A stretch of DNA of 34,863 nucleotides, from positions 1-34,863 of the forward strand of contig JARFRN010000283.1 in assembly GCA_029287195.1 (NCBI GenBank). Reading direction: 5' to 3'. This DNA is from Acidimicrobiia bacterium (lineage in GTDB: Bacteria > Actinomycetota > Acidimicrobiia > Spongiisociales > UBA5794). This document shows, one piece after another, positions 1 through 34,863 of this stretch. A program made the position numbers and the translations under genes. The notes beneath the pieces were generated by a model, which worked only from the letters and a program-made list of their open reading frames with translations, was not told the origin of the DNA and ran no database searches. How positions within the stretch are numbered: position 1 is the stretch's first letter; each line of letters opens with the position of its first letter.

Positions 1-802
1 CGAAGCCCCATGCGATGGCGTGGCCGAATGCCCACAGCCGAGCGCGCTCCCGATCGAGACCCAGGGCACCGGTCGACCGATCAAGTCGGTACGTCACGGC
101 GTCCTTGCTGTGACCGAACTCGTGTGAGCGGATGATCGGGCTCAAGCCGAACTCCGCCTCACCCGTCAGCGGCTTGGGATCGATTGCCAGCCATGGCCGG
201 CGCTGCGCCTCGAGGACGTTGTCCCCATGGAGATCCTGGTGCAGCAGCACGGGCTCGCCTTGCGAGCTCGCAAGCCCCGGCAAGACATCAATCGCCTCAT
301 CGAGCAGCCGTCGTTCGAACGGCTCGCCGGCTACCTCGTACTCGGCAGGCAGATTCTCCACCCATCTGTCGACTTCGGCTGCCAGCGACCCAAATGGCTC
401 GGCGGCGGGGACCCACAACCGCGGAAGCAAGTCGATCATGACATCAAGGCCCACAGTTGCGCCGGCTCGGGACAGGTGAGTACCGGGATCGCAGCGTTCC
501 AGCAGCAGGGCGTTTCTATCGGGCCGGTGGTCTACGAGGAGGACTGCGCCATTGCCTCCCCAGAGGCGCAGCGCCTCGGCCTCATGCCGGCTCTCCCGGT
601 GCGGGAACTGGATCTTCATCACCAGGTCCTGGTTCTGCACGGGGAGTACGAGCGAAATGTGGGAGTCGGCGAACGGTTGGCCGAACTCGAGTCCCCAGTG
701 TTCCCCTAACTCGCTCACGGTCACTGGTAGGGCCGCCAGCCAAGCCCGACCGTCGACGCGGGACTCCAGCCAGTGCAGAGATGACGGGATTCCGAGTGTC
801 AC
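1..802 (-). CDS. Streptomycin 6-kinase / hydroxyurea phosphotransferase family protein (partial, C-terminus off window)
   Basis: This is a kinase of the APH(6)/hydroxyurea resistance type (APH_6_hur, related to aminoglycoside phosphotransferases). The family transfers the ATP gamma-phosphate to a small hydroxylated substrate in the cytoplasm. Visible motifs are LHQDLHGDNVL, the catalytic loop (about residues 186-196), and WLAIDPKPLTGE, carrying the metal-binding Asp (about residues 204-215). About 267 codons are present and family members are around 280-300 residues, so only the extreme C-terminus is missing. I chose GTG at 802 because GAGG lies 8 nt upstream and the reading frame begins there; no ATG fits. 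It starts 13 nt after the lipoprotein stop and is probably the last gene of the ring-opening operon. The true substrate is unknown, and housekeeping members of this family are common in Actinobacteria, so antibiotic resistance should not be assumed. Confidence 0.85.
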   Translation of the reverse strand, partial: MTLGIPSSLHWLESRVDGRAWLAALPVTVSELGEHWGLEFGQPFADSHISLVLPVQNQDLVMKIQFPHRESRHEAEALRLWGGNGAVLLVDHRPDRNALLLERCDPGTHLSRAGATVGLDVMIDLLPRLWVPAAEPFGSLAAEVDRWVENLPAEYEVAGEPFERRLLDEAIDVLPGLASSQGEPVLLHQDLHGDNVLEAQRRPWLAIDPKPLTGEAEFGLSPIIRSHEFGHSKDAVTYRLDRSTGALGLDRERARLWAFGHAIAWGF

Positions 803-815
803 CGCAGCAGCCTCA

Positions 816-1619
816 CTAGTCGTCGAGTTCGATCAGCTCGCTGGGTATGCCCCGCTCTTCCAGGTCGAGAGGAGTGCCCAAGGCCGGGGGCTCGAGAGGG
901 TCGAGATCGTCGGCGATGCCGAATTCATAGACGATACCGCTGGAGCCGGCAATCGGCTCCACGTCGGAGCCTACGCGATAGAACTGCAGGACCCCATCGC
1001 CGTTGATGAGCCACTGAGCCGCCAAACCGATGACATCCGGGTTCGAGCCCTTCTCTCGCAACGTCCACAGCACATTGCCGTCGCCGTCCTGCTGGCGAGT
1101 GACTTCGCTTTCGGCTGGCTCTCCGTCAACGAGCATCGAGGGCTGCTCGGCTATTGCAGTGAGAAGCGCTAGGAGGTCGAGAAACTCCGTGGGTGGTTTG
1201 GGCTGCAGGCCCAACGCGGACCACGGCTCGTCTGCCTGAGCTGTGATCGTGGCGGTGTACAGCTCCTCGCCAACCTGGATGAACGCTTCGACGCGGCGCG
1301 GATCGAGTTCGCTGTAGACGGCAAAGAAGTTGCCTTCAGCCCGATACTCGAGCCAATCGAATCGCGTTGCCTGCTCGGGGTCGGCGAAACCGAAATAGAC
1401 GGCGGTGATACGCAGTCCGGGGGCTTCGAGCAGCGCTTGCGCGGCAGGCGCAACGCCGGCGTCGAGTTCGGCCACGGTCGACGACTCTTGGGGACCAACA
1501 GTCACTTCCGGCTCGCCGGACGCCGAGCAAGCTGTGGTAACCACGAGTACGAAGCTCAGAGCGGCGAGGGGGGCTTTGCTGCTTGCTGATGATCTCACCG
1601 GGCGAGAATAGGTCGCCAT
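816..1619 (-). CDS. Putative lipoprotein, unknown function
   Basis: This 267-residue protein has an exported N-terminus: Arg/Lys-containing n-region, hydrophobic core APLAALSFVLVV, then TTAC with Cys31 as the likely lipidated residue. The lipobox is slightly degenerate, with Thr at -3. After it comes a low-complexity linker rich in Glu, Ser and Thr, then a globular alpha/beta-looking domain with no motif I recognise. The open frame extends well upstream of 1619, but ATG at 1619 puts the signal peptide at the true N-terminus and lies 7 nt after the DUF1116 stop, consistent with operon organisation. A GTG eight codons further in is an alternative start. It may be a surface-anchored binding or sensory protein linked to the upstream catabolic genes, but that rests on position only. 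Confidence 0.75.
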   Translation of the reverse strand: MATYSRPVRSSASSKAPLAALSFVLVVTTACSASGEPEVTVGPQESSTVAELDAGVAPAAQALLEAPGLRITAVYFGFADPEQATRFDWLEYRAEGNFFAVYSELDPRRVEAFIQVGEELYTATITAQADEPWSALGLQPKPPTEFLDLLALLTAIAEQPSMLVDGEPAESEVTRQQDGDGNVLWTLREKGSNPDVIGLAAQWLINGDGVLQFYRVGSDVEPIAGSSGIVYEFGIADDLDPLEPPALGTPLDLEERGIPSELIELDD

Positions 1620-1626
1620 TGAGAAC

Positions 1627-3039
1627 CTATGAGTCGGCGACGGTTGCCGCCAGGGCGTTGATGCCATCCACAAAACACTCGATTGGGGCTTCGACCAGGC
1701 CGGCGCCGACCATGCCGGTACCCGGCACCTTGCCGGCGACGCCGGTGTTGATTTGGGGCAGCACTCCGGTGCGGACCACTCTGGCGGCATCGATTCCAAC
1801 CGGGGTCCCACGGAACTCCAGCATGGGGATCTGGTACGCCGGGTGCTCGGCCAGCGTGATCTCATACATCGCCAGGGTGCGCCGCACCGCGCCGGCGGCC
1901 GTGCCGCCGACGAAGCCGACAATTGCCGGTGCCGCCGCCATCGCAAATCCCCCCAGCCCCACGGTTTCTGTGATGGTCGAATCGCCGATGTCGGGGCTGG
2001 CGTCTTCCTCGGTGAATCTACCCAGATAGAGCCCATCGACCGGCGGCGCCGGGGCGGTGAACCACTCGTCACCGGTCCCGGACAGTCGCACGCCGAAATC
2101 GGTCCCGTTGCGGGCCATCACCGTCACCAGGCTCGAGGCGGTTGTCCCCGCCGCTGCGTCCGAACCGAGCTTGCCCGCTGCCATTACCAGGTTCAGCATG
2201 AAATGGTCGTTGCCGTCGATGAACTTGAACACGTCCAGTCGCTGATCGATCGGAGCGTCTGCGCCGTCCACCAGGGCACCGCCGATTTCACGCAGGAACA
2301 GCGAGGTCACGGCCCGGTTGCGGTTGTGTCCGTCATCGCCCATCTGCAGTGCCTGGGCGATGAGGGACTGCAGGTCTATCGGGCCCCGGCTGCGCAGGGC
2401 TGCTCCGAGCACCGGTCCCAACACGCGACTCATCCACTGCAACCGCTCCACGACCTCGGGTGCATATGCGCCGTACCGCAACACTTTGCCGAGTCCCTCG
2501 TTCAGGGTCGAATAGGAAACACCGTCGCCGGCGCCGTCTTGGACGATGGCCACCGGCATTGATGGCGTTGTTACCCCCGCCATCGGCCCGACTGCTCCGT
2601 GGTGGTGGCACGGGGATAGCTCTACCTCGCCGCGGGCAGCCTTGGCGGCTGCGTCGTCCGGGTTGGTTGCGAGCCCCTCATAGAGCATCCCGCCGATGAT
2701 GGCACCGCGCATCGGTCCGCCGGCGCGTTCCCACTCGAGCGGTGGGCCGGCGTGGAAGAAGGTACGGTCTGTCATTTCTGGGAAGACATCTCGTGCCACC
2801 CCGACGTCGACGAGATGTGGCCGGACGCGCAGCATCTTGTCGATGGACGTGGCATTGGCAGCAGCCATCCGCCCATCAGCGGCCAGGCGGGCCAGCGCAT
2901 CAGCAGCATCAGAATGGGGTGGGCGCCAGTCGGCGCGCCATACGTTCGACCCTTGCTGCTCGATGGAATCCGCCAGCATGTCTGCTCCGGCGGTGGCGAC
3001 GACGGGGTCGCTATCGAGGAGTTGGCTGAGGTCGCTCAT
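1627..3039 (-). CDS. DUF1116 protein, AllG/YlbE/YahG homologue (carbamoyltransferase complex subunit)
   Basis: This 470-residue protein belongs to the DUF1116 family (E. coli YlbE, YahG). In E. coli, YlbE (AllG) is reported to act with FdrA (AllF) and YlbF (AllH) as oxamate carbamoyltransferase, which phosphorolyses oxalurate to oxamate and carbamoyl phosphate. Family hallmarks are the ERAGGPMRGAIIGG segment, the ELSPCHHHGAVGPMAG segment with a Cys-His-His-His cluster, and the Gly/Ala-rich C-terminal half. The start at 3039 overlaps the FdrA stop by four bases (ATGA), which implies translational coupling. The open frame extends about 21 codons further upstream, but that segment is Cys/Ser/Arg-rich and unlike the family N-terminus. 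All three complex subunits are present here, so it probably works as part of an FdrA-type complex. The substrate is inferred from the neighbouring amidohydrolase, not shown. Confidence 0.88.
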   Translation of the reverse strand: MSDLSQLLDSDPVVATAGADMLADSIEQQGSNVWRADWRPPHSDAADALARLAADGRMAAANATSIDKMLRVRPHLVDVGVARDVFPEMTDRTFFHAGPPLEWERAGGPMRGAIIGGMLYEGLATNPDDAAAKAARGEVELSPCHHHGAVGPMAGVTTPSMPVAIVQDGAGDGVSYSTLNEGLGKVLRYGAYAPEVVERLQWMSRVLGPVLGAALRSRGPIDLQSLIAQALQMGDDGHNRNRAVTSLFLREIGGALVDGADAPIDQRLDVFKFIDGNDHFMLNLVMAAGKLGSDAAAGTTASSLVTVMARNGTDFGVRLSGTGDEWFTAPAPPVDGLYLGRFTEEDASPDIGDSTITETVGLGGFAMAAAPAIVGFVGGTAAGAVRRTLAMYEITLAEHPAYQIPMLEFRGTPVGIDAARVVRTGVLPQINTGVAGKVPGTGMVGAGLVEAPIECFVDGINALAATVADS

Positions 3040-4460
3040 GCAATGCCCCCGGTTGTTGCAAGGCGGGCAGCTTCTCGAGCAGCTGCTGCGTTGGACAGCC
3101 ACACCGAGGCGCCGGCCTCATGCAGCGCCGCCGCTTGGGTATCGCGATTCTGGGGATCGCCCCGGGTTCCGCACAGCGAGACGACAACCGCGGCCCCGGC
3201 GGCCATGGCCTCCGCAATTAGCGGCGCCAGTTCCGCGGCCGGGTCGGCGTTGGCGCCGTAGCCCAAAACCACGTCCAACAGGATCACTCCGATAGACGCA
3301 TCGGACGCAGCCGCCCGGAGGCGCTCGATCCGCACCGTCTGGTCGATCATGGGATGGGCTCGGCCCTGGGTGTACTCGTCGTCGCCGTAGTCGATGAAGC
3401 TGTGTCCGGCGTCGGCCTCGTCTTTGCCGATGTCGCCCAGGGTCGATGCTGCGATGAACCGCGCTTCATCCCGGAGCGTTCCGCCGGAGAAGAGTCCGCG
3501 CACAGCACCCGGCCGGTGAAGATCCAGATCGACGGCCCACGACGCGTACTCGGGGGCGGATTCACCGAGCTCGGCCAGAACCTCGCGGGCGCCGTCTTCG
3601 AGAGTTGTCTCGCCCATGAATGTGACGACAACGGGTTTGGTGCACTCGGTGGCGGCAGCCCGTACCTTGGCGGCAACCGGGGCCGCCGGTGGTTTGGAAA
3701 TGACGGCTATGACGTCTGTGGCCGGGTCTTCGTCCAGCGCCTCTAGCCCTTGCAGGGTGGCGATTGCCCCGATGTCCTCTGACAGGTCGTGGCTTCCCGT
3801 TCCGAGGGCGTGGCGCACCCCGACCCCGGCATCGTCGAGCAGGCACAACATCTGCTGAATGCCGGTCCCGGAGGCGCCGACCATGCCGACCGGGCCGGGT
3901 CGTACGGCGTTGGCGAAACCGAGACCCAGGCCATTGACAACAGCAGTGCCGCAATCGGGACCCATGACGAGCAGTCCGTGTTTCGCCCCATACTCCTTCA
4001 GGACCCTTTCCTGGTTCACCGGGACGTTGTCGCTGAAGATCATCACGTGCCGTCCCGTTTCGAGGGCTTCCATTGCTTCGACAAAAGCATGTTCACCCGG
4101 GACGGACAGCAGCACGATGTTGGCGTCGCCTGCCGCCGCTGCCGAGCCCGCCGTCTTGGGCTGCGGAGCATCCAGGCCGCCCGACCCGACGGCCTTGTGG
4201 CTGAGCGCGTCGTCGAGCACCACTCGGGCGGATGCGATCGCATCCTCGCTTTCGGCCCGCACGGCCAGGACCAGATCGTTGGTGCTCGTCGTGCCGTCGA
4301 GTTCGAAGCCCATGTCGGCGAGCAAGTTCAGATTGAGTTCGGTTGCCATCGCCACCAGGGCATCGCCCACCCCGGCGACTTCCTGCAGCGCTTTGCTCGC
4401 TTGCATGAGCCGCACCGAGTCGTGGTAGCGGCCGGGGAAAACCTCGACCCGAGAGATCAT
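3036..4460 (-). CDS. fdrA: FdrA/AllF-like acyl-CoA synthetase-fold carbamoyltransferase subunit
   Basis: FdrA proteins share the succinyl-CoA synthetase alpha fold, and E. coli FdrA (AllF) is reported to be a subunit of oxamate carbamoyltransferase. The N-terminus (ISRVEVFPGRYHDSVRLM) matches the family. The central nucleotide/CoA-fold motif is VGASGTGIQQM, followed by the family GTGSHDLSEDIGA signature; SVRG-like and GDDEYTQGRAHPMID segments follow. At 474 residues it is somewhat shorter than the E. coli protein. I prefer the ATG at 4460, which overlaps the DUF2877 stop as TGATG and has GGAG 6 nt upstream. Another ATG lies at 4466. It is in the middle of a four-gene run with overlaps of 1-4 bases. 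The phospho-His motif typical of ADP-forming CoA ligases (SHTGA) is not evident, which fits a non-ligase role. Confidence 0.92.
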   Translation of the reverse strand: MISRVEVFPGRYHDSVRLMQASKALQEVAGVGDALVAMATELNLNLLADMGFELDGTTSTNDLVLAVRAESEDAIASARVVLDDALSHKAVGSGGLDAPQPKTAGSAAAAGDANIVLLSVPGEHAFVEAMEALETGRHVMIFSDNVPVNQERVLKEYGAKHGLLVMGPDCGTAVVNGLGLGFANAVRPGPVGMVGASGTGIQQMLCLLDDAGVGVRHALGTGSHDLSEDIGAIATLQGLEALDEDPATDVIAVISKPPAAPVAAKVRAAATECTKPVVVTFMGETTLEDGAREVLAELGESAPEYASWAVDLDLHRPGAVRGLFSGGTLRDEARFIAASTLGDIGKDEADAGHSFIDYGDDEYTQGRAHPMIDQTVRIERLRAAASDASIGVILLDVVLGYGANADPAAELAPLIAEAMAAGAAVVVSLCGTRGDPQNRDTQAAALHEAGASVWLSNAAAAREAARLATTGGIA

Positions 4461-5320
4461 CACCATCTCCGTTCCGTGTCTGACATGAATTGAACTATCG
4501 ACTGTGCTCCCAGCACGATTCCAGCCGCGAGCGCCGGTCCCGAGCTGTGTCCCACCTCGATCAGGCTCTGATGAGCCGCGGTGACCTCACCTCGGCCGGT
4601 CAGGGCGCGCAGCAGCGTCCCAGCCGGAGCAGCGACCCGACCAAGCAGGGCATGTTGGATCAGGGCGGCGGAGAGTCTTGTGGTGCGGGCATCGGCCAGC
4701 TCTACGATGAGGCGGGCGGCGCGATCGAGCATGGCGGTGCCCGGTTGATGGTTGAGTGCTTCGCTCAGCAGCCGGGTGCTTGCCAGCGCTCCCGCCAAGT
4801 AGTCGTCGGCCTCCGGGGTCAGCCCCGCTCCTTTGCCGACCAGCGGCTCGGCCGCAGTGAGTAGCGCGATGGGAGAGCAAAGTGCCAGCGCTGCGCCCAG
4901 TCTCTCCCCGGGCACATCCGGCGGGGTCGTCGGCAGCCCCGCGATCGCCGCGTCGAGCTGCGCAACCGTCATCCCCGGTAGCGCAGGTCGGGGGTCCCAC
5001 CAACGAGCGACATGGACTGACAAACCTTCGAGCATGACTCGGTTCCACCCGAGCTCGACTTCGGCACCGTGGGCAACGGACTTGAAGGGGTCATCCGCCG
5101 CGGCGACCGGGATCTCGATACCGATCGGTAGCCGGGTTGCATCGCTGGTCGACACGACGACAACGGACTTCTCCACCAGAAGCCAGACTGCATATCCCGA
5201 GGTGCCCAGGACCGTCGCAGTCCTGGGCACCGTTACCAAACCGTGGACGGCGATGCTCGCCAGGCCGGCCACCCGCCTGGATGTCTCGACCTCTCGAGCC
5301 TCTACAGCCCCTTCGGACAC
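4460..5320 (-). CDS. DUF2877 protein, AllH/YlbF homologue
   Basis: This 286-residue protein is of the DUF2877 family (E. coli YlbF/AllH), the third reported component of oxamate carbamoyltransferase. The family signature is clear: GKGAGLTPEADDYLAG at about residues 160-177, with Asp-Asp in the LTPxxDD motif. Toward the C-terminus is HSSGPALAAGIVLG, also typical. The frame opens with GTG at 5320, only 2 nt after the amidohydrolase stop, so translation is probably coupled; the ribosome binding site is weak. An internal GTG (RVAGLAS) could be the true start. Its stop shares one base with the FdrA ATG. The arrangement allH-allF-allG in one transcript, without the ureidoglycolate or allantoin genes seen in E. 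coli, implies a different upstream substrate. Confidence 0.88.
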   Translation of the reverse strand: MSEGAVEAREVETSRRVAGLASIAVHGLVTVPRTATVLGTSGYAVWLLVEKSVVVVSTSDATRLPIGIEIPVAAADDPFKSVAHGAEVELGWNRVMLEGLSVHVARWWDPRPALPGMTVAQLDAAIAGLPTTPPDVPGERLGAALALCSPIALLTAAEPLVGKGAGLTPEADDYLAGALASTRLLSEALNHQPGTAMLDRAARLIVELADARTTRLSAALIQHALLGRVAAPAGTLLRALTGRGEVTAAHQSLIEVGHSSGPALAAGIVLGAQSIVQFMSDTERRW

Positions 5321-5322
5321 AG

Positions 5323-6420
5323 TTATCCGAGACGGACGATGGCGGCTATTGGGCCACCTCCGCTGGGACCCTGGTGCAACGCGGCAACCGAGACGAAGAC
5401 CGCGGGGTCATTGACTGCGGCGCCGACAACGCCGCCGACGGCTCCCTTGATATGGCGATGATGATGCACATCGGAGTCGTCGAGCGATACCTGGCGCCGT
5501 CCCCGCAACCGTGAGGTGGGGTCGGCCTCACACTTGACGAATACGTTGACGAGTCGGTCGCCGAGGTCCTCCCACCGGGCCCGCTCGGGTAGATCCAGGC
5601 CGGCATTGCGGATAGCCCGGTAGACCCCTTCCTGGTCGAGGGCGTCGTTCATGACGTCGTGGCCGATCCGATAGTCGCCGCCGGCACGCGGTGCGTTGCC
5701 GACCACGACTGTTTGCGCCTGGTCGAGCTCGACACCCGAAGAGCATGATGCAACCGACGAGAACAGGCTGAGGTCGTGGCCAATTTGCCCGGCGCTCGGC
5801 ATCTCGATCTCTCCGAGAGCTACTGCAATTCCGAGGGCGGAAGTGCCATTCGAGACGTTCATAGACTCGAGCGGATCCTCGGTGTACACCGTGTGGCCCC
5901 GGGACTTGGCGTCGTTGATCGTCTCCATGACCAGCAGCGGGGTTTTGGTTTGGACATAGTGGACGTCGGCGGGGTCTTCGATGCCCGCTTCGGCCATGGC
6001 ACGCCGTACACCCTCAGCCACCTTCTCGACCATTGCCGGCCGACCAATATCCTCTGGCAGGATCACATCACTCATCGCATAGCCGACGGCCAAACGTGAC
6101 TCGTCGGAAACCGGGCCGTCATCCTCGATCTTGGCGAACACGGTGGCATGCGGACACAGGATTCCGTCGGTGCCTCCGGACCACACCATCGGGATCTCCT
6201 TGACTTCCTCCCAGGGTCGTGTGCCCTTGTCCATGAGGACCTTGCGGAAGGCCTGGTCGGCAAGAATTCGTGTGAAGTCGTTTACTCCACCGTTGCCCTC
6301 TGTCTTTCCGACCACGGCAACTACGCCATCGGCATCGAACACACCATCGTCGATCAGCTTCGCCAGTCCCGACGCATCGCTAACACTCTCGAGAACGACC
6401 TTCCGTACCTCGATGGCCAT
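5323..6420 (-). CDS. Ring-opening amidohydrolase (cyanuric acid hydrolase/barbiturase family)
   Basis: This 365-residue enzyme is of the cyclic amide hydrolase family (AtzD, TrzD, barbiturase), which hydrolytically opens cyanuric acid to carboxybiuret or barbiturate to ureidomalonate. The family is built of three tandem-like units, each giving a Ser-Lys pair. I see Lys39 in [16 protein letters not shown] and Ser81 in WSGGTDG; Lys159 in QTKTP and Ser227/228 in SCSSGVELD; Lys296 in FVKCEADP and Ser353 in HQGPSGGGP. Length matches the usual 355-370. The start at 6420 has AAGGGAG about 8-10 nt upstream; the open frame extends 12 codons further but lacks such a site. It is the first gene of the operon. 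The sequence alone does not let me separate cyanuric acid, barbiturate or another cyclic imide (for example parabanate) as substrate. Confidence 0.9.
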
Positions 6421-6588
6421 GTTGCCCACTCCCTTGTGTAGCCGGACCTTTCCCAAACTCGCGACCGTCGGAATGCGGCTGCGAAGTACTCATCATCGGA
6501 CCAAACCTCACCAAGAGACTAGGGACGAACGGCCCTCACTGGGCGGCGAGTCGGGAGACCAGCGACACCGCCGTACACTGTCCCGGCC
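6421..6588. promoter_or_regulatory. Divergent intergenic region between the ring-opening operon and the DDAH-family gene
   Basis: This 168-base spacer must hold both promoters. For the plus-strand gene, a TACACT -10 box at 6574-6579 lies 9 nt before the ATG at 6589, with no ribosome binding site: a leaderless start. For the minus-strand operon, AAGGGAG precedes the ATG at 6420, so that transcript has a leader. I see no long perfect palindrome that would mark a regulator site. Confidence 0.5.
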
Positions 6589-7353
6589 ATGGGAGTTGCC
6601 GTAATCCGTTCAGTACCAGATTCCTTCATTCGGGCTCTTGTCATGGGGGAGCGTCCGCTGATCGACACCGCTCGCGCCCGCACCCAGCACGAGGCCTACC
6701 AACGGCTGCTCGAAGACGCGGGATACGATGTGCGGGTCGTTGCCGCCGACGAGGCCTGTCCCGACTGCCCATTTGTCGAAGACACGGCGGTCGTGCTCGA
6801 CACCGTGGCAATTGCCACCCGACCCGGCGCACCGGCACGGCGCGGGGAGGTGGCTGCGGTGGCTGCCGAACTGGAGCGCTTGAAGCCGGTGCGCACCATT
6901 GAAGGCCCCGGAACCGTCGACGGCGGCGATGTGCTCCGGATCGGCGACACGCTCTACGTTGGCCGCTCCACCCGCACCAACGATGCCGGCATAGAGCAGT
7001 TGGGCGCCATCGCCGCGGACGACGGTCTGCGGGTTGTCGCGGTTCCGGTGCGCGGTGTTCTCCATCTCAAGTCGGCTGCCGCCCAACTCGATGAGGCTAC
7101 GGTGCTGGTAGCGCGGGACTGCATCGATCCGGAAGTCTTTGCCGGCTACCGGCTGATCGACAAGGCACCGGGAGAAGAGCATCTTGCCAGTGTGCTGCGA
7201 CTTGCTTCGGGCCGATTGGTAATGACCACAACCGCTCCCCACACCCGGCAGCGCCTGCAGGAGCACGGGTATGCCCCGGATGTCATCGACTCGTCCGAGT
7301 TCCAGGCTGCCGACGGTGGCCTCACCTGTCTGTCGATCCTGATCGACGACTAG
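6589..7353 (+). CDS. Dimethylarginine dimethylaminohydrolase (DDAH)-family amidinohydrolase
   Basis: This 254-residue protein has the pentein fold of the DDAH/amidinotransferase group. DDAH hydrolyses N-methylated arginines to citrulline and methylamines. Catalytic residues are visible: His159 in GVLHLKS and the nucleophile Cys247 in GLTCLSI, at positions close to those in Pseudomonas DDAH (His162, Cys249). The substrate-guanidinium-binding acidic pair is FVEDT (Glu64, Asp65), and GTVDGGDVL is also typical. The start is an ATG 9 nt after a TACACT box, suggesting a leaderless mRNA. It diverges from the ring-opening operon, so both could serve nitrogen salvage from ureido or guanidino compounds. 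Arginine deiminase-like or other guanidine-modifying activity cannot be excluded. Confidence 0.88.
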   Translation: MGVAVIRSVPDSFIRALVMGERPLIDTARARTQHEAYQRLLEDAGYDVRVVAADEACPDCPFVEDTAVVLDTVAIATRPGAPARRGEVAAVAAELERLKPVRTIEGPGTVDGGDVLRIGDTLYVGRSTRTNDAGIEQLGAIAADDGLRVVAVPVRGVLHLKSAAAQLDEATVLVARDCIDPEVFAGYRLIDKAPGEEHLASVLRLASGRLVMTTTAPHTRQRLQEHGYAPDVIDSSEFQAADGGLTCLSILIDD

Positions 7354-7379
7354 TCCTACCGTCCGACGCGTAGGCAAAG

Positions 7380-7466
7380 GGAGGTGCGGTCTCCTCTACG
7401 GTTCTTGCGCTGCCCACCCCGACATCTCGGCCCGAGCCACGCCGGAACAGGGGAGGTGCAGTCTCC
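7380..7466. repeat. Pair of 15-nt hairpin-like direct repeats between convergent genes
   Basis: GGAGGTGCGGTCTCC (7380-7394) and GGAGGTGCAGTCTCC (7452-7466) differ at one base and are 72 nt apart. Each can form a short GGAG/CTCC hairpin, and both are followed by a GGTTCT element. They sit between the ends of the DDAH gene and the winged-helix regulator. A related 15-mer, GGAGCCGCAGACTCC, is at 23326-23340, also between convergent gene ends. They may serve as bidirectional terminators or belong to a dispersed intergenic repeat; there is no U-run. Confidence 0.5.
7417..7442. repeat. Dispersed intergenic repeat, copy 1
   Basis: The 26 bases starting CCCCGACATCTCGGCC match 17561-17586 at about 24 of 26 positions. 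The shared core is CCCCGACATnTCGGCC, then GAGCCACGC after one variable base. The first half contains a small CCGA/TCGG inverted repeat. Both copies are non-coding. This copy lies between the two 15-nt hairpin repeats. Confidence 0.5.
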
Positions 7467-7485
7467 GCTGGTTCTACCGGCTCCA

Positions 7486-7812
7486 CTAGTCACCGGCCAG
7501 CGGTGCGAGCGCGCTCAGCAGCTGGCCGCGGTATTCGAGCAACGCGTCCCTTCCTTTGCCGGTCAGGGAGACCGTCGTCTCGGGCTTACGGCCGTTGTAG
7601 CCCTTGACGACGTCGACGTATCCGGCCGCCTCGAGCTTCAACAGGTGAGAACCGAGGTTCCCCCAGGTGAGCCCGGTCTGTTGCAGCAGGTAGGTGGCGT
7701 TGGCGCTTTCGACGACATACAGGTTGGTCATTATCGCCAACCGGGCCGGTTCGTGGATCAGCCGGTCGACCGTCGGCGTAACCGTGGCTTGTCCCTGCTC
7801 AGGCTTCGCCAT
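7486..7812 (-). CDS. Winged-helix transcriptional regulator (HTH_34/MarR-PadR-like)
   Basis: This 108-residue single-domain DNA-binding protein has a winged-helix core: RLAIMTNLYVVESANATYLLQQTGL (helices 1-2), WGNLGSHLLKLEAAGYV (recognition helix), then a wing with KGYNGRKPETTVSLTGKGRDALLEY. This is the small transcriptional regulator family usually paired with a membrane protein. ATG at 7812 overlaps the end of the upstream membrane protein gene by 14 bases. It probably represses its own two-gene operon through the palindrome at 8494-8512. No ligand-binding domain is present, so sensing may involve the partner membrane protein or a small-molecule pocket in the dimer. Confidence 0.85.
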   Translation of the reverse strand: MAKPEQGQATVTPTVDRLIHEPARLAIMTNLYVVESANATYLLQQTGLTWGNLGSHLLKLEAAGYVDVVKGYNGRKPETTVSLTGKGRDALLEYRGQLLSALAPLAGD

Positions 7813-8461
7813 CGGCCACGACCCCCGTCTCCAGGACCGGGTAGTTCCGCAGGAAGCGCGCCAGCTTGTAGAACCCAACCGCTGCCACGATCAGTCCGGG
7901 GCCGCCGAACGCAAGCCAAGGGGCCACCCTCGTATCCCACAGAACGTCGGGCCAGATGAGGATCGGCATGGCCAAGCCGACGATCACGCCGTATGCGTAG
8001 AACCGGGGGACGTCGAGCAGATAGGCCATCGCTCCAAGGACGATCATCGAATTGAGGAACCAGAGCAACGGAACCACGAGACCGGCGACGTCGACGTCCG
8101 AATCGGCTCGGTATGCGATGGCCGCCACGACGAAGGCAAGTATGCCGAGTAGCACCGAGCCGAGCAGAACCAATCGGGTCTTGGTGATCTTGCGACGACG
8201 AGCCGGTCCCGGCTTGAACTCGCCGAGGCGGGAGCGGAGCAGGTGGCGTCGCCACAGCAGAAGCGGCACCGTCACCGCGATTGCCAGACCAAGCGTGAGC
8301 AGCATCGACAAGGCTTCGCTCTGCATCTGGTCTGCAAACACCGCCGCAACACCCATGGTGATCAGCATTGCGCCAATGTAGATGTCGAAGATGCCGTCGT
8401 CGTAGAACTTGCGGAACGCATCGCGCTCCAGCGTCTTCAGGTCGGTCAATCCCGTTGTCAT
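7799..8461 (-). CDS. Multi-pass membrane protein partnered with a winged-helix regulator
   Basis: This 220-residue integral membrane protein begins with a soluble amphipathic N-terminus (about 22 residues) and then has six to seven hydrophobic segments. Examples are IYIGAMLITMGVAAVFA, MLLTLGLAIAVTVPLLLW, LVLLGSVLLGILAFVVAAIAY, LVVPLLWFLNSMIVLGAMAYLL, YGVIVGLAMPILIW and WLAFGGPGLIVAAVGFYKL. A basic cytoplasmic loop (GPARRRKITKTR) lies between segments 2 and 3. GGAGG lies 5 nt upstream of the ATG. It overlaps the regulator gene, forming a two-gene unit found in many bacteria. The molecular function is unknown. Confidence 0.8.
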   Translation of the reverse strand: MTTGLTDLKTLERDAFRKFYDDGIFDIYIGAMLITMGVAAVFADQMQSEALSMLLTLGLAIAVTVPLLLWRRHLLRSRLGEFKPGPARRRKITKTRLVLLGSVLLGILAFVVAAIAYRADSDVDVAGLVVPLLWFLNSMIVLGAMAYLLDVPRFYAYGVIVGLAMPILIWPDVLWDTRVAPWLAFGGPGLIVAAVGFYKLARFLRNYPVLETGVVADGEA

Positions 8462-8493
8462 GTCTGCCTCCGCAACGGTTACTCACGGCAAAG

Positions 8494-8512
8494 TACTCTG
8501 CAGTACAGAGTA
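8494..8512. promoter_or_regulatory. Perfect 7-bp palindrome, candidate operator of the winged-helix regulator
   Basis: TACTCTG-CAGTA-CAGAGTA is a perfect inverted repeat with 5-nt spacing, 33 nt upstream of the membrane protein ATG and overlapping likely -10 sequences (TACTCT on the minus strand). Small PadR/HTH_34-type regulators usually bind such A/T-flanked palindromes in their own promoter. The nearest divergent gene, the esterase at 8614, could share it. Confidence 0.6.
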
Positions 8513-8613
8513 AAGCTTCGCAGGTCGCTTGTGAAGTCCTCTTTTTGCCGGGACCAGTGACCGCAGTCGAGGCGACCGTCGACACCCCGTCCCGGTCGGC
8601 ATAAGCTTTCGCC

Positions 8614-9816
8614 ATGCTTGCTGCGAGTCTGCTCTTCATCCTCAGCCTGTTGGGTCTGATCGGCGCGGTGAATGCGCTGCGCGGACCGGCCACCCACCGC
8701 AAGCCCCAATACCGTCCCCCGTGGCTACCGGTTCTACTGACTGCGGAAGCAGTCCCCATCCGAGTTGCCCTCCATGGTGTCTTGGCAGCGCTGCTCATCT
8801 GGGCGGGGGCATTGGATCGATTGGCGGGAAGAATTGGGCTCGTTCTCACCATCCTCACCTGGGTCGGCTATGTCGCCATTCAGTGGCGGGCCGCAAGCAC
8901 CAGGGAAGTGATGGCTGCGGCGTTGCAGGATGTCGGCATCGATCCCGACGGTTTTGCCCATGTCGACTGGCGTCGAGTGCTTGCGGTCTATCCGTACCGA
9001 ATACCAAAGAGCATCATCCGGATCGAGGACATCGAGTATGCACCCGGCTTGCACCTGGACATCTACCGGCGAAGCGATCTCGAGAACCGTCCCCACCCGA
9101 CGCTGCTCTACGTCCACGGGGGATCGTGGCGTGGAGGCAATCGGCGTCAGCAAGGCCGGCCGCTGCTGCACCGCCTGGCGGAACAAGGCTGGATTGCCGT
9201 GTCGGCGTCGTACCCGCTGGCGCCGACGGCCACCTTCCCGGATCAGTTGGTTGCCCTGAAGAGGGCTCTTGCCTGGTTGCGGGAGGAAGGCACCGCCTAC
9301 AGCGTTGATCCGTCATTCATCGCCATCTCCGGCGGCTCGGCCGGAGGCCATCTTGCGGCACTAGCGGCGTTGACGGCGAACCGGCCGGAATTCCAGCCCG
9401 GCTTCGAGGACCAAGACACCGCGGTGCAAGCCGCGGTCCCGGTGTACGGGATATACGACTTCTTGAACCGCAATCGCACCAGAGACGAGTGGCCGATCAT
9501 TCCCCGCTGGGTGATGAAGGTAGATAAGCACGAAGACGAAGAGCTGTACCGCCGGGCGTCTCCACTCGACCAGGTCCATGCCAAAGCACCGCCCTTCCTG
9601 GTGGTCCATGGGGCAGCCGACTCGGTGGTGCCTACCGCCGAAGCTCACCAGTTCGTCGCCGCGCTGCGCGACGTGTCGCACAACGCAGTCGGCTATGTCG
9701 AGGTACCCGGCGCCAATCACGCCTTCGATGCGCTCGACTCGCTGCGTACCCACTACGTCATCAGCGGTGTGCAACGGTTCCTCGAGTCCATCCGGGTCAC
9801 GTCCGATCGGGCCTAG
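8614..9816 (+). CDS. Membrane-anchored alpha/beta hydrolase (HSL/BD-FAE-type esterase)
   Basis: This 400-residue protein has an N-terminal module with about three hydrophobic segments in the first 95 residues, followed by an alpha/beta hydrolase domain. The oxyanion motif is YVHGGSWRGG, the nucleophile elbow is GGSAGGH (GxSxG), the acid is Asp in HGAADSVVP and the catalytic His is in ANHAFD. This is the pattern of the hormone-sensitive-lipase and carboxylesterase groups that cleave short acyl esters. The ATG follows an ATAAGCT box by about 6-8 nt without a ribosome binding site, so it may be leaderless. It is divergent from the regulator pair and 11 nt upstream of hypA, perhaps co-transcribed with it. 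The natural substrate is unknown. Confidence 0.87.
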   Translation: MLAASLLFILSLLGLIGAVNALRGPATHRKPQYRPPWLPVLLTAEAVPIRVALHGVLAALLIWAGALDRLAGRIGLVLTILTWVGYVAIQWRAASTREVMAAALQDVGIDPDGFAHVDWRRVLAVYPYRIPKSIIRIEDIEYAPGLHLDIYRRSDLENRPHPTLLYVHGGSWRGGNRRQQGRPLLHRLAEQGWIAVSASYPLAPTATFPDQLVALKRALAWLREEGTAYSVDPSFIAISGGSAGGHLAALAALTANRPEFQPGFEDQDTAVQAAVPVYGIYDFLNRNRTRDEWPIIPRWVMKVDKHEDEELYRRASPLDQVHAKAPPFLVVHGAADSVVPTAEAHQFVAALRDVSHNAVGYVEVPGANHAFDALDSLRTHYVISGVQRFLESIRVTSDRA

Positions 9817-9827
9817 CATCCGGGCCT

Positions 9828-10253
9828 ATGCATGAACTGGCGCTGGCAGACGCTGTGATCAAGGCCGCGTTGCGCGCCGCCGACGAGGCCGGCATGGACC
9901 GCATCGACAAACTGGTGGTCAAGGTCGGCGAGCTGCAACAGATCGAGAAGGATCTATTCGAGTTTTCGTTGACCAGCGTCCTTCCCACCCAGGACGAGCG
10001 TATCGCCGACGCAGAATTCGAAGTCACCGAGGAGAGGGTTCGTTTTGGCTGCAAAGCCTGCGGGCACGAATACGCCAAGGACGAAGCAGCCCTGGATGGC
10101 GGGGGCGACGCGGACGAGGCAATCCATTTCATCCCCGAGCTATCCCACGCGTTTGCCCGCTGCCCGTCGTGTGGCAGCCCGGACTTCGAGATCCTCGCCG
10201 GGCGAGGCATAACGCTGGAGCGCATAGAAGGAAGCAGCGCCGACGATGGTTGA
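9828..10253 (+). CDS. hypA: HypA-type nickel metallochaperone (archaeal-like form)
   Basis: HypA delivers nickel to [NiFe]-hydrogenase (or urease) with HypB. This 141-residue protein has the N-terminal Met-His-Glu nickel site and a zinc site formed by Cys75/Cys78 (CKACGHEY) and Cys112/Cys115 (CPSCGSPDF). The two Cys pairs are separated by a longer insert (33 residues) than in enterobacterial HypA. The insert and the IHFIPELSHAFARCPSCGS and GRGITL segments strongly recall Thermococcus HypA (from memory). The gene overlaps the next one by 8 bases. No hydrogenase or urease structural genes are in the window. A leaderless start is possible: TAGCAT lies 8 nt before the ATG. Confidence 0.9.
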   Translation: MHELALADAVIKAALRAADEAGMDRIDKLVVKVGELQQIEKDLFEFSLTSVLPTQDERIADAEFEVTEERVRFGCKACGHEYAKDEAALDGGGDADEAIHFIPELSHAFARCPSCGSPDFEILAGRGITLERIEGSSADDG

Positions 10254-10980
10254 GTCGATTGATCCGCGCCCATTCACCATCGAGGAGCGGCTTGCGGGCG
10301 TGCAACGGTTGGTCGGTGTCACCGGGAGCAAAGGCGGCATCGGCAAGAGCGTTGTCGCTGCAACACTTGCCCTGGCCTTGGCCGATCGTGGTGTGAAGGT
10401 TGGTCTCTTCGACCTCGATTTCACATCCCCGAGTGACCATGTCGTGCTCGGGATCGATCGGAGGTTTCCCGAAGAGGAATTCGGAGTCGATCCGCACGTA
10501 GTACATGGGATTCACATGATGTCCGTGGCATTCTTCGCGGGCGACGCCGCAGTGCCTTTGCGAGGAGCGGCCACCACGAGCGCCTTACTCGAGTTGCTGG
10601 CCATAACGAGATGGGGAGACCTCGAGGTCCTGCTGCTCGACATGCCCCCCGGTCTGGGAGACACCAGCCTCGACGTCATCAACCTGGTCCCACGACTCCA
10701 GTTCCTGCTCATCGGCAACGGTTCTCGGGTAGTGGTCGAGAGTGTGCGCCGCGCCGCCGGGCTCCTGTCAGAACTGAATGTGCCGTTGATCGGCCTCCTC
10801 GAGAACATGCGGCGCAGCCAGACAGGAGTCGTTCGCTCCCTAGCCCAGGAGTTCGGCATGCCCTACCTCGGGGCGATCCCCTTCGATTCCGATCTCGAGG
10901 CGGCGCTCGGGAACGTCGGCCGGCTGCGCCGGACGGCGGTATACGGGGCACTCGGCGAACTGGCCGAGTCTCTCAGCTAG
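10246..10980 (+). CDS. hypB: Mrp/MinD-family P-loop ATPase, non-canonical HypB
   Basis: This 244-residue SIMIBI ATPase has a deviant Walker A, TGSKGGIGKS (about residues 26-35), a switch I/Walker A' region FDLDFTSPSDHVVLG and Walker B LLLDMPPGLGD. It lacks the Cys pair of Mrp Fe-S scaffolds and the G-domain features of ordinary HypB GTPases. It closely recalls the Mrp/MinD-family HypB of Thermococcus (SDHVILG, ITRW and DMPPGLGD segments, from memory), an ATPase that raises HypA nickel affinity. The 8-base overlap with hypA supports a functional pair. A general Mrp-like ATPase is the alternative, but the gene context and motifs favour the nickel role. Confidence 0.82.
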   Translation: MVESIDPRPFTIEERLAGVQRLVGVTGSKGGIGKSVVAATLALALADRGVKVGLFDLDFTSPSDHVVLGIDRRFPEEEFGVDPHVVHGIHMMSVAFFAGDAAVPLRGAATTSALLELLAITRWGDLEVLLLDMPPGLGDTSLDVINLVPRLQFLLIGNGSRVVVESVRRAAGLLSELNVPLIGLLENMRRSQTGVVRSLAQEFGMPYLGAIPFDSDLEAALGNVGRLRRTAVYGALGELAESLS

Positions 10981-10985
10981 CCGAA

Positions 10986-11624
10986 TCAGTACCGCTTCCT
11001 GGAGTACTCGAGTGCCCGCTCCATCACCGCTTTTTCTGCCTTGGCCACGCCACCGGCGTCAAACGGTGGTTGCGGGTCATACTCGATCATGAGTTGCATC
11101 GCCTGGGCGGCAGTACTGTCCACGAGGAGTTCGGCCAGGCGCAGTGCCATGTCGATGCCCGACGAGACACCGGCGGCGGTGATGATGCGGCGGTCCAAAT
11201 GCTCGACGACTCGGCTCGCCACCGGCTTGGCTCCGGTGCGCTCCAAGATGTCGTAGGCGCTCCAGTGAGTCGTCGCCTCCAGACCGTCGAGCAGCCCGGC
11301 GGCGCCGAGTACGAGCGCCCCGGTGCACACCGAGGTGGTGAACCGGGTGGTCTCGTGAGCTTGTCGCAACCATGCCAGCACCCGCTCATCGCGCATCAAT
11401 GCTCGCGTACCGACACCGCCCGGAAACACGATGACATCCGGCGCCCGTACCTCTTCGAGAACGGCATCAACCGCCAACCCGAGGAACCCATTGTCGGTGC
11501 GGATGTTGCCGGGTCGGTGGCCGACGAAGACCAGCTCAGAGTCGGGGAGTCGCTGCAGCACCTCGTACGGCCCGACGGCATCGAGTGCGGTGAGTCTGGG
11601 AAAGATGGGGATGGCGATCAGCAT
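10986..11624 (-). CDS. DJ-1/PfpI superfamily protein (isonitrile hydratase-like)
   Basis: This 212-residue protein has the DJ-1/ThiJ/PfpI fold. The nucleophile elbow is TTSVCTGALVLGAAGLLDG with Cys100. An acidic residue near the N-terminus (LDAVGPYEVL; Asp15 or Glu21) is placed as in isonitrile hydratase InhA and the amidase-like domain of GATase1/AraC regulators. There is no DNA-binding domain after it, so it is a stand-alone enzyme. GGGAG lies 4 nt upstream of the ATG. It diverges from the racemase gene with about 68 bases between. Substrate is unknown; isonitrile hydratase, glyoxalase-like or protein-repair roles are possible. Confidence 0.85.
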   Translation of the reverse strand: MLIAIPIFPRLTALDAVGPYEVLQRLPDSELVFVGHRPGNIRTDNGFLGLAVDAVLEEVRAPDVIVFPGGVGTRALMRDERVLAWLRQAHETTRFTTSVCTGALVLGAAGLLDGLEATTHWSAYDILERTGAKPVASRVVEHLDRRIITAAGVSSGIDMALRLAELLVDSTAAQAMQLMIEYDPQPPFDAGGVAKAEKAVMERALEYSRKRY

Positions 11625-11692
11625 TGTTCTCCCTCATTCGGTGCAGTGAGGATAAGGGCTACGGTGGTGTCACTATCACGCGGGAGGCGACG

Positions 11693-12382
11693 GTGAAGAA
11701 GATCGGTCTGTTGGGGGGAATGAGTTGGGAGTCGTCCGTGGAGTACGAGCGTCTCATCAACACCGAGGTGCGCCATCGCCTTGGCGGAGTTCACTCGGCC
11801 GACCTGCTGATCCGTTCCTACGACTTTGCTGAGATCGAGGCATTGCAGACGGCCGGGCAATGGCGTGACGCCGGCGCCCGGCTGGCTGCCGACGCTTGCC
11901 GCCTCCAAGACGCCGGAGCAGAGTTGATCGTGCTGTGTACCAACACTATGCATCTCGTTGCCGACCAGATAGAGGATGCCATCGATGTTCCGTTTCTGCA
12001 TCTTGCCGACACGACGGCGGCAGCGGTGATTGCTGCTGGCCTCGAGACCGTCGCCCTGCTGGGCACCCGCTTTACGATGGAGAAAGACTTCTACCGAGGC
12101 CGGTTGCAGGCCCACGGGCTGCGTGTGATCGTCCCCGAGGAGCCCGACCTGACTGTGGTCCACGACGTCATCTACGACGAGCTCGTCCAGGGTCGAATCC
12201 TCGACACGTCGCGGGCCCGCTACGTCGAGATCATCGATCGCCTCGTCGAGCGAGGAGCGCAGGGAGTGATCGCCGGCTGCACCGAGATCGAGTTGCTCGT
12301 GACCCGGGACGATGTCACGATTCCCTACTTCCCAACCACCCGGCTCCACGCCTTGGCGGCAGTCGAGGCGGCGCTTCCCTGA
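11693..12382 (+). CDS. Aspartate/glutamate racemase family protein
   Basis: This 229-residue protein is of the Asp/Glu racemase superfamily, aspartate racemase branch. It starts KKIGLLGGMSWESSVEYE, and carries the two catalytic cysteines in LCTNTMH (Cys82) and AGCTEIELL (Cys196), so cofactor-independent two-base racemisation is possible. I chose GTG at 11693 because GGGAGG lies 5 nt upstream and the family N-terminus begins there; the open frame runs further upstream but the extra residues do not fit. D-aspartate, D-glutamate or another amino acid could be the substrate. It ends 14 nt before the convergent deazaflavin-family gene. Confidence 0.9.
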   Translation: MKKIGLLGGMSWESSVEYERLINTEVRHRLGGVHSADLLIRSYDFAEIEALQTAGQWRDAGARLAADACRLQDAGAELIVLCTNTMHLVADQIEDAIDVPFLHLADTTAAAVIAAGLETVALLGTRFTMEKDFYRGRLQAHGLRVIVPEEPDLTVVHDVIYDELVQGRILDTSRARYVEIIDRLVERGAQGVIAGCTEIELLVTRDDVTIPYFPTTRLHALAAVEAALP

Positions 12383-12396
12383 GGTTCCGGCAGTGC

Positions 12397-12819
12397 TCAG
12401 ACCCTGGGGGTAAGAATCACAATCGGTATCTGGCGTTCGGTCCTGGCCTGATAGGTCGCGTATCCGTTGTAGGCGTCGAGCACTCGCGGCCATAAGCGCG
12501 CCCGCTCCTCGCTGCCGGCGGTCCGGGCCGACATACGCAGCCGGTCGCCGAGGATCTGAACCCCTACTCGCGGCTCGGTCATGAGGTTCAAGTACCACTC
12601 GGGGTGGTCGTCGCGGCCGCCCCATGACGCCACGATCGCCAGGTCGTCACCATCCGTCAGGTAGAGCAGAGGGATTGTGTGCCGTTTGCCGGTGCACCGC
12701 CCCACGGTTGTCAGCAGCAACATGTCGTTGTCGACGAGCCGTCGCCCGATGATGCCTCGCGTTGCCCTGTAGAGGAGGGTGTGGAGGGTGGACAGGCTCT
12801 TGGCGGCACGGTCATGCAT
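12397..12819 (-). CDS. Deazaflavin (F420)-dependent nitroreductase-family protein (Ddn/DUF385)
   Basis: This protein of about 140 residues has the split beta-barrel of the Ddn/FDOR-B group, which binds F420H2 and reduces diverse substrates. Diagnostic segments are LLLTTVGRCTGKRHTIPLLYL, IVASWGGRDDHPEWYLNL and RLWPRVLDAYNGYATYQ. The frame is open to an ATG at 12894, but that would leave only 3-6 nt to the divergent ATG. The Met at 12819 (MHDRAAK) gives the usual family length and leaves promoter space. No strong ribosome binding site is seen at either. It supports an F420-producing host, as does the LLM enzyme at 25385. Confidence 0.85.
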   Translation of the reverse strand: MHDRAAKSLSTLHTLLYRATRGIIGRRLVDNDMLLLTTVGRCTGKRHTIPLLYLTDGDDLAIVASWGGRDDHPEWYLNLMTEPRVGVQILGDRLRMSARTAGSEERARLWPRVLDAYNGYATYQARTERQIPIVILTPRV

Positions 12820-12900
12820 CGGCGACAGCCTAGGTCCACTGATTTCGGCCAGAACCGACACGACGTCGGAGTCGCTCGTGGCATCTTCTACCATTCAATG

Positions 12901-13311
12901 ATGGCGGTCGACGATGTCGTGCGGGCAGTGGCCGAATCTGCGCTCAGCGTGGACGAGCGGCTCGGGTTCCTGGAGCTATGTGAACCACGGTCCGTGGAAG
13001 AGTTGCTGGCCGACCGTTATCGGGTCGAGGCGCATCGACGGGTCATCGAAAGCGCCGTCGAAAACGGCACCGTCCTCGAAGGGGCGCTGGCCGATCGCCT
13101 CGCCGAAGTGCTGGTGGCCCTTCTCGGGCACGCAGAGAGCTTGTCGTTCCTGGAACGGCGGGTGCTGGCCGGTGCAGTCGAGTATTTTGTGCAGTCCGAC
13201 GACGACGATGGCGATTTCGCCTCTGATCACGGATTCGAGGATGACGCCCGAGTCGTTGCAGCGGTGTGTGAGGCGCTCGGCAGGCCCGACCTCGCCGGTC
13301 TGATCAGATGA
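12901..13311 (+). CDS. Hypothetical small acidic protein
   Basis: This is a 136-residue acidic protein with no motif I recognise. It looks mainly alpha-helical, with alternating Leu/Ala and Glu/Arg stretches (VRAVAESALSVDERLGFLEL, RLAEVLVALLGHAESLSFLERR) and an Asp-rich run SDDDDGDFASD near residue 100. Tandem ATGs occur at 12898 and 12901. A TACCAT box at 12889-12894 ends 6 nt before the second, which fits a leaderless start there. It faces the trkH gene convergently. Codon use resembles its neighbours, so I take it as a real gene. Confidence 0.6.
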   Translation: MAVDDVVRAVAESALSVDERLGFLELCEPRSVEELLADRYRVEAHRRVIESAVENGTVLEGALADRLAEVLVALLGHAESLSFLERRVLAGAVEYFVQSDDDDGDFASDHGFEDDARVVAAVCEALGRPDLAGLIR

Positions 13312-13347
13312 CCTCGTCGTCCGTCCTTGGGGGGAGGCGACCGGTCC

Positions 13348-14799
13348 CTAGCGGCGCCACAGCTCCGGGGTAAACAGCAGGATGACGGGGAAGATCTCGA
13401 GACGGCCGACGATCATCAGGAACGACAGCAGCCACTTGCCGGCGTCGGGTACCAGGGCATAGTTCGAGGTTGGGCCGACGGCAGCCAGACCGGGGCCCAC
13501 ATTGCCCACGGACGAGGCGACGGCTGATGCCGAGGTGACCAGATCGAAACCGGTCCCCGCGATGTCGTTGATTATGCCGAAGGCCAGCGTGCCCGTCATG
13601 AAGATGAACATGTACAGCAGAAAGAAAGACTGCACCGACTCGACGATGGAGTCGGGAACGACATCTCGGCCTAGTCTCACGGGAAAGATGCCCTTCGGAT
13701 GAATCACACGGCGCAGGTCGGCTTTGGAAGCCTGATACAGCACGCCGAGGCGATACGGCTTCATCGATCCACCGGTCGAACCGGCCATGCCCCCTACGAA
13801 CATCAAACCAAGCACCATTATCTGCAGTGCCGCCGGCCACACACCGAAATCTGCAGTGCCGTAGCCTGTGGTCGTTACCAGCGACGTAATCGTGAACAGC
13901 GAGTCGCGCAGGATGTCGAGGATCGCTCCCGACCACGTCCCAATGATGGCAACGATGGTGGCGACGATGATGATCCCGCCGTAGAGGCGAAATTCGGCGT
14001 TCCGCAGGTAGTCGCGCGGCTTGGCGATCGATCGAAAGTGGAGCGCAAACGATGCCCCTGCGATGAACATGAAGAGGATCACCACCCACTGCGCATAGGG
14101 GCTGAAAGCCGCCATTGAACGAGCATCGGTGCCGAATCCCCCGGTCGACATCGTGGTGAAAGAGTGAGCTACCGCTTCGTAGAGGGTCATGTCGCCGATC
14201 CACAAAAGCACCGCTTCGACGGCGGTGAAGGCCGCATAGACGAACCACAGCCGCTTGGCGGTCTCCCGGAAACGCGGGGTGAGGCGGTCGGGGGTAGGGC
14301 CGGGGGACTCGGCCCGAGCCAGTTCCACACCACCTACACCGAGCAGCGGAAGGATCGCAATTGAGAGCACGATGATCCCCATGCCGCCGATCCATTGGGT
14401 GAACGCCCGCCACAGCAGGATTCCCTTTGCCAGTTCCCCAGGGTCGGGGACTATCGAGGCCCCGGTCGTTGAAAATCCAGCCGCGGTCTCGAAGAACGCA
14501 TCGCTGAAGTCGGTGATCGTCCCTGAGAATAGGTACGGCAGGGTCCCGAAGAAGGTCATCGCAATCCAGGACAAGCCGACGATGGCAAAGCCTTCCCGGG
14601 CCGTCAATGCCGTAGTGTCGCCCTTGCCGAACTGCCAAGCCCAGCCGCCGCTTCCCATGGTTACCGCGGCCGCCAGTGCCATTTGCCACGCATCGGAGAA
14701 CTCCCCGTAGATGAGAGCGACCAGCACGGGCAGCAGCATGGCGACACCGATCGCACCAACGACCGCCCCGATGACCCGGAGGAGACGACGGATCGACAT
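13348..14799 (-). CDS. trkH: Trk potassium uptake protein TrkH
   Basis: This 483-residue polytopic membrane protein is the ion-conducting subunit of the Trk/Ktr K+ transporter. It contains the four pore loops of the superfamily: TTGASIV, STGGFGT, TTGYGT and SVGNVGPG, each with the filter glycine, preceded by M1-P-M2 helices. Other family landmarks are FFETAAGFSTTG and FVGGMAGSTGGSMKPYR. Length agrees with TrkH. It shares one base with the TrkA stop (TGATG), so the two subunits are translationally coupled in trkA-trkH order. The gating RCK subunit is supplied by TrkA. Confidence 0.96.
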   Translation of the reverse strand: MSIRRLLRVIGAVVGAIGVAMLLPVLVALIYGEFSDAWQMALAAAVTMGSGGWAWQFGKGDTTALTAREGFAIVGLSWIAMTFFGTLPYLFSGTITDFSDAFFETAAGFSTTGASIVPDPGELAKGILLWRAFTQWIGGMGIIVLSIAILPLLGVGGVELARAESPGPTPDRLTPRFRETAKRLWFVYAAFTAVEAVLLWIGDMTLYEAVAHSFTTMSTGGFGTDARSMAAFSPYAQWVVILFMFIAGASFALHFRSIAKPRDYLRNAEFRLYGGIIIVATIVAIIGTWSGAILDILRDSLFTITSLVTTTGYGTADFGVWPAALQIMVLGLMFVGGMAGSTGGSMKPYRLGVLYQASKADLRRVIHPKGIFPVRLGRDVVPDSIVESVQSFFLLYMFIFMTGTLAFGIINDIAGTGFDLVTSASAVASSVGNVGPGLAAVGPTSNYALVPDAGKWLLSFLMIVGRLEIFPVILLFTPELWRR

Positions 14800-16127
14800 C
14801 AGCCCGAGAGCTCGCCGACCAGTTGGATCGAGCCTGGAAGCGAGATGACGATGAGTCGATCACCCTCCTCGACCTTGGTTTGCCCCCGGGGCACAAAAGC
14901 TCGGTCATCGCGAATTATGCCGCCGACTATCACATCGTGTGGCAGGTGGATCTCGCGCAGCGTTTGCCCGACGATGTTGCTCGATTTGGCAACCTCTACC
15001 TCGAGCGCCTCGGCTTCGCTGTCCTGGAAAGTCACCACCGAATGAATGCGGCCGCGGCGCACGAAACGGAGGATCTCGTTGGCAGCAGACAGACGTGAGG
15101 AGACGGCACCGTCGATGCCAACGCCGGCGAGCAATGTCACCAGGTCGAGCCGGTGGAACCGGGATACCGCGGTGGGGATACCAACCGCCTTGGCGACCAA
15201 GGATCCGAGGATGTTGATCTCGTCCCATCCGGTCAACGCCAGCGCAGCATCGGCGGTCTCGAGACCTTCACTGTGAAATAGCTTGGGGTCGGTAGGATCG
15301 CCGCAGACCGCCACCACCCGCGGGTTGTCGGTGGCGATGTGACGAACCCGGTCCGGGTCGGGGTCGACCAGCACAGTCTGGATGTTCTTCTGACACAGAC
15401 GTTTTGCGGTGAGCTCGGCGACACGAGTCGTACCGAAGATCACCACCTTGCGCGCCGGCTCCAGGTGGAGGCCCAGCATGTCGAGCGCCTCATCGGCCTT
15501 GTCGGTTTCGACCATGATCAACACGTGATCGCCGGGCAGGATGCGGGTGCCGCCTCGGGCAATGATGGTTTCGCCGTGACGGATGATTGCCGCGACCAAC
15601 CACGACCAACCCTCGACCATGCTGCGAAGCTCGGTAAGTGCCATACCGGCGGCGGGAGCGTCGGGTCCGATGTAACCGCCGACGAGTTCGAGCTTGCCGT
15701 CGGCGAACTCACGAACCTCGGATACGCCACGCTGCCGGACCAGTAGTTCCAGCTCCCGGGCTGTGGCATCTCCCGGATCGATGAGCAAATCGACTCCGAG
15801 GGCAGCTGCCCCGGAGCGGAGCTGGGGATCTTCCACCCGAGCGATACGGCGTGGAGTCCCGATCCTGGCTGCAGCGTGACACGCAAGGACGTTTACCGCA
15901 TCGGATGACGTGACGGCAATGAAGAGATCGGCACGGGCGGCGCCCGCCTCCTCGAGAACCTCCTGGCTCGATCCGTTCCCGGTTATGACTAGACAGTCGA
16001 TTTGCTCTTGTACATCGGTTGCGGTGCGGGGGTTGGACTCGACTACCACCACGTCCTGACCTTCGACCGAGAGACGCTCGGCGAGGTGGGAGCCGACTGC
16101 CCCGGCACCAATCACAACAATTCGCAT
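14799..16127 (-). CDS. trkA: Trk potassium transporter regulatory subunit TrkA
   Basis: This 442-residue peripheral protein has two tandem RCK units, each with a Rossmann NAD(H)-binding TrkA-N domain and a TrkA-C domain. The first starts with MRIVVIGAGAVGSHLAERL (GxGxxG) and acidic VVVESNPR. The second begins around residue 228 with KVVIFGTTRVAELTAKRL, whose GxGxxG is degenerate (GTTRVA), then VLVDPDPDR. TrkA-C parts (ELRSMVEGWSWLVAAIIRHGE; LREIHLPHDVIVGGIIRDD) are also visible. It regulates TrkH in response to nucleotide binding. It is first in the trkA-trkH pair. Confidence 0.95.
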   Translation of the reverse strand: MRIVVIGAGAVGSHLAERLSVEGQDVVVVESNPRTATDVQEQIDCLVITGNGSSQEVLEEAGAARADLFIAVTSSDAVNVLACHAAARIGTPRRIARVEDPQLRSGAAALGVDLLIDPGDATARELELLVRQRGVSEVREFADGKLELVGGYIGPDAPAAGMALTELRSMVEGWSWLVAAIIRHGETIIARGGTRILPGDHVLIMVETDKADEALDMLGLHLEPARKVVIFGTTRVAELTAKRLCQKNIQTVLVDPDPDRVRHIATDNPRVVAVCGDPTDPKLFHSEGLETADAALALTGWDEINILGSLVAKAVGIPTAVSRFHRLDLVTLLAGVGIDGAVSSRLSAANEILRFVRRGRIHSVVTFQDSEAEALEVEVAKSSNIVGQTLREIHLPHDVIVGGIIRDDRAFVPRGQTKVEEGDRLIVISLPGSIQLVGELSG

Positions 16128-16197
16128 ACAGACCTGTCAATCAGAGGAGCCCCAGAGTAATCGGCGACCGGCCGGTCCCGATATCACAGGAGGCCAG

Positions 16198-17460
16198 CTA
16201 GCCAATAGCCTGAACGATGCCGTGAATCAGCAACCCGACGAGGCCGCCTACGAGTGTCCCGTTGATGCGAATGAACTGCAGGTCTCGGCCGACTTGCAGC
16301 TCGAGCCGGCGACTGGTCTCATCCGCATCCCAGCGCTTCACCGTGGTTGCGATGATTGCAGCTACCTCCGGCCCCGTCCTGTCGGCGAGGTGGCCGGCGA
16401 GATTTCCCACCCAGGCGTCCACAGTTCTCCGGAGCTCGTCATCAGTGCGAAGGCGATCCCCTGTTGTCCGCGCCAGCTGCTCGAGCCGTTTGCGTAGATC
16501 GGAGTCCGGTTGCTCGGCTGCGGAAACCAGGCTCTGCTTGAGCCCTTCCCAGATCCCATCGGTCCAGTCCCTGAACTCGGGATGATGCAGCAGCTGGCTC
16601 TTGAGTTCCTCGCCTCTCTCGCGGAGTTCTGGTGAAGTCCTGAGGTCGTCCGCCAGCGTTTGCATCTTGGCATTGAGGATTTTCCGAATCTCATGGTCGG
16701 GGTTGTTGGCGATTTCCCCGATGAAGCTCTGCAGGCTCACGTAGAGCTTCTCGAAGACGACATCGTCGACGGGTTCGGGCACCCACCATGGTGATTCCTC
16801 GCGGATGCGGCGGCGCAGCAGAGTGCGGTTCTCTGCGATCGAGGCCGCCATGCCGCGCAGTGCTGCAGTGACAACGGCCTCGTGCTGGCCGCCTTCCACG
16901 GCGCGATCGAGCAATGATCCGGCAACCATGGCTGCGTCGATGGCCTCGATGCGTCCTGCCACGAGCTCCTGGATGCTGTCCTGCACCTCCTCTTCCCGAA
17001 CCGTCTCGGCCAGAGCGGCAATCACGCTTGCGGCTTGTCGGGCGGTAGTGGCGACGTTCTCCGGCTCGGCCAGCCATTCGCCGAGCCGCCCGGCCGGGTC
17101 GGCGGCGCGGATCCGCTCGACGAGAGCTGCGGGGTTCATGAAGTTGCGCTGCACGAACTCGCCCAGCCCGCGTCCGATTGCATCCTTGCTGCGGGGGATG
17201 AGAGCGGTGTGCGGGATCGGAATGCCGAGCGGGTGGCGAAAGAGCGCGGTGACGGCGAACCAGTCGGCGACACCGCCGATCATGGCGGCTTCGGCGCCGG
17301 CCTGTACGTAGCCCCAGGCTCCGGTGCCGTCCGTGAATGCATGGGTGGCGATGAAGACCAAGGTGGCGAGAACGAGCAAGCCGACGGCGTTGCGCTTCAT
17401 CGTCCGCAGTCGTCGCGCCCGCTTGTCATCGAATGAGGCCATCAAGTCCGGTGTGCTCAT
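16198..17460 (-). CDS. DUF445 family membrane protein
   Basis: This 420-residue protein is of the DUF445 family (E. coli YjiN-like). It has two N-terminal hydrophobic segments (AVGLLVLATLVFIATHAF and YVQAGAEAAMIGGVADWFAVTALF), the conserved FRHPLGIPIPHTALIPRSKDAIG block, a long helical cytoplasmic middle, and a C-terminal anchor INGTLVGGLVGLLIHGIVQAIG. The start at 17460 (MSTPDLMASFDDKRARR) has GGGGG a few bases upstream; the frame extends further but into sequence lacking family character. The biochemical role of DUF445 is unknown; its architecture suggests an envelope-associated scaffold. Confidence 0.88.
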   Translation of the reverse strand: MSTPDLMASFDDKRARRLRTMKRNAVGLLVLATLVFIATHAFTDGTGAWGYVQAGAEAAMIGGVADWFAVTALFRHPLGIPIPHTALIPRSKDAIGRGLGEFVQRNFMNPAALVERIRAADPAGRLGEWLAEPENVATTARQAASVIAALAETVREEEVQDSIQELVAGRIEAIDAAMVAGSLLDRAVEGGQHEAVVTAALRGMAASIAENRTLLRRRIREESPWWVPEPVDDVVFEKLYVSLQSFIGEIANNPDHEIRKILNAKMQTLADDLRTSPELRERGEELKSQLLHHPEFRDWTDGIWEGLKQSLVSAAEQPDSDLRKRLEQLARTTGDRLRTDDELRRTVDAWVGNLAGHLADRTGPEVAAIIATTVKRWDADETSRRLELQVGRDLQFIRINGTLVGGLVGLLIHGIVQAIG

Positions 17461-17560
17461 GCCCCCGATTTCAACTCGCTTGTGTCGCAACTTAGACCTT
17501 GTAGACAGATGTGAGTTTCGCCGACCCGTCCGTCGCTCCCTCCCGGCGTAGCTGAACCCG

Positions 17561-17586
17561 CCCCGACATATCGGCCTGAGCCACGC
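17561..17586. repeat. Dispersed intergenic repeat, copy 2
   Basis: The 26 bases starting CCCCGACATATCGGCC match copy 1 at 7417-7442 at about 24 of 26 positions. It lies in the divergent spacer between the DUF445 gene and azlC, upstream of both. Copy 1 lies between convergent ends, so a simple terminator role does not explain both. Confidence 0.5.
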
Positions 17587-17626
17587 AAGCACGAGGTGGG
17601 CGCCGGCTTGCAGCCATCCCGTTAAG

Positions 17627-18349
17627 GTGGCCGCTTCTCAAGGCAAGGAGGCGAGCATCGCTTCGACGGTGCGGGTGGGTCTGGGCGATGGAGCCCGTGC
17701 TGTCTCGCCGCTGCTGCTTGCCATCGTTCCGTTCGGGCTGGTACTCGGAGTGACCGCCGCGGCCACTGTGGTCGGGGGAGTACTTGGGATTGCCACTTCG
17801 TCGATCATATTTGCCGGAGCCGCCCAGCTGGTGACGGTGCAGCTGCTCGATGCCGGCACCAGCATCTTCGTTGTGATCCTGACCGCCCTGGTCGTCAATG
17901 TTCGCCATTTGATGTACAGCGCGGCCCTGGCACCCCATTTCAACGAATTCCCGAGGCGGGCCCGCTGGATGCTGCCCTACCTACTCACGGACCAAGCCTT
18001 TGCCCTCTCGATTGCCCGCTACGAGACAACAGACGACCCTCTCTACAAGCGCTGGTACTTCGTTGGAGCCGGTCTCACGCTCTGGATCTTCTGGCAAATC
18101 GCGACGGTCGCTGGGGTTCTGCTGGGGGCGCAGATACCGGACTCGCTTGGCCTGAGCTTTGCCATTCCCCTCGTCTTCCTGGCACTGCTCATCCCCGTCG
18201 TGCAGACCCGCCCCGGTTTGCTGGCGGCCGTTGTCGGCGGCTTGGTGGCGGTAGCTGCCGCTGATGCGCCCTACGGGTTGGGGCTCGTCATCGGGTCGCT
18301 GGCAGGCATCAGCTCCGGGGTGGCGGCCGAGCAGGTGGGTAGACGTTGA
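17627..18349 (+). CDS. azlC: AzlC-family branched-chain amino acid exporter, large subunit
   Basis: This 240-residue inner-membrane protein is of the AzlC (YgaZ) family, which with AzlD (YgaH) exports branched-chain amino acids. Typical segments are VPFGLVLGVTAAATVVG, IFAGAAQLVTVQLL, VNVRHLMYSAALAPHF (family hallmark), LLTDQAFAL and FVGAGLTLWIFWQIATVAGVLLG, followed by C-terminal helices. The GTG at 17627 is the most upstream sensible start but has a poor ribosome binding site. A strong AAGGAGG at 17645-17651 lies inside the frame, 5 nt before an ATC and 17 nt before a GTG at 17669, so the true N-terminus may be 10-14 residues shorter. It overlaps azlD by one base. Confidence 0.92.
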   Translation: MAASQGKEASIASTVRVGLGDGARAVSPLLLAIVPFGLVLGVTAAATVVGGVLGIATSSIIFAGAAQLVTVQLLDAGTSIFVVILTALVVNVRHLMYSAALAPHFNEFPRRARWMLPYLLTDQAFALSIARYETTDDPLYKRWYFVGAGLTLWIFWQIATVAGVLLGAQIPDSLGLSFAIPLVFLALLIPVVQTRPGLLAAVVGGLVAVAAADAPYGLGLVIGSLAGISSGVAAEQVGRR

Positions 18350-18660
18350 TGTGGGGCGCGGTCATCGCCATTGGGCTCGGGACGTACCTGACTCGATTGT
18401 CGTTCATTGGGGCATTCGGGGAGAGGGAGATGCCGGTGTGGTTGGAGCGCCCGTTGCGCTATGTGGCGCCGGCTGTGCTGGGAGCGATTGTGCTTCCCGC
18501 AGTTGTCATGCCGGACGGCGTCATCGAATTCGCTCCATCATCCAACCCCCGCTTTCTCGCCGGAGTGATTGCAGCCGCCGTTGCGATCAGGTTTCGCAAC
18601 ATCACCGTGGTCATCACTGTTGGCATGGCGGCGTTGTGGATCCTGGATGCGCTGCTGTGA
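18349..18660 (+). CDS. azlD: AzlD-family branched-chain amino acid exporter, small subunit
   Basis: This 103-residue membrane protein has about four hydrophobic segments and the AzlD/YgaH pattern: WGAVIAIGLGTYLTRLSFIG at the N-terminus, RPLRYVAPAVLGAIVLPAVV in the middle and IAAAVAIRFRNITVVITVGMAALWIL at the C-terminus. ATG at 18349 overlaps the azlC stop (TGATG), indicating coupled translation and equal expression of the two subunits. The pair exports branched-chain amino acids or analogues when they accumulate. No Lrp-type regulator is adjacent. Confidence 0.92.
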   Translation: MWGAVIAIGLGTYLTRLSFIGAFGEREMPVWLERPLRYVAPAVLGAIVLPAVVMPDGVIEFAPSSNPRFLAGVIAAAVAIRFRNITVVITVGMAALWILDALL

Positions 18661-18728
18661 CGGTTGGTGTTGAGCGTGGTCCGTGCCATGCTGGCGACGA
18701 TGGCACTCACCCAGCGAAAGACGGTTGA

Positions 18729-19481
18729 ATGAAGAAGATCCGCGACTGGATCTTTACGATCCCCTTCCTGGTCTCCTTTGGCTTGACGCTGACTGTGTTC
18801 GAGCCCATCGCCCGGATTGCCCGCCTCTTCGGGCTGCGCCCCATGGAGGTGACGATGGGCGTGATGCAGCGGATCCTGCTGGGGGTGTTCCGCATCAGTG
18901 GAACTCGTCTCGATGTGGAGAGGTCACCGCTGGTGCAGCCCCGTACCGGGTACATCCTGGTTTCCAATCACCAGAGTATGTTCGACGTCCCGATCTTCGG
19001 CGGTCTGCTGTTCAGTAACTACCCGAAGTACGTCTCGAAACGGGAATTGGGTCGCTGGCTGCCGTCGATATCGTTCAACCTGAAACACGGCGGCAATGCT
19101 CTCATCGATCGCAACGATCCGCGGCAGGCCCGGGAGGCAATCCGGGAACTGGGGGAAGCAGCCCAGCGGCGCAACGTTGCCGTGGTGATATTCCCGGAAG
19201 GCTCACGTTCGCGAGATGGCAGGCTCCGGACCTTCAGGTTTGGTGGCCTCAATGAGCTGATCGCAGCCGCCCCGTCGCTACCGATCGTCCCGGCAACCAT
19301 CGACGGATCATGGGAACTGCTGCGTAACAAGCTCTTCCCCGTCCCATTCGGCACCAGGGTGCGGGTCCGCTTCTCGGCACCGCTGCAGCGGCTCCCGGGT
19401 GAAGACCCGTCCGACCTGGCAGAACGTGTCAGGGAGGTCATCGAAGAGACACTGCTGGAGTGGCGCGCCGCCCATGCCTAG
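18729..19481 (+). CDS. plsC: 1-acyl-sn-glycerol-3-phosphate acyltransferase (PlsC family)
   Basis: This 250-residue membrane-associated acyltransferase converts lysophosphatidate to phosphatidate, or acylates a related lysolipid. It has an N-terminal hydrophobic segment (WIFTIPFLVSFGLTLTVFEPI) and the LPLAT motifs in order: SNHQSMFDVP (HX4D catalytic motif, about residues 78-85), KYVSKRELGRWLP, FPEGSRSRDGRLRTFRFG (substrate-phosphate binding) and LPIVPATIDGS. Length matches bacterial PlsC. It overlaps the following NTF2-like gene by 8 bases, so the two are co-translated. Confidence 0.92.
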   Translation: MKKIRDWIFTIPFLVSFGLTLTVFEPIARIARLFGLRPMEVTMGVMQRILLGVFRISGTRLDVERSPLVQPRTGYILVSNHQSMFDVPIFGGLLFSNYPKYVSKRELGRWLPSISFNLKHGGNALIDRNDPRQAREAIRELGEAAQRRNVAVVIFPEGSRSRDGRLRTFRFGGLNELIAAAPSLPIVPATIDGSWELLRNKLFPVPFGTRVRVRFSAPLQRLPGEDPSDLAERVREVIEETLLEWRAAHA

Positions 19482-19863
19482 CGAGTGTGATTGCTTCGAG
19501 GAAATCACGCGACTTCATCACTTCTTCCAGGACTGGTTTCGGGGGGATCTCGATCCGGTCGACTTCAAGATCTGCGAAGACGCCCTTGCTCCCGGCTTTG
19601 CCATGGTCACTCCCAGCGGGGATCTAGTCAGTCGCGATGAGATCCTCGAAGCCATTTGGCGACATCGCTCTCGCGAGTCCAAGAGGTTCTCGATCGAAAC
19701 CGTCGGGCGCGGTTGCGAGCAGCTCAACGGCGTTCACCTGGTTACGTACGAGGAACGGCAGGGCGGGGTCCGTTCAACCATCCGGTTGTCGACCGCCGCC
19801 CTTGCCGAGACCGACGGCCGCTTTGTGTGGCACCGGGTTCACGAGACCTGGGTCACCGTCTGA
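19474..19863 (+). CDS. NTF2-like / SnoaL-DUF4440-type protein
   Basis: This 129-residue protein has the pattern of a single NTF2-like cone domain: an N-terminal helix (EEITRLHHFFQDWFRGDL), a segment with AEDxxAPGFAMVTPSGDLVSRDEILEAI, and three to four beta strands ending in FVWHRVHETWVTV. Such proteins bind small hydrophobic molecules or act as small enzymes; the terminal strand with paired His and Trp fits DUF4440. ATG at 19474 overlaps the plsC stop by 8 bases. The function is not predictable from sequence; context suggests a lipid-related role. Confidence 0.75.
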   Translation: MPSECDCFEEITRLHHFFQDWFRGDLDPVDFKICEDALAPGFAMVTPSGDLVSRDEILEAIWRHRSRESKRFSIETVGRGCEQLNGVHLVTYEERQGGVRSTIRLSTAALAETDGRFVWHRVHETWVTV

Positions 19864-19890
19864 GTCGGTCTCCCGGATCGTCTCGGACGG

Positions 19891-22572
19891 TCACAGCTGC
19901 TTCCAGACATACATCACGCCCGGGTTGTCTCTGCTCCGCTCGACCTGAAAATCCATTGCCCGCACCAAGTCGAGCATTCTGTGGTTGGCGGTGAGTACTT
20001 CGCCCTCCATCATGTCCAAACCCCGCGCCCGTGCGATCTCCATCAGTCGTTTCAGCATGCGCTGTCCGATGCCGTGCCCTTGAAACTCGTCGGAGACCAC
20101 GAGGGCGAATTCGGCACTGTTCTGGTCGGGATTGGTCACGTAGCGAGTGACGCCGTGCTCGACCTCGTGGCCGTCCTCCTCGGTAACGGCGATCAGAGCC
20201 ATTTCGCGGTCGTAATCGATCTGGGTGAACCGGACCAGCATCTCGGGTGTGAGTTCATGGACTGCGTGCATGAAGCGGAAGTACTTGGCCTCGTCCGATA
20301 GGTTGCGTATGAACTCCTGCTCGATCTCGGCGTCCTCCGGGCGAATCGGGCGGATCGCCACGTTACGCCCGTCTGGTAGCTGGAAGCTGGTCTCGAGGTC
20401 CGCCGGGTATGGGTGGATGGCCATATGTGCATAGGCGTCGGTCGATGGCTTGGGCACACGTACAACGATGCGGGCGTCGACCGCCATTGCGCCCCGCTCG
20501 TCCATGATCAACGGGTTTATGTCCATTTCCTGGATCCACGGCAGCTCACATGCCATGTTCGACACCCGAAGCAGCACATCGACCAGAGCGTCGGTGTTGG
20601 CCGCCGGCATGTTGCGGAATTCTTTGAGACTCTTCGAGATCTTGGTGCGCCGGATGAGATTGCGGGCCAGGCGGTCGTTCAGTGGCGGCAGCGCTACCGC
20701 GGCGTCCTCCAAGACCTCGACCCAGGTGCCACCGGCGCCGAAGCTGATCACCGGCCCAAAGACCGGGTCGTTGATGACCCCGACCATCACCTCACGTCCG
20801 TTGGTGGTCCGGTGCATCTGCTCCACCGTTACGCCCTGAATGTCTGCATCGGGGCGTTTCTGCTGCACCCGATCGATCAACTCCCGGTAGTTGCCCCGCA
20901 CGTCTGCGGCGCTGCGAATATTGAGCTTCACACCACCAACGTCGGACTTGTGAGAGATGTCCTCCGAGTAGATCTTCATGGCTACCGGGAAACCCATTGA
21001 CACCGCCAGCACCAGTGCCTCTTCGGCGGTGCGGGCGATCCCATTGCGCACGGTGGGGACGTGGAATGCTTCCAGTAACGCAATCGACTCGGGTTCGGTG
21101 AGTACCTCGCGCTTCTCGTTGAGAGCACTCTCGATGATCAATCGCGCCGCCTCGATATTCGGTTCCTCGTGATCGATGGGCAGGCGTCCCGGCACCTGGA
21201 GCAGCAATCGCTGGTTGTTGCGATACGACGCCAGGTAGTGGAAAGCGTCGACTGCCGCTTCCGGAGTGTTGAAAGTCGGGATCCCAGCCTGGCGGAAGAC
21301 AGATCGCGCATGGTCTACCTGCTTGCCACCCATCCACGACGTGATGATCGGCTTGCGGTTCTTCCCGGCAGCGTCAACCACGGCTTCCGCGACGTCGAGT
21401 GGCTTGGTCATGGCTTGTGGGGTGAGGATCACGAGCACCCCATCGACTGCTTCGTCCCGGAGACAGATGTCGATGGCCTCGCGGTACCGTTCCGGGGGAG
21501 CGTCCCCGATGATGTCGACGGGATTGCGCGTCGACCAGGTTGCCGGCAAGACTTCGTCGAGGGCCTTGACCGTCTCCTCGCCGATCTGGGCCAGGCTCAG
21601 ATCGGCCTCCGGAACGTGGTCGGCGGCTAGTACCGCAGGACCACCGGCGTTGGTGACGATTGCGATCCGATCCCCGCTCGACTTGTACTTCGACGACAGG
21701 GTTCCTGCGGCCGCAAACACCTGACTGATCGTTTCGACCCTCACCACGCCGGATCGAGCCAGTGCGGCGGAAAAAGCTTCGTCACCGCCGACCAGGGCCC
21801 CGGTGTGTGACATCGAAGCGGCGGCACCCTCCGAGTGGCGGCCCGCCTTGATGGCGATGACAGGCTTGATGCGGGCGGCAGCCCGCAATCCGCTCATGAA
21901 GCGCCGCGACTGGTTGAGGCCTTCGATGTAGAGGATGATGCTCTCGGTCTTGGGGTCGGAGGCGAGGTAGTCGAGCATGTCACCAAAATCGAGATCGGCA
22001 GCAATGCCGGTGGATACCACGGCCGAAAAGCCGACGTCGCGACTTTCAGCCCAGTCGAGAATCGAGGTACACAAGGCTCCTGATTGTGAGACCAGCGCAA
22101 TTGTCCCCTCCGCCGCTTTGTTGTTCCCGAACGTGGCGTTGAGGCCGATGCTCGGCCTGATCAACCCGAGGCAATTTGGGCCCAGAAAACGGATTCCGTG
22201 GGAGCGGGCTGCGTCCCGTACCTTTTCTTCGAGGGCCCGGCCCGTCTCACCGACCTCACGAAAGCCGGCAGACAAGATGATCATCGACCTGATGCCGTGG
22301 GCACCACATTGCTCGACGATCCCGGGGACCGTCCGGGCGGGGGTGGCCACTATTGCAAGGTCGAGTTCACGGCCTATCGATTCGAGGTCGGGATAGGCCT
22401 TCTGACCCTGTACTTCGTCTCGCTTCGGGTTGATGGCATAGATGTCACCGGCAAAGCCGCCTTCGAGCAGATTCTTGAAGACGACTTGGCCGACAGAATC
22501 GGCGGTTTCACTGGCTCCAAACATCGCCACCGATTTTGGGGCGAATAGGGCTTTCAAGTAATGCGGACGCAT
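19891..22572 (-). CDS. ADP-forming acyl-CoA synthetase / GNAT N-acetyltransferase fusion (Pat/PatZ-like)
   Basis: This 893-residue protein has the architecture of protein lysine acetyltransferase Pat/PatZ. Order: CoA-binding Rossmann domain (about 1-135, VAMFGASETADSVG), succinyl-CoA-ligase-like domains (about 155-460), ATP-grasp (about 480-710, MKIYSEDISHKSDVGGVKLN), and a C-terminal GNAT domain (about 730-893) with acetyl-CoA motif FQGHGIGQRML. The ligase region keeps SMSHTGAL with His256, the expected phospho-histidine of ADP-forming acetyl-CoA synthetases; enterobacterial Pat is described as having lost it. A GAGGAGG ribosome binding site lies 9 nt before the ATG. It probably acetylates metabolic enzymes such as acetyl-CoA synthetase and may also retain ligase activity. 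Confidence 0.93.
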   Translation of the reverse strand: MRPHYLKALFAPKSVAMFGASETADSVGQVVFKNLLEGGFAGDIYAINPKRDEVQGQKAYPDLESIGRELDLAIVATPARTVPGIVEQCGAHGIRSMIILSAGFREVGETGRALEEKVRDAARSHGIRFLGPNCLGLIRPSIGLNATFGNNKAAEGTIALVSQSGALCTSILDWAESRDVGFSAVVSTGIAADLDFGDMLDYLASDPKTESIILYIEGLNQSRRFMSGLRAAARIKPVIAIKAGRHSEGAAASMSHTGALVGGDEAFSAALARSGVVRVETISQVFAAAGTLSSKYKSSGDRIAIVTNAGGPAVLAADHVPEADLSLAQIGEETVKALDEVLPATWSTRNPVDIIGDAPPERYREAIDICLRDEAVDGVLVILTPQAMTKPLDVAEAVVDAAGKNRKPIITSWMGGKQVDHARSVFRQAGIPTFNTPEAAVDAFHYLASYRNNQRLLLQVPGRLPIDHEEPNIEAARLIIESALNEKREVLTEPESIALLEAFHVPTVRNGIARTAEEALVLAVSMGFPVAMKIYSEDISHKSDVGGVKLNIRSAADVRGNYRELIDRVQQKRPDADIQGVTVEQMHRTTNGREVMVGVINDPVFGPVISFGAGGTWVEVLEDAAVALPPLNDRLARNLIRRTKISKSLKEFRNMPAANTDALVDVLLRVSNMACELPWIQEMDINPLIMDERGAMAVDARIVVRVPKPSTDAYAHMAIHPYPADLETSFQLPDGRNVAIRPIRPEDAEIEQEFIRNLSDEAKYFRFMHAVHELTPEMLVRFTQIDYDREMALIAVTEEDGHEVEHGVTRYVTNPDQNSAEFALVVSDEFQGHGIGQRMLKRLMEIARARGLDMMEGEVLTANHRMLDLVRAMDFQVERSRDNPGVMYVWKQL

Positions 22573-22664
22573 TTCGCTCGGCCTCCTCGGACCTTTTTGC
22601 TATCACCTTGTTCACTAATGGTGGCAGCAGCTAGGGCCTCGCGGCCCCTGAACCGCGCCAGCCG

Positions 22665-22690
22665 ACCCCGAGCCGGTCGGCGGTTCGATG
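22665..22690. other. Small hairpins in the divergent spacer 22573-22769
   Basis: GCCGACC and GGTCGGC are perfect complements flanking a 7-nt loop, and a smaller GGGCC/GGCCC hairpin lies about 35 nt to the left. The 197-base spacer separates the Pat-like gene from the divergent DUF1684 gene. No tRNA or small ORF is convincing here. The hairpins could be operators or 5'-UTR structure for the minus-strand gene. Confidence 0.35.
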
Positions 22691-22769
22691 CCTCGCCGGA
22701 AATGTGATGTGGGGACCACCGTCCCCGCGGCGCAGGGCCGTGGGCCTCTCTCGCTACCATCCCGGGCCC

Positions 22770-23297
22770 ATGGAAGTATCTCCCCGTGGGTACGTATCTG
22801 CGATCGAAGAGTGGCGGAAGGCACGTGACCACTTCTTCAAATCGCACTACGCCTCACCGCTGGGAGAAGTAGCTCGAGACGCCTTTGCCGGTCTTTCGTA
22901 CTTCGACGTGGACCCCGAGCTGGTGTTCTCCGCTGAACTCGAGCCACCGGCCGAGGACGAGATCGACATCGAGGCCTCTACTGGGACGACATCGCTGTAT
23001 CGGAAGGCCGGCGAGGTGAAGCTCCCATTGTCTCGCGGGACCGTGTCCCTGGTTGTTCTCCGGGGTGCGGACGACGACATGTTCATTCCCTTTCGCGACA
23101 AAACAAACGGAGATGGCAGCTACGAGGCCGGACGCTATGTAGCTGTCGACCGGAACCCCGATGGGGAGTTGCTGATCGACTTCAACAAGGCCACGAACCC
23201 CTATTGTGCCTACGATCCTGAGTTCTCGTGTCCGCTGCCGCCCCCGCAGAACACCATTGCGTTTCGCATCGAAGCCGGTGAGATGGCGTTTGCTTAG
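22770..23297 (+). CDS. DUF1684 domain protein
   Basis: This 175-residue protein matches the DUF1684 family. The diagnostic C-terminal segment is DFNKATNPYCAYDPEFSCPLPP followed by QNTIAFRIEAGE, and the middle contains FIPFRDKTNGDGSYEAGRYV. The N-terminus (IEEWRKARDHFFKSHYASPLG) is also typical. Cys residues in NPYCAY and FSCPLPP are invariant in the members I recall. The start is an ATG at 22770, 9 nt after a TACCAT box, indicating a leaderless message. There is no signal peptide. The function of this widespread family is unknown. It converges on the DsrE-like gene. Confidence 0.88.
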   Translation: MEVSPRGYVSAIEEWRKARDHFFKSHYASPLGEVARDAFAGLSYFDVDPELVFSAELEPPAEDEIDIEASTGTTSLYRKAGEVKLPLSRGTVSLVVLRGADDDMFIPFRDKTNGDGSYEAGRYVAVDRNPDGELLIDFNKATNPYCAYDPEFSCPLPPPQNTIAFRIEAGEMAFA

Positions 23298-23325
23298 CCG
23301 GCGATTTCCCATCGGTTCCCTGGGG

Positions 23326-23340
23326 GGAGCCGCAGACTCC
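23326..23340. repeat. Third copy of the 15-nt hairpin-like element
   Basis: GGAGCCGCAGACTCC resembles GGAGGTGCAGTCTCC (7452-7466) at 12 of 15 positions, with GGAG and CTCC arms conserved. It lies between the convergent DUF1684 and DsrE-like genes, touching the DsrE-like stop codon. This is the same kind of location as the pair at 7380-7466, so it may act as a short bidirectional terminator. Confidence 0.4.
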
Positions 23341-23852
23341 TAGACGAATAGTTGCACGTCGGCGTCTGCGGCAAAATCGAGGAAAGCCGTTGCGCCTGCA
23401 ATGTCACACCCCTCGATCAAGTCGGACTCATCGACACCCATGACGCCCATCGTGGTGGCGCATGCAAAGAAGCGCACCCCGAGTCCCTGGGCCATCTCTA
23501 TGAACTCGGGCAGGTCCGGCATGCTGGCCTTCTTCATCCAGCTCTTCATCACCTTGGTCGCGGCGGCGGTCGCGCCGGGTACCGCACCGAGCAGATTGGG
23601 GATCTTGATCGGGCCCGCAGGGTTGGCCAACGAAGCTACCCGCAGCTTCTCGAACCGGTCCTGGTGGAGTATGTCGAGACCGTAGAAGGTGAAGTAGATG
23701 CCAACTTCCCATCCCAGACTTGCAGCCGTTGTCGCCAGAATGAGTGGCGGGTAGGCCTGATCCAGTGTGCCTTTCGAAGCTACCAGGGCAAGTCGTTTGG
23801 GCTTCGGCTCAACGCCACTGTCTGTTGCCGCCTCTGATGCTGGGAGCGTCAT
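23340..23852 (-). CDS. DsrE/DsrE2-like sulfur relay protein
   Basis: This 170-residue protein is of the DsrE/DsrF/DrsH-like family (DsrE2A-type, often called peroxiredoxin-family). It begins after a short polar tail with LALVASKGTLDQAYPPLILATTAASLGWEVGIYFTFYGL, the conserved fold start. The conserved Cys131 is in FFACATTMGVMG. Such proteins accept persulfide sulfur from TusA. ATG overlaps the tusA stop by four bases. It is the last gene of the cysteine-attenuated operon, which points to handling of sulfane sulfur tied to cysteine supply. The exact acceptor is unknown. Confidence 0.88.
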   Translation of the reverse strand: MTLPASEAATDSGVEPKPKRLALVASKGTLDQAYPPLILATTAASLGWEVGIYFTFYGLDILHQDRFEKLRVASLANPAGPIKIPNLLGAVPGATAAATKVMKSWMKKASMPDLPEFIEMAQGLGVRFFACATTMGVMGVDESDLIEGCDIAGATAFLDFAADADVQLFV

Positions 23853-24106
23853 TGCTTCGTGCCCTTTTCAATCCAGAAGCGCTGGGTGCCGTTCAGGTCT
23901 TCGCTGGCGACGAGGGTGTCTCCACGCTGGCGTGCCATCGCAGGAATGTCCTGCAGCGAGCCGGGATCGGTACAGATCAGTTCGAGGACCTGGCCCGGCT
24001 CCAGTCTGCCGAGCACCATCCCGGCTTTGTAGACGGGTAGGGGGCAGAGCAGCCCGCTGGTGTCGAGCGTCTCGTGTGTATTGGGGACGTCGGTCTGTGT
24101 TGTCAT
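23849..24106 (-). CDS. tusA: TusA-family sulfurtransferase
   Basis: This 85-residue protein has the TusA fold and catalytic CPxP motif: LDTSGLLCPLPVYKAG with Cys21, followed by LEPGQVLELICTDPGSLQDIPAMARQRGDTL. It carries persulfide sulfur between a donor and acceptors such as DsrE-like proteins. The ATG at 24106 has AGAGAGGAACG upstream; the frame continues further but only as an artefact over the cysteine synthase end. It is 13 nt after the cysteine synthase stop and overlaps the DsrE-like gene, so the three form one transcript controlled by the upstream attenuator. Confidence 0.92.
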   Translation of the reverse strand: MTTQTDVPNTHETLDTSGLLCPLPVYKAGMVLGRLEPGQVLELICTDPGSLQDIPAMARQRGDTLVASEDLNGTQRFWIEKGTKQ

Positions 24107-24119
24107 GCTCGTTCCTCTC

Positions 24120-25115
24120 TCAGATCTGGGGCTGACCCTCATCGCCGAGGATGTGTTCGAAGTAGCTGGTGTACTTGGTGCCGGAGTCGGGCGATATCCC
24201 GACGACGATTTTGCCGTGGTCATCGATTTGCCTGATGCCGTGCACTACTGCGCCGGTAGAAGGCCCGACGATCAGGCCCTCACGTCGGTGCAGTTGTTTG
24301 GTTGCCTCGTAGGCGTCCTCGTCGTCGACCCGGAGCACATCGTCAATCACGTCCCAGTCGAGGATCCCCGGCTGCTTCGCCTCCTGGAAGCTCTTGAGCC
24401 CGGGTAGCCGATGGCCCGGCTGCGGCTCGACCGCGATCACCCGAATCGCCGGATTGCGCTCCTTGAGGTAGCGGCCAACGCCCGTGATCGTCCCGGTCGT
24501 GCCGAATCCGGCCACGAAGTAGCTGATTCGGCCCTCTGTCTGTCGCCAGATCTCCGGGCCTGTGGTCTCGTAGTGAGCGCGCACGTTGTCCTCGTTCTCG
24601 TACTGATTTGCCAGGGCGAAGCGCGAACCACCGTCCTGCGCCGCGATAGAACGCGCCAGCGCGATCGCTCCATCCTTGGGGTGATCGACCGGGCACAAAT
24701 CGTCCGGGGTTTCCCAGACCTCAGCTCCCAGCATCCGCAGCATCGTCCTTTTCTCTGCAGGTACCTCGGAGGGAATGGTTACGGTCAATGACTTCCCGGC
24801 AAGCGCGGCCAAAGCAGCCAGTGCGATCGCCGTATTTCCCGACGATGCCTCAACTATGTCCCGCCCCTCGAGATCGCCGCGCTCCTGCATGCCCGCCATC
24901 AAATAGGTGGCCGCACGGTCTTTCAACGATCCGAACGGATTGAGCCACTCCAGTTTGAGGTAGGCGGTGATTTGGTTGCCGGCCACAACCTGGTTCAGCT
25001 GCACTAGCGGCGTCGGATTGTCGACGTCCGGCAGGAGCTGGCGGATGTCCTCATAGCGGCGCACGCTTCGATCGGTCTCGAGCGGCTCCACTTCTGAGGT
25101 AACTGTTGTTGTCAA
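24120..25115 (-). CDS. PLP-dependent cysteine synthase family protein
   Basis: This 331-residue enzyme is of the CysK/CysM/CBS fold-type II family. It condenses an activated serine (O-acetyl- or O-phosphoserine) with sulfide or a sulfur carrier. The PLP lysine is Lys65 in NPFGSLKDRAA, the substrate loop is EASSGNTAIALA, the phosphate cup is GFGTTGTITGVG, and VGPSTGA is near the C-terminus. The N-terminus is longer than in E. coli CysK, as in several actinobacterial paralogues. The start is TTG at 25115 with GGGAG 6 nt upstream; no in-frame ATG is suitable. It is the first structural gene after the poly-Cys leader. Acyl-acceptor specificity (O-acetylserine versus O-phosphoserine) cannot be read off. 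Confidence 0.92.
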   Translation of the reverse strand: MTTTVTSEVEPLETDRSVRRYEDIRQLLPDVDNPTPLVQLNQVVAGNQITAYLKLEWLNPFGSLKDRAATYLMAGMQERGDLEGRDIVEASSGNTAIALAALAALAGKSLTVTIPSEVPAEKRTMLRMLGAEVWETPDDLCPVDHPKDGAIALARSIAAQDGGSRFALANQYENEDNVRAHYETTGPEIWRQTEGRISYFVAGFGTTGTITGVGRYLKERNPAIRVIAVEPQPGHRLPGLKSFQEAKQPGILDWDVIDDVLRVDDEDAYEATKQLHRREGLIVGPSTGAVVHGIRQIDDHGKIVVGISPDSGTKYTSYFEHILGDEGQPQI

Positions 25116-25129
25116 TCTGTACTCCCATC

Positions 25130-25161
25130 AAAAAACCCGCAACGGCTGTTGCCGTCACGGG
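25130..25161 (-). terminator. Rho-independent terminator of the cysteine attenuator
   Basis: On the minus strand an 11-bp stem (CCCGTGACGGC with GCCGTTGCGGG, including two G-U pairs) and an AACA loop are followed directly by six T residues. It lies 28 nt after the leader ORF stop and just upstream of the cysteine synthase ribosome binding site. The left arm can alternatively pair with CGCGGG at 25204-25209 inside the leader ORF, giving an antiterminator. Confidence 0.85.
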
Positions 25162-25188
25162 TGGTGGCCCTCTTCTGGTGGTGGCTTG

Positions 25189-25266
25189 CTAGCTAGCGAC
25201 GTACCCGCGCGGCAGTGTGTTGCTGGGACAGCAACAACACGCGGCGGCGGCTAGGTCGTATCTCAT
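25189..25266 (-). CDS. Poly-cysteine leader peptide (attenuator uORF)
   Basis: This 25-codon ORF starts ATG AGA TAC and ends TAG, with four consecutive Cys codons at positions 10-13 (25228-25239). The Cys codons sit in a 7-bp hairpin (TGTTGCT/AGCAACA). It ends 73 nt before the cysteine synthase start, with a terminator between. A promoter (TTGACG, 16 nt, TACGCT) puts the start site within about 0-2 nt of the ATG, so it should be leaderless. Leaderless poly-cysteine ORFs acting as cysteine-responsive attenuators are known in mycobacteria. I infer that stalling at Cys codons when charged tRNA-Cys is low frees the downstream leader to form an antiterminator. Confidence 0.88.
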   Translation of the reverse strand: MRYDLAAAACCCCPSNTLPRGYVAS

Positions 25267-25275
25267 TGGGGACGG

Positions 25276-25303
25276 AGCGTAGTCGTCTCGGAGGTGTCGT
25301 CAA
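25276..25303 (-). promoter_or_regulatory. Promoter of the cysteine operon
   Basis: TTGACG (25298-25303 on the minus strand) and TACGCT (25276-25281) are separated by 16 nt. The -10 ends 9 nt before the leader ATG at 25266. This is one of the best sigma-70-type matches in the window and fixes a near-zero-length 5' leader for the peptide. Confidence 0.65.
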
Positions 25304-25384
25304 GACGTTTGTCTCCGCTCCGGCATCGCCGCACCGGCAACTGCAGCGACTGGGAGCTGAGCCGACCTGACTACTGTGCCCGTC

Positions 25385-26365
25385 ATGAGATTCGGAGCTT
25401 TCATTCCCCAAGGGTGGCGTCTCGATCTAGTCGACATCGAAACGTCCCAACAGTGGCCCACCATGCTGTCCGTCGCCAAGACCATCGAGGCGGCAGGATA
25501 CGAGTCGGTGTGGGTGTACGACCACTTCCACACCGTCCCGATTCCTACGCAAGAGGTCACCTACGAAGCGTGGACGTTGATGGCCGCACTGGCGGCGGCG
25601 ACGGACACGGTCCGGCTCGGCCAGATGTGCACCTGCAACGGCTACCGAGCGCCCGCGTACTTGGCAAAGGTGGCTGCCACGATCGACGCCATCTCCGGTG
25701 GCCGGATCGAGATGGGGATCGGGGCTGGATGGTACGAGCACGAGTACAAGGGGTACGGGTACCCGTTCCCCAAAGCGTCGGTTCGTATCGGCGAGTTGCG
25801 CGAGGCAGTTGAGATCATGCAGCGGATGTGGACCGAGGACGTCGTCGACTTCGGAGGCAAGTACTACCAGCTCGACGGGGCGATTTGCCAACCGAAACCG
25901 CTGCAGCAACCCCGTATCCCGTTCTGGGTAGCCGGCGGCGGCGAGAAGCTGACTCTCAGGGTGGCGGCGCAGTACGCGTCCTATACAAACTTCGCATCGA
26001 CACCCGAGGAGTTCGAGCACAAGTCGAACGTGCTGCGCGGTCACTGTGAAGACATCGGGCGCGACTTCGACGAGATCGTTCGCTCCACCAACTTCAACAT
26101 CGTCTGCGAGGACACAGAGGCCGGGGTCGAGGACCGCATCGAAGAGGTGAAGGACCGCTATCGCCGCTTTGTCGGAGAGGATCGAGTTCAGTCTGTGGAG
26201 CGCCTGCTGCGAGCGACCTCGGGCACACCGGAACAGGTCGTGGAGAAGATGAGGCCGTGGGTTGATGCCGGTATGAGCTACGGAATCATCTACTTTCCTG
26301 AAGCCGCCTATGACACCTCGAGTCTGCAACGATTCGCGCGCGAGGTAATCCCGGCACTGAGCTGA
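25385..26365 (+). CDS. LLM-class F420-dependent oxidoreductase
   Basis: This 326-residue TIM-barrel protein is of the luciferase-like monooxygenase superfamily, F420 branch. Landmarks are FGAFIPQGW at strand 1, AGYESVWVYDHFHT, LAAATDTVRLGQMCT, the conserved RAPAYLAKVAATIDAISGGR followed by MGIGAGWYEHEY, and PFWVAGGGEKLTLRVAAQYA. The GRxEMGIGAGW block is the usual F420-subfamily signature. The ATG at 25385 lies 7 nt after TACTGT, implying a leaderless message; an in-frame GTG three codons earlier is less likely. It is divergent from the cysteine operon and may be co-transcribed with the MpaB-like gene 38 nt downstream. The substrate is unknown. Confidence 0.92.
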   Translation: MRFGAFIPQGWRLDLVDIETSQQWPTMLSVAKTIEAAGYESVWVYDHFHTVPIPTQEVTYEAWTLMAALAAATDTVRLGQMCTCNGYRAPAYLAKVAATIDAISGGRIEMGIGAGWYEHEYKGYGYPFPKASVRIGELREAVEIMQRMWTEDVVDFGGKYYQLDGAICQPKPLQQPRIPFWVAGGGEKLTLRVAAQYASYTNFASTPEEFEHKSNVLRGHCEDIGRDFDEIVRSTNFNIVCEDTEAGVEDRIEEVKDRYRRFVGEDRVQSVERLLRATSGTPEQVVEKMRPWVDAGMSYGIIYFPEAAYDTSSLQRFAREVIPALS

Positions 26366-26403
26366 TCCGAATTACAGGAGATGCCAAGGTCAAAGGGGGT
26401 TTC

Positions 26404-27306
26404 GTGACCCTTACAGCAGAGCTGCGTCGGCGCATCGTCGGAACGACTACCGGGCTGTTCGCCCACGCGCCTTATCCGCTCGAGAACTCGCTCGAATACG
26501 AGGGCGATCCTGGGCTTTTCGGCCCCGACTCGATCACATGGTCGGTTATCGGCGATGTCGCGACATTCGCCGGAGGCATCCGTGCGCTACTCGTCCAGGC
26601 CGCTCACCAAGAAGTGGCGGCCGGCGTGGCAGACCATTCCCGGTATCGGGACGATCCGCTGGGGCGACTTTCCCGGACGTCGGCCTATGTGACGGCGACC
26701 GCCTTTGGTGCAATGCCGGAGGTCGAGCACGCAGTCGAGTTGGTCAGGCGAGCGCACCAGCCGGTGCGGGGCAAGTCGCATCGCAATCGTGCCTACTCGG
26801 CGAACCATCCGGCGCAGGCGGCGTGGGTGCACAACGTGCTCACTGAGTCTTTCCTGGCCACGCACCTCCTCTTCGGCAAACGCCGGCTGACCGCAGACGA
26901 GGCCGACGAGTTTGTGCGCGAGCAAACGGCCGTGGGAAGGCTGCTCGGCAGCGATCCACTACCTGCCACGGCTCGCGACCTGACTACGTGGGTTGTCGAT
27001 CATCCCGATATTGGCGTATCGCCCGGCATGGACGGCGCGATCGACTTCCTCAAGTCGCCGCCGCTTCCGCTGAAGGTGAAGCTCGGCTACTGGGTCCTGT
27101 ACCAGGCGGCTGCAGCAACGATTCCGGGCAAGATCCGCAGGGTCCTCGGGATCCGGCGACTTCCGGGTGCGATTCTGGCGGGGAAGTCTATGGCCGGTTT
27201 CCTCCGCTGGGCTCTGGGTTCCTCGCCTTCCTGGTACATCGCCTTGAACCGGGTGGGTGCGCCACTGCCGGCGGGCTATCGCTTTCGCACCAAGCCTTTC
27301 GAATAG
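26404..27306 (+). CDS. Oxygenase MpaB family protein (DUF2236)
   Basis: This 300-residue protein belongs to the DUF2236/MpaB family, which includes the fungal mycophenolate oxygenase MpaB' and bacterial latex-clearing heme proteins. Typical blocks are ITWSVIGDVATFAGGIRALLVQAAHQEVAAGVADHS, GRLSRTSAYVTATAFG, NHPAQAAWVHNVLTES with the His expected for heme ligation, and a C-terminal segment with SPSWYIALNRVGAPLPAGYR. GTG at 26404 has AAAGGGGG 4 nt upstream. There is no signal peptide, although family members are often secreted or membrane-bound. Substrate unknown; it follows the LLM oxidoreductase and may act in the same oxidation pathway. Confidence 0.88.
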   Translation: MTLTAELRRRIVGTTTGLFAHAPYPLENSLEYEGDPGLFGPDSITWSVIGDVATFAGGIRALLVQAAHQEVAAGVADHSRYRDDPLGRLSRTSAYVTATAFGAMPEVEHAVELVRRAHQPVRGKSHRNRAYSANHPAQAAWVHNVLTESFLATHLLFGKRRLTADEADEFVREQTAVGRLLGSDPLPATARDLTTWVVDHPDIGVSPGMDGAIDFLKSPPLPLKVKLGYWVLYQAAAATIPGKIRRVLGIRRLPGAILAGKSMAGFLRWALGSSPSWYIALNRVGAPLPAGYRFRTKPFE

Positions 27307-27336
27307 GAGGCTATGGAGTGCCTACCCGGGAGGGTC

Positions 27337-28290
27337 CTAGCCGCCGGATGGCAACCAGCTCAAGTCGGTGTTGCCGCCGCTGATGATCACGCCGATTCGC
27401 TTGCCGGCAATCGTGTCGCCGAGGCGGCGAACGGCAGCTAATCCGGTTGCTCCCGACGGCTCGACGAGGATCTTCATGCGATGCAGATGGAAAAGAGCTG
27501 CTGCGATTATGGCGTTCTCTTCGACCCGAACGATCTCGACTCCGGCCCAGCTCATGGTGGCGAAGGTGAGGTCGCCGAGCGCAGTCAACAGGCCATCGGC
27601 AACGGTCTTCGGGTCGGCTATGGGCGGTTGGATCTGGCCTAGTTGTAGGGATCTATAGGCATCGTCTACGGCGTAGGGCTCGGCCCCGATGATTCGGGCA
27701 TTCGGTAGTTTGTGCCGAGTTGTGATTGCGGTTCCCGACATCAGACCGCCGCCCCCGATCGGAGTTATGACTATGTCCAAGTCGCCGGTGGCTTCGATGA
27801 GTTCGAGCGCCGCCGTCCCTTGGCCTGCGATGACCACAGCGTTGTTGTAGGGATGGACCAGCGTTGCCCCGGTTTGCTGGATGATTCGGGCGGTCGCAGG
27901 CTCCCGGTCGACATGACGGCAGATTTCGATGTTGGCCCCATAGCTCCGCACTGCCTCGATCTTCACTTCGGGTGCGTGGTCCGGCATCACCACGGTGCAC
28001 GGGATACCGCGGATTGCGGCTGCATATGCCAGCGCCGCCCCGTGATTACCCGACGAGTGGGTGACTACACCGCGTGCAGCCTCGTCCTCATCGAGAGAGA
28101 GCACTGCGTTGAGAGCTCCCCGCGCCTTGAACGCTCCCACCTTCTGCAGGTTCTCGCATTTGAAGAAGACCGCCGCTCCCGACTCCCGGCGCAGCGTTGC
28201 TGAAGTAGCGACCGGTGTGCGGTGGACGTATGGGGCGATACGTTCAGCAGCGGCGCTGACGTCGGCGAAGGTCGCCGCAGGCTCTGGCAA
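27337..28290 (-). CDS. Serine/threonine dehydratase or racemase family PLP enzyme
   Basis: This 317-residue fold-type II PLP enzyme resembles catabolic threonine ammonia-lyase, serine racemase and L-threo-3-hydroxyaspartate ammonia-lyase. The PLP lysine is Lys55 in CENLQKVGAFKARGA; SSGNHGAALA binds the substrate carboxylate; GGGGLMSG is the phosphate cup; SGGN is near the C-terminus. There is no C-terminal ACT regulatory domain, so it is a short, unregulated form. The start is TTG at 28290 with a strong GGGAGGAGG just upstream, so the non-ATG start is convincing. It follows the typA gene by 87 bases on the same strand. Racemase versus dehydratase activity is undecided. Confidence 0.9.
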   Translation of the reverse strand: MPEPAATFADVSAAAERIAPYVHRTPVATSATLRRESGAAVFFKCENLQKVGAFKARGALNAVLSLDEDEAARGVVTHSSGNHGAALAYAAAIRGIPCTVVMPDHAPEVKIEAVRSYGANIEICRHVDREPATARIIQQTGATLVHPYNNAVVIAGQGTAALELIEATGDLDIVITPIGGGGLMSGTAITTRHKLPNARIIGAEPYAVDDAYRSLQLGQIQPPIADPKTVADGLLTALGDLTFATMSWAGVEIVRVEENAIIAAALFHLHRMKILVEPSGATGLAAVRRLGDTIAGKRIGVIISGGNTDLSWLPSGG

Positions 28291-28351
28291 GGATCCTCCT
28301 CCCTGGATCCCGCGAGCTTAGAAGGCGGGTCGATCAATAACACTGCTCATC

Positions 28352-28366
28352 CGCTCGTTGCGAGCG
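28352..28366 (-). terminator. Hairpin after typA, weak terminator candidate
   Basis: CGCTCG and CGAGCG pair across a CAA loop (6 bp) 11 nt after the typA stop. There is no U-run, so it is at best a weak intrinsic terminator or a processing site. Confidence 0.4.
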
Positions 28367-28377
28367 TTGTGCTCCGG

Positions 28378-30201
<1,824 letters not shown>

Positions 30202-30271
30202 AGCGCGCAGATGCTAACCGAAACGGGCGCAATCCCCGGCTCGGGCTCGCCCGGTACCTTGGCGCGAGCGC

Positions 30272-31258
30272 TCAGGCGTGAGGGAACCCATCGAGGCGTA
30301 GCTCTCGAATGATCCCGGCCATGCTGGTGCGCGTACCGGCACCGACCGGCATGCCGACGCCATCGGCTATCCGGTTCATCATCTCGAAGTTGCCGATGAC
30401 GGCAGCCGCGTCGACCGCAGCCGCCGGCCCTATTGTGTCCGCGACAGCGTTTCGCGCTGCCGAGATCCCGTTGCCCGCAAGTGTGACGTTGACGAAATCT
30501 ATCAGCTCGCTTCCCCCCGGCAGCAGCGGATCGCCGCTGCCCTCGGCGATTGGGAGCAGATTGATCCGCTGCTCGGTTTCTTGGCTGCTCCAACTGAGCA
30601 TGCGTACGTGGGCCAAAGTTCAGAAGAAGCACTCGTTGATTGCGGAGGTGCGGGATGCGACCAGCTCCATCTGGGCCCTGGTCAATCCGTGAGTGATGGC
30701 CGGGTCGCCCATTTCCTCGTAAGTGAGATACATCGGACCGTGGAGTGTCTCCAGCGCCGCCATCTCGGCCGGCACCGCCGAAAGTGATGTTGGGATCGTG
30801 GGCGGTCCAACCATCGGCACCCACGCTTTTGTGAGTGTCGCCGCCGTATCTGGGAGCTGCTGCGATGGCTCGCCGGGCTGCGGGTCGGGGAGGCGCTCTA
30901 GCTCTAGACCGAGGGCGCGATGAAAGGTATCGACCGCGGTCAGCTGGGCAACAACCCCAACGAGTTCTACGTACCGGTTGGCGTGGAGGCCCCGGCTTTC
31001 CCAGTTCCTGATCCGCTCCTGGGTGACGGCAGACGGCTCGTGAGCCAACGAGCCAACTGCCTCGGCGGCGGCAGCAGGCAGATCACTGTCAGCGATCGAC
31101 TCTCCGGAATCGTACGCAGCGCGGGCGAGGGAGGCTATCGATACCCGCTCGTATCCGGTCCACCAGGTGCCGGGTGCAGCCAACCGATGCCATACATGAC
31201 GGAAGGCAGCGGGCAGTTCGGGGCGAACCGGCAGGGGAGAGGTCGAGAAGTCGAACAT
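30272..31258 (-). CDS. AhpD-like selenoprotein (alkylhydroperoxidase-related), UGA decoded as Sec213
   Basis: The frame from ATG at 31258 to the stop at 30272 is open except for one TGA at 30620-30622. With selenocysteine there, the product is 328 residues with motif NECFFUTLAH: Cys210, Sec213 and His217. This is the AhpD/CMD redox motif CxxCxxxH with the second Cys replaced. Family-like sequence continues on both sides of the TGA (about 212 and 115 codons), which argues against decay. A bacterial-type SECIS-like hairpin follows the TGA. It is probably a thiol peroxidase or oxidoreductase. I infer Sec because a Cys codon is one base away and the family has a known Sec-containing branch. Confidence 0.85.
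30581..30619 (-). promoter_or_regulatory. Candidate bacterial SECIS element
   Basis: Starting 19 nt after the TGA, TGCTC and GAGCA form a 5-bp stem around the loop AGTTG (30586-30600), with G at the second loop position. An outer stem TTGGC/GCCAA (30612-30616 with 30581-30585) could extend it. Its distance from the UGA and its loop G agree with bacterial SECIS rules. Confidence 0.6.
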
Positions 31259-31262
31259 GGCG

Positions 31263-31277
31263 GCAAGCGTAGCTTGC
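31263..31277. promoter_or_regulatory. Palindrome at the selenoprotein gene start
   Basis: GCAAGC-GTA-GCTTGC is a perfect 6-bp inverted repeat 4 nt upstream of the ATG at 31258. It could be an operator or a 5'-UTR hairpin controlling translation. There is no clear ribosome binding site. A second 8-bp hairpin (CGGCCGGC/GCCGGCCG, 31304-31322) further upstream may end the GTPase transcript. Confidence 0.4.
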
Positions 31278-31303
31278 GGCCGGATAAGTAGCCGGCGCTG
31301 GGA

Positions 31304-31322
31304 CGGCCGGCCATGCCGGCCG
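31304..31322 (-). terminator. GC-rich hairpin after the DRG-like GTPase gene
   Basis: An 8-bp perfect stem with a 3-nt CAT/ATG loop lies 17 nt after the GTPase stop. It lacks a U-run and so is a weak terminator candidate. Confidence 0.4.
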
Positions 31323-31338
31323 GCCGATTAGCAGTTGG

Positions 31339-32358
31339 TCAAGAGTGGAGCTCGAGTACATCTCCGTCGACCACGGTGTGCTCGGGTCCGACCTGTTGCC
31401 CGTCGAAGCTGGCGGTTCCCCACACACGGGCATACTTGAGACCGCGGGCGACATCCTTGTGAACCAGTCGGGCAACGTCGTGGACGGTGGCGCCGCGTCT
31501 CACGGTGAACGGGCGGGTCATGTCGGGCGGCTGTCCCGGAATTTTCGTGTACACCCGGACAACACCGAGATGACTCGTCAGCCACCGACCCAAGTCTTCG
31601 AGTCCCTCGCCGGTTTCCGCAGATACGCCGATCCACGGGTAGGTGTAGCCGGTCAGTTCCTCAAATACCACGACGTCATCTCTGTAGGCCGTCTCAATGT
31701 CGATCTTGTTGACCACGAGGAGTGTTGGGAGATAAAGAGCGAACGGATCGGGGTTGTCGATTCCCTGGAGAGTGTCGCCGTACACGGGCCAGTTGCTGAT
31801 CAGGTAGACGTTGCGCTCGGCCAGCATGGTGTGCAGCGCCTCGATTCGATCGATTGTCCCTGCGTGAGCCAAGTCGGCGATCAACAGGCAGCAGTCGGCG
31901 GGTTGAAGTGCATTGGCGATCCATGGGATAGGGTGTTCGGGAGAGATTGACGGCAGATCGACCAGCTGGAGGTAGATGTCGTCGACCGGCATCATGCCGG
32001 GTTGCGGGAATTGGGTAGCGAACGGGTACGGCTCAGAAGCTGAGTGTGATCCAGTTGCCCGATCGTGTAGCGCCGACTTCCCGCTGTTGGGGGGTCCCAG
32101 CAGTGCTACCTGAGCCGCTCCGTCTGGCTTGATGACCGTTGCCGGACCGGAGCGGGCACCACCTTTCTTGGGGCCGGCGAGATCTTCGGTGAGTTCCTTG
32201 ATCTTGGTCTTGATGTCGGCCCGGATGTGTTCAGTGCCCTTGTGCTTGGGGATGGTTCGGTGCATTTCCCGCAGCAGCTCGAGCCGCTCCTCCGGATCGC
32301 GGGAGCGGCGGAACGCGGCCTCAGCAGCTTTGTAGGCGGGTGTCACATTTGCCGGCAT
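31339..32358 (-). CDS. DRG/Obg-like GTPase with C-terminal TGS domain
   Basis: This 339-residue protein has an N-terminal helical region (about 1-75, Lys/Arg-rich), a G domain and a TGS domain. G1 is LLGPPNSGKSAL (about residues 86-97). The switch region is EPYPFATQFPQPGMMPVDDIYLQLVDLPSI, in which G3 reads DLPS, so the usual DxPG glycine is missing. G4 is NKID, and the TGS domain covers about 275-339 (RPFTVRRGATVHDVARLVHKDVARGLKYARVWG). It resembles DRG proteins of archaea and eukaryotes and their bacterial relatives. ATG lies 6 nt after TATCAT, consistent with a leaderless mRNA. A role in ribosome function or stress is inferred from the family. Confidence 0.87.
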   Translation of the reverse strand: MPANVTPAYKAAEAAFRRSRDPEERLELLREMHRTIPKHKGTEHIRADIKTKIKELTEDLAGPKKGGARSGPATVIKPDGAAQVALLGPPNSGKSALHDRATGSHSASEPYPFATQFPQPGMMPVDDIYLQLVDLPSISPEHPIPWIANALQPADCCLLIADLAHAGTIDRIEALHTMLAERNVYLISNWPVYGDTLQGIDNPDPFALYLPTLLVVNKIDIETAYRDDVVVFEELTGYTYPWIGVSAETGEGLEDLGRWLTSHLGVVRVYTKIPGQPPDMTRPFTVRRGATVHDVARLVHKDVARGLKYARVWGTASFDGQQVGPEHTVVDGDVLELHS

Positions 32359-32434
32359 GCCGCCATGATATTCGGATCAGAACTGCCGTCTTCGAGAAAC
32401 GGCGATCGCCGGCGACGCCAATTCGCTAGGGTAT

Positions 32435-32467
32435 GGGGCGCCGCATAGCGGCGACTCGCCCCGTTTT
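32435..32467 (+). terminator. Terminator-like hairpin in the leader of the RRM gene
   Basis: GGGGCG (32435-32440) pairs with CGCCCC (32457-32462), enclosing a smaller CCGC/GCGG stem, and is followed by GTTTT. It is on the plus strand about 75 nt upstream of the RRM gene ATG, within a 184-base spacer. It could be an attenuator of that gene or the end of an unseen short transcript. Confidence 0.4.
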
Positions 32468-32542
32468 CCTGAGATACCGTCCACCCGGGTTGAGGCCGAG
32501 TCAGATTTGAACAGATGGACGGGCAAGGGGCGTACGCTCAGA

Positions 32543-32788
32543 ATGAACATCTATGTAGGGAACCTTCCCTTTTCTTCCACCAGCGCCGATCTGGAGGATC
32601 TCTTCGGGCAATATGGTCAAGTCGACTCTGCGGCTGTGATCTCGGACCGGGAAACCGGACGTTCCCGCGGGTTCGGCTTTGTTGAAATGGCTAGTGACGA
32701 CGAGGCTCGCCGTGCCATCGAGGAGCTCGACGGCTCCGATCTCGATGGTCGGAATCTCAAAGTAAACGAGGCACGCCCCCGGCGCTAG
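32543..32788 (+). CDS. RRM RNA-binding protein
   Basis: This 81-residue protein is a single RNA recognition motif, of the glycine-poor bacterial type found in cyanobacteria and Actinobacteria. RNP2 is IYVGNL at the N-terminus; RNP1 is RSRGFGFVEM near residue 45; the C-terminus ends LKVNEARPRR. The aromatic residues expected on strands 1 and 3 for RNA stacking are present. I chose ATG at 32543 because the RRM begins there; the open frame extends 12 codons upstream from a TTG. A strong terminator follows 17 nt after the stop. Such proteins are often cold-induced and bind mRNA; the target is unknown. Confidence 0.92.
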   Translation: MNIYVGNLPFSSTSADLEDLFGQYGQVDSAAVISDRETGRSRGFGFVEMASDDEARRAIEELDGSDLDGRNLKVNEARPRR

Positions 32789-32804
32789 GACGGACTGATT
32801 TCAG

Positions 32805-32837
32805 CAAGGGGAGGGAGCACGCTCCCTCCCCTTGTTT
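32805..32837 (+). terminator. Strong hairpin terminator after the RRM gene
   Basis: CAAGGGGAGGGAGC and its exact complement GCTCCCTCCCCTTG give a perfect 13-14 bp stem with a 2-4 nt loop, followed by TTT. It starts 17 nt after the RRM stop and lies upstream of the ppk2 promoter. The T tract is short, so some termination may be Rho-dependent. Confidence 0.8.
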
Positions 32838-32880
32838 GTGCCATCTGGAGAACTCGGCCCATCCTGTATATCCTGGCCCC

Positions 32881-33759
32881 ATGCTCATCTCTGAGAGATC
32901 CGGGGCGCTGGAGCTGCCTGAAGGCCTGATCTCGGCTGAGTTGCGCGAGCGGATCGAGCGTGCACCCCGCAAGGCTCTCATCAGCAGCACCTATCCGTAC
33001 GACTTCAAACTGGGGCGCACGGAGTACGAAACGGAAAAGCGGCTGTTGCAGATCGAAGTCCTGCAAGTGCAGCGCTGGGTCGAGGAGACCGGACAACGCT
33101 TGCTGCTCATCTTCGAGGGAAGGGATGCAGCCGGCAAGGGTGGGACGATCAAGCGGTTCACCGAGCACTTGAACCCACGAGCTGCCCGGGTCGTTGCTCT
33201 CCCCAAGCCCACCGAGGAAGAGCGCGGACAGTGGTTCTTTCAGAGGTACATCGAGCAGCTTCCCACGGCAGGCGAGATGGTGTTCTTCGACCGCTCCTGG
33301 TACAACCGGGCGGTTGTCGAGCCGGTCATGGGCTTCTGCACACCGGAAGAGCATCGCGTCTTCCTGAACCAGGCGCCGCTGGTCGAGGAGATGCTGGTAG
33401 AGAGTGGGATAACACTCTTCAAGTTCTGGTTCTCGGTGAGTCGCGAGGAGCAACTGCGGCGCTTCCTGTCGCGATCGCATGATGCGCTCAAGCAGTGGAA
33501 GCTGAGCCCGGTAGACGTCGAGTCGCTCGGGAAGTGGGACGACTACACCCAGGTGAAGCAGGCTATGTTCCTGGCCACCGACACCGAAATCGCTCCCTGG
33601 ACTGTGGTTCGTTCCGACGACAAGAAGCGGGCGCGGCTGGCCACGATGCGCTACTTCCTCAGCGAGATGGACTATCCCGACAAGAACGAGGGAACGATCG
33701 GGATTCCCGACGCCAGCATCATCGGACCGCCACAGCAGATCTATTTCGACGACACCTAG
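32881..33759 (+). CDS. ppk2: Polyphosphate kinase 2 (PPK2)
   Basis: This 292-residue PPK2 transfers phosphate between polyphosphate and nucleotides. Walker A is FEGRDAAGKGG (about residues 78-88), the lid/Walker B region has FFDRSWYNRAVVEPVMGF, and FWFSVSREEQLRRFLSR and WKLSPVDVES are conserved. The DFKLGRTEYE segment near the N-terminus is typical of class I, the single-domain form that makes NTP from NDP. The ATG at 32881 lies 8 nt after TATATC with no ribosome binding site, so it is probably leaderless. Length agrees with short PPK2 proteins. Confidence 0.95.
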   Translation: MLISERSGALELPEGLISAELRERIERAPRKALISSTYPYDFKLGRTEYETEKRLLQIEVLQVQRWVEETGQRLLLIFEGRDAAGKGGTIKRFTEHLNPRAARVVALPKPTEEERGQWFFQRYIEQLPTAGEMVFFDRSWYNRAVVEPVMGFCTPEEHRVFLNQAPLVEEMLVESGITLFKFWFSVSREEQLRRFLSRSHDALKQWKLSPVDVESLGKWDDYTQVKQAMFLATDTEIAPWTVVRSDDKKRARLATMRYFLSEMDYPDKNEGTIGIPDASIIGPPQQIYFDDT

Positions 33760-33760
33760 G

Positions 33761-33850
33761 GACTATTTCGCGAACCGAAGCACTCTCGCTTTGGCAGAAC
33801 AGGCCCCTGCGTAGGGGTCAATCCGCTCCTCGAACCGGTAGCGAATAGTC
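33761..33850. repeat. Imperfect inverted repeat spanning the ppk2-DUF427 spacer
   Basis: GACTATTTCGC (33761-33771) and GCGAATAGTC (33841-33850) are inverted repeats with one extra base, framing nearly the whole 94-base spacer. A CCCCT/AGGGG hairpin at 33804-33817 is inside. The arms could bracket an RNA structure that ends the ppk2 message, or be two sites for one regulator. A CGAACCG direct repeat also occurs next to each arm. Confidence 0.4.
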
Positions 33851-33853
33851 TGC

Positions 33854-34306
33854 ATGCGATCACCTGAATCAGTTTGGGACTACCCCCGTCCACCTGCCGT
33901 CGAACCAACGAGTGCACGCATTCGAATCGAATTTGCGGGAGCCACGGTTGCCGATTCGACTCGCTCTATTCGCATCCTGGAGACGAGCCATCCACCGGTC
34001 TACTACCTGCCGCTCCAAGACATCGATGTCGGCGTGCTGCAGCCCAATCGGCGCACCACGTTCTGCGAGTTCAAGGGTGCGGCTCACTACTACGACATCG
34101 TCGTGGGGGATCGCGTCGCCCGGGCGGCTGCCTGGTTCTACCCGGCCCCATCCGATGGTTACGAGCAAATCAAGGACTGCGTGGCTTTCTACCCCGGCAA
34201 GGTTGATCAGTGTTGGGTGGACGACGACCCTGTGGAGCCGCAACCCGGCAGCTTCTACGGGGGATGGGTCACTCCGGAGATCTCCGGCCCCTTCAAACGG
34301 GGCTAG
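33854..34306 (+). CDS. DUF427 domain protein
   Basis: This 150-residue protein is of the DUF427 family. It has the compact beta-rich fold signature: ESVWDYPRPP at the N-terminus, IRIEFAGATVADSTRSIRILETSHPPVYYLPLQDI in the middle, TFCEFKGAAHYYDI, AAWFYPAP and CVAFYPGKVDQCWVDDDPV. The conserved FCEFKG and FYPG blocks are clear. The ATG at 33854 follows the spacer inverted repeat directly. There is no signal peptide or TM segment. The biochemical function of DUF427 is not established; the gene stands alone between ppk2 and the convergent oxidoreductase. Confidence 0.9.
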   Translation: MRSPESVWDYPRPPAVEPTSARIRIEFAGATVADSTRSIRILETSHPPVYYLPLQDIDVGVLQPNRRTTFCEFKGAAHYYDIVVGDRVARAAAWFYPAPSDGYEQIKDCVAFYPGKVDQCWVDDDPVEPQPGSFYGGWVTPEISGPFKRG

Positions 34307-34312
34307 ACAGGC

Positions 34313-34863
34313 CTACGCGGATTCGGCCGCTGCCTCCTCGAGCACCCAATTGCCGTCTTGGAGCCAATCCTCGATCGAAGCAGCAGCCCTACGCCCGGCA
34401 CCCATCGCCAGGATCACGGTTGCGCCGCCGGTGACGATGTCGCCACCGGCAAAAACGCCGGGCATGCTGGTGCGGCCGGTTGCCTCGGCGACGGCGATCG
34501 TGCCCCAGCGGCTTCGTTCCAGGTCGGGCACCGTCGCCAGCAGCAGCGGGTTGGGTCCATTGCCGATTGCGACCACAGCAAGGTCGGTGGGGATGGTGGT
34601 CGTCTCGCCGGCGATCGGCTGGGGGCGGCGTCGCCCGGATTCGTCTGGTTCGCCCAACTCCATCCGCTGCAGCGTGACCCCCGTCAGCAATCCGTCTTCG
34701 CCGAACAGTTCGGTGGGCGAGACGAGGAAGTCGAAGATGATGCCTTCCTCCCGGGCGTGGCGGACCTCTTCGACGCGCGCCGGCATCTCCGCTTCAGTGC
34801 GCCGGTAGAGGATGCGGACGTCGGCGGCACCCATGCGCTTGGCGGTGCGGGCCGCATCCATGG
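34313..34863 (-). CDS. NADPH-dependent glutamate synthase/GltD-like oxidoreductase (C-terminal part)
   Basis: The last about 183 codons of a GltA/GltD/NfnL-type flavoprotein. It contains the second Rossmann unit region (MDAARTAKRMGAADVRILYRRTEAEMPARVEEV), the VAIGNGPNP block and the FAD-binding end TSMPGVFAGGDIVTGGATVILAMGAGRRAA, with the conserved GD. The N-terminal Fe-S and first Rossmann domains lie beyond the right edge of the window; the Met at 34861 is internal, not a start. Roles in glutamate synthesis, NADH-dependent ferredoxin:NADP reduction or sulfide dehydrogenase are possible; the missing part and its neighbours would decide. Confidence 0.9.
   Translation of the reverse strand, partial: MDAARTAKRMGAADVRILYRRTEAEMPARVEEVRHAREEGIIFDFLVSPTELFGEDGLLTGVTLQRMELGEPDESGRRRPQPIAGETTTIPTDLAVVAIGNGPNPLLLATVPDLERSRWGTIAVAEATGRTSMPGVFAGGDIVTGGATVILAMGAGRRAAASIEDWLQDGNWVLEEAAAESA

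Follow-up and report, generated by a model that had tools for sequence, protein, structure and literature searches.

The window analysed here (34,863 nt; contig C26 of an Acidimicrobiia draft genome of 3.59 Mb in 305 contigs) carries on its minus strand, as read directly, a promoter, a cysteine-rich leader ORF, an intrinsic terminator and a three-gene operon headed by a cysteine synthase-like gene. Judged from its sequence, this element is highly likely to be a ribosome-mediated transcription attenuator with charged tRNA-Cys as its signal, and the leader device would very probably turn on the cysteine operon under cysteine shortage. Such an attenuator had been proposed in a sequence-only reading of this DNA, and comparison with relatives supports the interpretation, as leader, antiterminator arm and terminator are conserved together; the response to cysteine is a prediction from this arrangement.

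Layout of the leader and its operon

The first gene of the operon starts with TTG at 25115 and encodes a 331-amino-acid cysteine synthase-like PLP enzyme of the CysK/CysM type (24120–25115, minus strand; PF00291, 4e-70), for which the best NCBIfam match was TIGR01136 (cysKM, 8e-79, under the curated cut-off). It is followed by genes for a TusA-like sulfur carrier (23849–24106, minus strand; PF01206, 6e-19) and a DsrE2-like sulfur carrier protein (23340–23852, minus strand; PF13686, 2e-42; NF047629, 2e-43, under cut-off), the latter overlapping tusA by 4 nt. These matches confirm the gene order given in the earlier reading (cysteine synthase, tusA, DsrE-like gene). In most homologous loci, TusA and/or DsrE2 were also found downstream by a simple motif search.

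Transcription is predicted to start from a −35 box, TTGACG (25298–25303, minus strand), and a −10 box of the TANNNT type, TACGCT (25276–25281, minus strand), separated by a 16-nt spacer, with the −10 box lying 9 nt 5′ of the leader ATG (25266). A strict sigma-70 consensus scan of the region returned zero promoters, because TACGCT agrees with TATAAT at only three of six positions, and the promoter call is based on the TANNNT form, which is conserved: TANNNT occurs 4–10 nt 5′ of the leader start codon in 34 of 34 homologous leaders, and TTGAC recurs in several of these (L002–L005, L007 and L013) and in the metY copies described below. The 9-nt spacing implies a 5′ leader of about 0–3 nt, which suggests that the leader ORF is near-leaderless. 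The boxes claimed earlier are present, although missed by the strict scan, and leaderlessness, claimed along with them, is deduced from the spacing.

The leader ORF, MRYDLAAAACCCCPSNTLPRGYVAS (25189–25266, minus strand), has 25 codons, including the four consecutive Cys codons TGT TGT TGC TGT (25228–25239, minus strand) that would form the sensor; both features were read directly and are as first described. No other run of at least four Cys codons occurs in any of the six reading frames of the window, and shuffling gives an expectation of 0.12 such runs per window. Cys-rich homologues were found at 34 loci, where Cys accounts for 172 of 798 leader codons (21.6%) versus 54 of 10,805 (0.5%) in the downstream genes. 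Codon choice differs as well, with TGT to TGC at 95 to 77 in the leaders versus 12 to 42 in the operon first genes (Fisher p = 2e-5). As in trp-type attenuators, therefore, the leader ORF is rich in codons for the product amino acid of its operon. The Cys codons of the window also lie within a hairpin (25252–25218, minus strand), in which UGUUGUUGCUG pairs with CAGCAACA and which is lengthened by Ala codons; this is likely a 1:2 hairpin that would favour termination if the leader is untranslated.

Between the leader ORF and the first gene lies an intrinsic terminator, a further trait of trp-type attenuators. The hairpin CCCGTGACGGC-AACA-GCCGTTGCGGG (25161–25136) comprises 11 bp and the loop AACA, and is followed by the T tract TTTTTT (25130–25135, minus strand, read directly), which bears out the previously noted terminator with six T residues. 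It was ranked as the best terminator of the region by pattern scan and folds at −19.7 kcal/mol (z −5.2), a value equalled by none of 200 shuffles. Its 3′ arm, region 4 (25136–25146, minus strand), was identified by pattern scan, folding and covariation with region 3, whereas region 3 itself (25151–25161, minus strand) is common to terminator and antiterminator. The alternative partner of region 3 is region 2, the 5′ antiterminator arm GCCGCGCGGG (25204–25213, minus strand), which starts 17 nt downstream of where the last Cys codon begins. Region 2 (25213–25204) pairs with CCCGTG-A-CGGC (25161–25151) around one bulged A, and this duplex reaches −22.6 kcal/mol including closing pairs, with none of 500 leader-tail shuffles as good. 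The hexamers originally picked out as a candidate antiterminator (25204–25209 with 25156–25161) were correct, and the pairing extends 4 bp further. The mutually exclusive antiterminator of a trp-type device is thus present in complementarity and spacing, with only a partial preference at equilibrium. Neither hairpin includes the Shine-Dalgarno-like GGGAG (25122–25126, minus strand) that precedes the first structural gene. Searching Rfam release 15 at gathering score gave zero matches in the window.

Conservation within one order

A protein-alignment search of 84,980 species genomes placed the nearest relatives of the window protein in Acidimicrobiia MAGs (74–86% identity). Among 41 related genomes, 17 close orthologs were found (66–100% identity), and all 17 carry the element (example leaders: MKYVATAAACCCCQNSTLPRGKADS, MNYSTTDAYCCCCCCAAPRGRLDC and MTNHSSAVVVCACACACAASPRGQ). 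Loss of the Cys codons in relatives had been set beforehand as an observation that would refute the attenuator; the codons are conserved, with a Cys-rich leader at every close ortholog. Twelve of 13 more distant paralogs lack the element, and the thirteenth (L029) is preceded by a Cys leader and terminator of its own. This leader, MSMFTHRRCPSCCCDFPAGERCCRP (G012:C143), belongs to an unrelated cysteine synthase and lies about 185 nt 5′ of the start of the matched gene; a close ortholog of the window's enzyme was not found in that genome. No Cys leader was found at orthologous genes of Planctomycetota, Deltaproteobacteria and similar lineages.

The search upstream of homologous operons, as suggested at the outset, yielded a set of 34 loci (close orthologs of the related genomes plus loci from named genomes) in which the whole layout is kept, including the terminator and antiterminator arms. 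The antiterminator arm starts at most about 20 nt from the last Cys codon throughout this set. With E < 1e-4 as the threshold, a covariance model of the element (R1) matched 43 of 395 class genomes, every one of them from the order to which the window belongs; three of the 43 (G002, G006 and G037) have the metY copy only. Among 396 genomes sampled phylum-wide, a set that overlaps in part with that of the class, the best matches outside the order were not attenuators of this kind. These (L142–L146) are without a comparable Cys leader and were taken as chance GC-rich hairpins, and weak in-order matches inside coding sequence (L136, L138 and L139) were not credited. Strong matches are thus restricted to one Acidimicrobiia order among about 790 class and phylum genomes.

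Several results point to selection at the RNA level. By its best 7-nt register (uncertain in a few loci), the antiterminator arm falls in frame 0 at 20 loci, in frame 1 at 13 and in frame 2 at one; these differing frames show that it is conserved as RNA rather than as the Pro-Arg-Gly it often encodes. Regions 2 and 3 form 198 of 238 possible pairs with their own partners versus 190.2 (sd 2.0) when partners are permuted, a level reached in none of 5,000 permutations. On the 34-row alignment, whose statistics were computed without correction for shared ancestry, the terminator is paired in 83.8% of cells, with a covariation score matched by none of 500 shuffles, and the antiterminator in 81.8%, versus 28–48% when slid. 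Covariation of the antiterminator is modest on the same uncorrected alignment (22 of 500 shuffles reach its score), and when loci are taken singly, regions 2 and 3 pair better than shuffles (p < 0.05) at only 18 of 34.

Proposed switch and alternative explanations

The predicted switch depends on where the ribosome stands. When Cys-tRNA is scarce, the ribosome would stall on the Cys run and leave region 2 free to capture the emerging region 3, so that polymerase could enter the cysteine synthase-tusA-dsrE2 genes. When Cys-tRNA is plentiful, it would reach the stop codon and mask part of region 2, the 3:4 hairpin would form, and transcription would end at the T tract. If no ribosome were present, the leader would fold on itself and the terminator would form too. 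A ribosome covers about 13 nt downstream of its A site; with this footprint, a stall on any of the four Cys codons frees 25213–25204, and a ribosome at the stop codon covers about half of this segment.

We folded only the exposed RNA, with the ribosome at set positions, for the 34 loci. For a ribosome positioned on the Cys codons and a transcript that does not yet include region 4, the mean probability of upstream pairing by region 3 is 0.73–0.81 (0.86 for the window in either stalled state). Once the ribosome is at the stop codon, the mean probability of the terminator is 0.95; for the window it is 1.0, whether the ribosome is at the stop codon or absent. At equilibrium, a stall on the first Cys codon of the window gives the antiterminator 0.65 versus 0.24 for the terminator, and with a stall on the last Cys codon the antiterminator no longer dominates. 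Across the 34 loci, the stalled-state terminator averages 0.70–0.80 at equilibrium, with values near zero in several species. As the terminator wins at equilibrium in most stalled states, we infer that antitermination must be kinetic. Kinetic switching is usual for attenuators.

Stalling might instead alter access to the downstream ribosome-binding site and leave termination unaffected. Such translational attenuation is how the closest characterized leaders, the poly-Cys leaders of Mycobacterium smegmatis (Canestrari et al. 2020), are described as acting in later papers (PMC9031893; PMC13236596), and Mycobacterium poly-Cys leaders are reported without terminators (PMC1262725). Here, however, a strong conserved terminator with its T tract stands between leader and gene, neither hairpin takes in GGGAG or the start codon, and the spacing between terminator and gene ranges from 11 to 107 nt over the 34 loci, so we regard this alternative as improbable. 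It is very unlikely that the leader ORF acts by shielding Rho loading sites, with the hairpin incidental, as has been proposed for terminator-less mycobacterial cys leaders (PMC1262725). Rho control needs no hairpin and T tract, and their conservation therefore counts against it: a terminator with a stability of at least −11 kcal/mol, five T in eight and a position no more than 75 nt from the leader stop was found in 30 of the 34 homologous leaders versus two of 680 Markov-shuffled sequences, at a near-constant distance from the stop codon (45–64 nt from leader stop to terminator end over 34 loci). Finally, the hairpin is strong enough to end a transcript alone, but a constitutive terminator of an upstream transcript beside a chance short ORF is barely credible, as the upstream neighbour, a luciferase-like monooxygenase gene, points the other way, and the Cys codons are conserved together with the terminator, with leader, arm and terminator kept at 34 loci.

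Sister copies and known systems

The covariance model gave a second match in the window's genome (L120; G000:C48:1089-1185, minus strand), ahead of metY, encoding O-acetylhomoserine sulfhydrylase (the metY copy in G001 scores 705 bits to TIGR01326). All seven genomes of the genus have this attenuator layout at metY, as do three more of the order (L120–L126, L128, L132 and L137). Its leaders carry Met/Cys sensor codons (MMCM), like MRNVTTTRMMCMASYEPCGSVA, with a −10 box 7–10 nt upstream, and in these copies GAGCCGTGCGG can pair with CCGCACCGGCTC.

Other leaders were observed in the order. The Cys leader MKKSCAANCMPYCCPTRCGEVSA and a terminator precede an ATP-grasp (RimK-like) gene at two loci (L127, G358:C173; L135, G354:C292). 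In one genome, a Cys leader lies before tusA-dsrE without the synthase (L129, G105:C130), where shuffles do as well as the predicted antiterminator, and another lies before an OsmC-like gene (L130, G105:C152). A leader with Tyr/Phe codons and a terminator, MRCRYFFAYVFTGRHARADAR (L131, G020:C168:21559-21656), precedes DAHP synthase-chorismate mutase and is a possible aromatic amino acid attenuator. Upstream of ilvB in the genus (L155–L159, in G000:C9 and relatives) is a short leader ending LVLID or similar, separate from the Cys design, with the terminator CCCTCC...GGAGGG and T6; it represents the type of branched-chain amino acid attenuator that is usual in actinobacteria. No such leader was found at trpE in the genus. 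Upstream of leuA (L163–L169), a highly conserved block, CTTAGGTAGCCGGGCAACCG...CGGTTGACCCGGC, differs from the Cys design and is perhaps related to the published LEU element.

Cys leader peptides lacking terminators have been reported for B. longum (before cbs) as well as for Mycobacterium and P. acnes (before cys operons), in a study that predicted the mycobacterial poly-Cys leaders (Seliverstov et al. 2005, PMC1262725). Because the actinobacterial Cys leaders reported since 2005 have lacked a terminator, their mechanism stayed open. As later papers describe them, the mycobacterial poly-Cys leaders share with the present element a leaderless short ORF with consecutive Cys codons before cysteine genes in actinobacteria, and theirs are cysteine-responsive; they differ in having no intrinsic terminator and acting on translation, whereas terminator and antiterminator are conserved here. 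Leaderless leader peptides with hairpins and a U-rich terminator, as found here, are known from leuL2, trpL1 and ilvL of Streptomyces lividans; unlike here, none of the eight attenuators reported there is for cysteine, and the Met/Cys-rich metL ahead of metNIQ is without a typical terminator (PMC8079986). Tandem Cys codons in a leader ORF and a terminal U run are also found in the uORFC-8-2 motif ahead of cysS in Rhodobacterales, a predicted Cys-tRNA attenuator with a terminator, although that motif belongs to Alphaproteobacteria, has two Cys codons and controls cysteinyl-tRNA synthetase (PMC8632094). The ilvB1 leader of M. tuberculosis likewise combines regulatory codons with mutually exclusive terminator and antiterminator, reporter-tested in that case, but senses branched-chain amino acids (PMC13236596).

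Each element thus has precedent and the device is not a new principle. The combination of leaderless ORF and terminator is already known from the Streptomyces leu, trp and ilv leaders (PMC8079986); the novelty lies in a cysteine version that bears a terminator, in the conservation of this version across the order and in the sister copies at metY and at other genes. No precedent for the combination of elements seen here, the order-wide conservation or the metY sister was found in the open-licence literature, which is weak evidence.

In this one lineage, an order of uncultured actinobacteria, a classical attenuator is found complete, with each of its parts conserved. Poly-Cys leaders can therefore plausibly act at the level of transcription, and the translational version in mycobacteria is a natural point of comparison. 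A metY attenuator that uses Met/Cys codons is a further addition, and cysteine supply becomes linked to an operon of unusual make-up (cysteine synthase, TusA and DsrE2). There is perhaps an even chance that a single design (near-leaderless leader, GCCGYGCGGG arm and CCCGCACCGG terminator) was copied to several sulfur genes with its sensor codons swapped (Cys at cysM-tusA-dsrE2, Met/Cys at metY, and Cys at the ATP-grasp and OsmC-like genes), forming an RNA regulon that is programmed by codons and serves sulfur amino acids. If so, this regulon would do the work that is done by protein repressors or SAM riboswitches elsewhere.
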